Below the pieces are notes generated by a model. That model ran no database searches and was not told the origin of the DNA. It was given only the letters and a program-made list of their open reading frames with translations. Shown here in pieces: positions 1 to 56,635 of a DNA stretch of 56,635 bases (positions are counted from its first letter, which is position 1; each line of letters opens with the position of its first letter). The stretch comes from Akkermansia muciniphila. Lineage in GTDB: Bacteria; Verrucomicrobiota; Verrucomicrobiia; Verrucomicrobiales; DEV007. A program made the position numbers and the translations under genes. The stretch spans positions 1 to 56,635 of the forward strand of contig CAMCXS010000034.1 of NCBI GenBank assembly GCA_945883495.1, in the 5' to 3' direction.

Positions 1-135
1 GGCAGTTAAATCAGAACCTGGCATCATCAAATCACCAGCATCAAAAACCTTTAGATCTTTAAGACCATCTGTTCGAAGTGCAAGATGGGGACGTGAACCA
101 TCATGAGGTAGATAATCTCCCCCACGAATTGCCAA
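1..135 (-). CDS. Partial open frame of unknown function at left edge
   Basis: A stop-free frame of 45 codons runs off the window. It could begin at a TTG at 135-133, just after an in-frame TGA. The translation begins with Ala-Ile-Arg-Gly-Gly-Asp-Tyr and matches no ribosomal protein I recognise; in particular it is not the start of S5, which would normally follow L18. No Shine-Dalgarno sequence is visible and the base composition is more AT-rich than the operon beside it. It may be the start of a gene or chance. Confidence 0.2.
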   Translation of the reverse strand, partial: MAIRGGDYLPHDGSRPHLALRTDGLKDLKVFDAGDLMMPGSDLTA

Positions 136-212
136 TCATCGATGCTCGCCGAACGGCCTCTGGTGTTCCCTGCTGACATATCTGTGTGTAATGGTGCTCT
201 ACCGACTGCTTC

Positions 213-569
213 TTAGAATTTCAGGCCCTTCTCCCGCGCTGCGTCGGCGAGCGCCTTGACCTTCCCGTGATAACGATGTCCGCCGCGATCGAAGACGACA
301 TCGGCGATCTTGCTCTCCATGGCCCGCGCCGCAATCATCTCTCCAACTTTGGCAGCAGTTTCGATGTTCGCGGCCTTCTTGTCGACTCCCTTATCTAGAG
401 TGCTCGCAGCCACCAGAGTCTTGCCCGCGTCATCATCGATCAACTGGGCATAGACATTCGTGTTCGAAAAATGCACCGCCAAACGGGGGCGCTCCGCAGT
501 GCCGCGCAACTTGCGGCGAATCCTCCGGTGAACCCGGTTCCTGACTTCTTTACGGTTCTGATGAGCCAT
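213..569 (-). CDS. rplR: 50S ribosomal protein L18
   Basis: L18 binds 5S rRNA in the central protuberance of the large subunit. The protein is about 118 residues, the usual length, with the basic N-terminal arm and the C-terminal stretch containing [20 protein letters not shown], which is typical of L18. An ATG seven codons further upstream (590) is possible. The ATG at 569 is preferred because AAGGAG lies about ten bases before it. It follows rplF closely on the same strand and is the last recognisable gene of the ribosomal operon in this window. Confidence 0.97.
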
Positions 570-592
570 GGCGTGTAATCTCCTTCGCAAAC

Positions 593-1132
593 TTACTTCA
601 CGCTCTTGCCTGCTTTCCGGCGAACGTATTCATCCACATAGCGCACTCCCTTGCCCTTGTAGGGCTCTGGACGACGATAGGAGCGCACCTCAGCGGCAAA
701 CTGGCCGACCTGTTGTTTATCGATACCGTTGATCGTGATCTTGGTGTTCTCATCGACCTTGACCTCAAGGCCAACTGGAATTGGATGCTGCACAGGATGC
801 GAATAGCCAAGTTGCAAATCAAGGAACTGCCCCTTCACGGCGGCACGATAACCTACCCCCCGAATTTCCAGGTTCTTAGTGAACCCCTTGGTGACTCCGG
901 TGATCATGTTCGCGAGGAGCGCGCGCGCCGTGCCATGATTCGCCCTATGGCGGCGTTGCTCGCTCTGGCGAAGAACCGCCAAGTTGGCTCCGTCGCGGTC
1001 GACGGTCACGCCCTCTGGCAATGTCAACTTCAACCTGCCTTTAGGCCCTTCCACGACCACAACCCCCCCCTCGGTGACATCCACCTTTACCTTGTCTGAT
1101 ACCGCAACGGGCAATTTTCCAATCCGTGACAT
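593..1132 (-). CDS. rplF: 50S ribosomal protein L6
   Basis: L6 sits near the factor-binding site of the 50S subunit. About 179 residues from the MSRIGKLPV start, which is the family start; an upstream ATG at 1156 would add eight residues unlike the family. The C-terminal signature [19 protein letters not shown] is present. A run of eight C (1073-1080) falls in the coding sequence without disturbing the frame, giving [12 protein letters not shown], unlike the broken runs elsewhere in the window. Confidence 0.97.
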
Positions 1133-1164
1133 AAGATCAATTCGTTTGAAGTCCAACCACTAGC

Positions 1165-1563
1165 TCACCATACCTTGGCGACCAACTCACCGCCAATGTT
1201 TTCCCTCCGCGCACGGTGCCCCGTCATGATCCCCTTGGAGGTCGACAGAATGGTGATGCCCATGCCTCCCAAGATCTTCGGGATGTCTTCAGCGCCGACG
1301 TATTGCCGGAGCCCAGGACGACTCACTCGCTTCAAATCCGTGAGGACCGGAACGCCATCGACATATTTCGCCTTGCAGCGAATCTGCGGGAAACGCTCGC
1401 TCGTGTCCACTTCGTAGGACCAAAGATAGCCCTCCTCCTTGAGGATACGGGCGATCTCCGCTTTAATCTTCGAATAGGGCGCCACGAAATCCTCCTTACG
1501 AGCGCGGCTCGCATTCTTGAAACGGGTGAGAAAGTCGGCGATGGGATCTGTCAAAGCACTCAT
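1165..1563 (-). CDS. rpsH: 30S ribosomal protein S8
   Basis: S8 binds the central domain of 16S rRNA and in many bacteria represses spc-operon translation. It has 132 residues, with the typical start MSALTDPIADFLTRFKNA and the conserved C-terminal STSKGIMTGHRARRENIGGE. It follows rplE directly, with only 34 bases between them, so the rpsN (S14) gene usually found between L5 and S8 is absent here. Confidence 0.97.
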   Translation of the reverse strand: MSALTDPIADFLTRFKNASRARKEDFVAPYSKIKAEIARILKEEGYLWSYEVDTSERFPQIRCKAKYVDGVPVLTDLKRVSRPGLRQYVGAEDIPKILGGMGITILSTSKGIMTGHRARRENIGGELVAKVW

Positions 1564-1597
1564 GTAATAAATATCTATCAGGGTCGCTTAGTCAGCG

Positions 1598-2179
1598 TTA
1601 GGCAGCGGCAGAGGCAGCCTCCGCCTTCTTTGTTTCCACCTTCCGGAAGGGCATACCCAACTGGCGAAGCAGCTCACGAGCCTCGTCGTCCGTGTTCGCC
1701 GAGGTGACGATGGAGATGTCGAAGCCCGTGGTGCGCTTCACCTTGTCCAATTCGATTTCGGGGAAAATCGTCTGATCCTGAATCCCCAGGGTGTAATTTC
1801 CACGACCATCGAAACTCTTCGGAGAAACCCCACGAAAGTCACGGATCGTCGGAATCGCGATCTTCATCAGACGCTCCAAGAACTCATACATCCGGTTCCC
1901 ACGGAGCGTCACCTTGATCCCAATTACTTCATTTTGCCGAAGCTTGAAGTTCGAGATGGCGTTCTTCGCACGGGTGTGCACCGGACGCTGCCCAGTGATC
2001 AGACCGATCTCGCGAGCCACCTCCTCGGCGGCCGCCTTGCGATCCTCGGCCTTGCCGATTCCGCTGTTGATGACGACCTTCTCAATCCGAGGAATCTGCA
2101 TCACGTTTTCATAGGCATACTTCGCCTTCAGGGCCGGAGCGACCACTTGGCGATAATGCGTCTTCAAATTCGGTTCCAT
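1598..2179 (-). CDS. rplE: 50S ribosomal protein L5
   Basis: L5 contacts 5S rRNA and the P-site tRNA. It has 193 residues, slightly longer than the usual 180 because of an Ala/Glu-rich C-terminal tail. Conserved stretches GIGKAEDRK, TGQRPVHTRAKNAISNFKLR and NYTLGIQDQTIFPEIELDK are all present. It lies within the spc part of the operon between rplX and rpsH. Confidence 0.97.
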   Translation of the reverse strand: MEPNLKTHYRQVVAPALKAKYAYENVMQIPRIEKVVINSGIGKAEDRKAAAEEVAREIGLITGQRPVHTRAKNAISNFKLRQNEVIGIKVTLRGNRMYEFLERLMKIAIPTIRDFRGVSPKSFDGRGNYTLGIQDQTIFPEIELDKVKRTTGFDISIVTSANTDDEARELLRQLGMPFRKVETKKAEAASAAA

Positions 2180-2212
2180 ATCAGTGAAGCTTTTAGGCTA
2201 AAGGTCAGAGGC

Positions 2213-2467
2213 TTAGGCGTTGGCCTTTTTCTCAAGGCGCCGGACGTTCGAGATGTGGATTGGCCCCTCTCGTTCAATGATCGCTCCCTCGGGGTGTTCC
2301 TGAGACTTGCGAGCATGTTTCTTGATCATCCGAACGCCTTCCACGATGACTTGAAGCTTTGCCGGGAACACCTGTAGCACCTTCCCAGTGGCGCCACGGT
2401 GGTTGCCTGAGATCACCTCGACCTCATCGCCTTTGGCAACGTGTGTTTTGATTCGACTGCGATTCAT
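2213..2467 (-). CDS. rplX: 50S ribosomal protein L24
   Basis: L24 is an early assembly protein of the 50S subunit. It has 84 residues, short but within the family range, with the KOW motif GDEVEVISGNHRGATGKVLQV near the N terminus and the VEGVRMIKKHARKSQEHPEG segment. It is ordered as expected between rplN and rplE. Confidence 0.96.
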   Translation of the reverse strand: MNRSRIKTHVAKGDEVEVISGNHRGATGKVLQVFPAKLQVIVEGVRMIKKHARKSQEHPEGAIIEREGPIHISNVRRLEKKANA

Positions 2468-2482
2468 GAAGGAAACTGTGTT

Positions 2483-2848
2483 TTAAAGTACTTCCGGGGC
2501 GAGCGAGACAATCTTCATGAAATTCTGGTCCCGCAGTTCCCGGGCAACGGGACCAAAAATCCGGGTGCCCTTTGGCTCCCGGTTGTTGTCGATGATCACG
2601 ACGGCGTTGCTGTCAAAGCGCAGCACGGAACCGTCCGCGCGACGGATTGGCGACTTGGTCCGAACGACAACGGCCTTGGCTACGTCTCCCTTCTTCACGT
2701 TCGCAGTCGGGGTGCTCTCGCGAATGTGAATCGTGATGATATCGCCCACTCCGGCATGCCGAGTGCGTTTGCCTATCACCCCGATCATTTTGGCAACCCG
2801 GGCTCCGGTGTTGTCCGCCACGTCGAGGCTGCTTTCCATCTGAACCAT
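2483..2848 (-). CDS. rplN: 50S ribosomal protein L14
   Basis: L14 lies at the subunit interface and binds 23S rRNA. It has 121 residues, the usual length, starting [16 protein letters not shown] and carrying the signature [20 protein letters not shown] followed by [19 protein letters not shown]. The position between rpsQ and rplX is canonical. Confidence 0.97.
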
Positions 2849-2914
2849 TGCAGTGTCCTCCTTCTCTTTCCGTTAAATTTATTCCTAGACCGATGCTCCA
2901 CAGGCCGCGCCTGA

Positions 2915-3202
2915 TTAGTGGGCCAAAACCTCAACGAGGCGCCAGCACTTCGTCTTGCTAAGCGGCCGGGTCTCCTCGATCAGAACCTTATCGCCAGTCT
3001 TGGCAGAGCCCTCCTCGTCGTGAACGTAGAACTTCTTGGAGCGGCGCACGATCTTACCAAAGTGCGGGTGCGGAACCCGGCGCTCCACGTTTACCACGAT
3101 CGTCTTCGCCATCTTGTCGGAAACGACGACGCCGACTCGCGTCTTGCGATTCCGCCCTTCCTCCGCGGAAGCATCCACTGTGTTCAACTTCTCTTCGCTC
3201 AT
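2915..3202 (-). CDS. rpsQ: 30S ribosomal protein S17
   Basis: S17 is a primary 16S rRNA-binding protein. The core [19 protein letters not shown] through [18 protein letters not shown] is clear. I place the start at the ATG at 3202 (MSEEKLN). An in-frame TTG at 3223 overlaps the rpmC stop by one to four bases and would add seven residues. Even so, the N-terminal acidic extension of about 20 residues is longer than in E. coli S17. Confidence 0.95.
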
Positions 3203-3219
3203 CGTATTCGTGCCTCTAC

Positions 3220-3426
3220 TCAATTGGACCCGGCGTGCTTGTGGCGACTCGTCAAAATCGTCTCAATCCTCGCGACTTCGCGGCGGTTGTTGCGCAGCAG
3301 AGCCGTGTTCTCGAGCTGCCCGCTCTGCTGCTGAATCCGCAGATTAAGACTCTCGTGCTTGAGATCCCGGCGCCGGGCGCCCAGTTCCTCATTGGTCAGT
3401 TCCTTCAATTCTTTGATCTTCTTCAC
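3220..3426 (-). CDS. rpmC: 50S ribosomal protein L29
   Basis: L29 lies at the peptide exit tunnel. The family core begins [22 protein letters not shown] at 3426 gives 68 residues, the normal length, and has GGAGAAG about six bases upstream. A TTG at 3456 directly after the rplP stop would add ten unrelated residues. The end of the gene abuts rpsQ. Confidence 0.93.
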
Positions 3427-3456
3427 TGTGACTTCTCCAGCGGTTGAGGTTCCCAA

Positions 3457-3867
3457 TCAATGGCGAGCGACAAAACGGGTTGGAATGCCCAGCTTGTTTG
3501 CGGCCAAACGCATGGCCTCGCGCGCCTGCGATTCCGGCACACCTGCCACTTCGAAGAGCATGATGCCAGGGCGAACCACGGCCACCCACTTCTCCACGGC
3601 GCCCTTCCCTTTACCCATCCGCGTCTCTGGCGGACGCTGAGTCACCGATTTATGAGGGAACACCCGGATCCAAACCTTTCCTTTCCGTTTCAGGAAGCGG
3701 TTGATGGCGATCCGGCACGCCTCAATCTGGTTGTTGGTAACCCAGTCGCGGCCGATCGACTGGAGCCCGAAGTCACCATAAGACACCCGGGTCCCCCGCT
3801 CGGGAGTCCCTGCACGGCTCCCACGATGGCTCTTCCGGTATTTCACCTTTCTCGGCATCAATGCCAT
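3457..3867 (-). CDS. rplP: 50S ribosomal protein L16
   Basis: L16 helps organise the A site of the peptidyl-transferase region. It has 136 residues, the standard length, with [13 protein letters not shown] at the N terminus and the conserved segments [40 protein letters not shown] and [23 protein letters not shown]. The ATG at 3867 has AGAAGGA about eight bases upstream, which favours it over the ATG three codons later. Confidence 0.97.
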
Positions 3868-3928
3868 AATCGTATCCTTCTAAAATTCTTGGTTTGCCGC
3901 AGCCTCGCTTGCGCTTGGCCGCCAGATG

Positions 3929-4696
3929 TTAACCCTCACCTTCCGCACGAGGCTGACCACCGCCCGCACCTCCGCCCCCATAGGGACGACGATCAGAACC
4001 AGGACGGCGATCTCCGCCGCCTCTTCTTTCACGGTCGCCTCCACCTGGCCGGGAAGACCTTGCCTTCTCGGAGTCAGGATTCCGGTTGACCCAACACTTC
4101 ACTCCGATGATTCCATACATCGTGGAAGCTTCGGCAAATCCGTAGTCGATCGGCACACGCAGGGTTTGCAGAGGCACTTTGCCCTCCTTGTACCACTCCG
4201 CCCGGGCAATGTCTGCTCCGCCCAGTCGACCCGCGCACCGAATCCGGATACCATCGGCGCCGAAATCCATCGCGGTTTGCAAGGCACGCTTCATCGCGCG
4301 GCGGAAAGAGATACGCCTTTCCAATTGCATTGCAACTCCTTCCGCAACCAATTGCGCATCTGTCTCCGGTTGCTTGATCTCAACGATATCGATCTTGACC
4401 TGCTTGCCCCCGCACATTTCGGAAACAGTGGCCGTCATCCGCTCGATTTCAGATCCCTTGCGCCCAATGACGAGACCTGGACGAGCACTATAAAGGGTCA
4501 CGCGGACGCTGTTCCACGCTCGCTCAATCACGATCCGGGCCACGGCCGCGAACTGAAGCTTCGATTTCAGATACTTCCGAACCATGAGATCGCTGTGCAA
4601 CATGGCGGCATACTCGCCTCGCGGAGCATACCACTTCGAATGCCAGTCCTTGCTGACCGCGAGCCGAAACCCGATTGGATTAACCTTTTGTCCCAT
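3929..4696 (-). CDS. rpsC: 30S ribosomal protein S3 with RG-rich tail
   Basis: S3 shapes the mRNA entry channel. It has 255 residues. The KH domain with VIGRKGSEIERMTATVSEM is around residues 75-95, and the C-terminal S3 domain includes GAMMDFGADGIRIRCAGRLGG-like sequence and ends near GVKCWVNR. After about residue 212 there is a low-complexity tail rich in Gly, Arg and Asp. Such tails occur in several phyla and probably bind RNA. It follows rplV in the usual order. Confidence 0.97.
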   Translation of the reverse strand: MGQKVNPIGFRLAVSKDWHSKWYAPRGEYAAMLHSDLMVRKYLKSKLQFAAVARIVIERAWNSVRVTLYSARPGLVIGRKGSEIERMTATVSEMCGGKQVKIDIVEIKQPETDAQLVAEGVAMQLERRISFRRAMKRALQTAMDFGADGIRIRCAGRLGGADIARAEWYKEGKVPLQTLRVPIDYGFAEASTMYGIIGVKCWVNRNPDSEKARSSRPGGGDRERRGGGDRRPGSDRRPYGGGGAGGGQPRAEGEG

Positions 4697-4738
4697 AACG
4701 CAACACCTTAGAGTCTTTAATTGGTTTCTGTTCGCGGC

Positions 4739-5404
4739 TTACTTGGCAGCCAGTTCAGCGGCTTGTCCCACCCAGTTCTCCCGGACAATCCGGCCCTTCA
4801 GATCGAGACGCTCATCGATCTCCGCAATCTGCTCCTCAGTCCATCCGCTGATCTGCCCGAAAGTGTAGATGCCGATCTTGTGAAGCTCACCTTCAACCTT
4901 CTTGCCCAGCCCCTGAATGGCCTTCAAGTCGTCGGCCTTCTCCGGTGCGGAGGTGTAAACAGGTCCGAGCTTCGCATCATCGACCACTCCGGCAGCTGGT
5001 GCACTCTTCGCAACCTTCTTCTTCGCCGACTTGGCTCCCTGAGCCTCCTCACGTCCAGACGCCGACTCTCCGCCTTCATCGGTCAGAACGACGTAGATAT
5101 GACTGGTCCGCTTCCGGATTGGCGAAGCTCCCCCACGTGCCGCTGCGCTCCAACGCTTCAGCGCAGGCCCCTCGTTCACGGTAGCCGACTTGACAACCAA
5201 AGTGTCCGCCGAGATGTCGTGATTGGCTTCGGCATTTGCGATGGCAGACTTCAGTGTCTTACCAATCAAATACGCCGCCTTCTTCGGCGTGAATCTGATG
5301 ACATCCAATGCATCGGACACCGGAAGCCCGGTAACTTCGCGAGCCACGTCTCGCGCTTTAAGCGCTGAAATGCGGGCGTACTTATGTGTTGCTCTGATTT
5401 CCAT
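4739..5404 (-). CDS. rplV: 50S ribosomal protein L22 fused to a helix-hairpin-helix tail
   Basis: The first 110 residues or so are L22, which lines the exit tunnel: MEIRATHKYARISALKARDVA at the start and SADTLVVKSATVNEGPALKRW to SHIYVVLTDE near the end of the domain. The protein is 221 residues, twice the usual length. A Lys/Ala-rich linker (about 120-145) leads to a domain at about 155-215 with DDLKAIQGLGKKVEGELHKIGIY and WVGQAAEL, the helix-hairpin-helix type seen at the C terminus of some NuoE and L21 proteins. The fusion is read from one uninterrupted frame. Its role is unknown. Confidence 0.93.
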   Translation of the reverse strand: MEIRATHKYARISALKARDVAREVTGLPVSDALDVIRFTPKKAAYLIGKTLKSAIANAEANHDISADTLVVKSATVNEGPALKRWSAAARGGASPIRKRTSHIYVVLTDEGGESASGREEAQGAKSAKKKVAKSAPAAGVVDDAKLGPVYTSAPEKADDLKAIQGLGKKVEGELHKIGIYTFGQISGWTEEQIAEIDERLDLKGRIVRENWVGQAAELAAK

Positions 5405-5441
5405 CTCGGTCTTACAAAGTCAAATTTGCTCCCTACGATTC

Positions 5442-6299
5442 TTATAGATTTGCCGCCGGAATCGTCCGCGGCTCTACCCGATCCCGGACCTCGACCCGGT
5501 CTCCTTCCCGAAAATACTCCTGGACTAGCGCACCGGAGACACTGTCGCGCACGTCCACGACAAGGGCTGTTCCCACAAGCCGATCCTTTCGCACAATGTT
5601 CAAGGGCATTCCCACCCTAACTCCATTCCGCGCCCCGATGTCGATCACCGCAAGCCTCAAGTCAGCCTTGTAGCCGACCACATGCCCCTCTCCAAGCGAG
5701 CGGCGGTCATCGGCCACCGGCCTACGCAGGCCGGCGAAGCCGAGCACCTCGTCCGCCCTGCGCATCTCCGCTTCCAGTTTGAGGCGCACCTCTGGGGTCG
5801 AGGACGTGGAGACTTTCAGATAATCCATCACCGCATCGCTCAGACGCATGATCTGTTCTTGCGACTGCTGCGTCTGCTCCAAATAGTGCTGACGCTCGCG
5901 GACAGCCTTGATCATGCGGTCCTCCAAAGCGCTATCCGAGCGGATGGTGGCGAGCCCTAGGGACTCGACCCGGACCAACAGGTCTCGATACCGAATCCGA
6001 TACTGCTCGGCCTCCCGGTTCGCAGCGGCAAGGGAAGCCACCAGTGCCGCCTGCCCTCCCCGGCTTTTGCCTTCAAGCTGCTTCTCGAGCGCCTCAATCC
6101 GGCGATGGGCGGTCTCCAGTGCAAACTGCAGCTCCTCGTTGAGCAGCTCAGTGCCCAACAACGGCGCCTCCGTCTGAGATCCAACAACTGCCGACAGATC
6201 CTCCGCCGACACCCAGCCCCCACCACCGTAAAAAACCAACGCAAGCCCAACGAAAGCGCGGACTAGGCTAGAGATGAGGCGAATGCGAGATGCGTTCAT
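5442..6299 (-). CDS. MreC-like exported coiled-coil protein inside the S10 operon
   Basis: The gene encodes 285 residues. It has a hydrophobic N-terminal segment (about 7-32) that is a signal peptide or membrane anchor, then a coiled-coil stretch (about 45-150) rich in Glu, Arg, Gln and Leu. A C-terminal beta-rich region of about 90 residues contains AVIDIGARNGVRVGMPLNIV and ends with repeated VEVRDRVE. The C-terminal pattern resembles MreC-like and related beta-barrel proteins common in the Planctomycetes-Verrucomicrobia group. It sits in the same direction between rpsS and rplV, where no gene is normally found. The function is not known; an envelope role is an inference from topology. Confidence 0.75.
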   Translation of the reverse strand: MNASRIRLISSLVRAFVGLALVFYGGGGWVSAEDLSAVVGSQTEAPLLGTELLNEELQFALETAHRRIEALEKQLEGKSRGGQAALVASLAAANREAEQYRIRYRDLLVRVESLGLATIRSDSALEDRMIKAVRERQHYLEQTQQSQEQIMRLSDAVMDYLKVSTSSTPEVRLKLEAEMRRADEVLGFAGLRRPVADDRRSLGEGHVVGYKADLRLAVIDIGARNGVRVGMPLNIVRKDRLVGTALVVDVRDSVSGALVQEYFREGDRVEVRDRVEPRTIPAANL

Positions 6300-6334
6300 G
6301 GTGTCGTGCGGTTGCTGAAACCCTATTGGACGGA

Positions 6335-6613
6335 TCAGCCCTTGATCTTCGGGTTGTGGCCGCTGTGGCCAACAAACTTCCGGGTCGGCGAAAACTCACC
6401 CAGCTTGTGCCCGACCATGTTTTCGGAAACAAACACACTGATGAACTCCCGTCCGTTGTGAACAAGAAACGTGTGCCCCACGAAATCCGGAATCACCATG
6501 GAACGGCGAGACCACGTCTTGATGGGCCGCTTTTTGCCGGTCTCGTTCATGACGTCGACTTTGTCGAGCAGCTTCATGTCCACAAACGGACCTTTTTTGA
6601 GGGATCTAGGCAT
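6335..6613 (-). CDS. rpsS: 30S ribosomal protein S19
   Basis: S19 binds 16S rRNA in the head of the small subunit. It has 92 residues, the usual length, beginning [19 protein letters not shown] and carrying [19 protein letters not shown] and the C-terminal [20 protein letters not shown]. It lies downstream of rplB and is followed by the inserted MreC-like gene rather than directly by rplV. Confidence 0.97.
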
Positions 6614-6644
6614 CTGGTATCAGAATGATTAGCTTAACAAATGA

Positions 6645-7483
6645 TTACTTTTTGGCGGTGCGGCGCTCCACGATGAAGCGGCTGCCTGGCTTACTGCGCT
6701 TGCGAGTCTTCAATCCCTTGGGATGTCCCCAAGGGCTCTTCAGGTGCTGACGGCCACCACCCGATTTGCTCTTGCCCTCACCACCACCGTTCGGGTGATC
6801 AACCGGGTTCATCGCCATCCCGCGGACGGTCGGACGAACGCCAAGCCAGCGGGTGCGCCCCGCTTTCGCGGAACTCTCATTCATGTGCTCGGCATTGCCC
6901 ACAACACCAATCGTAGCGTAACACCGGGCATTGATGCGACGAGACTCACCGGACGGGAGGCGCACCAGCGCGTATTCGCCATCAGTGTTGGTGAGGATGG
7001 CAGCCTGCCCCGCGCTCCGCGCGATCTTCGCTCCACGACCCGGAGTCAACTCGACGCAGTGGATCGACGTCGTAGGAGGAATACGATCCAACGGAAGGCA
7101 GTTGCCAATCTTCGGCGGCGCGTTCTCACCAGACTGCAACTTGTCACCCACACCGAGCTTGCCCGGGGCCAGGATATAGGTCTTCTCGCCATCCGCATAT
7201 TGCAACAGGGCGATACGGGCACTGCGGTTTGGATCATACTCGATCGCAACCACGGTAGCCACGTCCCCGTGACGGCGTCGTTTGAAATCAATCATCCGGT
7301 ATTTGCGCTTGTGCCCCCCCCCATGTGACGGCAAGTGATGCGGCCATGGTGGTTCCGGCCGCCCGATTTCTTGAGCGCAACCGTAAGGCTCTTCTCGGGC
7401 TCCTTCTTCGTGATCTCTTCGAAGCTCGGCAGCTGCTTGTAGCGGCTGGAGGGAGTGAAGGGACGGTAATCTTTCAGTGCCAT
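6645..7483 (-). CDS. rplB: 50S ribosomal protein L2, reading frame broken in a poly-C run
   Basis: L2 is needed for subunit association and peptidyl transfer. The N-terminal 54 residues or so (from [18 protein letters not shown] to [11 protein letters not shown]) are read in one frame from 7483. The rest (from [13 protein letters not shown] to the stop at 6645) is read in another. The two meet at a run of nine C at 7314-7322. One more base in that run would restore the normal motif [12 protein letters not shown] and a protein of about 280 residues. Since L2 is essential, a sequencing or assembly miscount is most likely, with ribosomal or polymerase slippage the alternative. Confidence 0.9.
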
Positions 7484-7521
7484 GTCAGCGTTCTCCTTTG
7501 TGTTCTATTGCGGGTCTCGGG

Positions 7522-7806
7522 TTACACCAACTCGATCGTTTCCCCCTCGGCGAGACGGACAATCGCCTTCTTCCAATGAGCCGTCCGGCCAAAATCAGCG
7601 CGACGCTCGCGCTTCTTCTTGCCCCGGTAATTCGCCGTGCGAACCGCAACAACCTTCTTTCCAAAAAGTTGTTCAACAGCCTGCTTGATCTCCAACTTGT
7701 TTGCCCGGCGATCCACCCGGAAAACGAACTCGTTGTTGATCTCGCCGAGCAACGTGGCCTTCTCGCTAAGGCGGATGGTCTTAATGACGTGAAACAGATC
7801 CTTCAT
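7522..7806 (-). CDS. rplW: 50S ribosomal protein L23
   Basis: L23 is at the exit tunnel, where it docks trigger factor and SRP. It has 94 residues, the usual length, with VIKTIRLSEKATLL near the start, FRVDRRANKLEIKQAVEQLF in the middle, and a basic loop NYRGKKKRERR. It is in canonical order between rplD and rplB. Confidence 0.96.
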   Translation of the reverse strand: MKDLFHVIKTIRLSEKATLLGEINNEFVFRVDRRANKLEIKQAVEQLFGKKVVAVRTANYRGKKKRERRADFGRTAHWKKAIVRLAEGETIELV

Positions 7807-7813
7807 TTGATTC

Positions 7814-8458
7814 TTACTCGGTTGCGGAGGCTTCTACCGGGCGCTCGGAAACCACTCCCTTAGTCCGCCTGGCGAGAACACCGAGACTATCCTCGGTAAT
7901 AACAATCTTGTCGTAGTAAAGCAGGTGCTCGACATTCACTTCCTCAGGCGACATTAGAAGCAGCGGTTGCACATTCCGAGCCGCACGAAAAGTGAGCTCA
8001 TCGAATGATCCAATTACCAGGACTTTCTTGGCATCGACAATCTTCGCGACAGCAGCCACCAGACTCTTGGTCTTGCCATCCGCCACCGCGAGAGGTCCGC
8101 TGACCAGAACGTCACCGGCCTCGATCCGGGCCGTCAACGCACGTGCAAAAGCCAAGCGTCGAACCTTCTTGGGAACATCCTTGGAGTAGTCACGAGGACG
8201 AGGACCAAAGACAACGCCACCGCCACGATGCAACGGTGATGCGTTGCCGCCCCGGCGGGCGTTGCCCGTCCCCTTCTGGCGGTAGGGCTTCTTGCCGGAA
8301 GCCTTGACCTCACCACGCGTCTTGGCGCAAGCGGTGCCCGAGCGGCGATTGGCTCCGAACGCGACCACAAGGTCGTGAACGGCTTGGTTGCCACGTCCGT
8401 CCGCGATGGTCACGATGCCAGCCTTGCCAGCGTCCTGAATGGAAAAAATGTCTGCCAT
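7814..8458 (-). CDS. rplD: 50S ribosomal protein L4
   Basis: L4 reaches into the exit tunnel, and in many bacteria it represses the S10 operon. It has 214 residues. The tunnel loop KASGKKPYRQKGTGNARRG and the following VFGPRPRDYSKDVPKKVRRLAFARAL are diagnostic. Only seven bases separate it from rplW. Confidence 0.97.
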   Translation of the reverse strand: MADIFSIQDAGKAGIVTIADGRGNQAVHDLVVAFGANRRSGTACAKTRGEVKASGKKPYRQKGTGNARRGGNASPLHRGGGVVFGPRPRDYSKDVPKKVRRLAFARALTARIEAGDVLVSGPLAVADGKTKSLVAAVAKIVDAKKVLVIGSFDELTFRAARNVQPLLLMSPEEVNVEHLLYYDKIVITEDSLGVLARRTKGVVSERPVEASATE

Positions 8459-8492
8459 GGTTGCTAATGGATCAGGTTAAGAACGAACGAAC

Positions 8493-9146
8493 TTAGGCGT
8501 TGCTAGCCGCCTCATCAGATTTTTTGATCGCCGGACGGATGATGACGTATCCACCTTTGGCGCCGGGAACCGCCCCACTCACCAAAATCACGTTGTCGTC
8601 CGGACGAGTCTGGACGACGCGCAGATTCTGAATCGTCTTCCGATAGTTACCGTGCTGACCAGGCATCCGCATGTTCTTCCAAACGCGCCCAGGAGTCGTG
8701 CCCGCCCCCACGGAGCCCGTCCGGCGGTGCATCATGGAACCGTGTGTCATCGGTAGGCCACCGAAGTTGTAGCGTTTGTAGACCCCCTGAAATCCCTTAC
8801 CTTTGGAGGTGCCGATGACATCGACCCACTGCCCTGGCTGGAAAACACCAACTCCAGGGTGGTCGCCCTCCGGCACGGTAGCGCCCTCCTCCATCCGGAA
8901 TTCGCGAATCACCTTTTTTGGGGACACACCGTTTTTCTCGAAATGCCCCTGCAACGGCTTCGGAAGCCGCTGCGGCTTCTGCGCATCGAAGCCAACTTGA
9001 ACCGCGTCATAACCGTCCGTCTCAGTGCTCTTGCGCTGCACGAAGACATTGTCACTTACGTCGATCACCGTCACTGCGACAGCCTTACCGCTGTCGTCGA
9101 AAACGCGGGTCATCCCGATCTTTTTGCCAATCAATCCCAAGCTCAT
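8493..9146 (-). CDS. rplC: 50S ribosomal protein L3
   Basis: L3 is an early assembly protein close to the peptidyl-transferase centre. It has 217 residues, starting LGLIGKKIGMTRVFDDSG, with the conserved central segment GTSKGKGFQGVYKRYNFGG and GSVGAGTTPGRVWKNMRMPG. Order and spacing with rpsJ and rplD are canonical. Confidence 0.97.
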   Translation of the reverse strand: MSLGLIGKKIGMTRVFDDSGKAVAVTVIDVSDNVFVQRKSTETDGYDAVQVGFDAQKPQRLPKPLQGHFEKNGVSPKKVIREFRMEEGATVPEGDHPGVGVFQPGQWVDVIGTSKGKGFQGVYKRYNFGGLPMTHGSMMHRRTGSVGAGTTPGRVWKNMRMPGQHGNYRKTIQNLRVVQTRPDDNVILVSGAVPGAKGGYVIIRPAIKKSDEAASNA

Positions 9147-9171
9147 GGAAGTCCTTTGATTCGGTGTTGCC

Positions 9172-9480
9172 TTAGATGATGATCTTGATATCGACCCCAG
9201 CAGGCAGGTTCAGCTTTTTCAATTCATCCACCGTGCGGGCGGTGGGGTTAACGATGTCCAGCAGACGCTTGTGCGTGCGCATCTCGAACTGCTCGGCGCT
9301 CTTCTTGTTCACGTGCGGTGAACGGTTCACGCTAAACTTCTCGATCCGGGTCGGCAGCGGGATCGGACCTGCGACCAAAGCGCCGGTGCGTTTGGCAGTC
9401 TCCACGATATCCCCGGCGCTCTTGTCCAAGAGACGATGGTCATAGGCGTTGAGCCGGATTCTGATGCGTTGCTTTTGCAT
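9172..9480 (-). CDS. rpsJ: 30S ribosomal protein S10
   Basis: S10 belongs to the small subunit head and also acts as NusE in antitermination. It has 102 residues, with [20 protein letters not shown] at the start, [30 protein letters not shown], and the terminal GVDIKIII. It directly follows fusA; the tuf gene that often lies between them is missing here. Confidence 0.98.
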
Positions 9481-9498
9481 GGACGATAGTTAGAAAAT

Positions 9499-11667
9499 TC
9501 AAGTTCGTTCAGCGATGATGCGTTCCACCAGCACAGGCGGAACCTCTTCGAAACGGGCGGGTTGCATGGAATAGGAGGCGCGTCCGCTGGAAAGCGTCCG
9601 GACATCCGTGGCATAGCCAAAAACTTCCGAGAGGGGAACATCTGCACGAATCGCGCTGACATTGCCTCGAGACTCGATGGAAAGGATGCGCCCACGGCGG
9701 CGGCTCAAGTCCCCCATGATATCTCCCTGAGATTCATCCGGGGTGGTCACCTCAAGCGCCATGATCGGCTCAAGGAGGGCGGGCTCCGCACTGCGGAACG
9801 CTTCTTTCATCGCAAAAATCGCGGCCATTTTGAAAGCGGCCTCACTGGAATCCACGTCATGGCTTGACCCACCAAGGAGATCAACATGAAGGTCTACTAC
9901 CGGATAACCGGCGATCACACCGTTGGTCGTAGCTTCTTGAATGCCGTTGAAACAAGCATTAATGAACTCCTTGGGGATTTCACCGCCCACCACCTTGCTC
10001 TCGCGAGTCAGCCCATGTCCCCGCTCGCAAGGCCTCACTCGCAAGATGACGTGACCGTATTGCCCCTTGCCACCCGTTTGCTTGATGAGCTTTCCTTCCC
10101 CTTCAGCAGCCTTCGTGAGCGTCTCACGATACGCAATCTGCGGCTTCCCAGCGTTTGTAGCGACTTTAAACTCCCGCAGCATCCGGTCGCGGATCACCTC
10201 AAGGTGAAGCTCACCCATCCCTGAAATAATGGTTTGGCCGGTATCCTCATCTGTCCGCACCATGAAAGTCGGATCTTCGTCTCGCAGACGCTGAAGAGCC
10301 GTCGCCATCTTATCGTGATCTGCCGTGCTCCGGACTTCGAGCGCCATCGAGATGACCGGCTCAGGGAACGACGGAGGCTCAAGGAGGATCGGAAACGCAG
10401 GATCGCACAGCGTGTCCCCCGTGGTCACGTTTTTGACGCCAACCATGGCGGCGATGTCACCGCAATAGGCGACATCAATATCCTGATGTTCATTGGCCTG
10501 AATTTGAATCAGCCGACCGATTCGCTCTTTCTTGCCAGTGCGCGGATTGAGAACTTGATCACCGCGACTGATCATCCCGGAATAGACCCGGAAAAACACA
10601 AGCTTACCGACGTATTTATCCGACCACAATTTGAAGGCCAAAGAGCAGGCTTTGGCGTGATCCGTTGGGAAAGCTTCGATCAATTTCGTGTGATCATCGA
10701 CATCGTGCCCTTGAGCAGGAGGGAGATCGATCGGGCTCGGCAGATAATCCACCACCGCATCCAGGAGCCCCTGGATTCCCTTGTTCTTGAAAGCCGAACC
10801 GCCAGCAACGGGAACAACTCGACCCGCGATCGTCTGGCGACGCAAAGCGGCCTTGAGGTCACCGACCCCAATTTCCTCTTCACCGAGGAACATCAGACCC
10901 AGCTCCTCATCCAAATCGATCAGTCCTTCCTTCAGCGCCTCAAACGCCTCCCGAACCATCTTAGCATCGGCCGCCGGGATCTCTTCGATCCGATAAGTGG
11001 AACCAGAGTCGCCACTCTCCGTGTAGACGATAGCGCGGTGATTAAGGATGTCGTACTGACCTTGAAGCGACTCCTCCGAGCCGATCGGAACAAGGATCGG
11101 AAAAGCCACGGCGCCGAGTTTCTCGCGGATATCTTCCAAGACCGCGAAAAAGTCGGCGCCGACACGATCCATCTTGTTGATGAACGCAATCCGAGGAACG
11201 CGATACTTCTCAGCCTGTCGCCAGACCGTCTCGGACTGAGGCTGAACGCCCGCCACTCCGCAGAAGACGGCAATCACACCGTCCAGCACCCGGAGCGAAC
11301 GCTCTACCTCAGCAGTAAAATCGACGTGTCCCGGCGTGTCGATAATGTTGACTCGAACTGCCTGACCAGCCAGCAGCTTGACCATCCCCTCCTCGGGACG
11401 CTGAGTCCACTCGCAAGTCACTGCCGCAGCAGTAATGGTGATTCCCCGCTCCCTCTCCTGCTCCATCCAGTCAGTCGTCGCAGCCCCCTCATGAACCTCA
11501 CCCATCCTGTGGATCAGGCCCGTGTAAAACAGAATGCGCTCCGTCAGCGTCGTCTTGCCCGCATCAATGTGCGCCGCGATGCCAATATTCCGCGTCCTCT
11601 CGAGCGGACGTTTCCGCGCGGGATGATTCGGATTCCCCAATGAGGGAGCTGACGCCAAGACGGTCAT
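9499..11667 (-). CDS. fusA: Translation elongation factor G
   Basis: EF-G is the GTPase that drives ribosomal translocation. It has 722 residues, about 20 longer than typical because of an N-terminal extension before [20 protein letters not shown]. The GTP-binding motifs are [22 protein letters not shown] and NKMD, in order, followed by domains II-V including [14 protein letters not shown] and [13 protein letters not shown]. It lies between rpsG and rpsJ in the str part of the operon. Confidence 0.97.
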
Positions 11668-11709
11668 TGATATAATTCGGCAGCAAGCAGAGAAACGCGA
11701 GGTTGATGA

Positions 11710-12183
11710 TTACCAGCGGAAGTGCGCAAAGGCCCGGTTTGCCTGAGCCATCTTGTGCGTCTCATCCCTCTTCCGGATCACACTGCCGGTGTTCGCAGCG
11801 GCGTCGCGAAGTTCATTCGAGAGCGCGACATGCATCGGAGTCCCTTTACGCTTGCGAGCAGCGGTAACCATCCAACGCATGGCGAGAGACTCCTGACGAT
11901 CACCCGTCACCTCGAGAGGAACCTGATAAGTGGCCCCACCAACCCGCCGACTCTTTACCTCGACACGAGGTTTCGCGTTCTCGATAGCACGAGTGATTGC
12001 CTCCAAAGGATCAACCGACTCCGAACCTTGATTGACCCGGTCGATGGCAGCATAAACAATGCGCTCAGCGGTAGACTTCTTACCGTCCCGCATCACCTTG
12101 CTGATGAGACGCGCCACCAGGGCACTCTCGTAACGCGCGTCGGAATACTCCGGCTTAGCGTAAGTTCTTTTTCTTCGCGACAT
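11710..12183 (-). CDS. rpsG: 30S ribosomal protein S7
   Basis: S7 nucleates assembly of the 16S rRNA 3' domain. It has 157 residues, beginning MSRRKRTYAKPEYSDARY, with RVGGATYQVPLEVTGDRQES and the C-terminal KRDETHKMAQANRAFAHFRW. It lies between rpsL and fusA, the canonical str order. Confidence 0.97.
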   Translation of the reverse strand: MSRRKRTYAKPEYSDARYESALVARLISKVMRDGKKSTAERIVYAAIDRVNQGSESVDPLEAITRAIENAKPRVEVKSRRVGGATYQVPLEVTGDRQESLAMRWMVTAARKRKGTPMHVALSNELRDAAANTGSVIRKRDETHKMAQANRAFAHFRW

Positions 12184-12262
12184 AGGATAATTTCAATCAA
12201 TAAAACTTTCGTATCGTCGAAGAGGAAACAGATTGATCAGGGTGAAAGCCCCGGATCAGACC

Positions 12263-12640
12263 TTATTTCGCCTTCGGTCGTTTTGCACCATACTTGGAAC
12301 GGCTCTTACGGCGCTTGTCGACGCCCAAGCAGTCGAGAGCCCCACGAACAATGTGATAACGGACCCCAGGAAGGTCCTTCACCCGGCCGCCGCGCACCAA
12401 GACGATCGAGTGCTCTTGAAGATTATGCCCTTCCCCACCAATGTAAGCGATCACCTCAAACCCGTTGGTGAGGCGAACCTTAGCTACCTTCCGAAGAGCC
12501 GAGTTCGGCTTCTTAGGCGTCCGAGTCATCACTTGGAGACAAACACCACGACGTTGCGGACAACTCGACAGCGCAGGAGCCTTGCTCTTGTCCGCCTTGT
12601 CTTGACGACCTTTTCTGACGAGTTGGTTGATGGTTGGCAT
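12263..12640 (-). CDS. rpsL: 30S ribosomal protein S12
   Basis: S12 monitors codon-anticodon pairing at the decoding centre. It has 125 residues, starting [12 protein letters not shown], with the decoding loop [19 protein letters not shown] and the [16 protein letters not shown] motif. The loop lysine associated with streptomycin sensitivity (TPKKPNSA) is present. It is the first gene of the operon, about 160 bases downstream of a good promoter candidate. Confidence 0.98.
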
Positions 12641-12810
12641 ACGAAGAAACGTTTTGAAGTGGCGTGCCAGAGTCCCTCGGGCGGAGCCTCAATCCGGTTT
12701 CGGTCTCGCTAGGAACGTGAAACGCCGTCCGCGAGGTCGCTCACTGGCGATCACGCTTCGGCTTTCAGTCGTGGTCCGGAAGCGGCGTCGCGAACTGGAA
12801 AGGGGCGGGC

Positions 12811-12838
12811 AGTATAATGACCGATTGCCCCTCTGCAA
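12811..12838 (-). promoter_or_regulatory. Sigma-70-type promoter for the ribosomal operon
   Basis: On the minus strand a TTGCAG (-35) is followed after 16 bases by TATACT (-10). This is close to the consensus and lies about 170 bases before the rpsL start. The 305-base interval 12641-12944, between rpsL and the divergent dehydrogenase gene, holds no gene I can support. Confidence 0.6.
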
Positions 12839-12944
12839 GACCTAAACCGTAAAATTTGCTATTTTTGTCGCTCAAGCCCTCGTCTGGGATCCGTCACACT
12901 CTCGCCGTTGACCAAACGCCGGGAGAGAGTTCGGTGGTGGGGCC

Positions 12945-13907
12945 ATGTCCATGCCTTCCGTGATCGCTTTGGCGCCCGCCGCCCCAGACTCCTTCGCGCC
13001 TCTTTCCGGTCTCGCGCAGATCCACTTTCCCACGAGTTCTATCAACTTTGAACTCTCGGATCTCCGCATGTTTCAGTCGGATCAACCGATCGCTGGATTG
13101 ATCGTTCCCGGGGAGTTTTGCATCGGTCCAGACCTCCTCGATGCCCTTCCGCAACTTCGCGTTATTGCAAACACCGCCGCCGGCTTCAATAATTTGCCGC
13201 TCTCTGAACTGACTCGTCGTCGAATCTGGGGAACGAACACGCCGGACGCATTCACCGGGGCTACTGCCGATGCCGCGCTTGGCCTGATCTTGGCCCTGGC
13301 CCGGGGCATCGCGGCGGGCGATGCCTACGTCCGGACGGGACGATGGGAACAAGATGGCCCGCTGGGAGATCGCTGGTCGGGCATGGAGTTGGGAGGAAAA
13401 ACTTTAGGCGTGATCGGCTTCGGCAAGATCGGTCAAGCGGTGGCGCGCCGCGCGGAATCCTTCGGCATGAACATCATTTTTCATCGGCGAGGAACGACGG
13501 GGGATCTGCGCCAACGCGATTTTATGACGCTACTTGGAGAGTCCGACATCGTCGTGGTTCTGGTCCCACTTAGCGCGGAAACACGGCATCTGATAAACGC
13601 GCAAGCCTTCGCGGCCATGAAGCCGGGAGCTCGATTCATCAACATTAGCCGCGGTCCGGTAGTGGATGAGCAGGCGTTGGTCGATGCCTTGCACGGCGGC
13701 CGAATTGCAGGCGCGGCGCTCGATGTGTTCGAGGCAGAACCGAAAGTCCATCCTGATTTGCTGATGATGAAACAAGTGGTGCTCACTCCACATCTAGGAG
13801 GGGCCACTCGCGAAGCTCGACATCAAGCCCGGCTCGATGCGTCGGTCAACGTGGCAGCGGCGCTCCGGAATGAGCGCCCGCCGGGAGCGCTAAATAAGTT
13901 CGATTGA
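12945..13907 (+). CDS. D-2-hydroxyacid dehydrogenase (NAD-dependent)
   Basis: The 320-residue protein belongs to the glyoxylate/hydroxypyruvate or D-lactate reductase family. The Rossmann motif GVIGFGKIGQAV is around residue 150. The catalytic Arg (NISRGPVVDE), Glu (DVFEAEP) and His (TPHLGGAT) follow in normal order. The substrate cannot be told from the sequence; glyoxylate or hydroxypyruvate reduction is the commonest activity. It is transcribed divergently from the ribosomal operon. Confidence 0.9.
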   Translation: MSMPSVIALAPAAPDSFAPLSGLAQIHFPTSSINFELSDLRMFQSDQPIAGLIVPGEFCIGPDLLDALPQLRVIANTAAGFNNLPLSELTRRRIWGTNTPDAFTGATADAALGLILALARGIAAGDAYVRTGRWEQDGPLGDRWSGMELGGKTLGVIGFGKIGQAVARRAESFGMNIIFHRRGTTGDLRQRDFMTLLGESDIVVVLVPLSAETRHLINAQAFAAMKPGARFINISRGPVVDEQALVDALHGGRIAGAALDVFEAEPKVHPDLLMMKQVVLTPHLGGATREARHQARLDASVNVAAALRNERPPGALNKFD

Positions 13908-13924
13908 ACGCAATCTTTTTGAAC

Positions 13925-13938
13925 TGTTCTCTAGACAA
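13925..13938. promoter_or_regulatory. Possible LexA half-conserved box upstream of imuA
   Basis: TGTTC-TCTA-GACAA matches the first half and spacing of a TGTTC-N4-GAACA palindrome, with the second half imperfect. It lies 34 bases before imuA and 18 bases before a better box. Confidence 0.35.
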
Positions 13939-13956
13939 ACTGAAAAAGCATCGATA

Positions 13957-13970
13957 CGTTCATGAGAACA
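13957..13970. promoter_or_regulatory. LexA-type box at the imuA start
   Basis: CGTTC-ATGA-GAACA differs by one base from TGTTC-N4-GAACA, the LexA motif I recall being described for Verrucomicrobia. It ends one base before the imuA ATG. SOS control of imuA-imuB is known in other bacteria, so the position fits repression; binding is inferred. Confidence 0.55.
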
Positions 13971-13971
13971 G

Positions 13972-14646
13972 ATGGCATACTACTCCAGCAATCGGGCGCT
14001 CGAATTGCGAGCCTTACTTCGGGAACGCTTTCCAACGGCTCATACCAAGGCCGCGCCGACCAGGGGCGTGTCGCCGTGGCCTCCCGCCCCTGATCAAGAT
14101 CCGCCTCCGCTGCCAGTCATTGACTTTGTGCCTGGTGAAATCCGGGAAGTCGTTGCGGAAAATCCAGGCTGTGGGGGGGCGCTTCTTGTTGGAGAACTCC
14201 TGTACGGATCCCTGCGCAACAAACGGATTCTGACTTTGGTGGACGGGAAGGACAGTTTTGATCCCGATTCCTTCGGTCAACGCCTTTGCCGTCAACTGCT
14301 TTGGCTGCGATGCCGCGACGCGGAACAAGCGCTGCAATCCACCGATCTCTTGCTCCGGGATGGAAATCTTCCCGACATATTCCTGGATCTTCAACTCAAT
14401 CCCTTGGCTGAATTGCGCGCGCTCCCTCTGCATGTTTGGCACCGCTTCCGCAGGTTGTCGGAACAGTCTGGAACCGCCTTGATCGTTCTCTCCCCCACCC
14501 CGCTGGTGACTAGTGCAACTAGCCGCTTTGTGCTGCGCCACGAGAGTCCCCCGGCTGCTTGGGAGCTCCCTCGGGCCAGCCTATCGACTCGGCCCCGTAC
14601 CCGGTTGCAACGCCAAAGATTCCCTCACGTACAGATGTCCGCCTAG
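13972..14646 (+). CDS. imuA: ImuA-like protein (RecA/SulA-related)
   Basis: The 224-residue protein is distantly RecA-like. The N-terminal RALELRALLRERFPTAH segment and the later GCGGALLVGELLYG and TALIVLSPTPLV stretches fit the ImuA family, accessory proteins of the ImuB/DnaE2 translesion mutasome. No intact Walker A motif is visible. It is followed after 165 bases by imuB. The C terminus (about 190-224) is poorly conserved and rich in Arg and Pro, so a frame problem near the end cannot be excluded. Assignment leans on the neighbour. Confidence 0.65.
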   Translation: MAYYSSNRALELRALLRERFPTAHTKAAPTRGVSPWPPAPDQDPPPLPVIDFVPGEIREVVAENPGCGGALLVGELLYGSLRNKRILTLVDGKDSFDPDSFGQRLCRQLLWLRCRDAEQALQSTDLLLRDGNLPDIFLDLQLNPLAELRALPLHVWHRFRRLSEQSGTALIVLSPTPLVTSATSRFVLRHESPPAAWELPRASLSTRPRTRLQRQRFPHVQMSA

Positions 14647-14811
14647 GCCCCATTGCCAACCTTAGTGAACCTCAGCGTTCTTCATACCAAACTGCCGAGA
14701 TGACACCTTGTCTTCCGCCAGAGCGATGGTCGGTACCTCATCCGTTCCCCATCATGACGCGGTCGATGACGAAGCTGATACAGCGTCGGTCCGACTGAAC
14801 TTGCTCCTTCC

Positions 14812-16344
14812 ATGTTTGCTGCGCTTTTCATTCCTGATTTTCACCTCCAGGCCCAGCTCCGGTTGCGTCCGGAGTGGAGAGGGGCGCCGGTAGCATTGCT
14901 GGAAGGAACCAATGACCTCACAGCCAAGGAGAGAGAAAAAGCTCGCGTTCTTCAAATCACTCGTGAGGCCGAGCTTTACGAAGTGGTTCCTGGAATCACC
15001 GCCACGCGGGCTCAGGCCCGATGCCCCCAGATTCTCCTGGTCCATCGTCAACCGGAAGATGAGGAGTCCGCCCGCAAAGTGCTTTGGGACTGCGCTTCGG
15101 AGGTGACCAGGGATTTTGAGGCTTCTGGACCGGGCTTGGTGACGCTCGATCTTCATGGGGTACGACGCGATCTTCAGACACTGGCCATCCGCCGGATCGA
15201 TTGGTTGTGTGAACTGGGACTAAAAGCGCAGGTCGGATTGGCGGAAAATCCTGACTTGGCTTTTCTGGCGGCTCGGCTCGCGGCTCCCGTGCTCGTCTTT
15301 CGCGGTACGCCGATCCAGATCCACGAACGATTGGCGTCACTGCCCATCACCGCCTTGCAACCATCACCCGACTGGCTCAGCCTGTTTCAGCTCTGGGGTG
15401 TTCAGACGATAGGCGACTTTGGAGCCCTACCCCGCCATGAGCTGGTGGAGCGTTTGGGCCCGGCCGCCGGGCGTTGCTGGGATCAGGCTCACGGTCGTTC
15501 TCAGCGATTGCTGCGACTGGTGCGGGCTCCCGAGATTTACCGGGAAACTCTCGATTTGGACGAACCTGTGGAATCCTCCGAACCTCTGCTCTTTCTCTTG
15601 CATCGCTTTTTAGAGCGGATTTCGGCCCGCTTGGCCGCAGCGCATGTGGCGGCGGGCTCGATGGAGTTGGTTCTTACTTTGGAAAGCTCTCCAGCGCACC
15701 GCCGCACCTTTCGGATTCCTGAACCGGTTCGGGACGTTGATGTTCTCTTCCGGATTCTCCAGACCCATTTGGAACGCTTTCACGCGCCATCTCCAGTCGT
15801 GGCCATTGCTTTGGAGGCGTTCCCCACCCGCACACTCAACGGACAAACCCACCTTTTCGAAACTTCGTGGAGGGATCCCAACCGCTTGGCGGATACACTC
15901 GCCCGCGTGGAAGCCCTGCTGGGTGCGGAACGAGTGGGCACTCCTCTCTGCGGCCTTTCGCACCGGCCCGATACCTTCCGGATGCAGCCGTTTTCCCTAC
16001 AGCCACTGCCAGCTTCCGGCTATGTCCCAAAAACAGGTATCCCTCCGGGCCCGCGTCACGAGTGCGGCGTTCCTTCAGGCCCGCCTTTGCGCCGCTTCCG
16101 TCCCCGACGACCCATCATGGTGGCCACTACGGCAAGCCGGAGCTCTCCTCGGCCTTCTGCCATTCTCAGCGGGCCCCTGCAAGGAGCTCTGACCGCGCAG
16201 ACCGGGCCCTGGGTCAGTTCAGGCGACTGGTGGCAAGAAGCAAATTGGCAACGAGAGGAATGGGACGTCCAGCACGAATCTGGCCCCTATTATCGCCTAG
16301 CCCTAGAAGCCGGAAAATGGTTTGCCGAAGGAATCTACGATTGA
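14812..16344 (+). CDS. imuB: ImuB-type Y-family DNA polymerase homologue
   Basis: The protein has 510 residues. The N terminus MFAALFIPDFHLQAQLRLRP is the Y-family palm. The segment that would hold the SxDE catalytic motif reads GLVTLDLHG, so the acidic pair is lost, as is usual for ImuB. A helix-hairpin-helix region (WGVQTIGDFGALPRHEL) is near residues 190-210. ImuB recruits the error-prone polymerase DnaE2 and the sliding clamp during SOS mutagenesis. No dnaE2 is present in this window. Confidence 0.85.
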   Translation: MFAALFIPDFHLQAQLRLRPEWRGAPVALLEGTNDLTAKEREKARVLQITREAELYEVVPGITATRAQARCPQILLVHRQPEDEESARKVLWDCASEVTRDFEASGPGLVTLDLHGVRRDLQTLAIRRIDWLCELGLKAQVGLAENPDLAFLAARLAAPVLVFRGTPIQIHERLASLPITALQPSPDWLSLFQLWGVQTIGDFGALPRHELVERLGPAAGRCWDQAHGRSQRLLRLVRAPEIYRETLDLDEPVESSEPLLFLLHRFLERISARLAAAHVAAGSMELVLTLESSPAHRRTFRIPEPVRDVDVLFRILQTHLERFHAPSPVVAIALEAFPTRTLNGQTHLFETSWRDPNRLADTLARVEALLGAERVGTPLCGLSHRPDTFRMQPFSLQPLPASGYVPKTGIPPGPRHECGVPSGPPLRRFRPRRPIMVATTASRSSPRPSAILSGPLQGALTAQTGPWVSSGDWWQEANWQREEWDVQHESGPYYRLALEAGKWFAEGIYD

Positions 16345-16474
16345 GCGCCCAGCAACATGCATAGGAAGTTTCAAACCACACCAATCTTCATCATGCGTCC
16401 CGGGCCCATGTCTTCGGTCTGGTATCAACTGCTGATACAAGCTCTTTGGTCCGTGACCGAAGGGCCGAGGCAGC

Positions 16475-16513
16475 AAAAGAAAAAGCCCATCGGCCGAGAA
16501 ACGACCGATGGGC
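16475..16513 (-). terminator. Rho-independent terminator after ilvC
   Basis: On the minus strand GCCCATCGG pairs with CCGATGGGC across an 11-base loop, and the stem is followed by TTTTTCTTTT. It lies about 55 bases downstream of the ilvC stop. Confidence 0.85.
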
Positions 16514-16566
16514 GACCAATCCTTTCACGATGCGCCCCCGCTCTTCCGGGAGCTAGACGAGCAGAT

Positions 16567-17595
16567 TCACGAATACGCGGCCTGAGCGCCCTTCAGATTG
16601 CGCTTCTTGATCCAGGGCATGCGATCGCGAAGACGCTTGCCCACTTTCTCAATCTCGTGAGCTTCACCAACTTTGCGCAAGGCGTTGAAGTTCTCGCAGC
16701 CGGACTGGTACTCTTCCATCCACTCCTTGGCAAACGCACCGGTTTGGATGCGCTTGAGTGCTTTTTCCATGCGCTTTTTCACGGAAGCATCGATAATCTT
16801 CGGTCCGACGGTAAGATCGCCGTATTCAGCCGTCTCCGAGATGGAGAAACGCATGCCACCGATGCCAGACTCGTTGATCAGATCGACGATGAGCTTCATT
16901 TCGTGAAGGCACTCGAAGTAGGCCATCTCGGGCTGATACCCGGCCTCCACGAGCACTTCGAAACCGGCGGTGATGAGAGCAGTCACTCCACCACAGAGCA
17001 CGGTTTGCTCGCCAAACAGGTCGGTCTCCGTCTCTTCCTTGAAGTCGGTCTCGAACACACCCGCGCGAGTGCCACCGATCCCCTTGGCCCAAGCGAGAGC
17101 GATCTTCTTGGCATCCTTTCCGGGATTCTGATGTATCGCGATGAGGCTGGGTACGCCCTTGCCTTCGAGATACTGGCTACGGACGGTGTGTCCGGGCCCC
17201 TTGGGAGCCACCATGATTACATTGACGGTTTCGGGCACCTTCACGAATCCAAAGTGAACCGCGAAACCGTGGCTGAACAGAAGGGTCTGGCCCGCCCGAA
17301 GGTTGGGCTCGACGTCGGCCGCGAAGATCGCGGGAATCTTCGTGTCCGGCACGGCCATGAAGATGACATCGGCTTTCTTGACCGCCTCAGCAGCATCGTA
17401 AACTTCGAAGCCACGTTCCTTGGCGACTTCGACCGATTTGCTCTTCGGGTAGAGCCCGATGATGACGTTAACGCCGCTGTCTTTGAGATTGAGGGCGTGA
17501 GCATGGCCTTGAGAGCCGAACCCGATGACGGCGCAGGTCTTTCCGCTGAGAACTTCCAGATCCGCGTCTTTGTCCGTGTAAATTTTCGCTGCCAT
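16567..17595 (-). CDS. ilvC: Ketol-acid reductoisomerase
   Basis: IlvC converts acetolactate to 2,3-dihydroxyisovalerate in branched-chain amino-acid synthesis, using NADPH and Mg2+. It has 342 residues, class I length. The dinucleotide-binding motif [15 protein letters not shown] is at about 23-37. The metal-binding region includes [13 protein letters not shown] and the C-terminal domain includes [10 protein letters not shown]. The start has AGGAAG a few bases upstream. It appears to be a single-gene unit with its own terminator; no other ilv genes are near. Confidence 0.96.
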
Positions 17596-18047
17596 TTCTT
17601 CCTGAGTAAACTATTCCGGCCGTTGGGAAAATGAGGGGTCCATCCTGGCCGCGAACCGAAAACCGGTCAACCGATTAATTGTTTCCGCAACAGGACTTTC
17701 TCTATGATCGGCCTCGGAGAGCCTCTCATCCTTGCTCTCTTCCTGCTTTGCGGACGGTTTTTATCTCTCCAGGATGGCGCCAAAGAGTGAATTGGCCATT
17801 CTGGATTTTGAAGGTCCGTCCGAACAGGCATGGATGAGCTGCGACGGCGGTCAGCAAACGCCGAGGAACTCAACAGCCAAACACGCCGGCGGTCTGCAAA
17901 TGCCTGAAACCTATGTAAAATGGCGTCCTCTTCGTGCTTAGTGGCTTTGAGCGAGGCATCCATTATCCTTCCTAAGGCTTGCTCACTCACTCATCCCATC
18001 TTCCAGCCCAGCTTGGAGGTCTTGGCTGGCGCGTCGAGCGCTACGAC
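17596..18047. other. Interval of about 450 bases without a supported gene
   Basis: It probably contains the promoter and leader of ilvC. A 107-codon minus-strand frame at 17667-17990 is open, but it contains a local imperfect 20-base duplication around 17845-17905 that encodes the repeated FADRRR. It has no visible ribosome-binding site and no recognisable family, so I do not call it a gene. Confidence 0.5.
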
Positions 18048-19586
18048 TTACTTGCGGCGACAAAGTTCCACCACGGCTTTGACCAAGCCAGGGATGTCGT
18101 ATTCCTCAGCCTCGATATCGACTGGCAGCCCGTGGTCTTCCAAGGTTTGTGAGGTGATCGGGCCAATCGACGCGATCTTGAGCCCGTCCGGCAACGGGAG
18201 CCGGAGATCAAGAAAATGCTCGACGGTTGAGGAACTTGTGAAGGTGATGACGTCCGCGCCCTCCGTCCGAAAGCGTTCCACCGCACCCGTCCGATCCGTC
18301 GTTTCGGGCACCGTGCGGTAGGCGATGGCTTCATCTAGAATCACTCCTTGGTCATTAAGGGATTTCGAGAGGATGTCGCGAGTATCCTCCGCCTTGACCC
18401 AAAGCATCTTGAAGCTGGAAAGGTCGCCCAATTCGTCCACCAGCGCCTCGACCAAGCCTTCCGCAACCGATTTCTTCGGGATCAGATCCACGCCGATGCG
18501 GTATTCCCTGATCTTCGCCGCCGTGCCTGGCCCCATGGCCGCAATTTTGACCCCTCCGATCGATCGGGCGTCCTCGTACACCTTGTAGAAGAGCTCGAAA
18601 AAGGCTTCCGCCCCGTTCGGACTGGTAAAAATGAGCCAATCGTATTCATGCGCCGCCATGACCAGCTCCCCGAAACCGAGCAGATCCTCAGGTGGGTCGA
18701 TTCGGATGGTGGGAAGTTCAAGAACATCGGCGCCAAGCTCGGCCAGTTGCTTGCTCAAAACTCCCGCTTGCTTCCGCGTCCGAGTCACGACGATTCGCTT
18801 CCCAAACAGCGGTTTGCTTTCGAACCAATCCAATTCCGCGCGCCGGGTCACCACGTCCCCAAACACGGCCACGGCTGGCGCTTGAAAACCAGTGATCTCG
18901 ACCTTCTCCGCGATATCCGCCAAGGTCCCCTCTAGCGTCTGCTGGCGGCCAGTCGTGGCCCAGCGCACCAACCCCACCGGCGTTTCTGGCCTCATTCCTT
19001 CCTTCAGGAGGGCATCGGTGATTGCGCGCATCCGTTCAACGCCCATCAGCATCACTTTTGTGCCGTCCGCTTCCGCGAGTTTTCGGAAATCCAGGGACGA
19101 TTCGGTCTTGGTGGGATCTTCGTGGCCTGTGAAGATCGTCAGCTGACTGCAATGCTCGCGGTGAGTCACGGGAATTCCCGCATACATCGGGCCGGCAATC
19201 GCCGAAGAAATCCCCGGCACGATCTCAAACGGAATTCCGGCAGCATGCAATTCCGCCCCTTCCTCACCGCCACGGCCAAAAATCATCGGATCGCCGCCCT
19301 TGAGCCGACAAACCGTTTTCCCAGCCTTGGCGCGCTCGACCAGGAGTTCGTTGATGCCGCCCTGTGGCAGCGTATGCGCTTTGGCTTTCTTGCCGACGTA
19401 AATCAATTCCGCGTCCGGCCGAGTCCACTCAAGCATCCGTGGATTGGAGAGGTAGTCGTAGATGACAACGTCCGCCTTTTCCAGGCACTCCTTGCCCTTG
19501 ACGGTGATCAATCCCAAATCGCCGGGGCCCGCACCTACGAGATACACGGTGCCGGGGGCTTGTTCGCTTGACTGGTTTCCGCTCAT
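18048..19586 (-). CDS. cobA-hemD: Uroporphyrinogen-III C-methyltransferase / uroporphyrinogen-III synthase fusion
   Basis: Of 512 residues, about 12-250 form the SAM-dependent methyltransferase (VYLVGAGPGDLGLITVKG, CRLKGGDPMIFGRGGEE, PVTHREHCSQLTIFTGH), which makes precorrin-2. About 265-512 form uroporphyrinogen-III synthase (RIVVTRTRKQAGVLSKQLAELG, WLIFTSPNGAEAFFELF, SIGPITSQTLEDHGL), which closes the tetrapyrrole ring. The fusion therefore feeds sirohaem, cobalamin or haem. Its start overlaps the hemC stop by four bases, implying translational coupling. Confidence 0.94.
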   Translation of the reverse strand: MSGNQSSEQAPGTVYLVGAGPGDLGLITVKGKECLEKADVVIYDYLSNPRMLEWTRPDAELIYVGKKAKAHTLPQGGINELLVERAKAGKTVCRLKGGDPMIFGRGGEEGAELHAAGIPFEIVPGISSAIAGPMYAGIPVTHREHCSQLTIFTGHEDPTKTESSLDFRKLAEADGTKVMLMGVERMRAITDALLKEGMRPETPVGLVRWATTGRQQTLEGTLADIAEKVEITGFQAPAVAVFGDVVTRRAELDWFESKPLFGKRIVVTRTRKQAGVLSKQLAELGADVLELPTIRIDPPEDLLGFGELVMAAHEYDWLIFTSPNGAEAFFELFYKVYEDARSIGGVKIAAMGPGTAAKIREYRIGVDLIPKKSVAEGLVEALVDELGDLSSFKMLWVKAEDTRDILSKSLNDQGVILDEAIAYRTVPETTDRTGAVERFRTEGADVITFTSSSTVEHFLDLRLPLPDGLKIASIGPITSQTLEDHGLPVDIEAEEYDIPGLVKAVVELCRRK

Positions 19587-20548
19587 GGATCGATTTGTCG
19601 CTTCAATTCCCGGGCAATCTCCTCGGGAGCCGTGGCTTCGCCCTCCGCGATGGCGGTCCGGGATTCGCCTCCGTCTTCATCGAAGACGACGGTGGATACG
19701 CGAAGGCGGCGCCCGTCGTCGAAGGTTTCTGAGAATACGCCCACGGGCGTCTGGCATCCGGCTCCGAGCACGCGAAGCCAAGCGCGTTCCGCCTGAATCC
19801 GGTTCCAGGTAGAAACATCGTTGATTCGCCCGAAAATCTCCGCGATCTCGGTATCCGCCGAGCGAATCTCCACCACAATCGCTCCCTGACCGGCGGCGGG
19901 GAGAAATTCCCGGGGATTGAGGATCGACAGTCCCGCGACTTGGCCGCCAGGGGCCGTCAAGGTAGAACCGCTCAGGTCAAATCCGAGACGTTGCAGCCCA
20001 GCTCGCGCCAGGATCGTTGCGTCGAATTCACCGGTGGCCGCCACTTTGTTGAGGCGAGTCGGGACGTTGCCCCGGATTTCCACGACGCGCAGCCCCGGCC
20101 GGAATTGTTGAATCAACTTGGAACGGCGCACGCTGCTGGTCGCCACTACGGCTCCATCGGGCAAACTTGCCAGTCCCTTGACGGCGTGGGCCGGGTCTCG
20201 CGTCACCAGCACATCTTCGATCGGAGCACGAGGCAACGTGGCTACCAACGCAAACGCCGGGTCTAGCTCGCCCGGGACATCTTTCAAGCTATGCACCGCC
20301 GCGTCGATCGTTCCGGCGAGGAGTGCCTCTTCCAGTTCCTTGATGAACACGGCTTTGTCCGCGCCCGGGACGCCGAGCCGGAGATCGAGCCGCTTGTCAC
20401 CCGTGGTGGCGATGATTTCCGTGACGATCTCTCCCACCAGTCCCGTCGATTCCAAGGCCGATCGCACCATCCGCTCCTGCGCAAGGGCAAGATCGCTGCC
20501 ACGGGTGCCAAGAACGAGACGAGGAAGGGGCCGGGGTGAAGGAAGCAT
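19583..20548 (-). CDS. hemC: Hydroxymethylbilane synthase (porphobilinogen deaminase)
   Basis: HemC polymerises four porphobilinogens into hydroxymethylbilane. The family start LVLGTRGSDLALAQ, the substrate-binding HSLKDVPGEL and the cofactor-anchoring Cys in LGAGCQTPVG are all visible. Counting from MLPSPRPLP gives about 321 residues, a usual length. An ATG 11 codons upstream (20581) is also open. It is the first gene of a two-gene unit with cobA-hemD. Confidence 0.95.
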   Translation of the reverse strand: MLPSPRPLPRLVLGTRGSDLALAQERMVRSALESTGLVGEIVTEIIATTGDKRLDLRLGVPGADKAVFIKELEEALLAGTIDAAVHSLKDVPGELDPAFALVATLPRAPIEDVLVTRDPAHAVKGLASLPDGAVVATSSVRRSKLIQQFRPGLRVVEIRGNVPTRLNKVAATGEFDATILARAGLQRLGFDLSGSTLTAPGGQVAGLSILNPREFLPAAGQGAIVVEIRSADTEIAEIFGRINDVSTWNRIQAERAWLRVLGAGCQTPVGVFSETFDDGRRLRVSTVVFDEDGGESRTAIAEGEATAPEEIARELKRQIDP

Positions 20549-20609
20549 GAAAATGGCTGAACGGGCACCATGCCTTGCCACCGGAGCGGGTCAACTGTTT
20601 GTCGCGGGT

Positions 20610-21107
20610 TCAGCCCTCCGGATCATCGAGCAGTGCCTGCAACCGGTCTCGAAGAGAAGCCGGAACCCGGTCGAGCCAAGTGGCGTCGAATTGACCGATC
20701 TCGAGCATATCGAGCAGATGCACCTGATCTTGTCTCCGGTAAGACGTCAGCTTCATCGTGACCAAGCCTTCAAGGGCGATGAGCCGGAATCCATGCGGCC
20801 CCGTATCCTCTTCCACCTCGACGACGTCTGGAGAAGGTTCGAGCGAATCCGGGTTGACCTTCTCTCTGGCAAAAATCAGATGCACCGCATCGCGGGCCTT
20901 AGCGCCCGGACCGTCGAGGAACATTTCAATCGTTCCCTTGCCTCCCAAAATCGAGACCGTCCGATGCCGAAAGCCTGCGTTCTCCAGGGCTTCGGTGATT
21001 GCCGGCATGTCCTCGCGCCGCACCAACAAATTCACGTCTTGGGTGGCCCGGACCACGGAATCATCGACGCCCGAAACCCAAGCAGCCACCGCATTTCCGC
21101 CGATCAC
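20610..21107 (-). CDS. Nucleotidyltransferase-like protein
   Basis: The 165-residue product begins IGGNAVAAWVSG and continues with TQDVNLLVRRED, the pattern of the minimal nucleotidyltransferase fold found in AbiEii-like and related proteins. The second metal-binding acid of the usual DxD is Asn here (DVN), so activity is uncertain. The GTG start overlaps the TGA of the upstream protease gene by four bases (GTGA). Start codons further upstream are blocked by a stop. The substrate is unknown. Confidence 0.6.
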   Translation of the reverse strand: MIGGNAVAAWVSGVDDSVVRATQDVNLLVRREDMPAITEALENAGFRHRTVSILGGKGTIEMFLDGPGAKARDAVHLIFAREKVNPDSLEPSPDVVEVEEDTGPHGFRLIALEGLVTMKLTSYRRQDQVHLLDMLEIGQFDATWLDRVPASLRDRLQALLDDPEG

Positions 21108-22549
21108 CGCATAGTCGATCCCTGACTTTCTAGATGCCCGCGCTCATGCGTTCCCACGAAACAGGCCCCCACGCCGAAGAAGGGACCACAGCTGATTTGA
21201 TGATTCCAGTTGTAGCCTGGGCGAGTTCTTCGGTCCCCCCCCCCCAGGGCCAGCGCCATGAAGGCCAGCAACACGCCGTTGTGCAACCCGTGGGTGACAA
21301 TCCCCGCCACCAAGGATCCACGCCATTCCCGCATGAACCCGAAGGCCAGGGCCAAGCCCATCAGCGCTGGAATCGCCAACAGCCCTTGGGGATGGACCGC
21401 AGCAAAACAGAGCGCCATGGCGAAAAGTGAAAACGTTCTCCCAAAGCGCGAACGCAATCCGCCGTAGAGCGCGCCCCGGAACATGACTTCCTCCACCACC
21501 GGCCCCTGAATCGACGCCAGAAGTCCGAGGAACAAGATCGACGGCCAATCTGCTCCTCTCATCATCCCGACGATCGGATGGCTGATGGCTTGCGGCGATT
21601 CGCCGGAACCGCCCGCCCAGGCTTGCAGGGCGACCGTCACCGTGATGCCCAGCGCAATCACCGGCAGGGAAGCGACATAGGCTACCACCCCGGCACCTGC
21701 TTCTGGCCAGAAGCCGCGCCCGCGGTGCAATCCAAGTTCCCGCCGCATCACGCTCCAGGGAATCCTCCTCAGGACCGGATACCCCAGTCCCGCGATCAGC
21801 GAACAAAGAATGACCACCGCGCTTCCCGCAACCGCGCCCCCGGCCAAGCCCGAGACCTGTCCTCCCCCGATCATCCCCCACAGATAAATCGCAAAAGCTT
21901 GCAGATAGATCCCCCTCCCCACGGACGCCGGCTCCATCCGCAAACTCCACTGACGCCGCCTCGCAACCGCCGTTACGAGCAGGATCGCGCCCAAACCAAG
22001 CCCCGCCAACAGCGCGAAACCGCCCAGCCCAACGACGAGCACGAGCCGCTCCCCGGTTTGCCGGACCTTTCTCAGAATCGAGGGATCAGACTCGGCCAAA
22101 ACCAACTCTCCGAACCAGCCGAGCCGGGTTCGCAGCAGCTCCGCTTCGGGCGCCTGCCATTCGTCCTCGCCTTGGGCCGCCTGGAGCAAGAGAGCATGCT
22201 CGGCGGCTTCCGAGGAAGACTCCGTCAAAATTCTCCTCGCCCGTTGGCGCAACTCCTCGTCGTCCAAATACAGGTAGAGCGCCGCTACCGCCCGGGCACT
22301 GGCCGGACCTCCCGCCAATCCTTCCAACTTGACCGCCTCTTCACGGGCTCGCGTCTCGTCCACGGTCGCCATCCCGACCAGGAGTTTGGACTGTAATTCC
22401 AAAAGCGCGGTCGATTCCGTTTCTGAAACAACTACCGGTCCGGAGTGCGGTCGCAAGGCAACCAGCGCCATAGCCAACACAACGAAGACCACCGCGCAAA
22501 CCGTGCCCGGAGTGAAGAATCGCTCCCCGGAAGCTCCCGAATCAGCCAC
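21104..22549 (-). CDS. CPBP-family intramembrane metalloprotease
   Basis: The protein has 481 residues. After an N-terminal membrane segment there is a soluble helical region (about 45-165), then six to eight membrane helices. The CPBP motifs are EEVMFRGALYGGLRSR (Glu-Glu and Arg) and HGLHNGV near the C terminus. The family includes CAAX prenyl-endopeptidase and bacteriocin-immunity proteins. A run of eleven C at 21235-21245 falls just before the last 45 residues or so, and the tail differs completely in each frame, so the true C terminus is uncertain. The printed frame does give a GTGA overlap with the next gene. Confidence 0.8.
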   Translation of the reverse strand: MADSGASGERFFTPGTVCAVVFVVLAMALVALRPHSGPVVVSETESTALLELQSKLLVGMATVDETRAREEAVKLEGLAGGPASARAVAALYLYLDDEELRQRARRILTESSSEAAEHALLLQAAQGEDEWQAPEAELLRTRLGWFGELVLAESDPSILRKVRQTGERLVLVVGLGGFALLAGLGLGAILLVTAVARRRQWSLRMEPASVGRGIYLQAFAIYLWGMIGGGQVSGLAGGAVAGSAVVILCSLIAGLGYPVLRRIPWSVMRRELGLHRGRGFWPEAGAGVVAYVASLPVIALGITVTVALQAWAGGSGESPQAISHPIVGMMRGADWPSILFLGLLASIQGPVVEEVMFRGALYGGLRSRFGRTFSLFAMALCFAAVHPQGLLAIPALMGLALAFGFMREWRGSLVAGIVTHGLHNGVLLAFMALALGGGDRRTRPGYNWNHQISCGPFFGVGACFVGTHERGHLESQGSTMR

Positions 22550-22579
22550 GAGTCAATAGACCACGCGTCCGAAGCCCGA

Positions 22580-23524
22580 TCAAGGCGCGACCAGGTGCCG
22601 TTCCACCAGGAGCAACGCCGTACGCACAACGGTTTCCAAGCTCTGCGGGCTGATCTGCTCCATGGTATCGCCCGACGTATGCCAGGACTGAAAATCGAGA
22701 TCGATCAAGTCGATGGCGGGCACACCCTCACGTTGGAACGGCGCATGATCGTCGGTGATTGGGGTGGATGCCCAGCCGAAATACGAGGATGTCCCGGCCT
22801 CTTGGGCGGCGGCGAACAGCCATTCCGCCAATCCCCTCGGCGTATCCGAGGGAATCCGGACGTGCAAATCTGGATCCCCAATCATATCAAGAATGACCAC
22901 GGCGCGCGGCCGTTCGGCGGGCTTCTGACGTCGAGTGATCTCCCGAGCGTAGAACCGGCTGCCATAAATGCCATCCGTGGCGGTGTAGTCCTCAACCGCT
23001 TCCTCGCCATCGAAGAAGACCAGCTCGATGCACTGGGCCAAAGCGGGCCGCAACGCCAACACGCGCGCGATTTCCAACAAGGCGCCGGAACTTGAACCAC
23101 CGTCATTGGCTCCGGTAAAGCGGATGTTCGGGAAGTACTTGGTATCGTAATGCGACCCGAGGATCACCCGCACTGGTTTCTTGAAGTCATTCGTTCCAAA
23201 CCGGGCGCGGACGTTCACAAATTCAATGGGACGGAGGGGGGTGGGCTCGGTGAATGCTTGACGCTCGACCGTCCAACCCGCGGATTTGAGTTGCGCTTCC
23301 AGGTAGCCTCGGGCGCGCTCCAACGCCGGAGAACCGGCAGGTCGCGGCCCAAACTCCACCAACGCCGCGCAATGCTGGTGGGCTCGCTCGCCAGAGAAAT
23401 GAGACCAAACCACGTTCGAGGGATCGTAACGGCAGCCGGCAGGTCCCGCACCGTCGGGCTGGCAAGCGCCTGTGAAGAACGCCGCCAGCAGGCAGAAGAA
23501 CGCGAGAGCAAGTCCGAATCTCAC
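22580..23524 (-). CDS. M28-family metallopeptidase or glutaminyl-cyclase-like lipoprotein
   Basis: The protein has 314 residues. An N-terminal lipobox-like LLAAFFTGAC suggests a membrane-anchored lipoprotein. Zn-ligand motifs follow in M28 order: GSHYDTKYF, TGANDGGSSSG, FFDGEEAVEDY, LDMIGDPDL and SWHTSGDTMEQIS. The spacing and the DGEEA and WHT motifs resemble bacterial glutaminyl-peptide cyclotransferases as well as aminopeptidases. The GTG start overlaps the parB stop by four bases, so the two are probably cotranscribed. Confidence 0.85.
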   Translation of the reverse strand: MRFGLALAFFCLLAAFFTGACQPDGAGPAGCRYDPSNVVWSHFSGERAHQHCAALVEFGPRPAGSPALERARGYLEAQLKSAGWTVERQAFTEPTPLRPIEFVNVRARFGTNDFKKPVRVILGSHYDTKYFPNIRFTGANDGGSSSGALLEIARVLALRPALAQCIELVFFDGEEAVEDYTATDGIYGSRFYAREITRRQKPAERPRAVVILDMIGDPDLHVRIPSDTPRGLAEWLFAAAQEAGTSSYFGWASTPITDDHAPFQREGVPAIDLIDLDFQSWHTSGDTMEQISPQSLETVVRTALLLVERHLVAP

Positions 23525-24546
23525 GCGTTAAGTGGCTCACTCTCGATCTCTTTGGCGAACTTGCCCCCGATCACGTAGAGAATGCGGTCGAGCTCTTCAT
23601 CTCCGGTGTATTCGATCTCAATCCGGCCGGTCTCCCCGCCGTTTTGGCGGATCGTCACCTTAGCGGAGAAGTGGCTGCAGAGTTCGCTTTGAATAGAAAG
23701 AAGATACGACGGGATCGGGGAACGTTGAGCGGCACCGCGAGGAGGTTGAACGGCGGAGTCCGTGGCATTTTTCTGCAACTGCTGGGCCACGAGACGCTCC
23801 GTATCGCGAACGTTGAGCGACTGCCGGACGACGATGTCCGCAATCGTCTTCTGGTCCTCCTCGGTCTTCAAACCGAGAATGGCCTTGGCATGGCCGGTGG
23901 TGATTTGTCCCTGAGACAGGAGACGTTGCACGGACTCTTCCAGCTCCAGCAAGCGCATTGCGTTGGCCACAGTGGCCCGGCTTTTGCCGACCTTCTGCGC
24001 GATGTCCTCTTGGCGGAGGTGGAATTCCTTGGCCAGCCGGACATAGGCTTCCGCTTCTTCCATTGGATTGAGATCCTCGCGTTGAAGGTTCTCAATCAAC
24101 GACATTTCCAAGACCTCACGGTCCGTCGCTTCGCGAAGCACCACGGGAACGTCCGGAAGCTTCAACAACACTGAGGCCCGGTAACGGCGTTCCCCGGCGA
24201 TCAGTTCGAACTTATCGCCCGACTGCCGCACGATGAGTGGTTGAATGACCCCGTGCTCACGGATCGATGCCATGAGTTCGTTGATGGCATCATCCGCGAA
24301 TCGCTTCCGAGGTTGGAAGCGGCTCGCGATCACGTCGGTCAGAGGGACGCGGCGGACGCGGTCCTTGCCGTCCAATTCAGCGGCCGCCACCGGCGTAGGA
24401 GCCAGTGGTGGCGGAAGGGGCACGGCAGCGCCGGGAGTCCCCAGTGAAACCGGTCCATTCACCGGGGCACCGGCCCCCGTCAAAGCCGGTGGAGCCTTGA
24501 TCAAAGCACCAAGGCCTCGTCCAAGCGCAGGCTTCTTGTTCGTCAT
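23521..24546 (-). CDS. parB: Chromosome-partitioning protein ParB
   Basis: ParB is a CTP-dependent clamp that loads at parS sites near the origin. The start MTNKKPALGRGLGALI is typical (an upstream ATG at 24585 would add 13 residues). The protein carries ELIAGERRYRASVL (CTP-binding box), MSLIENLQREDLNPMEEA, a helix-turn-helix with VGKSRATVANAMRLLEL, and a C-terminal dimerisation domain after a Pro/Gln linker. The length is 341 residues. parA is not adjacent, which is unusual. No parS consensus was spotted in the window by eye. Confidence 0.93.
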   Translation of the reverse strand: MTNKKPALGRGLGALIKAPPALTGAGAPVNGPVSLGTPGAAVPLPPPLAPTPVAAAELDGKDRVRRVPLTDVIASRFQPRKRFADDAINELMASIREHGVIQPLIVRQSGDKFELIAGERRYRASVLLKLPDVPVVLREATDREVLEMSLIENLQREDLNPMEEAEAYVRLAKEFHLRQEDIAQKVGKSRATVANAMRLLELEESVQRLLSQGQITTGHAKAILGLKTEEDQKTIADIVVRQSLNVRDTERLVAQQLQKNATDSAVQPPRGAAQRSPIPSYLLSIQSELCSHFSAKVTIRQNGGETGRIEIEYTGDEELDRILYVIGGKFAKEIESEPLNA

Positions 24547-24645
24547 CGTGTTAGGATTCTGATCCAGGGTTCTGGATTTTGCCACCAGAAAAAAGACCGA
24601 ATTCTAAATTTCGTGAACAATCAGCCTTTCTATCGGGCCCGATCG

Positions 24646-25008
24646 TCAGTCCAAAATCCGAATCCGGCCTACTTGCGCAGCGGCGTTCATGGCCGCGTGC
24701 TGCTCATCCGAGCACGCGGAATCGATCGGAGCATCGGGTGCCATGTCATTCGGCTGCACGATCCCGTGCTTCAGCATCCAAGCCTCGACCTCTTCTCCGC
24801 TGACATCGGCGAGCATCTGCCCATTAATTTCCACGCACGGAGAAAGCGGCTGGCCGCTGCGTTGCTCCATCTCCCAACGGAACGCCGGGTTTTTAATGAT
24901 GTCCTTCTCCTCGAATGGGAGACGATACTTCCGGAAGATGGCGCGGACTCCTTCACTCCAGCCACAGAAGGTTTTCAGATAAGCAGTGATGCGGACGTCT
25001 TGGGACAT
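24646..25008 (-). CDS. Glutaredoxin-like protein with CGWS active site
   Basis: About 120 residues from the MSQDVRITAYLKTFCGWSEG start; a longer open frame to 25137 adds residues unlike the family and overlaps the rpsA terminator. The single-Cys CGWS resembles the CGFS of monothiol glutaredoxins. It is followed by PFEEKDIIKNPAFRWEM, a Pro at the cis-Pro position (PLSPCVEINGQMLADVSGEEVEAW), and a 30-residue C-terminal tail. Monothiol glutaredoxins bind Fe-S clusters or reduce glutathionylated proteins; which applies is not clear. Confidence 0.75.
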   Translation of the reverse strand: MSQDVRITAYLKTFCGWSEGVRAIFRKYRLPFEEKDIIKNPAFRWEMEQRSGQPLSPCVEINGQMLADVSGEEVEAWMLKHGIVQPNDMAPDAPIDSACSDEQHAAMNAAAQVGRIRILD

Positions 25009-25099
25009 AGCTTGAGCGTTTTGTTTGAATTGGAATCGTTCTAAAAGACTCTGCCAACGTGGCGGCATTCCGAACGAATTCAAATACGGATTACGCCCA

Positions 25100-25148
25100 A
25101 AATAGAAAAGCCGGTTCCCAGTGACACATAAATCCACTGGAAACCGGC
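25100..25148 (-). terminator. Rho-independent terminator after rpsA
   Basis: On the minus strand GCCGGTTTCCAGTG pairs with CACTGGGAACCGGC (one mismatched pair) around an AT-rich loop, followed by TTTTCTATTTT. It begins about 30 bases after the rpsA stop. Confidence 0.85.
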
Positions 25149-25179
25149 GAAACTAGCCCGGCTCAAATCCGGGGCAAAC

Positions 25180-26922
25180 TCACTCGTCCTTCGGCTCTTC
25201 GTCGAACTTGAGTTTGTCCAAGGCGCTCATCGCGCCAGAGCTCGGGGACCACTCTTCGCTCGCCAAACTGAAGGCGTGCTCCAGACCGACCATGTCGGTG
25301 CTCGGGCGCAGCTGATCGAAGGCTTGGCTTTCCTTCATGAGTTGATCGTCGCTGTATTCAACGGCCTTGATGGAGAGACCGATGCGGCGTTCCACCTTGT
25401 CGACCTTGATGACACGGGCGGTGACTTCGTCGCCCACCTTGATGATGTCCTTGACCTTGGCGACGTGATCTTCGCTGAGCTGGCTGATGTGCACCAACCC
25501 GTCGATGTCGTCCTGAAGTTCCACGAAGGCGCCGAAACTGGCGATCTTCGCAACCGTCCCCTTGACGAGGTCGCCCACCTTGAAACGGGTGTCGATGTTG
25601 TCCCACGGATCGATCTCGAGTTGCTTGAGCCCCAGCGAGATCCGCTGGTTGGTCTTGTCGATTTCGATGACCTGAGCTTCGACTTCGTCGCCTTTCTTGA
25701 GGACTTCGCTCGGGTGATTGATTTTGCGCGTCCAGCTCATGTCGGACACGTGGATCATGCCGTCGATGCCATCTTCCAGCTCCACGAAGGCGCCGTAAGC
25801 GGTGAGGTTGCGGATCTTGCCCTTGATCTTGCTGCCGCGAGGATACTTGTCGTCGATGATGTCCCACGGATTGGCTTCGAGCTGGCGGACGCCGAGGCTG
25901 ATCTTCTGTTCCTCGGTGTTCACGCTGAGGACCACGGCATCGATCACTTGGTCCAGGTCCAACACGTCGCTCGGGCGGGTGATGCGCTTGGTCCAGGAAA
26001 GCTCGGACACGTGGATGAGGCCTTCCACTCCGGGCTCGATTTCCACGAAAGCACCGTAAGGCACCAGCTTGGTGATCTTGCCGCGGACGCGATGACCGGA
26101 CGGGAAACGGGCTTCGATGTTTTCCCAAGGATTGCTCTGCAGCTGCTTGAGACCGAGGGAGACGCGCTCCTTCTGCTTGTCGACGTCGAGGATCTGAACG
26201 GCGATGGTCTGGCCAATCGTGAGCATTTCGCTCGGGTGATTGATCCGGCCCCAGCTCATGTCGGTAATGTGAAGCAGACCGTCCATGCCGGCCAAGTCGA
26301 TGAACGCACCGAAGTCGGTGAGGTTCTTGACCACGCCTTCCACTTGGTCGCCGATCCGAACGGTGTCGAGGAACTGCGAACGCTGCTCGGCGCGCTCGGC
26401 CTCGATCACTTCGCGGCGGGAGAGAACAATGTTCTTCCGGTCGTCGTTGACCTTGACGATCTTGAATTCGTAAACGTTGCCGACATACTCGTTGAGATCC
26501 TTCGGCGGAATGATGTCGATTTGTGAACCGGGCAGGAACGCTTCCACGCCCACGTTGACCATGAGGCCGCCCTTGACGACGCCCTTGACCTTGCCCTTCA
26601 CGAGACCGCCTTCTTCGTAAACCTTGACGATCTTGTCCCAGTTCTGCTTGTGCGCCGCCTTCTCCTTGGAGAGAACGACCATCCCCTCTTCGTTCTCGAG
26701 ACGCTCGAGAAGCACTTCGATATCGTCGCCGACTTCGAACTCCTCGTCCTCGAATTCAGAAATCGGAATCGCGCCTTCGGACTTGTAGCCGATGTCGACG
26801 AGCACGACTTGTTGTTTGATCTCCAGAATGCGTCCGTTGACGATGGAGTTTTCCCGGAAGGTCCGGAAGTTTTGGGAGATGAGCTTGGAGAGCTCAGGGT
26901 TTGAAGAGGCAATCGCTGCCAT
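25180..26922 (-). CDS. rpsA: 30S ribosomal protein S1
   Basis: S1 brings mRNA to the 30S subunit. It has 580 residues with six S1 repeats starting near 27, 112, 192, 278, 365 and 452. The last four are clearest, each with the pattern GxxVxGxVxxxxxxGAFVxL followed by DGxIHxSxxSW. An acidic tail ends the protein. It is a single-gene unit with a strong terminator. The 193 bases upstream (26923-27115) hold no gene I can see. Confidence 0.96.
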   Translation of the reverse strand: MAAIASSNPELSKLISQNFRTFRENSIVNGRILEIKQQVVLVDIGYKSEGAIPISEFEDEEFEVGDDIEVLLERLENEEGMVVLSKEKAAHKQNWDKIVKVYEEGGLVKGKVKGVVKGGLMVNVGVEAFLPGSQIDIIPPKDLNEYVGNVYEFKIVKVNDDRKNIVLSRREVIEAERAEQRSQFLDTVRIGDQVEGVVKNLTDFGAFIDLAGMDGLLHITDMSWGRINHPSEMLTIGQTIAVQILDVDKQKERVSLGLKQLQSNPWENIEARFPSGHRVRGKITKLVPYGAFVEIEPGVEGLIHVSELSWTKRITRPSDVLDLDQVIDAVVLSVNTEEQKISLGVRQLEANPWDIIDDKYPRGSKIKGKIRNLTAYGAFVELEDGIDGMIHVSDMSWTRKINHPSEVLKKGDEVEAQVIEIDKTNQRISLGLKQLEIDPWDNIDTRFKVGDLVKGTVAKIASFGAFVELQDDIDGLVHISQLSEDHVAKVKDIIKVGDEVTARVIKVDKVERRIGLSIKAVEYSDDQLMKESQAFDQLRPSTDMVGLEHAFSLASEEWSPSSGAMSALDKLKFDEEPKDE

Positions 26923-27115
26923 GATATGCGGTTAGAGTTTGGTTGTTGGGTTCGTTCAGCCTGCCGACGTCGCCCCGCGATGTCTTATGAGGATGATTGA
27001 AACGCGTGGAGACCCAGTGAGCCAAGCGGGGCACCATCCGGCCCGGAATCAACGCGGGAGGCGAATGTAGAACCGTCCCGCCCGCGAGCAAGCAGGAAAA
27101 ACGGATTTGGCGAGC

Positions 27116-28363
27116 TCAACCGTTCGCCGGCTTTGCGAACATCGTCGCTCGCAGGATTTCGACGATCGCGGTTTTCTCGCCCACTGACAGATAAGCATAT
27201 TCCGGATCGGGCTTCGCAGGATCCAGCGCCTGACGCATCCGCGCAAAGATGCGCTCCCGCAACGGTGCGGGGATCCCGCGAAAATGCGCGCTGTCGATCA
27301 TGTAGCTGCATCGATACCGGAACAGGCGGGTCTGCAAATCGAAGTCACGGAGCGAGCGCCCTTGGGCATCCCGCCTTCCCGTCGCCGCGAAATCGCGCCG
27401 GAACTCGGCGTCTCCCGCGAAGCCTCCTGGCGGCAATTTGGCTTCGTCCGCGAAGAGAGCGTAGCGAACGAAGTCCTCAATGCGTTGATCGAGCCCCCGT
27501 TCCGCGGCGGCCCCACGCGCCTCACGCCATCGGTAGACCAGTTCGGTGAGCTTGTTGCTGAAGGCTGCTTGGTGCTCCATCACCAGCAACGGCAGAATAT
27601 CGCTAGTAGTCCGGAGATAGACGGAGAGATCGGCGTAATCTCCCGCCTTGGCCGGGCTGGTGACGATCTTGCCTTCGACGTAACGGCCCGTCTGATTGCC
27701 CCGATGCGCTTCGAACTCGTCCGCTCCGGTCACATGCCAGCCGCCAAACCGTTCCTCGATCGGGACCTGGTGCCCGAGTTGATCCCTGCGGAATGAATCC
27801 AACGACCCGTTGTTCGGGCCCGGCATGACGGACTTGATGACTACTCCAGGAACTTTTCCAGTGGAGACATTCGCGTGACAATTCATGCAGCGTCCCGAAC
27901 GCTCCACCACCGTCGCCTGCCCGGCGCTCCGTGGAATGTCAAAAATAGAGAAAATCGCACCAAGGTTCGGATCGATGGAAATCACCTCAATTCTCCCACC
28001 TCGGACATGGCCAACGTAAACATCGTCATTGAAGTAAATGGCCCGCGGCTGCCGCAGCGAGATGAAGGGCAACTGCAAGCTCGTCGCCGAATACACCAAA
28101 ACCTGCGAGGACGCCGGAACGTTCAACGCCTTCAGCAATCCTCCGAGGTATTGGGTTTCATCGGAGATATCAAGGCCGAGGAGGTTCCGCTCGATGGAGG
28201 AAATGATCTTGGTGAATGAATCCCGAGGCTGGGACTCAAAGTACGCATGCTGCGGCCCCTCAAAGTCCACCGGAACGAGGGGCTCGTCGACGGCGACAAC
28301 CGCGTTGACCGAAAGCGCCACGATCAGGCAAAGCAGGAAAGTCGCGTTCATGCCCCGCGGCAT
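27116..28363 (-). CDS. Exported protein with one haem-c motif
   Basis: The protein has about 415 residues. The start at MPRGMNATFLLCLIVALS gives a clean signal peptide cleaved near VNAVVA; an upstream ATG at 28435 adds 24 residues without signal character. A single CMNCH motif lies near residue 165, within a domain that also contains PRAIYFNDDVYVGHVRGG. I recognise this as a conserved cytochrome-like family frequent in the Planctomycetes-Verrucomicrobia group, usually periplasmic, but no reaction is known to me. It is divergent from the SOUL gene. Confidence 0.7.
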   Translation of the reverse strand: MPRGMNATFLLCLIVALSVNAVVAVDEPLVPVDFEGPQHAYFESQPRDSFTKIISSIERNLLGLDISDETQYLGGLLKALNVPASSQVLVYSATSLQLPFISLRQPRAIYFNDDVYVGHVRGGRIEVISIDPNLGAIFSIFDIPRSAGQATVVERSGRCMNCHANVSTGKVPGVVIKSVMPGPNNGSLDSFRRDQLGHQVPIEERFGGWHVTGADEFEAHRGNQTGRYVEGKIVTSPAKAGDYADLSVYLRTTSDILPLLVMEHQAAFSNKLTELVYRWREARGAAAERGLDQRIEDFVRYALFADEAKLPPGGFAGDAEFRRDFAATGRRDAQGRSLRDFDLQTRLFRYRCSYMIDSAHFRGIPAPLRERIFARMRQALDPAKPDPEYAYLSVGEKTAIVEILRATMFAKPANG

Positions 28364-28444
28364 CGGCGATACCGCCTCGCGGCGGCAAACATCTAGATTC
28401 ACGCAGGGTGCGTATCCCATAAGCTTCTCACGCAAAACGACTTC

Positions 28445-29020
28445 ATGACCTTACGATTCACTCTGCTTGTCACCTTCATCATTTTCGCGACCGCCGCCTG
28501 GTCCTGGTGTGGTCCGCACCGGGATCGCTACGAGACCGCGCCCTACAAAGTTGTATCAACGGACGGTAAGGTGGAGATTCGCGAATATCCGCCCCTGAAG
28601 CTGGTCACCGCAAAAATGGGCGAAGCGAAAGACAACGAAGCAAACCGCAGTTTCCGGAGTTTGTTCGCCTACATTTCCGGGGAGAACGCGGCGTCCTCCA
28701 AAATCGCCATGACCACGCCCGTCTTCATGGATGAATCGAACATGAGCTTTGTCCTGCCGGAGGATGTCACCGAGTCCGGAGCCCCCTCCCCCACCGGGAC
28801 AGCAGTGGCTCTAACACAGTTTGCTGGCGGCCGGTTTGCGGTCCTCCGATTTAAAGGAAGCCGCTCAGACCGGGCAGAAGAAAACGCTGAAGCAGCGCTT
28901 CGGGCGTGGGCGGCGGCAAAGAAATTGCGAATCACCGGATCAGCGATGTTCGCCTACTACGATCCGCCATTCACCCTGCCGCCGCTCCGCCGCAACGAAG
29001 TGCTGCTCGCGATTGAATAG
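28445..29020 (+). CDS. SOUL-family haem-binding protein
   Basis: The protein has 191 residues with an N-terminal hydrophobic segment (about 3-20) suggesting export. The body has YETAPYKVVSTDGKVEIREYPP at the start and SKIAMTTPVFMDE in the centre, the hallmark of the SOUL/HEBP family. C-terminal FTLPPLRRNEVLL also fits. SOUL proteins bind tetrapyrroles weakly; a physiological role in bacteria is not established. It is divergent from the cytochrome-like gene, 80 bases away. Confidence 0.88.
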   Translation: MTLRFTLLVTFIIFATAAWSWCGPHRDRYETAPYKVVSTDGKVEIREYPPLKLVTAKMGEAKDNEANRSFRSLFAYISGENAASSKIAMTTPVFMDESNMSFVLPEDVTESGAPSPTGTAVALTQFAGGRFAVLRFKGSRSDRAEENAEAALRAWAAAKKLRITGSAMFAYYDPPFTLPPLRRNEVLLAIE

Positions 29021-29026
29021 CCCCAA

Positions 29027-29536
29027 TCAATCAAGCGCACTCTTGATCAGATCTTCAAACGCGCCGCGAGCTTCGTCCACGGCGGCTTGAGGTCCGGTGA
29101 ACCTGACATAGACCGCGCCTTGCTCACTCGGAAGGAACGCAGCCAACATGCGATAATTCGGCCGGGGCGTTTTCGTTCCGCCAAAAGGAGGTCCGTCTAA
29201 ATACGTGCCGGTGAGCACGACCATAATAGCGCCCTTGGCCAGCTCAATCTTCTCCTCGGCGGCGGGGCCGCCCTCGAACATCCCCTTCCAACGATCAATG
29301 TTCCCCTGGGCATCTCCGCCCTGGCCAGGGCCAAAGGTGAAGAAAATCGCGACCGGATCGATATCGCCCGCCGCATCAAACTTCAACTCGGCGGCCCGCA
29401 TGGGACTCGACGGCTGCTGGGCGATCCACGGTTGTTTGGCGTCGAACGTGAATTCGCCGATCTTGAGGTCGTCGGCAAAAACCGGGGAGGCAAAGGCAAG
29501 CAGCGCGAAGGCAGCAGCGGCAAAGTGGGTTTTCAT
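29027..29536 (-). CDS. Exported hypothetical protein
   Basis: The protein has 169 residues with a clear signal peptide (MKTHFAAAAFALLAFASPVFA). The mature part begins DDLKIGEFTFDAKQPWI and contains FFTFGPGQGGDAQGNIDRW and RMLAAFLPSEQGAVYVRFTGP. I know similar uncharacterised proteins from related genomes but no function. It is convergent with the SOUL gene, six bases away. Confidence 0.75.
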   Translation of the reverse strand: MKTHFAAAAFALLAFASPVFADDLKIGEFTFDAKQPWIAQQPSSPMRAAELKFDAAGDIDPVAIFFTFGPGQGGDAQGNIDRWKGMFEGGPAAEEKIELAKGAIMVVLTGTYLDGPPFGGTKTPRPNYRMLAAFLPSEQGAVYVRFTGPQAAVDEARGAFEDLIKSALD

Positions 29537-29657
29537 GTCTTCTTAGTAGGGGCATTTGTGAGACTGTTCAAACGGAAACCATCTTAAAAAATGCGAAAAA
29601 AACACCACCAAATAAACAAATCACCTCACAGGTGCCGCTTCATTGCGGAAGTCACTG

Positions 29658-30134
29658 ATGAATCCGTCCGATCGTTCACCTCGCGAATCCCGAGAACTCG
29701 AAGAGTTCGCCTCGAAACTCTCTCGACTTCGTCCGGCGGAGTTGGACGCAACCCTCGCTCATCGTTTGGAGATGGCGCTGCACCGGGCGGAAGAGGAGAG
29801 GGACACTCCTTTCAACATCATCCACTATCCATTCGTGCGCTGGACGGCTGCCGCGGCGGCTTTGGTCCTAGCCATGGGCCTGGCCTTCGAATCGACACTG
29901 AAACAGTCCGCCGGTCCCGCGGTCGCCGTTCAGGAATCCAAGCCTGTGACCGGACGCGAAGCACGTCCGGTGTATCAAGTCGTCAACGGACGCATGATTC
30001 AGTCTTCCAATCAGCAAGTCATGGAACGCGCCTCCTACAAAGGGATCCGCGTCATTGATGGGAAAGCGTATCGTCATTATCAGCACGGAAGCAGTGCCTA
30101 CTGGGAGCCAGCTCTTGAGAGTTCCAACGACTAA
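29658..30134 (+). CDS. Single-pass membrane protein of unknown function
   Basis: The protein has about 158 residues from MNPSDRSP (an ATG five codons upstream is possible). A charged cytosolic N-terminal half (about 1-60, rich in Glu and Arg) is followed by one membrane helix (RWTAAAAALVLAMGLAF) and an external part with YQVVNGRMIQSSNQQV. This topology resembles anti-sigma factors, but no sigma-factor gene is adjacent, so I leave it unnamed. Confidence 0.6.
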   Translation: MNPSDRSPRESRELEEFASKLSRLRPAELDATLAHRLEMALHRAEEERDTPFNIIHYPFVRWTAAAAALVLAMGLAFESTLKQSAGPAVAVQESKPVTGREARPVYQVVNGRMIQSSNQQVMERASYKGIRVIDGKAYRHYQHGSSAYWEPALESSND

Positions 30135-30142
30135 TCGATTTC

Positions 30143-30202
30143 ATGAAATTTCTTCTCCTAACGTCAACCTGCAGTTCTGCTTCGGCAGCTAATCCGGTGT
30201 AA
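30143..30202 (+). CDS. Possible 19-residue peptide
   Basis: An ATG at 30143 opens a frame encoding a Lys then hydrophobic Phe-Leu-Leu-Leu stretch and a Ser/Ala-rich end, stopping with TAA exactly where repeat copy 1 begins. It could be a leader peptide. There is no clear ribosome-binding site, and a chance frame of this size is easily found. Confidence 0.2.
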   Translation: MKFLLLTSTCSSASAANPV

Positions 30203-30281
30203 GTTGGGTCTTCAAAGTGTTGTAATTGTGCGCGTGGCAAACGTGCCGTGTTCCGGGTGGGACACGGCACGTTTCATTTTG
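30196..30281 (+). repeat. Structured repeat, copy 1
   Basis: The element has the order AGTTGGGT, CTTCAA, GTGTTG, AATTGTGCGCGTGGC, then a perfect 13-base-pair hairpin (30239-30251 with 30262-30274), then TTTCATTTTG. Copy 2 lies 475 bases downstream. The loop contains GGGTG. The hairpin followed by a short T-rich stretch could terminate transcription. Function unknown. Confidence 0.75.
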
Positions 30282-30455
30282 GGCCGGAGCGATGCCCTCC
30301 CCCCCACTGGCGGGGCTTTTCGGATTTTTCGTTCCCTGAGAGATTTTCCTCTTTCGCAAACACAAAAAGGAGGGGCGTCTACGCTATATAAGTGAGGCCG
30401 CAATTGAATCGCGAAACCCTCCGAAAATTCCCCAACTCTGCTACATCTTTCGACA

Positions 30456-30677
30456 ATGGCCCATCTTCCTCTTCACGGTCTGCAAACTAAGGCGCAACGC
30501 CTGCACACGCTGGCGCACGAAGTCAGTGTCAGCGGTGCCCACACCGCGTGGACCTATCGTTTGTCTGAGTCCATCCAGCCGCTGCTGCAACATCGAAGCA
30601 GCCGCTTCCGTTACTTTCCCGAACAGCCCGACTCCTCCGCGCTAGACGCTCGTCCCGCGCGGCCCGGTCAGGTGTGA
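30456..30677 (+). CDS. Small open frame between the two repeats
   Basis: A 73-residue basic product beginning MAHLPLHGLQTKAQRLHTLA, with no signal peptide and no recognised family. An AT-rich stretch with TATATAAG lies about 70 bases upstream and could be a promoter -10 region; no ribosome-binding site is obvious. Its TGA stop sits at the first bases of repeat copy 2, just as the short frame before copy 1 stops in that copy. It may be a real small gene or a chance frame. Confidence 0.35.
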   Translation: MAHLPLHGLQTKAQRLHTLAHEVSVSGAHTAWTYRLSESIQPLLQHRSSRFRYFPEQPDSSALDARPARPGQV

Positions 30678-30755
30678 GTTGGGTTCTTCAAGAGTGTTGA
30701 ATTGTGCGCGTGGCTCGCGGCCCGTGTCTGGGTGGACACGGGCCGCTCCATTTTG
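30671..30755 (+). repeat. Structured repeat, copy 2
   Basis: It has the same layout as copy 1: AGTTGGGT, CTTCAA, GTGTTG, AATTGTGCGCGTGGC, then a perfect 12-base-pair hairpin (30717-30728 with 30735-30746) with a TGGGTG loop, then CCATTTTG. The outer part of the stem differs from copy 1 at several positions, yet the pairing is complete in both. It ends about 47 bases before the transporter start, so it might act as a leader of that gene. Confidence 0.75.
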
Positions 30756-30802
30756 TAGCGAAGACGTCCGGACTCCGCTACGCTCCAGCTTCCGTCCGTC
30801 AG

Positions 30803-31693
30803 ATGCCCCCGCCTTCCGCTCCAGCTCCGCTTGCCGATCCACAGCTCGCGCGCCGGGGGGTGGCAGTGATGCTTTTTTCCGTGGCGGCGTTCACGGTAAA
30901 CACCCTGCTCCTCAAACATCTTGGCTCCACCGGCCAGGTATCGACTCTGGCGGCTCTCCTTTTTCGCGCTGTGTCGGGCATTGTCATCGTGATGCTGTTC
31001 TTTCGCGGCAGGAGCCCCGCCAGGGTCCGGCCCGTTTTTACCGAACGCCGCCTGATCTCACGAGGTTTCACCGGCCTGCTCGGAACGGCGTGCTACTACT
31101 GGACGGTCCCTCAGCTCGGAGCTGGGAAAGCCACGCTGATTTCCACGACCTACGTCGTCTTCGCTGCACTGATCGCCGCCTGGATTCTCCGGGAACCACT
31201 CACGAAGGCTCGCTTGGGCTGGATGCTGCTTGCCTTTGCCGGGGTCGCGATGCTCTCGGGCGTGAAAAGCTCCACGTTCCTGGGACTTCCTGAATTCGTC
31301 GCGGTGATCGGCGCGATCACCGCCGCAGTGACTGTGGTGTTGATTCGCCAACTCAGCGCGGTCCACTCGATCGGCACCATCTACTTGGCCCAGTGCGTCT
31401 GGATTCTCTTTCCGATTCTGCCGTTCACCGTGCCACAACTAGATGACCTCTCGCCATACGCCCTCGCCATCCTCACCGTGGCCGCCATCGCCGCCAGTTA
31501 CGGCCAACTGGCGATGAACGAGGGCTACCGCTGCCTTGCCGTTGCGACCGGAGCATCGATCCAGATGATCTGGCCCGTGCTCACCTCGATCGGCGGAATT
31601 TTGCTTTTTGATGAAAGTTTTGGCCTCTGGCAAATCGCCGGGGCTGCAATCATCCTGCTGGCGAACTGGATGATCGCGGTGCGTCGCGCATGA
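30803..31693 (+). CDS. EamA/DMT-family transporter
   Basis: The protein has about 296 residues from MPPPSAPAPL, which is the first reasonable start after repeat copy 2. Ten hydrophobic segments are arranged as two EamA repeats, the first beginning AVMLFSVAAFTVNTLLL, the second FVAVIGAITAAVTVVLIRQL. Members export amino acids or other metabolites, or import nucleotide sugars; the substrate cannot be predicted here. Confidence 0.85.
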   Translation: MPPPSAPAPLADPQLARRGVAVMLFSVAAFTVNTLLLKHLGSTGQVSTLAALLFRAVSGIVIVMLFFRGRSPARVRPVFTERRLISRGFTGLLGTACYYWTVPQLGAGKATLISTTYVVFAALIAAWILREPLTKARLGWMLLAFAGVAMLSGVKSSTFLGLPEFVAVIGAITAAVTVVLIRQLSAVHSIGTIYLAQCVWILFPILPFTVPQLDDLSPYALAILTVAAIAASYGQLAMNEGYRCLAVATGASIQMIWPVLTSIGGILLFDESFGLWQIAGAAIILLANWMIAVRRA

Positions 31694-31753
31694 ATTTCGG
31701 AGCTCCCAAACGTCAGGCTTGCGCTCGGCACAGAAACCTCGAACCATCTGCGC

Positions 31754-32221
31754 ATGGATACCATCTCCGACCGGCTGAGTGAACTTGGATTGACCCTGCC
31801 CCCGTCCCCGCCTCCTGGAGGGATTTACAAGCCGTTCGTCCAAGTGGGCCAACTCGGCTACCTTTCTGGTCACGGACCTTACCTCGGGGAAGCAGGATAC
31901 ATCAAAGGCAAGGTAGGCCGCGACCTCGACCTCGCCTCTGGCCAAGAAGCGGCCAGACAAACCGGACTCGCCCTCCTTCGCACCATGAAGGACGCGCTCG
32001 GCTCGCTCGATCGCGTTTCCCGGATCATCAAAGTACTCGGCCTCGTCAATTCCACCGACGATTTTCATCTGCACCCGATGGTCATCAACGGGTTCAGCCA
32101 ACTTATGGCCGATGTCTTTGGCCCGGAACGGGGGATCGCCGCCCGCAGCGCGATCGGCACCAATTCGCTCCCCGGCGACATGGCGGTGGAGATTGAAGTA
32201 GTTATTGAAATCCGCAACTGA
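31754..32221 (+). CDS. RidA-family protein
   Basis: The protein has 155 residues, YjgF/YER057c/UK114 fold. It contains GQLGYLSGHGP near the N terminus, and the conserved substrate-binding Arg lies in GIAARSAIGTNSLPGDMAVEIE. RidA proteins hydrolyse reactive enamine/imine intermediates made by PLP enzymes. That fits the PLP-dependent gene 15 bases downstream, probably in the same operon. Confidence 0.9.
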   Translation: MDTISDRLSELGLTLPPSPPPGGIYKPFVQVGQLGYLSGHGPYLGEAGYIKGKVGRDLDLASGQEAARQTGLALLRTMKDALGSLDRVSRIIKVLGLVNSTDDFHLHPMVINGFSQLMADVFGPERGIAARSAIGTNSLPGDMAVEIEVVIEIRN

Positions 32222-32235
32222 TCGACACCACTCCC

Positions 32236-33336
32236 GTGCCTCAGTCTTCCCCTTGGTTCCGGCTCGAAAACTCCGAGACCGTCCCTTCGCCAGCGTTGCT
32301 GATCTACCCCGATCGCGTCGCCGCCAACATCCGCCGCATGCTGCAAATCGTAAACGGCGATCCCGGGCGTCTCCGTCCCCACGTCAAAACCCATAAAATG
32401 GCGGAGGTGATGCGGATGCAGATCGACGCCGGCATCGACAAGTACAAAGCGGCCACGATCGCCGAAGCCGAGCTCGCCGCCAGCTGTGGTGCCCTCGACG
32501 TCCTCCTCGCCTATCAGCCGGTCGGGCCCAACATCGATCGCCTCGCCAAGCTCCGGGAGAAGTTCCCGCGGACCTCATTCGCGGCGATCATCGACGCCGA
32601 ATCGGTCCTCTGGGCTCTCGACCGCCGGTTTCGCGAGAATCCACTGCGGGTCTTCATTGATGTTGATTGCGGGATGCACCGGACAGGGATTCCGGTGGGT
32701 GAAGCAGCCGGACTCTACTGGCAAGCAGCGTCCACTCCCGGAGTGATCGCCGAGGGCTTGCACGTTTACGATGGGCACATCCACGACGCTGCTCCGTCGG
32801 ACCGGGAACGGGCTATGCGCCAAGCGTTTGAACCCGTCCATGACTTGGTCGAAGAGATCCGGCCGAAGACGGTGATCGGCGGAGGCTCGCCGACTTTTGC
32901 CCTGCACGCAGGATTGGAAACATGGGAATGCAGCCCCGGCACGACCCTGCTCTGGGATGCGGGCTACGGCAGCCGTCATCCGGACTTGGGATTTGAACCG
33001 GCAGTTTGCCTTTTGACCCGGGTCATCAGCAAACCGGCGGTCGGCCGCGTTTGTCTCGATTTGGGACACAAAGCCGTCGCGGCGGAGGGACCTCTGGCGA
33101 GGCGAGCCAGTTTTTTAGAGCTTAAGGACGCGGAACCGGTGATGCACAGCGAGGAGCACCTCGTTCTGGAATGCCCCACTACCGAAGCCATTGAGCTGGG
33201 CACAACTTTCTATGCTTTGCCCGGCCACGTGTGCCCCACGGTGGCGCTGCACATGGAGACGATCGTGGTCCGTGATGGCAAAGCCACAGGCGAAACCTGG
33301 GTAGTCGTCGCGCGGAATCGCCGGATCACGATTTGA
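32236..33336 (+). CDS. D-threonine-aldolase-like PLP enzyme
   Basis: The 366-residue protein has the alanine-racemase-type TIM barrel. The PLP lysine is in RPHVKTHKMAEV. GMHRTGIPVG and GGGSPTFALH are in the barrel. The C-terminal PGHVCPTVALH carries the His/Cys metal-site pattern of D-threonine aldolases. The probable reaction is cleavage of D-3-hydroxy amino acids to glycine and an aldehyde, with a divalent metal. The start is a GTG close behind the RidA stop without a visible Shine-Dalgarno. Confidence 0.85.
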   Translation: MPQSSPWFRLENSETVPSPALLIYPDRVAANIRRMLQIVNGDPGRLRPHVKTHKMAEVMRMQIDAGIDKYKAATIAEAELAASCGALDVLLAYQPVGPNIDRLAKLREKFPRTSFAAIIDAESVLWALDRRFRENPLRVFIDVDCGMHRTGIPVGEAAGLYWQAASTPGVIAEGLHVYDGHIHDAAPSDRERAMRQAFEPVHDLVEEIRPKTVIGGGSPTFALHAGLETWECSPGTTLLWDAGYGSRHPDLGFEPAVCLLTRVISKPAVGRVCLDLGHKAVAAEGPLARRASFLELKDAEPVMHSEEHLVLECPTTEAIELGTTFYALPGHVCPTVALHMETIVVRDGKATGETWVVVARNRRITI

Positions 33337-33342
33337 GCATGG

Positions 33343-34038
33343 CTAATCCGCCGGCACGGCCTCGACGGGAGGAGTCGTGCCGGAGGCGGTCACGGGGACG
33401 CAATCAGGAGGGGTGCAGCACAAGCCTTGCGCCTGGTGCGCGGCCAACCGTTCCCGAATCGCGACAAGAACAGCGGGGAGTTGCTTCTCCTGACTGCGGC
33501 GGATGAGGCGTTGCGGGACAAGCACTCCGGCATCGATGTGCAGAGCGTAAATCAAAAGGGTCTTCGTTCCATTATCGACTTGGTCAAAAATCCAAGAGCC
33601 GTCGATGTCCCTGAGGTCTCCACTTTCCCGCCGGAAATCCATCCGGGTGGGGAAGTTCGCCTCATGACGCAAGGTGTAGGTGAAAGCCCGGGGAGCGCCA
33701 GGGGGACGTGTGGTCTGTTCAACCAGTTCCTGATTCCCCTCCTTGGCGATGATCCGGCACTTCTCCAAGTCGGAGATGTATTCGCAAGCGCCTTCCTTGT
33801 CATCGACCAACGCCCAAGCATCCTTCAGCGGGACTGGCAGGAGAATCGCTGACAGCACCGAAACTTTCTTTGGCTCCCTCGGCCGTAAGCTTTGCGTCCA
33901 AACCACCGTCTCACCCGAACGTAACTTGGCGCGGTCCGCCTCGCTGAATTCCCGAAAGTTGCTCGGAGTCTTTTCCGAACCAGAGACAAGCGAGAACGGC
34001 GACAGAATGAGCAGCGCCGCGAGGAGGAGACGAATCAT
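33343..34038 (-). CDS. Exported START/SRPBCC-like protein
   Basis: About 231 residues from MIRLLLAALLILSP, a clean signal peptide; an upstream ATG (34092) is open. The region of about 50-195 has the pattern of a START/polyketide-cyclase lipid-binding fold (VPLKDAWALVDDKEGACEYISDLEKC, PTRMDFRRESGDLRDIDGSWIF). Ligand unknown. The C-terminal tail has CCTPPDC. It is convergent with the D-threonine-aldolase-like gene. Confidence 0.65.
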   Translation of the reverse strand: MIRLLLAALLILSPFSLVSGSEKTPSNFREFSEADRAKLRSGETVVWTQSLRPREPKKVSVLSAILLPVPLKDAWALVDDKEGACEYISDLEKCRIIAKEGNQELVEQTTRPPGAPRAFTYTLRHEANFPTRMDFRRESGDLRDIDGSWIFDQVDNGTKTLLIYALHIDAGVLVPQRLIRRSQEKQLPAVLVAIRERLAAHQAQGLCCTPPDCVPVTASGTTPPVEAVPAD

Positions 34039-34183
34039 TACGGAGGCGAGTTTCGCTGATTTGACCGGAAAGGGAAGCACATTGTTTGGCAAAGTGAACG
34101 TTTTTCGTCACGGTAGGCCCTCCCAGGCCGCAAGATTTGCGCCCCGGCTCCGGTGTGCTAGGGAGTTCCGTCCTGTTGCCTCC

Positions 34184-35143
34184 ATGCAAAGCCCTCATCT
34201 CGCCCTCGCATCAATTTTCGCCGCTCTCCTTTTTCCCCCCCCAGCCTCCGCTAAAATCAGCTTCGAAAAGGAAATCTGGCCGCTGATTGACAAAAGCTGC
34301 GTCGATTGCCACCGCGCCCCCTACGAAGAGGACGGCAAAGTCAAGAAGCCAAAGGGCAACCTCCGGCTCGATGCCGCGTGGGCGATCCTTCAGGGCGGAG
34401 AGGGAGGCAAGGTCATTGTCCCTGGCGACCCGTCTAAGAGCGAACTCCTCAGCCGAACCATGCTGCCGGAGGATGACGACGACTTCATGCCCCCAAAAGG
34501 CACGAAGTGGACCGCCGCCGAAAAAGACCTCGTCGCCAAATGGATTACCGAAGGCGCTGATTTCGGCGGATGGGAGGGCAGCAAGGAAGGTCAACCAGTT
34601 GCCAAAGCCACCACTGAGGTCGCTCCGGCGTCTTGGATGCAGACCCATTACGAAAATCTGCTGAAAGGCCTGACCCCAGCTTCGGAGACAGACCAGGGCA
34701 AAGTTGTCGCCGCCGGCGGACGAGTCGCGCCCCTAGCCGCTTCCAGCCCATTGCTCGCCGTCGATTTTCTCGTCACTCGCGACCAGGCGACCGACGATAA
34801 AATCGCCAGCATCGGAGCCCTCAAGAATCAACTCGCGCACCTTGATCTCTCGCGGACGTCGGTGACCGATTCCGGATTGCCCCCGATTCAAAGTCTCCCT
34901 CGGCTGACGCGGCTCGATCTCCACAGCACCAAGATCACGGACGCCGGACTCAGCCATTTGGAGAGCCTCCCAAACTTGACGTATCTGAATCTATATGACA
35001 CCCAAATCACCGATGCCGGAGTCGCCGCGATCGCCAAACTCAAGAACCTGCGTAGCGTCTACGTTTGGAAAACTGGCGTGACCGAACAAGGAGCCAAGCA
35101 ACTGCAAAAGTCGCTCCCAAAGACTCAGGTGGTGTGGAAGTGA
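34184..35143 (+). CDS. Exported cytochrome-c-like protein with leucine-rich repeats
   Basis: About 319 residues. The signal peptide is MQSPHLALASIFAALLFPPP followed by ASAK. A haem-binding CVDCH occurs in IWPLIDKSCVDCHRAP, with LLSRTMLPEDDDDFMPPKGT after it, typical of planctomycete-type cytochromes. The C-terminal half has about five leucine-rich repeats of the form LPxLTxLxLxxTxITDAGL, a protein-binding surface. A run of eight C lies in the signal peptide and keeps the frame. Confidence 0.85.
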   Translation: MQSPHLALASIFAALLFPPPASAKISFEKEIWPLIDKSCVDCHRAPYEEDGKVKKPKGNLRLDAAWAILQGGEGGKVIVPGDPSKSELLSRTMLPEDDDDFMPPKGTKWTAAEKDLVAKWITEGADFGGWEGSKEGQPVAKATTEVAPASWMQTHYENLLKGLTPASETDQGKVVAAGGRVAPLAASSPLLAVDFLVTRDQATDDKIASIGALKNQLAHLDLSRTSVTDSGLPPIQSLPRLTRLDLHSTKITDAGLSHLESLPNLTYLNLYDTQITDAGVAAIAKLKNLRSVYVWKTGVTEQGAKQLQKSLPKTQVVWK

Positions 35144-35231
35144 GTGCCCCGGCAGCTTTCCGCGAAGCCTCATTCCAACCCGCCCTGTGATTTGTAGTGG
35201 CGACGCAGCCAGGACGGCGCATCGTAAAGCC

Positions 35232-35477
35232 ATGACGACCCCACTCTTGGGCTTCATCTTCGGAGGCATCCCGGAAGGTTTCTTTGGACTCTTCCTCTTC
35301 ATTCTTTGCAGTGTCATGGCCACCCGCCGGGTGATCGACAACCTGGAAGGCCCCGCCGTTCCTGCTTGGCTCGCTTTCATCTGGCTGGCGCCTTGCCTCG
35401 GCGGCATCCTCGCCCTCGTCGCCGTGAAAAAGAAACCAGCGGAAACGATCCGGATCGATTTGCCAAAGTCCGAATAG
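35232..35477 (+). CDS. Small membrane protein
   Basis: 81 residues from MTTPLLGFIFGGIPEG. Two membrane helices (about 5-27 and 43-62) flank a short loop, with a charged C-terminal tail. No family recognised. It lies between the leucine-rich cytochrome gene and the sugar-isomerase gene in the same direction. Confidence 0.55.
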   Translation: MTTPLLGFIFGGIPEGFFGLFLFILCSVMATRRVIDNLEGPAVPAWLAFIWLAPCLGGILALVAVKKKPAETIRIDLPKSE

Positions 35478-35525
35478 ACCCGCGCCAGGGGAAACAACGA
35501 TGGTTGTTGTAATCCCCCAAAGCGC

Positions 35526-36443
35526 ATGGATCGCCGAACCGCCCTCAAAACCCTCGCCGGCTCCGCCCTCGGCGGAATCGCCTCCGCCCAAACAACGCCC
35601 CCGGCCGCCTCCTTTACGTTCCGCTACGTCCTCGCCTCGGCGATGTATGGGAACATAAAGCTGGCGGAGATCGTTCCCCAGGTTCGCAAAACCGGTTCCT
35701 TGGGACTCGATCTCTGGGGCAAACCGCACGGAACCCAGCGTGAAGAAGTCGACGCTATGGGCCTCGACGCCGCCGCCGCTCTTTTCGAGCAAGCAGAGGT
35801 GAAGCCCCTCGTATCCACGCGTTACCCGCTCGGCTGCTTCGGCCTCCAGCCGGAAATGCCCGTCCTCAAACGGCTCGGCGGAAAAATCCTGGTCTGCGGC
35901 TCCTCAGGCCCCAAGGACGCTCCTGTTGCGGAGATTCCCGCGCTCATGAAGGATTTCCTCGAGAAGATGAAGCCGCACGCCGATGCCGCATCAGCACACG
36001 GTCTCGTCATCGCCATAGAGAATCACTCGAATCAACTGCTCTCCTCGCCCGAATCGATCCTCGAGTTCGCCCGGCAAAACACCCATCCCGCCCTGGGGGT
36101 CGCTTTCGCTCCGCATCATCTGCATGCCGTGACGGCGCAAATCCCGGCATTGATCCGCGCCCTTGGGAAGAAGAACCTGCCGTTCTTCTACTTTCAAGAG
36201 CACGGCATCGGGGCCAAAGAGAAGGTCGCCAAGGAGGTCGAGTTGGAACAACTACCCGGCCGCGGCTCCCTGGATTACACGCCCATCGTCGGCGCGCTCA
36301 AAGAGATCGGCTTCGACGGTTATGCCGAAATCTTCATGCACCCAACTCCGCGTGGCGTCCCCATTCTTCCCACCGCCACGGAGATTACCGACGCCATCAA
36401 CGAATCCCGCGACTACATCGAAAAATGTCTGTCGCGCGTTTGA
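35526..36443 (+). CDS. Tat-exported sugar phosphate isomerase/epimerase-like protein
   Basis: 305 residues. The N terminus MDRRTALKTLAGSALGG has a twin-arginine signal, so the folded protein is probably exported. The rest is a xylose-isomerase-like TIM barrel (SLGLDLWGKPHG, HGLVIAIENHSNQLL, GFDGYAEIFMHPTPRG) with the acidic and His metal ligands of the family. The substrate is unknown. Its end overlaps the next cytochrome gene by 19 bases. Confidence 0.8.
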   Translation: MDRRTALKTLAGSALGGIASAQTTPPAASFTFRYVLASAMYGNIKLAEIVPQVRKTGSLGLDLWGKPHGTQREEVDAMGLDAAAALFEQAEVKPLVSTRYPLGCFGLQPEMPVLKRLGGKILVCGSSGPKDAPVAEIPALMKDFLEKMKPHADAASAHGLVIAIENHSNQLLSSPESILEFARQNTHPALGVAFAPHHLHAVTAQIPALIRALGKKNLPFFYFQEHGIGAKEKVAKEVELEQLPGRGSLDYTPIVGALKEIGFDGYAEIFMHPTPRGVPILPTATEITDAINESRDYIEKCLSRV

Positions 36444-38458
36444 TCGGGTTGGGCTGGCTCGCGGGCGTGTTCCTGACGGCTGCAACCGCCGCGCCGTTCG
36501 TCCCGGCCTTTGAGCGGTTTTCGGCTCAGGGCGGCGGAGCGGTGCTTTTCAGCGAACTGGGGTGCGCGAATTGCCACAGCTCGGCGGACTCCGTCTTCCC
36601 CCGTCGTGGTCCCGTGCTTCCCGGTCTGGCCGAACGCGTTCAGGCCGGCTGGTTGCGCGATTTTCTCGCCGATCCCCAAGCCGCCCGGTCCGGCTCCAAT
36701 ATGCCAGCGTTGTTTTCCGGTCCAGAAGATCCCCGGATCGAACCGGTGCTTCACTACCTCCTCAGCCTCAAGCCCGCCGCCACCAAAAAGCGCGCACTCG
36801 GCAAGGACGTGAACGCGGAACGCGGCAGCGAGCTGTTCCACACCATCGGCTGTGTCGCCTGCCACGAGCCGTCCCCAGACTTTCACCCGCCCACCGGTCG
36901 GCCGGAATCGAGTGAGTTCACTTACGCGTCCGTCGCCTTCCCCCGACTCCAGGCGAAATACAGCTTGGAGTCACTAGCCCGTTTCTTGGAAAACCCGGCC
37001 GCCGTCCGGCCCGATGGACGGATGCCCAACCTTGGCCTAGGCCCCACCGAAGCGCTCGATATCGCCGGCCACCTTCTCGACTTCCAGGACAGCGATCCCC
37101 GGAATGCCAGCAAGCTGGAGCCCCTCACCCCAGACCCGGTCCAAGCCGCCCAAGGCGCGGAGATTTACACCCAACTGCGCTGCGCCGCCTGCCACGAGGA
37201 GAAGCCGGAGAAGCCCGCAATCGAACCCATCGCCATCACCAACCCCGCCGGTGGATGCCTATCGGAGGCACGCGGAGGCGACCACCCGTTCTACTCGTTG
37301 AGCGAAGCTCAGCGCACCGCTTTGCAGACGCCCACCGGGCTGCCCTCCCCCATTCATTCCTTGAACTGCGTGGCTTGCCATGCCAATCAAGGCACCGGCG
37401 GACCAGACGCCGCGCGGGGTCATTACTTCCTCGGCGATGAAGCGCTTGGCGATACCGGCCGTTTGCCGCCGCCCCTCACTGGGATCGGCCGCAAACTGCA
37501 GCCCGCCTGGGTCACCGGCGTGCTGGAAGGTAAAAACCGTGTCCGTCCTTATCTCCAGACTCGGATGCCGGTTTATGCCGGGCAGGCAAAAGCATTGAGC
37601 ACCGCCCTGCACGATGCCCGCTCGCTCCCCGCGTTAGCCAAAGGCGATGTCGAAGCTGGCCGGAAACTCTTGGGGACGCAAGGCGGTGTGAACTGCATCA
37701 CCTGTCACACTTGGGGCAAGCAGCCATCCCTCGGCATCCAGGCACTTGACCTCAGCCAACTGACGCAGCGTCTCCAGCCGGAGTGGTTCCGCGAATACTT
37801 GCTCAATCCGGCTGGATACCGCCCCGGCACGCTTATGCCTCCACTTTGGCCCGGCGGACAATCGATGATCCAGGACGTCCTCAACGGGGACACGGAACGG
37901 CAAATCGCCTCCATTTGGGCCTTCATCGCCAATGGTTCCGGATTGCCGCTCGGCTTCCCGGACGTGGCCTCCGGTGCCTTCGAACTGATCCCCAAAGACC
38001 GGCCCATCGTGCAACGCGCGTTCCTCAACGGCGCCGGTCCCTACGCGATTCTCGCGGGCTTTCCGGGCGGAGTGAACTTGGCCTACAACGGGGAGACCGG
38101 CCAACCGGCCCGGATGTGGCGTGGACGCTTCTTCGACGCCTACTCCACGTGGTTCGTGCGCGCTGCGCCCTTTGAAGATCCCCTTGGTAGCGATGTGCTC
38201 GACTGGCCCGAAAGCGCGGCTCACGAATTCCGCGGCTACCGCTTGGCGGCGGATGGCTCGCCGGTGTTTCTCCTCAGAATCGGCGGAGTGGAGGTCTCGG
38301 AACACTTCTCGGCCGCCGAGGGCGCCCTGCGTCGCGAACTGAGCTGGAACGGAGCCCTCGTTGAACCCACCTGGCCCCACCCGTCCGGCGCCATCGTCGC
38401 CGAAGAGCCGGGAGGAGGAACCGGAAAACGCGTCTTTGTCTATCGTTGGAAGCCATGA
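36425..38458 (+). CDS. Pentahaem cytochrome-c-type protein
   Basis: 677 residues with an N-terminal signal (about 4-23). Five CxxCH motifs occur in order: CANCH near 47, CVACH near 142, CAACH near 255, CVACH near 315 and CITCH near 423. The C-terminal 180 residues or so (AFLNGAGPYAILAGFPGGVNLAYNGETG onward) are a domain often found with such cytochromes in Planctomycetes and Verrucomicrobia. A periplasmic electron carrier or oxidoreductase partner is likely. It overlaps its upstream neighbour and shares ATGA with the downstream gene, so the three genes are coupled. Confidence 0.85.
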   Translation: MSVARLIGLGWLAGVFLTAATAAPFVPAFERFSAQGGGAVLFSELGCANCHSSADSVFPRRGPVLPGLAERVQAGWLRDFLADPQAARSGSNMPALFSGPEDPRIEPVLHYLLSLKPAATKKRALGKDVNAERGSELFHTIGCVACHEPSPDFHPPTGRPESSEFTYASVAFPRLQAKYSLESLARFLENPAAVRPDGRMPNLGLGPTEALDIAGHLLDFQDSDPRNASKLEPLTPDPVQAAQGAEIYTQLRCAACHEEKPEKPAIEPIAITNPAGGCLSEARGGDHPFYSLSEAQRTALQTPTGLPSPIHSLNCVACHANQGTGGPDAARGHYFLGDEALGDTGRLPPPLTGIGRKLQPAWVTGVLEGKNRVRPYLQTRMPVYAGQAKALSTALHDARSLPALAKGDVEAGRKLLGTQGGVNCITCHTWGKQPSLGIQALDLSQLTQRLQPEWFREYLLNPAGYRPGTLMPPLWPGGQSMIQDVLNGDTERQIASIWAFIANGSGLPLGFPDVASGAFELIPKDRPIVQRAFLNGAGPYAILAGFPGGVNLAYNGETGQPARMWRGRFFDAYSTWFVRAAPFEDPLGSDVLDWPESAAHEFRGYRLAADGSPVFLLRIGGVEVSEHFSAAEGALRRELSWNGALVEPTWPHPSGAIVAEEPGGGTGKRVFVYRWKP

Positions 38459-39933
38459 GAAGCCTGTTTGTCTGCGCCCTCCTGCTAGCGTCGTCCGCGT
38501 GTGCCTACGATCGGTTCGATATCCTTACCGCCTCAAGCGTCTCCAACTCCCGGGACAAAGATTGGAAGCCTGGCAAAGGGCTCGTCCTCGAAGTCAGCGG
38601 ACTCTGTTGGATCGGTCCCGACCGGCTCGGCGTCGCCATCCGCAAAGGGGAGATCTGGTTTATTGATGGCGTCCTCGGGAACGATCCGGCGGCGCTCAAA
38701 TATACACTCTTCGCCAGCGGCTTGCAGGAACCGCTCGGCTTGCTCCCGGATGGCGATGGCTATCTCGTGGTCCAGCGCACGGAGATGACCAAACTGCGCG
38801 ATACCAACGGCGACGACGTGGCCGATGAATATCTCACCGCTGCCCGAGGCTGGAGTGTAACCGGCGCGTATCACGGTTATGCCTATGGACCGGAGCGCGA
38901 TGCCGCCGGGAATCTTTGGATCACGCTCAATCTCGACATGGGCGACCGGTCCAATAACAAAATCGGCTGGCGCGGTTGGGCCCTCACCGCGAATTCCGCC
39001 GGAGAGATCTTCCCGCAAGCCGCCGGTCTCCGTTCCCCATGTGGCATGGGAACGAACCGCCAAGGTGATATCTTCGTCACCGATCAGCAAGGCAACTGGG
39101 TCCCGGCCACGCCCATCCATCACCTGCGCAAAGGCGTCTTTTATACGAACCCGGAAGGCATCGCATCGCAGAATCTCCCAGGCTCCCCTCTGAAGCTATC
39201 CGCCGAAGTTCCCAAGAACATCCCGTATCCAGACGCCGTCCGCGCCTTGCCCGAAATGGCACCGGCCGCGGTTTGGCTTCCGTATAATAAAATGGGCCGT
39301 AGCGCCACCGATCTCCAACTCATCGACGCTGTGGGAAAATTCGGCCCCTTCGATGGCCAACTTCTCGCTGGCGAATTCACCAATTCCGCGATTCATCGCG
39401 TCTTTCTGGAGAAGGTCGAGGGCGAGTACCAGGGAGCCTGTTTCTCGTTCCTTGATGGCTTTCCCTCCGCCGTTGTCCGGCTCGCGTTCGCTCCAGACGG
39501 AAGCCTCTTCGTCGGCATGACGAATCGCGGCTGGTCCTCCCTCGGCGCCCGCGCTTACGGTTTGCAGCGAGTGCGCTGGGACGGCAAATCAACGTTCGCC
39601 ATCAAGGAGATGCGCGCCAAACCCGACGGATTCGAACTCACCTTCACCGAACCGGTCGATCCCATCAGCGCCGCCAACTCAGAATCCTGGAAGCTGCATA
39701 GCTTCACGTATCTCTATTCCTCCGCCTATGGCAGCGAGGAGATCGATCCCCAACCCGTATTGATCAAATCCGCAGAGGTCGCGGCGGATGGTTTCTCCGT
39801 GCGCCTGTATTGCACCGGTATGCGCGAACTCTACGTGCACGAATTGCACGCCCCCGGCCTCAAGTCCGCCACCGGCCAAACGCTTCCCGATCCACGAGCG
39901 TTTTACACGCTGAACCGGATTCCAAAATCGTAG
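38455..39933 (+). CDS. Exported beta-propeller-like protein, cytochrome partner
   Basis: 492 residues from MRSLFVCALLLASSACA, a lipoprotein-like signal. Repeated segments such as GLCWIGPDRLGVAIRKGEIWFIDG, RSPCGMGTNRQGDIFVTDQQGNW and RLAFAPDGSLFVGMTNRGW fit a six-bladed propeller of the glucose/sorbosone-dehydrogenase or streptogramin-lyase type. The start overlaps the cytochrome stop by four bases (ATGA). It could be a dehydrogenase feeding the neighbouring cytochrome; that is inference. Confidence 0.75.
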   Translation: MRSLFVCALLLASSACAYDRFDILTASSVSNSRDKDWKPGKGLVLEVSGLCWIGPDRLGVAIRKGEIWFIDGVLGNDPAALKYTLFASGLQEPLGLLPDGDGYLVVQRTEMTKLRDTNGDDVADEYLTAARGWSVTGAYHGYAYGPERDAAGNLWITLNLDMGDRSNNKIGWRGWALTANSAGEIFPQAAGLRSPCGMGTNRQGDIFVTDQQGNWVPATPIHHLRKGVFYTNPEGIASQNLPGSPLKLSAEVPKNIPYPDAVRALPEMAPAAVWLPYNKMGRSATDLQLIDAVGKFGPFDGQLLAGEFTNSAIHRVFLEKVEGEYQGACFSFLDGFPSAVVRLAFAPDGSLFVGMTNRGWSSLGARAYGLQRVRWDGKSTFAIKEMRAKPDGFELTFTEPVDPISAANSESWKLHSFTYLYSSAYGSEEIDPQPVLIKSAEVAADGFSVRLYCTGMRELYVHELHAPGLKSATGQTLPDPRAFYTLNRIPKS

Positions 39934-39997
39934 CTAACACCACTCACTACGGCAGGCAGCCGCGAGTGGAAGGCGAATCGTTTTTGCGATCACTTCA

Positions 39998-40486
39998 TCA
40001 CCTTCCTCTCCGGTGCCGTTTCCGATTAACCTCTCCACGGTCTGAGTGGGCGTCCAACTCGGACATCCCTACGGTGACCGCCGTGGCGAGATTAACCCCG
40101 CCGCTGCCGCCGAGTTGGTGATCGATGGACTCCAAACGCTGGATCAAATCGCGAACTTCGCCCCGGGCGTAGGGACCTCCAGCCGCTTCGCAGAAGTGGG
40201 TCCGGCAGCCGAACGGCCGCGCCTCGTAAATCTGGCACCGTCCGTTACGCCCGAGAAACGGGCAGGAGCCGTCCGGCGGCAAAACGATCTCCTTCCGGCC
40301 CGACGCACGCCAAGCTTTGGCCGCCACCAGCGCCTCGCCCTTGGTGAGAAACGGCGTGCGTCCATTCACCCGGAAGGAACAGCATTGGGCAATTCCCGTG
40401 CAATTTCGTTCCACCGGTCTGACCGCAAGCTCCGCATACACCTCACGCACTTCGTTGAGCAGTTCATCGCGAGCCGGTCCAGCCAT
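39998..40486 (-). CDS. YkgJ-family cysteine-cluster protein
   Basis: 162 residues. Cysteines are grouped as CTGIAQCC and CPFLGRNGRCQIYEARPFGCRTHFC, the metal-binding pattern of the YkgJ (zinc/iron-chelating) family. The biochemical role is unknown. The last 25 residues are basic and not conserved in the family. It lies 50 bases downstream of the membrane-protein gene on the same strand. Confidence 0.85.
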   Translation of the reverse strand: MAGPARDELLNEVREVYAELAVRPVERNCTGIAQCCSFRVNGRTPFLTKGEALVAAKAWRASGRKEIVLPPDGSCPFLGRNGRCQIYEARPFGCRTHFCEAAGGPYARGEVRDLIQRLESIDHQLGGSGGVNLATAVTVGMSELDAHSDRGEVNRKRHRRGR

Positions 40487-40535
40487 GGGGAAATGTGGCC
40501 AAACCGGCCTGCCTGGTCAATCACCTGGTCCATCT

Positions 40536-41831
40536 TTACTCCCAGGCGCGCCATTCTGCCCGGAGGGCCGCAGAGCCTCGCTGCAATCGCTGCCAGTTGC
40601 GTTCAAGTAGTGACGAAGTGAGCAGGATCAATACCTCCAGAGCCCCCAGCGACACCCAGAGATTCTGAGCCCAGATCTCGCGAACGCTGAACAACAATTG
40701 TCCAAAGGTAATTAGAAACCCAGCGACTCCGCTTACCAACAGAACGCGATGCGAGCTCCAGAACGCAGCCCCGAGCAACGCCACGGCCACGGCTAGGCAA
40801 ACCAAAATAGACACGGATTCGCCAAAAGCGAGCAACTGGAGGCTGAGCGCTCCCATGGCGCCCACGCCCGCCACTCGCCGGTAGGCGCGCCGGTCCCCTT
40901 CCGCCCCGAACGACAAGAGCATGGCCCAGAGCGCCATGGGAAGCAGGACCACGGGGATCACGAGCTCAGGGACCCGGAACACGTCTCCATCCAAGAGCGA
41001 AGAGGCCACCCTAGACCAGCCGGCGATCACTCCCACATAGCCAGTCAACCGAGCGAAGCTCTTCAGCCATTCTCGTTCAGAACATCCAGGTAAGCAGAGA
41101 AATAGCATCCCCCCGCTCCCTATCATGAGAACGCCGATCAGGACTGCGGATTGATCGAAAAGCAACAGATTGCGTCCCACCAAGATCAGGAAGGGCAAGA
41201 ACATCGCCAACCGCATCGCGTCACCGTCCCAATGTTTCATCATAGCGGACTTGGCGAAGTATCCTTGATCGAGAACGGCGAGCAATCCCAGAAGCGCACC
41301 GGCCAGCAGAGCAACCGCGCCCGGTTCCCTTTGAGGGATGACGAGCGCAAGATTCCCCACTAAGTAAGTAAACGTGAGCCGCCCCGCTTCCGGCCGGGCC
41401 AATGCGGAGAAGGCCATGAAGATCGAGGGTAAGGCAATCAACGATCCCGCGATGGTCGCCACGAGCAAAGCGTTCTCTCCGATCGGCGCACTTCGAAAGA
41501 TCTCATCAGGCAGTGCGGGATATCCGAGCTGCACATAAAGAAACCCCGCGATCTGTGCGGTGCAGGCAGGCACGAAGAGTGCCGCCAACGCAAGAAAGGT
41601 GCGCGCTCCTTTATCATCCTTCCAGCGCAAACCACAAAACGCTCCAGCCGCCGCTAGGAATGCGGTGAACCCCAGAAATACATAAAAGCGCATCAACGGA
41701 GAAGCAGCCATCCAACTGCTCACCAAATAGCTGCCGCCAGCGGCGATGAGCGTAATCGTGCCCAAACAGCGGAGCACGGTCGTGATGCTTTGTGCCCGAA
41801 ATGGCAGGTCCTCGTTCGAAGGTGTGGACAT
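40536..41831 (-). CDS. Polytopic membrane protein of unknown function
   Basis: About 431 residues from MSTPSNEDLPF, with 11 to 13 hydrophobic helices running to near the C terminus. No transport signature is recognisable. It begins 24 bases after the corrected pspA stop, so it is probably in the pspA operon and may take part in envelope-stress responses; that is inference from position. Confidence 0.65.
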   Translation of the reverse strand: MSTPSNEDLPFRAQSITTVLRCLGTITLIAAGGSYLVSSWMAASPLMRFYVFLGFTAFLAAAGAFCGLRWKDDKGARTFLALAALFVPACTAQIAGFLYVQLGYPALPDEIFRSAPIGENALLVATIAGSLIALPSIFMAFSALARPEAGRLTFTYLVGNLALVIPQREPGAVALLAGALLGLLAVLDQGYFAKSAMMKHWDGDAMRLAMFLPFLILVGRNLLLFDQSAVLIGVLMIGSGGMLFLCLPGCSEREWLKSFARLTGYVGVIAGWSRVASSLLDGDVFRVPELVIPVVLLPMALWAMLLSFGAEGDRRAYRRVAGVGAMGALSLQLLAFGESVSILVCLAVAVALLGAAFWSSHRVLLVSGVAGFLITFGQLLFSVREIWAQNLWVSLGALEVLILLTSSLLERNWQRLQRGSAALRAEWRAWE

Positions 41832-41854
41832 CGGTTCGGGGAAGGGCAAGGGAT

Positions 41855-42510
41855 TCAGGCTTCGGTTCGTGATGGCGTGGCCAGCAGTTCCGCCAGTTCT
41901 GCTTCCAAGACGGAACGTTCCTCTGCGGCGACGAACTCCGCTTCCAATGAATCGCCCCCCCCCCTGAGAGCAAGGGCTCCGTCCGCGCCAACTTCATTTC
42001 CCAACGATCAAAGACATCTTCAATCGTGACGGCTTCGGTCGCGGCGGCACAGGCTTCGGCAGCCCCCAGGGCTTTTGCCCGGAACTCCCGGGCGGTAAAG
42101 GCGTTGCGGCGGCGCCCAAGCTCGGCAATCCGGCTCTCCATCGCGAGCAAATCCCGCTGCAACTGTTGCTCAATCTCGCGATGTGCTTTCAATTCGGCCT
42201 CAAAATGACGCACTTCGTTGAGGGCAAGATTCCTGCGACGCACGCATTCCAGGGCTTTGGAGGAATCGCTGGCATGGACTTGCACGGCCCGGCTGGCCCA
42301 GGTCGCGGCGGCCTCGTTCGCTTCTAGAATGCGGGACTGCATCCGGTCACCGTCCCGGCGGATCCGGTTTAGTTTGATCGAAGCACCGGCGGCAGCCTCC
42401 CGGGCCTCGCGGATCGCGGTATCGACGACCGCTTCATGGTTTTCAAGCTGATTGACCACGTGCTCAAATGAGGAAACAACGCACGTCTTCCAACGGAGTA
42501 GCAGATTCAT
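41855..42510 (-). CDS. pspA: Phage shock protein A (PspA/IM30), frame broken in a poly-C run
   Basis: The MNLLLRWKTCVVSSFEHVVN start and the long coiled coil (FDRWEMKLARTEPLLSGGG near the end) are PspA. At a run of ten C (41955-41964) the printed frame leaves the family. One base more, or two fewer, gives GDSLEAEFVAAEERSVLEAE and a stop at 41855, the expected C-terminal helix and a protein of about 218 residues. PspA coats the inner membrane and stabilises it under stress. The base count of the run decides whether the gene is intact. Confidence 0.85.
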
Positions 42511-42646
42511 GAGATAATCGATGGTTGGTTGGTTACTGTTTGCAGGTGCGCCATAGCGCTCGGTAACCAACTCCTCATCGAAGCAACTGGGTAATCGATA
42601 AACTTTGACCATCCATTGAGGGAATCGATACCTTGGCGCCCCGAGC

Positions 42647-43536
42647 ATGAACGTCCACCACCTCGAACTGTTCTACTACGTGGCCCGGCATGGCGGCATC
42701 AGCGCCGCCTCAAGACACATTCCTTACGGCATTCAGCAACCCGCCATCAGCGCCCAGATCCTCCAACTCGAGGGAACTCTCGGCATCCCGCTCTTTCAAC
42801 GCCGCCCCTTCCAGCTCACGCCGGAAGGCCAATCGCTCCATGATCATATCCATCCCTTCTTCTCCGAGCTGCCCGCCCTGGAAAAACGTCTCCGGGGCGG
42901 CGTGTAGAAACGCCTGCGCATTGCCACCGCCGAGATTGTGCAGCGGGAATATCTCCCGGAATTGCTGTTTCGCATGCGTCAGCGAGTCCATGGCTTTACC
43001 TTTGTTCTCAGCCAGGGGCGCCAGAGCGAGATCGAGTCCATGATCCTCTCCCAAGACGTGGACATCGGCCTGGCGCTCCTCTCGGACAAAATCGCCCCAA
43101 ACCTGAACGCGCGTGAGCTCGCTCGCCTTCCGATGGTTCTCCTGGTGCCGGATTCGAGCCGCATCCACAGCGCACATGACCTGCTCGGCCTCGACCGCAT
43201 TGAAGTCCCACTGATCACCTTGGGCCCACGCGAAGCTCTCCCAAAAATCTTCCAGGAAGAGTTGCGGAGCCGAGGCATCGACTGGCTGCCCGCTTTGGAA
43301 CTGAGCAGCCTCGACCTTGTATCCCGCTACGTGGGCCAAGGATTTGGCGTCGGCCTCGGCATCGCGATGCCCAAACTAAAGCCCCCCCCGCCGGGGTTCG
43401 CGCCCTCCCTCTTCCAGAATTCCCAGCACTCCCCTTTAGCGCACTCTGGACCGGCCGACTCACGCTGCTGGCGGAGCATCTACTCGAGGAAGCAAGAGGT
43501 CTCGCAAACGGGCTTTTCAGCTCACCTGCTGGCTAG
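42647..43536 (+). pseudogene. Decayed LysR-family regulator
   Basis: The N-terminal 86 residues (MNVHHLELFYYVARHGGISA, with helix-turn-helix IQQPAISAQILQLEGTLG) are a normal LysR DNA-binding domain. They end in an in-frame TAG at 42905-42907. The same frame continues after it as KRLRIATAEIVQREYLPEL, the LysR effector domain. A second lesion lies at a run of eight C (43382-43389): one more base gives VRALPLPEFPALPFSALWTG and a stop at 43536, a typical LysR end. Two lesions suggest a real pseudogene, though one or both could be sequence errors. Confidence 0.75.
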
Positions 43537-43547
43537 AGCATCTCGCT

Positions 43548-44675
43548 TCACATCCCCGGAATGCCCAGACGATCCGCCATCCGCCGAGCCCGGAAGAGCG
43601 CTTCACGCATCCGCTCCGCTTCATCGATTCCGCGCAAGTCCCGGCAGGCCGGGTGCGCGTCCGGCGCGGCGATCACGCCCAGGTCATGAAGCACGTGTGC
43701 GGTGCTGTGTTTGTAGGCAGCCGCGCTGCCCTTGGCATCGAGCCGGAAGACTTGGTCCTCCAACGATTGAAACGCCTCAAATAGTTTGTAGACCCGCGTA
43801 TCGAATCGGCCCGAACCCGCTCCGGTGGGAAACCGCTTTCCAGGAGCGTCGTCCGCCAACCACATATCCTTGGCTGCGCAGATTAACGGAGCGGCACTGC
43901 TGGCCGCGCCAATCAACAATGGCAGCCCCAGCTTAATGGCGGTGGCGATGCCAAAATCATCTCCACTGTGTGGCGCGAAATCGAGACCCAAGTCCCGGCA
44001 CATCGCCGCCCAATATAAGAAGTGCGGAGCATCGAGCGTACTGATCTTCCCTCCCGTGAACTTCGGATGAATCGCCAACTGCCACAGCAGCCAAGGCTCA
44101 AACGGCGTGGCCCACGGAACAAACGATGGCTCCAACGCATGGACGATCCCGGGCCGCACCAGCCATTCGGCAATTTCGTAATATCCATCGCGACGCCGCT
44201 CCGGATCGAGGCTATTCAGCCAACGCGAAGTCATGATCATCACCTCGCAATTCTCGTGCTGCTGCACGATATCCAGCAGGGACCGGTATCGAATCGCCTG
44301 GAAACTGGAATCATTTTCAGCGCCCCGAGCCGTAATCCCGGCGATGAATTTCATCCCGGGAAACTCGGACCGGAAGCGACGCAAGACTTCCGAGTACATC
44401 GCATCGTCTAGATCGAAGATATATCCGGTATCCGCATTGAGGACCGGCACCAGCTCCACCCCGTAATGATCCGCTGCGGCCTGCATCCAGCGAATGCTGG
44501 CGGCAAAGCTCTCCCAGTCCGGTTGCCCATCACGAAACGGCAGCAACGCGGCGGAACAGAGACGCGCTTTGGTGCGGTGTTCGACCAGCTCCTCTTCGCT
44601 GGTCCAGGCCCACTTGGTGTCTTCCCACGTGGATTGCGGAGTCAAGTCCGCGGGCGTCGCGATCAATGGCTTCAT
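43548..44675 (-). CDS. DapA-like aldolase family protein
   Basis: 375 residues, dihydrodipicolinate synthase/N-acetylneuraminate lyase superfamily. AALLPFRDGQPDWESFAASIRWM at the N terminus of the barrel and a later segment GGKISTLDAPHFLYWAAMC contain the candidate Schiff-base Lys. It is longer than the usual 290-300 residues, with an N-terminal extension of about 45 residues. It follows the Gfo/Idh/MocA gene by seven bases. A role in sugar-acid or polyol catabolism is likely. Confidence 0.8.
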   Translation of the reverse strand: MKPLIATPADLTPQSTWEDTKWAWTSEEELVEHRTKARLCSAALLPFRDGQPDWESFAASIRWMQAAADHYGVELVPVLNADTGYIFDLDDAMYSEVLRRFRSEFPGMKFIAGITARGAENDSSFQAIRYRSLLDIVQQHENCEVMIMTSRWLNSLDPERRRDGYYEIAEWLVRPGIVHALEPSFVPWATPFEPWLLWQLAIHPKFTGGKISTLDAPHFLYWAAMCRDLGLDFAPHSGDDFGIATAIKLGLPLLIGAASSAAPLICAAKDMWLADDAPGKRFPTGAGSGRFDTRVYKLFEAFQSLEDQVFRLDAKGSAAAYKHSTAHVLHDLGVIAAPDAHPACRDLRGIDEAERMREALFRARRMADRLGIPGM

Positions 44676-44682
44676 CTTGTTT

Positions 44683-45837
44683 TTACTGCGGCAGTTCCTC
44701 CACGGACAGCCATTGACGTTGTTCCCAACTCTTCAATCCAAGCTCCGCCAATTGGACTCCCTTGGCCCCTTCCCGCAGGGTCCACGGAAACGGCGTGTCC
44801 AGCGCCACGTGCTTGAGAAATTCTTCCCACTGCACCTTGAATGCGTTGTCATACGTGGTGCAATCCGGAACTTCTTGCCAACCTGCAAAGAAATTGATCG
44901 GTTGCTCAATATCCGGATTCCACGTCGGCCGCGGCGTGGTCCCCAGGCTCTGCACCCAGCACTTGCGCAGGCCAACGATCGCGCTGCCGTGCGTGCCATC
45001 GACCTGCATTGTCAGCAAGTCATCGCGGCGCACCCGCACCGTCCAAGAGCTGTTGAACTGGCAAATGACCCCGTTGTCGCACTCAAACGTCGCATAACAG
45101 GCGTCATCGCTGGTGCAGGGATATTCGCGCCCGGTCTCGTCGATCCGCTTGGGCAAGTGGGTGGCGCCGATGCAGCTCACGGCTTTGACATTGCCGAAGA
45201 GATTGTCGATGACATAACGCCAGTGGCAAAGCATATCCACGATGATCCCGCCGCCATCTTCCTTGCGATAATTCCACGAGGGACGCTGCGCCGGCTGATC
45301 TGGATCTTCCCCGGTGAACACCCAGTAGCCAAACTCGCCGCGCACGCTGAGAATCCGCCCTAAGAATCCTTGATCCCGCAAGGTGCGGAACTTGCGAATC
45401 CCAGTGAGCCAAAGCTTGTCCTGGACCACACCGTTCTTCAGTCCCGCATCTTCGCATAACCGCGCCAAACGCAACGCTTCCTCCGTTTCCACCGCTGTCG
45501 GCTTCTCGCAGTAAATCGCCTTTTTCGCGGCGACCGCTTTCTCAATAAAACCGGCTCGCTGCAACGTGCCGCTGGCATCGAAGAAAATCTCGTTGGCCGG
45601 CTCCGCGAGGGCGGCATCCACGTCCGTAGTATAGCGGCTCACCCCGGTGCGCTCCGCCAACGCCTGCAATTTGTCCGCATTCCGGCCGGTCAAAACGGGC
45701 TCGGGCATCAGCACCACATCGCCGCAGCGGACTCCCCCTTGATCCCGGATTGCCTTGATCGAGCGGATCAAGTGCTGGTTCGTCCCCATGCGTCCGGTGA
45801 CGCCGTTCATGATGATTCCGATGTTCCTGACCTTCAT
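44683..45837 (-). CDS. Gfo/Idh/MocA-family oxidoreductase
   Basis: 384 residues. The N-terminal NAD(P)-binding domain starts IGIIMNGVTGRMGTNQHLI, the family EKP motif occurs as YCEKPTAVETEEAL, and the C-terminal alpha/beta domain includes GGGIIVDMLCHWRYVIDNL with the catalytic His. The substrate is probably a sugar or polyol. It is the first gene of a two-gene unit with the DapA-like gene, and the divergent LysR gene starts 72 bases away. Confidence 0.88.
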   Translation of the reverse strand: MKVRNIGIIMNGVTGRMGTNQHLIRSIKAIRDQGGVRCGDVVLMPEPVLTGRNADKLQALAERTGVSRYTTDVDAALAEPANEIFFDASGTLQRAGFIEKAVAAKKAIYCEKPTAVETEEALRLARLCEDAGLKNGVVQDKLWLTGIRKFRTLRDQGFLGRILSVRGEFGYWVFTGEDPDQPAQRPSWNYRKEDGGGIIVDMLCHWRYVIDNLFGNVKAVSCIGATHLPKRIDETGREYPCTSDDACYATFECDNGVICQFNSSWTVRVRRDDLLTMQVDGTHGSAIVGLRKCWVQSLGTTPRPTWNPDIEQPINFFAGWQEVPDCTTYDNAFKVQWEEFLKHVALDTPFPWTLREGAKGVQLAELGLKSWEQRQWLSVEELPQ

Positions 45838-45909
45838 TGCGCCGGATCGTCCACGAAAACGGACCGCTGGTAAAACAGTTCTTTCCGGTCATATTCATCG
45901 GAAAATCCG

Positions 45910-46791
45910 ATGGATCTTTACCAGCTGGAATATTTCCTCGAAGCCGCCCGCCAACGCAGCTTCACCCGAGCCGCGCAATCGCTCCATCTCGCCCAAGCCG
46001 CTCTCAGTGAGCAAATGCGCAAACTCGAAGCAGAATTCGCGACCCCGCTTTTCAATCGCGGCCGACGCGAAACCACCCTGACCGCCGCCGGCGAGATCTT
46101 GCGGCGCCACGCCGAACTGCTTCTCACGCAAGCCAGCTTGGCCCGCCGCGAGGTCATGGATCTTGTCGAATTGCGTGGCGGCCGGCTCGTCATCGGCGCG
46201 ATTCCGTCCGTGAGCGCCAGCATCCTGCCTGAAGCGATCAGCGCCATGCGGCGCGATTATCCGTCTGTCGAGCTCGCGCTGCTCGAAGGCACGTCAGAAC
46301 AAGTGGCGCAATGGATCGATGGAGGCAAGGCGGAACTGGGCATTGTCCAACTTCCCGCCCCGGCCGGAGGATTCGAGGAGACATGGCTGTTTACCGAAGC
46401 GTTTGCGCTCCTCGTCCCGGATTCGCATCGCTTGGCCCAGGAACAGCGCGCCGATCTCGCCGCGCTCGCGAGCGAAGGCTTTATCTTCTACAAAGGCCGC
46501 GCCCGCGACGCCGCCCACGCCGCGTGCCGGGACGCGGGTTTCGAACCGCGCATCGTCTGCGAAAGCGGGGAGCTGGACACAATTCGTTCCCTTGTCGGTG
46601 CCGGCCTCGGCATCGCGCTGCTTCCCGGATTGGCCACCCGTGGCCGTCACCCAAACTGCACCCAGGTGGAGCTCGGCGGGACGCCGGTCCAACGCAGCGT
46701 GGCCTTATTGCGGCGCCAGGGCCAAGCCCTATCGCCAGCGGCGCAAGCCTTCCAGCAGCTGCTCACTGGAATCAATTCGAAGTCTGCGTGA
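45910..46791 (+). CDS. LysR-family transcriptional regulator
   Basis: 293 residues, intact. The N-terminal helix-turn-helix (MDLYQLEYFLEAARQRSFTRAAQSLHLAQAALS region) and the periplasmic-binding-like effector domain (GAIPSVSASILPEAISAMRRDYPSVELALLEG) are complete. The divergent arrangement with the Gfo/Idh/MocA and DapA-like genes suggests it controls them, responding to a pathway metabolite. Confidence 0.9.
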   Translation: MDLYQLEYFLEAARQRSFTRAAQSLHLAQAALSEQMRKLEAEFATPLFNRGRRETTLTAAGEILRRHAELLLTQASLARREVMDLVELRGGRLVIGAIPSVSASILPEAISAMRRDYPSVELALLEGTSEQVAQWIDGGKAELGIVQLPAPAGGFEETWLFTEAFALLVPDSHRLAQEQRADLAALASEGFIFYKGRARDAAHAACRDAGFEPRIVCESGELDTIRSLVGAGLGIALLPGLATRGRHPNCTQVELGGTPVQRSVALLRRQGQALSPAAQAFQQLLTGINSKSA

Positions 46792-46875
46792 TGCCGGCAC
46801 CTGAGCGGACGAATCGTAGTCAGCTCGGCCGACTCCGCGTTGCGGCATCACGAAGCGGCGCCCACGGACAAAGCT

Positions 46876-46949
46876 GTTGCCATTAGCGGCTCTGAAGTTT
46901 AAGCGATGGCAACGCCGCTAGCGGAAGCCAGCGTTGATCGCGGAGTTGC
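46876..46949. repeat. Interleaved inverted repeats left of the cassette array
   Basis: GTTGCCAT TAGCGGC (46876-46890) is followed after 15 bases by ATGGCAAC GCCGCTA (46906-46920). Each half of the first arm is complementary to the corresponding half of the second, so the pairings cross. A second inverted pair, GCAACGCCGC (46909-46918) with GCGGAGTTGC (46940-46949, one mismatch), overlaps it. It could be a remnant recombination site or a pseudoknot-forming RNA. Confidence 0.4.
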
Positions 46950-46985
46950 TGTTGAAGTTAGCTAGAACATGGAAAAACAAAAGGG

Positions 46986-47609
46986 CTAGTGGGGATTACC
47001 ACCCGCGCCTTGTTCGGCCGCATGGTTGATGGACGGCTCGTCATCGACATCTGGCAGGGCATTATAAACGTCATCTTCGCTGATGGATCGGCTTAGAACG
47101 CTAACAATCGAGCCAAGAGGTTCCGCAAACAGTCCCGGCAGTTCGCGCTCGCCTAGCTCCCTAGGATGGAAGGCTAAACGCTCAGCAGGAGGACAAAACT
47201 GAGCGTCAACGCCGGGCTTATTCCCTCGCGCGTCGAGGCGATACCAGCCATGACGCCTCAAGAATACGGCATTGAAGCCGTGGAGTGTAAAACGGGGCTC
47301 GGTGTCGGAAAGTTGGAGGCGCTGGTAGCAAAGCGCGGCAGGTATGTCACAGGCACGAAGCAAAGCAGCGAGCAAATGGGCCTTCGCGTAACAGTATCCA
47401 GCCCGATGATGCAGAACGGATGAAGCCGACAGAGTGACCACTGGAAAACGGTGATCTCGGCTGTGTCGGATGTGGTCGCGAACAAATATGAAACAACGCT
47501 CAGCAATAACCTCATCGTCAGAAGAACCGTTCGCCAATGTCTGAGCTTGCGATCTGACTGCATCAGTTCGCCAATCAATAATCTTCGAGTGTGCCAAGTA
47601 TTCGTCCAC
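46986..47609 (-). CDS. Transglutaminase-like cysteine peptidase (cassette)
   Basis: About 208 residues from the GTG at 47609; the open frame continues to 47690 but that part is the neighbouring attC site. The triad is visible: Cys in HRAGYCYAKAHLLAALLRAC, His in LHGFNAVFL, Asp in YRLDARGN. Members are proteases, amidases or transamidases. The last residues overlap a half attC site (47005-47019). It is the cassette farthest from the expected integrase. Confidence 0.75.
   Translation of the reverse strand: MDEYLAHSKIIDWRTDAVRSQAQTLANGSSDDEVIAERCFIFVRDHIRHSRDHRFPVVTLSASSVLHHRAGYCYAKAHLLAALLRACDIPAALCYQRLQLSDTEPRFTLHGFNAVFLRRHGWYRLDARGNKPGVDAQFCPPAERLAFHPRELGERELPGLFAEPLGSIVSVLSRSISEDDVYNALPDVDDEPSINHAAEQGAGGNPH
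47005..47019 (-). other. Half attC site at the distal end of the array
   Basis: GCGCCTTGTTCGGCC matches the gene-proximal end of the other sites (consensus CGCCTTGTTCGCC). No matching GGCGAACGTC partner is found within 150 bases to the left, so the outer half of the last site is missing or very degenerate. Confidence 0.5.
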
Positions 47610-47627
47610 AGTATGATTCTTAGTGAT

Positions 47628-47688
47628 GCCGAACGTCAGCGGACACGTGGCGCGATCAGCGTTCACTTTACTCCGCCTTTTGTTCGAC
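47628..47688 (-). other. attC site 1
   Basis: 61 bases. Plus-strand ends GCCGAAC and GTTCGAC; inner arms AGCGGA and TCCGCC; central GATCAG. It belongs to the cassette of the small membrane protein to its right. Confidence 0.85.
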
Positions 47689-47711
47689 ACCTGTTTGGTG
47701 ATAATCGCTGC

Positions 47712-48182
47712 TCATGCTTTCGTGGGAGAAGCTGCGGGTCTGTCCGACGATGTGAAATACCGGTAGATAGCGCTGTCAGAAACTAAAGTTGCTCTCTTGA
47801 GGCCCCAAACGACGGAGCAGAGCGTCACAACGGCAACGGCTGTAATCAACCTCCAATCCCAAAGTCCGCCCTCATCGATAGCTCGCTTCTGGAATGCCTC
47901 TACCTCGGGTTGATTCAGGAACCAAAAAAGAATGGCAAACCAAGCAACTTGACGAACCCAAAGGAGCCATCCCATATCTGCGTCGTCTCTCTGTGTCTCG
48001 AGGGATGAATCGTCAGTGAGGTAGTAGGGAAAGGCCAAGAACAAAATGAGGGCTAAGATAAACGGAATCGCGCTCCAAAGCACTTGGCGACCCGCTATCA
48101 GCAGGAAGCCCGAGAAGAGAAGCAACGGAACTGCAACCGCCGAAGCTCTGATGAACCGTCTCATCGTAGGGAATCGAGTCAT
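47712..48182 (-). CDS. Membrane protein, cassette-encoded
   Basis: About 156 residues from ATG at 48182; the open frame extends to 48215 but that part is attC site 2. Four hydrophobic segments (about 12-30, 35-55, 75-95 and 112-132). No family recognised. Confidence 0.65.
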   Translation of the reverse strand: MTRFPTMRRFIRASAVAVPLLLFSGFLLIAGRQVLWSAIPFILALILFLAFPYYLTDDSSLETQRDDADMGWLLWVRQVAWFAILFWFLNQPEVEAFQKRAIDEGGLWDWRLITAVAVVTLCSVVWGLKRATLVSDSAIYRYFTSSDRPAASPTKA

Positions 48183-48203
48183 GGCGACTGGCGCTGCTGG
48201 TTG

Positions 48204-48262
48204 GGCGAACGTCAAGGCGATGCCGCGCCGATCAGGCGTCGGTCATCCGCCGCTTGTTCGCA
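48204..48262 (-). other. attC site 2
   Basis: 59 bases. Ends GGCGAAC and GTTCGCA; central CGATCAGG; inner complementary arms. It serves the cassette with the DUF5615/DUF433-type pair. Confidence 0.85.
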
Positions 48263-48269
48263 TTTTGGA

Positions 48270-48587
48270 TTAGACTTTGATCTCAATGAAGCACCCCGGC
48301 GCGGCTTGGTTGATTGTGGCGACTACATTGGCAAGATTCTGCTGGATCTTCGGCCACGATGTTGTCAGCAGCACAACAATTCCTATCTTCCGCGCTTTGA
48401 GGTTTTGTTGGTATTTGAGATTCTGATCGGTGGTAATCAAGATGTCATAGCCGTCATTCTCGGCAGTTCGGAGTAGTTCTCCATTCTCAAGGATCGACCA
48501 CCCGTTTTCCACAGCCGTGTGAACCTCGTGGCCCGGCAAGAACTTCCGGAGCGGATCGGGTGTTCCCTGATCAAAGAGGATCTTCAT
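48270..48587 (-). CDS. DUF5615-type PIN-like toxin candidate
   Basis: 105 residues. It starts MKILFDQGTPDPLRKFLPGH and has ILITTDQNLKYQQNL in the middle, the two acidic motifs of the DUF5615 PIN-like family. It is expected to be an RNase toxin. Its start overlaps the stop of the DUF433 gene by four bases, the usual arrangement of this pair. Confidence 0.8.
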   Translation of the reverse strand: MKILFDQGTPDPLRKFLPGHEVHTAVENGWSILENGELLRTAENDGYDILITTDQNLKYQQNLKARKIGIVVLLTTSWPKIQQNLANVVATINQAAPGCFIEIKV

Positions 48588-48805
48588 TTGGCTGATTCAG
48601 CCAGGGACGCAGCCGCATACTCGAGGACCACTTCGACCTGCGATTTTGTCACTCCTGGGAACCATTCCAGAAACTGGTTAACGGTGGCGCCATCTTCCAG
48701 ATTCTCAAACAGAGCCGCAACGGGAACGCGGGTTCCTCTAAAAATCATGGAGCCGCTCACTTTTTGCGGATTCCGCTCAATTTCTGGGCAATCAATCCAG
48801 TTCAT
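48584..48805 (-). CDS. DUF433-family antitoxin
   Basis: About 73 residues from MNWIDCPEIERNP (an ATG six codons earlier is open). KVSGSMIFRGTRVPVAALFE and GATVNQFLEWFPGVTKSQVE are the DUF433 helix-turn-helix-like signature. It is translated first and should neutralise the DUF5615-type partner and repress the pair. Confidence 0.85.
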   Translation of the reverse strand: MNWIDCPEIERNPQKVSGSMIFRGTRVPVAALFENLEDGATVNQFLEWFPGVTKSQVEVVLEYAAASLAESAK

Positions 48806-48828
48806 GAATGGATCATAACCCATGTTTG

Positions 48829-48847
48829 GGAGGGGGCAACGCCCCCC
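48829..48847. other. GC-rich hairpin between GNAT and DUF433 genes
   Basis: GGGGGC-AAC-GCCCCC lies where an attC site would be expected between two cassette genes. It follows the GNAT stop by a few bases on the minus strand and could terminate transcription, but there is no T-run. Confidence 0.45.
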
Positions 48848-48850
48848 TGA

Positions 48851-49375
48851 TCAAGCTTCGGAGTGGCCTTCACCGTCACTGTCTCCTTTGGCTAATTCTC
48901 CGCGATAGCGAACCTGGTTGAGACGGCCCTCTGTCTTTGTGGCGCCATCGGGACGCAAGCCCATGGCCTCATAGAAGTGTCTGGCGACTTGATTCTCCAA
49001 TAAGACCCATAGCGTGACCTCCCGAAATCCCTGAGTGCAGGCATACGAGAGCGCCTCCGCGAACAGCTGGCGGCCATGCCCGTTTCGCAAGCTCCCTGGA
49101 TCAATGTAGATGGAGGTGATCTCCGCTGTTCGCTCAGCCGCGTGATCTCTCGACGCAGCAATATGGCAAAATCCGAAGATCTGCTCCCCATCGCACGCAA
49201 CGTAGACTGGGGCTCTCTCGTTGGAACAGAACTCCTTCCAGATGACCTCTCGCTCACTGACACTCAAGGAAGCCAACCACATGTCTGGAACAATACCTCG
49301 ATAGGTGGATCTCCACGAAGCAACGTGAATCTCGGCAATCCGTGGGGCATCATGAATCGTGGCCTGGCGGATCAT
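48851..49375 (-). CDS. GNAT-family N-acetyltransferase (cassette)
   Basis: About 174 residues from MIRQATIHDAPRIAEIHVAS; the frame opens at 49411, inside attC site 3. The acetyl-CoA-binding motif occurs as SLRNGHGRQLFAEALSYA, followed by VTLWVLLENQVARHFYEAMG. The substrate is unknown; GNAT proteins are among the commonest integron cassette products. Confidence 0.88.
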   Translation of the reverse strand: MIRQATIHDAPRIAEIHVASWRSTYRGIVPDMWLASLSVSEREVIWKEFCSNERAPVYVACDGEQIFGFCHIAASRDHAAERTAEITSIYIDPGSLRNGHGRQLFAEALSYACTQGFREVTLWVLLENQVARHFYEAMGLRPDGATKTEGRLNQVRYRGELAKGDSDGEGHSEA

Positions 49376-49388
49376 TTGGGTCTTTCTC

Positions 49389-49515
49389 GGCGAACGTCTG
49401 AGGTGTGGCACCGGCTACCGGGAGCACCACGCCGCAACAGGGTTAAGGGTTCCAGTCAAGAGGGTCATTTCGACTCGGGGCGGGTAGCCGGTTGTCCACC
49501 ACCGCCTTGTTCGCC
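49389..49515 (-). other. attC site 3 (long)
   Basis: 127 bases. Ends GGCGAAC and GTTCGCC. The outer arms extend into GGTGTGGCACCGGCTACC pairing with GGTAGCCGGTTGTCCACC, with a central variable region of about 60 bases. Confidence 0.88.
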
Positions 49516-49677
49516 TCCGGGGAGCTTGAAGCGGGAATCTCCGATCTCGCGTCGTTGCAAAGAACGTCCGAGGGCCATGACATCGCAATCGAAGGACTCC
49601 GCGATCTCACGCTTGTGGCGGCGGACCTCAGCGATGACCGAATCAGCTACGGCCTTGGGGGAATCAATCGTCTTCAT
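49465..49677 (-). CDS. Antitoxin-like partner of the PIN protein
   Basis: About 70 residues from MKTIDSPKAVADSVIAEVRR. The helical N-terminal part (VRRHKREIAESFDCDVMALGR) has the look of a small antitoxin. The last 20 residues or so are encoded by attC site 3, so the C terminus was acquired with the cassette end. The start lies within the end of the PIN gene. Confidence 0.6.
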   Translation of the reverse strand: MKTIDSPKAVADSVIAEVRRHKREIAESFDCDVMALGRSLQRREIGDSRFKLPGGEQGGGGQPATRPESK

Positions 49678-50149
49678 CTTCGTTCTGTAGCAATTCATCC
49701 GGGCTGCACATCACCGGAAGCTCAAATCCCGCGTTCGCCACGGCAATGCGCAGGCGGTCGCGAATGAAAGGGTTGGCAATATGCTTAAAGTTCCAGGTCA
49801 CAAGATAGTCGATGCGGTGAACAGACGCCACCGCAATGTGAAGCGCGTCAGACGCGGCCTTCGAGGGAACAATCCCCAAAACCACCAAGCTCTGAGCCAG
49901 TTCCAAGGCTTGATCCGGGAGAGGAAGAAGCGGAATGTCTTGGAGTAGCTTCAGCCTGTCAGCAGCCATCAGTGAATCGCCTTTGCTAGCCTCGTCGAGG
50001 GTCTCAAGCGAGGTAAACAAATCAAACCCTGAACAGCCCTCATCCCACCACCTCCGGGTGGCGGCTTGCTTGGCGGCTTGCAAAAGGCTGTCCGACGTCC
50101 GGGCCACGTAGTAGCTGGGAATGGTGGTCTCGATGTATGCTGTCGCCAT
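49664..50149 (-). CDS. PIN-domain (VapC-like) toxin
   Basis: 161 residues. It starts MATAYIETTIPSYYVAR, where Glu replaces the first PIN Asp, as is usual in this subfamily. SKAASDALHIAVASVHRIDYLVTWNFKHIAN carries the remaining acidic residues. A ribonuclease toxin is expected. It overlaps the small downstream gene, so toxin precedes antitoxin in this pair. Confidence 0.82.
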   Translation of the reverse strand: MATAYIETTIPSYYVARTSDSLLQAAKQAATRRWWDEGCSGFDLFTSLETLDEASKGDSLMAADRLKLLQDIPLLPLPDQALELAQSLVVLGIVPSKAASDALHIAVASVHRIDYLVTWNFKHIANPFIRDRLRIAVANAGFELPVMCSPDELLQNEDEDD

Positions 50150-50175
50150 GGTGGTTGGCTTGCTTTCTCTTTCAG

Positions 50176-50216
50176 GGCGATCGTTCCGCCTAGCCGCCCG
50201 ACGCGCCTTGTTCGCC
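50176..50216 (-). other. Degenerate attC site 4
   Basis: 41 bases. The right end GTTCGCC preceded by CGCGCCTT is normal; the left end reads GGCGATC where GGCGAAC is expected, a single-base change in the conserved AAC. It is shorter than the others and may be inactive. Confidence 0.55.
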
Positions 50217-50237
50217 TCGGGTACGCCGAAAAAGCGC

Positions 50238-50798
50238 CTATTTGGGGTTTAGAAGCTCCATCGCTCCGGTGGTGCACGTCGCTGAGTCTAGGTCCGACGA
50301 AATGAGCATCAGTTCCTTGCCTCCGCTGCTCCACGCCCATGAGATCGCCCCAATCTTCTCGATTGTCAGAACGTACGTAGACTTCCGGCCGTCTGGACTT
50401 GTCATTTCCATCTGATCCGCAGCGGGAAAGCGTAGTGTGTTCCCAGTGGGACTCTTCCATACGGTGGTGCCCAACCAGCCGTAGAACTCCTCAACCGTTT
50501 TGAGGTGGGAGAGCCTTAGCCTGCCATCCCTTTTCGGGGCTTTTGTCTCAGGTGGCTGCAACCGGCTCAACTCGGCCTGCACGGCCAGGGCTCCGTCCAA
50601 ATCACCGCGTTTCGCCAGGCGATCCTTTAGTGCCGTCAGTGCATCGACATACTTTCTCTCGATTGGCGACAACGCGGACGTTCGGGCCCTCTCAAATGAT
50701 TCGCGCAGGTCCAAGAGTTCCTTTGGTTCGGCATCGGATTGAGCATGCGCCGCAAGCGGAATGTAGACGACAAATGCGATGAGTAGAATGAAGTGCAT
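50238..50798 (-). CDS. Exported hypothetical protein (cassette)
   Basis: 186 residues with a signal peptide (MHFILLIAFVVYIPLAAHAQ). A helical region rich in Glu, Arg and Leu (about 22-85) contains YVDALTALKDRLAKRGDLDGALAVQAELSRL, a pattern seen in exported proteins of related phyla. The C-terminal part (YGWLGTTVWKSPTGNTLRF onward) is beta-rich. Function unknown. Confidence 0.65.
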   Translation of the reverse strand: MHFILLIAFVVYIPLAAHAQSDAEPKELLDLRESFERARTSALSPIERKYVDALTALKDRLAKRGDLDGALAVQAELSRLQPPETKAPKRDGRLRLSHLKTVEEFYGWLGTTVWKSPTGNTLRFPAADQMEMTSPDGRKSTYVLTIEKIGAISWAWSSGGKELMLISSDLDSATCTTGAMELLNPK

Positions 50799-50829
50799 CT
50801 GGGTAGCGTAGTTGGGTGGATAGCTTCTG

Positions 50830-50887
50830 GGCGAACGTCACGCATCACCGGCGCCGTTCAGGTGTCCGGTCGATGCTATTGTTCGCC
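50830..50887 (-). other. attC site 5
   Basis: 58 bases. Ends GGCGAAC and GTTCGCC, perfectly complementary. Inner GCATCACCGG with CCGGTCGATGC; central GTTCAGG. Close in sequence to sites 7 and 11. Confidence 0.9.
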
Positions 50888-51232
50888 GATCTTGTTACAT
50901 TCTGGTAATTGACCGCCAATGGAGGGTCTTGTGGATGTATGTAACCAATCCATGATCACGCAATAGGCGCTTGCGATGATAAATACAATCGCCATAAAAT
51001 GGCGTAACCCGCCCAGCCAGAGCAACGCGGCACCGATTAGGAATTGTAATCCGAAAAGTGCTCCTATCCAAGGTCCTTTTAGTGTGCGCTCAACTATGAT
51101 TTTTGAATGGGACATGCTAAGCAAGCAAGCTGGGGCGAGAAACACAAGCGACAAGGGGCGGAAGATGAAGTCCGTCACCCCCGCGCTGAAGAGAAGCAGG
51201 TAGTAGATTCGAAATGCTGAGGAGGAGCTCAT
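50876..51232 (-). CDS. Small membrane protein (cassette)
   Basis: 118 residues from MSSSSAFRIYYLLL; the open frame continues to 51277 through attC site 6. Three to four hydrophobic segments. Its last codons and TAG stop lie in attC site 5 (GGC GAA CAA TAG). No family recognised. Confidence 0.65.
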   Translation of the reverse strand: MSSSSAFRIYYLLLFSAGVTDFIFRPLSLVFLAPACLLSMSHSKIIVERTLKGPWIGALFGLQFLIGAALLWLGGLRHFMAIVFIIASAYCVIMDWLHTSTRPSIGGQLPECNKIGEQ

Positions 51233-51259
51233 TGCGATGGAATTGCGTGCATTTCCTTG

Positions 51260-51318
51260 GCGAACGTCAGCGGACACCCGGCGCGATCAGCGTTCGGCGT
51301 GCGCCGCCTGGTTCTCCT
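51260..51318 (-). other. attC site 6
   Basis: 59 bases. Ends GGCGAAC and GTTCTCC; central GATCAGCG. The right end has one change from the usual GTTCGCC. Confidence 0.8.
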
Positions 51319-51358
51319 TTGGTTTGTGCGTTTGTGGGTGGTCTCGTTCGATCAGAGT

Positions 51359-51751
51359 TCAAAAGTGGCCCCACTGGGCGTCCAAGAATTTCTCGGGTGA
51401 TTTCAGGTAATCGAGCGGCCCTGGGTATCCGAACTCCTCCAGAAATACCTGCGATGCAAAGATGTGTACGATCGCGAGCATCAACATCCCCCCAAAGACG
51501 AACCAAAGAACTGTAGCCTGAACTTTGAACCTGCGTCCTGGCCTCAGGTAAATCCAATGAACAAGGACCAGCAATGGAGGAACAAACAGGACTTGGAGAA
51601 GCTCCGGCATCCATGTTGATCGCCCATGCGACCACGACCCTGGCGTACGGCACAAACTTGAAGCGAAATACAGTAGGATAAAGATGGATACAAGGCGGCC
51701 GGCATTCAGTCTAGGACTCCTATCGTCCTTGAGTGCATTCGAGTTCTGCAT
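51359..51751 (-). CDS. Membrane protein of unknown function (cassette)
   Basis: 130 residues beginning MQNSNALKDDRSPRLNAGRL. Three hydrophobic segments (about 20-35, 50-68 and 78-100). No family recognised. It probably shares its cassette with the gene just upstream, because no attC lies between them. Confidence 0.6.
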   Translation of the reverse strand: MQNSNALKDDRSPRLNAGRLVSIFILLYFASSLCRTPGSWSHGRSTWMPELLQVLFVPPLLVLVHWIYLRPGRRFKVQATVLWFVFGGMLMLAIVHIFASQVFLEEFGYPGPLDYLKSPEKFLDAQWGHF

Positions 51752-51793
51752 TGTTCCTTCGATCTGCCATCTGATTCATCTTGGGTAGAACGT

Positions 51794-52159
51794 TCAAGAG
51801 ATGGCAGGCGAAGCCTTGCCATCCTCGACTTGTTCGGTGCTCTCTTTGTAGTGGATTGTCAGTTTCTTTGCGCAGTGCCGGACTTGCCCAAACGTCGGAA
51901 AGTCATCCGGGACTATCTCGATCTCTTCGATCTCAATCGCGGTCCCAAGCTCGATGTTGGCATCTGCCACGCCTGCGATCACTTCGGCAACGTATACATC
52001 CACATCCATGTTCGGATCGATCACAGCTTCCCTTGCTGCCCGGATGGTGATCCATGGTCCTGTTTTGGGTGTCGCCCCGAACTTCAAGGAAACCAGAACG
52101 CAGCCAGGCCCTGTCACGTGGCTCATCCGGTAATAGGTGGCAGTGCTAATTAGGGCCAT
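51794..52159 (-). CDS. Hypothetical protein, possibly beta-barrel fold (cassette)
   Basis: 121 residues starting MALISTATYYRMSHVTGPG. Alternating hydrophobic residues in GCVLVSLKFGATPKTGPWI and an acidic stretch ELGTAIEIEEIEIVPDD suggest a small beta structure. No family is assigned. No membrane segment. Confidence 0.5.
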   Translation of the reverse strand: MALISTATYYRMSHVTGPGCVLVSLKFGATPKTGPWITIRAAREAVIDPNMDVDVYVAEVIAGVADANIELGTAIEIEEIEIVPDDFPTFGQVRHCAKKLTIHYKESTEQVEDGKASPAIS

Positions 52160-52167
52160 ATTCTTTC

Positions 52168-52225
52168 ACCGAACGTCTCGCATCACCGGCGCCGATCAGG
52201 CGTCGGGTGGATGCGATTGTTCGGT
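52168..52225 (-). other. attC site 7
   Basis: 58 bases. Ends ACCGAAC and GTTCGGT, perfectly complementary; inner GCATCACC with GGTGGATGC; central GATCAGG. Confidence 0.9.
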
Positions 52226-52259
52226 GTCTTGCGGTTGGTGGCAAAGCGATGCTGGGAGT

Positions 52260-52523
52260 TCATCGCGGTCGGTCAGAGGGAACAAGGTTCAATATCTTCA
52301 CGTGCTTGTCAGCTGCATCACACCAGAAAATGATCGCGTGCTTGCCGAAGAGATTGATGTCGAGGTCCCTGCCCACTTCGTCTCTTTCGGTGTAATCCGA
52401 AAAGTTCCCCGGGGCCCGTCTGATCTCATCGAAGTGCGCTCGGAGCAAAGCACGCTCGGCTTTCCGGAGCGATAGAAGACGATCCACAACGTGCGCGGCG
52501 ATGAGAAGGTCATAATCCTTCAT
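52260..52523 (-). CDS. RelE/ParE-like toxin candidate
   Basis: 87 residues. The start MKDYDLLIAAHVVDRLLSLRK and the pattern EIRRAPGNFSDYTERDEVGR then HAIIFWCDAADKHVKILNL fit the RelE/ParE superfamily fold, which inhibits translation or gyrase. It overlaps the upstream antitoxin-like gene. Confidence 0.65.
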   Translation of the reverse strand: MKDYDLLIAAHVVDRLLSLRKAERALLRAHFDEIRRAPGNFSDYTERDEVGRDLDINLFGKHAIIFWCDAADKHVKILNLVPSDRPR

Positions 52524-52722
52524 CCTCGGCCGCTTTCAGCTTCGCATCGAGTTCTTCGAGGGTAACCCAATTTTCAGGGGACCTATCGTCGATTTGCTCG
52601 GTGAGTGCTTTTCGAAATGCAGGATCTTCTGAAATTTGCAGAGCCACCATATAGCCCATAAGCTCACGGCGCTCCTCCTTGGCGAGACTTGCGACCTCCT
52701 CCTTCAGGGACTCCTTGATCAT
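52510..52722 (-). CDS. Antitoxin-like protein (cassette)
   Basis: About 70 residues from MIKESLKEEVASLAKEERREL. It is highly charged and helical, ending in LEELDAKLKAAEDEGL. Size, charge, position and overlap with the RelE/ParE-like gene make it the probable antitoxin. No specific family is certain. Confidence 0.6.
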   Translation of the reverse strand: MIKESLKEEVASLAKEERRELMGYMVALQISEDPAFRKALTEQIDDRSPENWVTLEELDAKLKAAEDEGL

Positions 52723-52785
52723 CGTCCCATTCTCTTCCAAATCACTCCCGCAATCAAGCTCTGGCTTCCGGACGATGGAGAGGTG

Positions 52786-53067
52786 TCACGCTCCGCCTTT
52801 TTTCCCACTCCTATCCCCTTGCGGAGCCTTGGGTAAGACATGGCTGAGGAGGCAAGCGACCGCGAAAATGAGACCGACAAAACCGGCAACCCAAATCAGG
52901 ACCGGGATCAACTGGACGGCCTCAATGATCGGCCACGATACCCGCACCAGGACGAGGACCACAGTACAGCCAATAAACCTCACCCAGGCCCGAACGATTC
53001 GGAGGTCCTTCCGCAAAGCAGCAAGCTCCTGTTGCAGTGCCATATCGCTATTTTCTGTCATCTCCAA
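52786..53067 (-). CDS. Small two-helix membrane protein (cassette)
   Basis: 93 residues beginning MEMTENSDMALQQELAALRK. A short coiled-coil segment precedes two membrane helices (about 27-46 and 52-75), with a basic tail. Function unknown. No attC separates it from the toxin-antitoxin pair, so it may share that cassette. Confidence 0.6.
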   Translation of the reverse strand: MEMTENSDMALQQELAALRKDLRIVRAWVRFIGCTVVLVLVRVSWPIIEAVQLIPVLIWVAGFVGLIFAVACLLSHVLPKAPQGDRSGKKGGA

Positions 53068-53081
53068 CGATTCCTTTCCCC

Positions 53082-53140
53082 GCCGAACGTTCTGGCGCAG
53101 CCGCGCCGATCAGGTGTCGGACTGCCGCCTTTTGTTCGCC
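53082..53140 (-). other. attC site 8
   Basis: 59 bases. Ends GCCGAAC and GTTCGCC; central GATCAGG; inner arms GGCGCAG and CTGCCGCC. Confidence 0.87.
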
Positions 53141-53165
53141 TTTGCTCGTGCTGTGTTCAACGTTG

Positions 53166-54263
53166 TCATCGATTCTTCAGGGCTGAGATCGCATAGTCGA
53201 CAATAGGGCGGACGCGCTCACTGGATCTGAGAACGAGCTGTTCAAGCAATGGTAATGCGCGCTTGTCTCCGAAGGAGCCAAGTGAACTGATGGCGGAAAT
53301 ACGAACATTCTCATCGGTGTCATCAAGGCAGGAAATGAGCATCTGAAAAGCTTGTTCATGGCCCTGGAGCGACGCCAGAGAACCACAAGCTGCACGGCGC
53401 ACCTCTGGAATGTCATCCTTTGCAAGCCGAATGAAGACCTCGGGCGGTACTTTCGCGTGAACAAAGCCCAGGAGCCATGCAGCATCTGCTCTATCGCCCG
53501 GGACGGATGAGTCGGCCATTGGTAGCAATACCGCAAGAGCTGCCTGTGGATCAGATTCAATCAGGCGCGTCACATCGAATTGTAGCGAATCGCAGTCCAT
53601 CCCCTCGTCAAATCCTAGCCGAAGAGCGTCAATGAGGCGCGGTAGCGCGGCCATGCCCTCCAGGCGAATCACGGCGGGAGCCACACTCTCCCGGATGTAG
53701 AAATCGCCGGGTGTTTCAAGGATCTGATGCAGGCGGGGCAACCAATTCATTTGAGCCTCCTCCTCAAGCAGTTGTCTGGCCTCAACCGAGCGATCAATGT
53801 TGTCGGTATTATCGATTTGGGCCAAAAGTTGACTCAAGCGGTCAGCGGGTACGGCTAAATCAACTTCGTTGGACGCTTGATCGGGGACGTTTGCGTAAAA
53901 GTCTGAGAATGCGGGTTTGAAATTGGTCGCGCTGAAAACAACGATCGCAAGAAGTAAGAACACAAGAGACAAACCCACAGCGCCTGCCCAGCGTCGCGGC
54001 GATAGCTGCCAAACCAGGGCCAAACTCGGATGGATAGTTACGCCTTCGTAAATGGCGATGGAGCGCATGATGCTTCCATTACGGGTAGCTATCTGATCCA
54101 AGTCAGCCCGCATCTCTTTGGACATTCGTTCGAACTCGGCCTGAGTCGATGGATCCGGTCCATCCTTAAGGATCATCTTGAGGAAGGTGACCGCGAATGG
54201 CAAAAGCAGGATCACACCGATCAGAATCGTTGATATTTTCGGTAGTAGCATCGGTACGGCCAT
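53166..54263 (-). CDS. Membrane-anchored HEAT-repeat protein (cassette)
   Basis: About 365 residues from MAVPMLLPKISTILIG; the longer frame reaches into attC site 9. Two hydrophobic segments (about 8-30 and 90-115) precede a helical-repeat domain from about 150 on, with HEAT-like units such as DIPEVRRAACGSLASLQGHE and DENVRISAISSLGSFGDKRA. It may bind a partner protein; the cassette gives no clue to which. Long for an integron cassette. Confidence 0.75.
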   Translation of the reverse strand: MAVPMLLPKISTILIGVILLLPFAVTFLKMILKDGPDPSTQAEFERMSKEMRADLDQIATRNGSIMRSIAIYEGVTIHPSLALVWQLSPRRWAGAVGLSLVFLLLAIVVFSATNFKPAFSDFYANVPDQASNEVDLAVPADRLSQLLAQIDNTDNIDRSVEARQLLEEEAQMNWLPRLHQILETPGDFYIRESVAPAVIRLEGMAALPRLIDALRLGFDEGMDCDSLQFDVTRLIESDPQAALAVLLPMADSSVPGDRADAAWLLGFVHAKVPPEVFIRLAKDDIPEVRRAACGSLASLQGHEQAFQMLISCLDDTDENVRISAISSLGSFGDKRALPLLEQLVLRSSERVRPIVDYAISALKNR

Positions 54264-54277
54264 GGGGCCTCCTTTGT

Positions 54278-54392
54278 GGCGAACGCACAAGCTGAGCGAC
54301 ACGTGTGCTTGGCGCGAATCGTGCCCGAGCGAAGCGAGGAAAAAGCACGATTCGTGACAAGCATACGTGTTCGCTCCAGCGCCTTGTTAGGC
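54278..54392 (-). other. attC site 9 (long)
   Basis: 115 bases. Ends GGCGAAC and GTTAGGC. A near-perfect palindrome inside pairs ACACGTGTGCTTG and CGAATCGTGC with GCACGATTCGTG and CAAGCATACGTGT. The right end is one of the two sites with the canonical GTTAG core. Confidence 0.9.
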
Positions 54393-55073
54393 CCGTTTTT
54401 TTGTTTTCTTGAGAAATTCTAAAATTAAGGGATGCGGCCTATCAGGCCGAGACTGCGCCTGAGGAACATATAGGGTTCCGATATAAAATGGATGTGATGG
54501 CAATTCCATCACCCGCACTTCACCCTCGGCATCGGCCGCGACAGCCTTGAGCCCTCCACCCTGGAGGAAAGCTATCTTTTCTGGGTTGATTCCAAAGTTA
54601 CAGTAATACTTCTCAATAACGGAAGTTGCTCCATAAATTTGTGCAGTAACGGAGCCCGGCGTGAGTCGAAGTTCCATCTCTCTACCAAAGAGGCTGCATG
54701 CCAACTTAGAGATGATCAAATCCGAGGAATATGGATCGTATTCCGCATGTTGTGCATCTGTACAACCCAGCGCATTCCTAGCGTATTCAATAACCATATG
54801 CTGGAACCCGCCGCATGTGCCGAAACATGGCACGCCACTCTCCCTCGCCCGCTTAATGAGGGACAATGTCTTCTCCATGTTTTTATATGGGCTGCCGGGG
54901 GCAATCCATACTCCATGGTAAGAGGATAAGAGATTCTCGTCTATTTCCTGTGTCGATATCCACTCTGCCTGCGGAGCAATACCGAGGCGCGTAGCTGCGT
55001 GCTCTAGCGCAGCAGTTGTGAGTCTGTGCGGCTCGAAGGATGGTGTATATTCTCCAATCAGTGCGATTTTCAT
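54387..55073 (-). CDS. Stand-alone class I glutamine amidotransferase, CTP-synthase-like (cassette)
   Basis: About 228 residues from MKIALIGEYTPSFEPH; the frame opens at 55103 inside attC site 10. GVWIAPGSPYKNMEKTLS and FGTCGGFQHMVIEYARNALG (Cys nucleophile) match the glutaminase domain of CTP synthase. The His of the triad is in SHPFYIGTLY. The position of the triad Glu is not clear (VPQAQS). There is no synthetase domain. Its TAA stop lies in the GCCTAAC end of attC site 9. Confidence 0.8.
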   Translation of the reverse strand: MKIALIGEYTPSFEPHRLTTAALEHAATRLGIAPQAEWISTQEIDENLLSSYHGVWIAPGSPYKNMEKTLSLIKRARESGVPCFGTCGGFQHMVIEYARNALGCTDAQHAEYDPYSSDLIISKLACSLFGREMELRLTPGSVTAQIYGATSVIEKYYCNFGINPEKIAFLQGGGLKAVAADAEGEVRVMELPSHPFYIGTLYVPQAQSRPDRPHPLILEFLKKTKKRA

Positions 55074-55084
55074 TTTGGTCTTCT

Positions 55085-55200
55085 GCCTAACGTCCGCGAT
55101 CACCGACCCTCACCCGTGGCGCGACTGATGCCGTCGAGGCTCTGCGAGACTCGCATCAGGCGTGACGCGGGTGAGGGTTCGGTGCATCGCTTTGTTAGCC
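55085..55200 (-). other. attC site 10 (long)
   Basis: 116 bases. Ends GCCTAAC and GTTAGCC, the only site with both ends in the canonical RYYYAAC/GTTRRRY form. Inner arms CACCGACCCTCACCCG and CGGGTGAGGGTTCGGTG. Confidence 0.93.
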
Positions 55201-55875
55201 ATTCTTCTGTATCAGGTTGACGTCTCCTACTTCTGTCGCTGAAGACAAAGACATCAGCCAGTCGATGGTCTTACACAGATCCTCCAGCGGAATCGGCTCT
55301 TGATCTGGAAATCGACCCTCTTCGATATCTTTCTGAACCTCCAGTGTAGATACATTACCCGGGTTGATTACAGTGAACCCTATCTTCTGATCTTGATATG
55401 CGAGGCGCAAAGCCTGGATTGCTCCGCGAAGGCCGAACTTCGACGCGGTATTGGCTACTTCGGGAGTCGCAGACTGATCAAGCCCTGACAGGGCTCCAAT
55501 GAATATGGCCCTAGGATTCTGTGTAAGCGATAGATTCCTAGCGAGGCCACGGGAAAGCTCAATCGGAGCGATGAGATTGACGGCTATCACGAATCGCGTC
55601 TCGGTATCAGAGCTAGATTGGAAGGAATATGAATCTGTAAATGCGTTCTCCTCCCAGACTCCACCGAGGTAAAGAAAGCCATTTATCGGGCGCGATCCAA
55701 TCTCTTCGCACACTTTTCTGATTCCATCTGCTGTAGAGATATCTGACTGAATCCATTCCCCGAGTTGGGGTTGTGAGCGGGATACACCTATGACGTGATG
55801 GCCCTGCTCTAGCAGGTGTCGCATAACAGAGGCTCCAATTCCGCGGCTGGCTCCGACAACAAGGAAGGTTTTCAT
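55195..55875 (-). CDS. SDR-family oxidoreductase-like protein (cassette)
   Basis: 226 residues. The cofactor motif is VVGASRGIGASV at about 6-17, and FLYLGGVWEENAF is in the usual NNAG position. The catalytic YxxxK position reads NTASK, so the active-site Tyr appears replaced by Asn. FTVINPGNVST follows as in normal SDRs. It may have altered or no oxidoreductase activity. Its TAA stop is in the GGCTAAC end of attC site 10. Confidence 0.85.
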   Translation of the reverse strand: MKTFLVVGASRGIGASVMRHLLEQGHHVIGVSRSQPQLGEWIQSDISTADGIRKVCEEIGSRPINGFLYLGGVWEENAFTDSYSFQSSSDTETRFVIAVNLIAPIELSRGLARNLSLTQNPRAIFIGALSGLDQSATPEVANTASKFGLRGAIQALRLAYQDQKIGFTVINPGNVSTLEVQKDIEEGRFPDQEPIPLEDLCKTIDWLMSLSSATEVGDVNLIQKNG

Positions 55876-55881
55876 TTTATT

Positions 55882-55939
55882 GGCTAACGTCCCGCATCAC
55901 CGGCGCCGTTCAGGCGGCGGGTGGATGCGATTGTTCGCA
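55882..55939 (-). other. attC site 11
   Basis: 58 bases. Ends GGCTAAC and GTTCGCA, not fully complementary; inner GCATCACCGGCGCCG as in sites 5 and 7; central GTTCAGG. Confidence 0.88.
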
Positions 55940-56016
55940 GGTGGCTCCGCTTTGGTGTGAAGTGTCTAGTTCCAATCGCGAACCTCATGGTACCAAATGG
56001 GGTCAATCGGTTCATA

Positions 56017-56484
56017 CTAGGCCTCGCCAGGTTCATCAGCAGGAAGAGTGTAACCAGGTTTATAGTAGTAATAATGGCGAACAAAGGCTTCACTACGATC
56101 AAATACGGCGCTGGCTAGCGCCCCGTGGGCATCATACGTGCACTCTTTCACCATGAGGAGTTTGACTTTACTGGCCATTATACCCTTCCAGACTTCGTGG
56201 TGGTCGGCTCTCGCTTGGCGGTCGTAGGAATGAATGGGTTCCGAGAGGGCGTAGTTGCAGTTCGACGCGGTGTTGGTTGCGAACGATCCACGGCTGTATT
56301 CGAAGGCGCTGCACCAGTCTTGTTGGCGAATACTCACTACCTTATACTTTTCGAGGACCGGAAAGATCCTTTCCAATCTTTCGATGTCACCGGAGACGTC
56401 TGGAGGGGAGTCAGACTGGATCATTAAGCCTGTGATGAGCGCGATCCCGATTGCCAACATCGACAGTGTCGTTTTCATCCACAT
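56017..56484 (-). CDS. Membrane-anchored or secreted hypothetical protein (cassette)
   Basis: 155 residues. An N-terminal hydrophobic segment (MKTTLSMLAIGIALITGLM from the third residue) is a signal or anchor. The outside part has Cys residues near QQDWCSAF, ASNCNYAL and KECTYDAHG, and a Tyr-rich RHYYYYKPGY near the end. No family recognised. The start adjoins attC site 12. Confidence 0.6.
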   Translation of the reverse strand: MWMKTTLSMLAIGIALITGLMIQSDSPPDVSGDIERLERIFPVLEKYKVVSIRQQDWCSAFEYSRGSFATNTASNCNYALSEPIHSYDRQARADHHEVWKGIMASKVKLLMVKECTYDAHGALASAVFDRSEAFVRHYYYYKPGYTLPADEPGEA

Positions 56485-56544
56485 TGCGAACGTCAGCGCA
56501 CAGACGCCGCGTTCAGCGGTCGGCTCTGCTGCGCCTTGTTCGGA
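56485..56544 (-). other. attC site 12
   Basis: 60 bases. Ends TGCGAAC and GTTCGGA; inner GCGCA arms with TGCGCC; central GTTCAGCG. Confidence 0.82.
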
Positions 56545-56551
56545 TCTCGCT

Positions 56552-56635
56552 TTATTGCTCTAGATTGCACTTCCGCCTGAAGAGGTTCTCGTTGCCGGCA
56601 TTTACAAATTCAAATTCGGCATTCTCAGCCAACGT
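56552..56635 (-). CDS. C-terminal end of a further cassette gene, cut by the window
   Basis: A frame of 27 codons open to the right edge ends in TAA eight bases before attC site 12. The last residues include NAGNENLFRRKCNLEQ. The position relative to the attC site is that of a cassette gene end. No function can be given from so short a piece. Confidence 0.45.
   Translation of the reverse strand, partial: TLAENAEFEFVNAGNENLFRRKCNLEQ

Follow-up and report, generated by a model that had tools for sequence, protein, structure and literature searches.

A structured 3' module and a shared upstream motif mark three putative transcription units in two species of a Verrucomicrobial genus

Two copies of a structured element were found in a 56,635-nucleotide stretch of contig CAMCXS010000034.1 (hereafter, the window), and a third copy was identified elsewhere in the genome, on a different contig. 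Each copy lies at the end of a putative transcription unit, and all three units have counterparts in a second, congeneric species. The shared motif ACAAA-N15-CGCT, with its two halves at a fixed spacing, stands upstream of six of six units (three per genome). The copies themselves, covariation in their hairpins, a 12-base linker without variation, and the common upstream motif suggest a small, previously undescribed gene circuit whose common tail would be either a regulatory RNA or a tag for stability. Our leading explanation, to which we give a little under even chances, is that the three units form a regulon under a shared promoter and that sibling regulatory RNA modules, borne on their transcripts, act in trans.

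In the following, G000 denotes the window's own genome (6.46 Mb) and G002 denotes the second species, the MAG Verrucomicrobia bacterium REEB427. The two module copies in the window are named c1 and c2, and the copy on the other G000 contig is named c3. The window copies and their parts are as follows.

30200-30281, + strand: c1 3' module, scoring 91.1 bits with model R1, itself built from c1
30227-30238, + strand: c1 invariant linker TGTGCGCGTGGC, the same in six of six copies
30239-30274, + strand: c1 hairpin with the loop GGGT(G), from the fold, the alignment, and the covariation test
30275-30281, + strand: c1 short U-rich tail CATTTTG, weak as a terminator and not called by the terminator scan
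30675-30755, + strand: c2 3' module, starting at the stop codon of a 73-aa ORF and scoring 100.3 bits with R1, itself built from c2
30687-30701, + strand: possible c2 mini-hairpin UUCAA-GAGUG-UUGAA, seen by eye in the sequence
30703-30714, + strand: c2 invariant linker TGTGCGCGTGGC, from the six-sequence alignment
30717-30746, + strand: c2 hairpin, terminator-like and followed by TCCATTTTGT, from the fold, covariation, and the terminator scan

The original prediction described an element present in two copies. Both copies were recovered, with all of the strings quoted for them and both hairpins, and the number was revised to three per genome. The 13-base core TTGTGCGCGTGGC has exactly three exact matches in the 6.46-Mb G000 genome, corresponding to c1, c2, and c3 (G000:C25:39750-39762), and inspection by eye showed that the module is absent at all ten one-mismatch sites of this core. 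Additionally, c1, c2, and c3 each have an orthologue in G002, giving six sequences from two species. The prediction was to be given up if no further copies existed in related genomes, and it is sustained by the exact core of c3 and the three G002 orthologues.

On the plus strand, none of 200 shuffles folded as well as c1 (z -3.45) or c2 (z -4.18). The minus strands fold well too (z -3.08 for c1 and -5.07 for c2), and folding alone therefore does not tell the strand. In the six-sequence alignment, stem pairing was kept in 97.6% of cells, and changes on both sides were found in 7 of 14 stem pairs (12 cells); neither value was reached in any of 500 column shuffles. As a control, slid registers paired in only 31-44% of cells. 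Further pair types in the stem were not above shuffles (222 of 500), the one exception in the covariation test that had been proposed as a check. Compensation was present between paralogues too, and the c1 orthologues provide the cleaner case: their 36-base stem-loops have six differences, all located in three compensated pairs (C-G to U-A, U-A to A-U, and U-A to C-G), with zero uncompensated. These compensatory stem changes across homologues support the assignment of the module to the conserved structured RNAs, and the doubly changed pairs and the three c1 orthologue pairs bear out the earlier claim that compensatory change here marks a selected structure. The claim of a shared GGGTG loop on stems of different sequence held for the pairing; however, the CCGT/ACGG portion of the stem is fixed, as is most of the loop, and only part of the stem varies. 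The loop retains GGGTG, or a shifted form of it, throughout the alignment.

Compensation in a terminator stem would be insufficient by itself as proof of a functional RNA; the argument for one rests on the invariant linker and the 5' motif. Two points go beyond the original prediction, namely that the hairpin forms the terminator-like end of a longer unit and that a motif is present upstream. One alternative is that ordinary terminators of three units duplicated from one ancestor were kept by descent or gene conversion, with no further role. The hairpins are terminator-like, compensation is expected in any terminator, and both unit ends are common to all, as they would be after duplication. 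Nevertheless, the 12-base linker lies outside the stem and is invariant, whereas a terminator can work without conservation in either linker or loop. In addition, the c3 module differs between G000 and G002 at 0 of 83 columns next to diverged neighbours, and the copy-specific stems have been kept between the species. We consider this explanation rather unlikely.

Strong matches to the module were limited to G000 and G002, both by blastn in 57 genomes, including the window's own, and with R1 in the 74 genomes of the family. Outside these two genomes, R1 gave three weak matches (20-23 bits) among the 74 and found no module in G001, the genome of a third species in this genus (81% complete). Across 386 genomes of the order, a second model, R2, exceeded 80 bits in G000 and G002 only, with nothing else above 34 bits. 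There were 18 further genomes with R2 matches of 22-34 bits (E up to 0.01); those inspected were mostly ordinary-terminator-like, and matches in this range were not relied on because E-values do not model terminators. The C10 match (26 bits) was rejected, having the look of an ordinary terminator on a contig without the exact ACAAA-N15-CGCT site. A pattern scan of public contigs, which may leave out records of the window's own genome, returned 45 stretches, and the module was recognized by eye only at three sites on two REEB427 contigs.

Rfam 15 gave 0 matches at the gathering cut-off in the whole window, in line with the original observation, which could not match the element to a named riboswitch or RNA family. 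A relaxed scan of 30050-30850 gave seven matches, every one far under its cut-off, including microRNA models of up to 19.5 bits, and relaxed scans of six loci returned sub-threshold matches only. One of the seven was the bacterial sRNA BTnc201, which covered the c1 module at 18.0 bits versus a cut-off of 105. We also found no description of the element, or of a similar regulatory RNA in this group, among the top-ranked open-licence literature on Verrucomicrobia or Akkermansia sRNAs and on Verrucomicrobia structured RNAs.

A repeated hairpin near ORF ends could also indicate a mobile repeat (MITE- or REP-like), an integron attC site, or another DNA element, and GTTGGGT in c1 and c2 resembles the consensus of an integron core site. 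Such an origin seems extremely improbable: the three copies stand at orthologous places in two species, GTTGGGT is absent from c3 and from the c1 and c2 orthologues in G002, and, by eye, the six-row alignment contains no conserved second core site of the kind expected of attC.

The motif upstream of the units was found in the window at two places.

29616-29639, + strand: shared motif ACAAA-N15-CGCT of unit 1, candidate promoter, outside predicted genes
30362-30385, + strand: shared motif ACAAA-N15-CGCT of unit 2, outside predicted genes

It was first seen as ACACAAA, 15 bases, and CGCT in an alignment of the regions upstream of c2 and c3, and was then found before the c1 unit in both genomes, which serves as an independent test. 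About 0.001 chance matches in G000 and 0.0005 in G002 are expected in three 100-base upstream stretches, and three were observed in each. Within the window, the matches at 29616 and 30362 compare with a shuffle expectation of 0.40, and at least two matches anywhere arose in 11 of 100 shuffled sequences. Genome-wide, the motif occurs 45 times in G000 (51 for the reversed-pattern control), 16 times in G002 (33), and 25 times in G001 (27); these counts are below the controls and thus show no overall enrichment.

The location of the motif sites was compared with one gene finder, trained on the window and run alike on every site (42 other sites in G000, 13 other sites in G002, and the six unit sites). 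Predicted genes contained 38 of the 42 other G000 sites, all 13 of the other G002 sites, and none of the six unit sites. Motif sites outside predicted genes are unit starts in three of seven cases in G000 and three of three in G002. The motif is not exclusive to the units in G000, because four other sites there (L224, L226, L256, and L258) lie outside predicted genes. One of them (L226:1609-1632, G000:C7:43408) precedes an ammonium transporter gene by about 125 bases, with no module match there. A claim of exclusivity based on open frames was discarded: all 55 other sites lie in frames of at least 522 nt, but the test is unfair to the unit sites, five of which lie in frames of 381-1191 nt by the same measure and the sixth, at G000 c2, in one of 189 nt.

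A promoter scan of G000 detected no sigma70-like promoter in window 29500-30900 or in L001:1000-1700. The spacing of the motif resembles the one between the -35 and -10 elements of ECF-type promoters. In unit 1, the spacer of the motif holds an inverted repeat, CACCT-CAC-AGGTG (window 29622-29634), which might be an operator and was also seen on the minus strand in the promoter scan.

The three unit bodies are mutually unrelated: unit 1 encodes a 158-aa protein, unit 2 a 73-aa orphan, and unit 3 has an apparently non-coding body of about 300 nt.

29658-30134, + strand: unit 1 ORF, 158 aa, with one hydrophobic stretch, weakly anti-sigma-like; codon-position differences from G002 of 33/24/90
30456-30677, + strand: unit 2 ORF, a 73-aa orphan protein with 69% identity to G002; codon-position differences of 19/4/34
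L001:1146-1473: body of the c3 unit, with a frame open in both species

The 158-aa protein matched an anti-sigma model (NCBIfam NF052375) at 22 bits versus a cut-off of 100 and had no Pfam match. The 73-aa protein had no Pfam or NCBIfam match above cut-off and was found in 2 of the 74 family genomes; the only other match was weak and stop-broken, in G030. A simple gene finder called the 158-aa ORF and not the 73-aa ORF. Judging from their codon-position differences, both look like real proteins. A stop triplet (TAA, TAG, or TGA) occupies one alignment position before (T)CTTCA in six of six copies (window 30200-30202 and 30675-30677, L001:1474-1476, and the G002 orthologues), and only that of c2 directly adjoins a supported ORF. 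A stop-codon coupling, in which every module follows an ORF, was considered and dropped: only the c2 ORF is under coding selection between G000 and G002, the differences being 18/20/22 in the c3 frame and 12/8/6 in a 19-codon ORF at c1.

In G000, unit 3 is composed of the motif, the apparently non-coding stretch, and c3, followed by a convergent MYG1-family gene, and the MYG1 gene is likewise there in G002. In G000, the c3 unit is preceded by a SpoU-family methyltransferase gene (L001:397-1119); the G002 sequence immediately before c3 resembles, by eye, the ORF preceding this gene in G000, and gene content seems to differ. Between the two species, 5 of 55 positions differ from the motif to the c3 ATG and 61 of 276 in the c3 body, and third codon positions of neighbouring genes differ by 0.59 in MYG1 and 0.49 in EamA. 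The c3 frame differences are spread evenly by codon position, far below the third positions of the neighbours. This pattern of sequence constraint without protein constraint makes the c3 body look like a constrained non-coding RNA. A structured RNA was considered for the body and is unproven, with 1 of 77 pairs compensated and 99 of 100 column shuffles reaching at least that. The fold z-score was -0.32 for the body without the module and -2.15 for the whole c3 unit, and the two-sequence consensus energy of the body was below all 100 column shuffles. At E up to 0.001 in 386 genomes, the body matched G002 and a 33-base stretch in G290, and no others.

The hairpin is present in all six copies, with tails of about four T except in G002 c2. 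A simple terminator scan called c2 with the full stem and c3 only with a partial stem, and did not call c1. Termination at the module hairpins is plausible from these features, though the U tracts are short. The gene that follows c3 is convergent, and the module there is thus a 3' end. This arrangement bears on whether the module could be an attenuator or riboswitch for the downstream gene (the 73-aa ORF after c1, or an EamA transporter after c2). Both c1 and c2 are upstream of same-strand genes, and attenuators are built in this way, with conserved sequence leading into a terminator-like hairpin. However, c3 is followed by the convergent MYG1-family gene in both species, a separate motif for unit 2 lies between c1 and the 73-aa ORF, and inspection revealed no alternative pairing common to the copies. 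An attenuator is therefore improbable in our estimation.

We propose that the three transcription units, each with its motif, body, and module in that order, constitute a small regulon started from a common motif that is not sigma70-like, perhaps an ECF-type promoter. Unit 1 would join the motif to the 158-aa ORF and c1, unit 2 the motif to the 73-aa ORF and c2, and unit 3 the motif to the apparently non-coding stretch and c3. The 3' module would consist of a short 5' segment, (U)UCUUCA..GUGUUG, the invariant and probably single-stranded linker UGUGCGCGUGGC, a GC-rich hairpin capped by a GGGUG loop, and a tail that is short and rich in U. The hairpin and tail would stop transcription and protect the 3' end. 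As several similar sequences in one genome, each with a conserved segment and a 3' hairpin, the modules have the appearance of a sibling RNA family. They may be sibling regulatory RNAs, either 3'-end-derived or sRNA-like, that would be released as short RNAs and build up in parallel while the regulator is active. Their trans action, by way of the linker or the loop, would be on shared targets or on a single RNA-binding protein common to them.

A tag acting only in cis would fit the data almost as well as RNAs acting in trans. In that case, the module would be a 3' tag made up of a terminator and, in the linker, a protein-binding site; it would determine how stable the three transcripts are or how they are processed, and no RNA would act elsewhere. 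The module is carried by two units with supported ORFs and by one that is apparently non-coding, with unrelated bodies, and a search for trans targets among ten one-mismatch sites to 13 linker bases yielded no convincing one; both results agree with a tag. Nothing speaks directly against it, the conserved loop and linker being equally suited to cis and trans action. We regard the tag as the less probable of these two but as a serious alternative. A broader reading covers a regulon marked at both ends, in which one regulator and one motif would drive three unrelated transcripts with the same 3' module and thereby give them a common fate or trans activity; we advance it tentatively, as a possibility somewhat below our leading explanation.

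A possible distant relative of the module is an sRNA-like gene of about 105-110 nt in five genomes of another genus, g19 (L158, L159, L160, L161, and L162; about 1498-1607). It is convergent with folP in the four neighbourhoods inspected (folP is named for L112), and has a sigma70-like promoter (scanned for L162 and seen by eye in the others). The gene starts with the invariant 5' end GTATTCTTCATTTCATGT; next come a hairpin that is variable among the genomes, the segment GTGTCTGAA, which is again invariant, and a second hairpin whose loop is of the CGGGTG type; the three genes scanned (in L112, L113, and L115) had no Rfam match. It shares with the module TTCTTCA on the 5' side, GTGT.TGAA, a stem with a CGGGTG-type loop, and a CATTTT-type tail, but it stands alone, has a sigma70-like promoter, and contains an extra hairpin. 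When the g19 and module sets were aligned, 97.1% of stem cells paired with 25 double changes, in an alignment made around the stem. The likeness of the g19 sequence to the module linker was not beyond chance: for c2 and c3, 80-516 of 2000 shuffles reached the observed scores, and for the two c1 sequences 597-1726 of 2000 did so. Model R3 was built with g19 sequences, so its scores for them follow from how it was made. The g19 pattern had a sixth match, L157 in G221, which was left out because it lacks the terminal hairpin. Another g19 locus (L178:1501-1559, G258:C110) is sRNA-like, with a promoter and a hairpin followed by TTTCATTTT, and scored 30.5 bits with R3.

Among the described systems compared, the ccaF1-CcsR operon of Rhodobacter appears to have the closest layout. 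In the text available from PMC10253847, CcsR1-4 with CcaF1 (CIN1 loci), an example of sibling sRNAs cut from the 3' portions of small-ORF mRNAs, comprise an RpoHI/RpoHII promoter and a gene for a 71 aa protein, after which come four RNAs similar to one another and, at the end, a Rho-independent terminator. As far as that text describes the operon, both systems have an alternative-sigma-type start (here a candidate promoter), a small protein gene, similar RNAs (here putative), and a terminator-like end; four RNAs lie on one transcript there, whereas here there are three separate units with one module each, one of them apparently non-coding. The 73-aa protein also has no DUF1127 match. The module may be likened to mRNA 3'-end-derived sRNAs, as outlined in the available part of PMC9438474, in that c2 starts at a stop codon and would use an mRNA 3' end; here, however, one module closes three unrelated bodies. 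MasB (BTnc201, Rfam RF04177) is presented in the available text of PMC10994844 as a Bacteroides sRNA of roughly 100 nt. In the model alignment it has a similar 5' part, GU-rich linker, and terminator hairpin, but the module, at its score far under the gathering cut-off, is no member of this family and comes from a different phylum.

In both species, the units that carry the RNA module are also the three that carry the upstream motif, which makes the proposed regulon directly testable where RNA can be sequenced. If the module acts in trans, the units would represent a sibling-sRNA circuit in this phylum, where, to our knowledge, few such circuits are known. If it is a tag in cis, one 3' end would serve a whole regulon. 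Should the regulon prove to be marked at both ends, these units would represent a new Verrucomicrobial riboregulator family coupling promoter identity to 3'-end identity.
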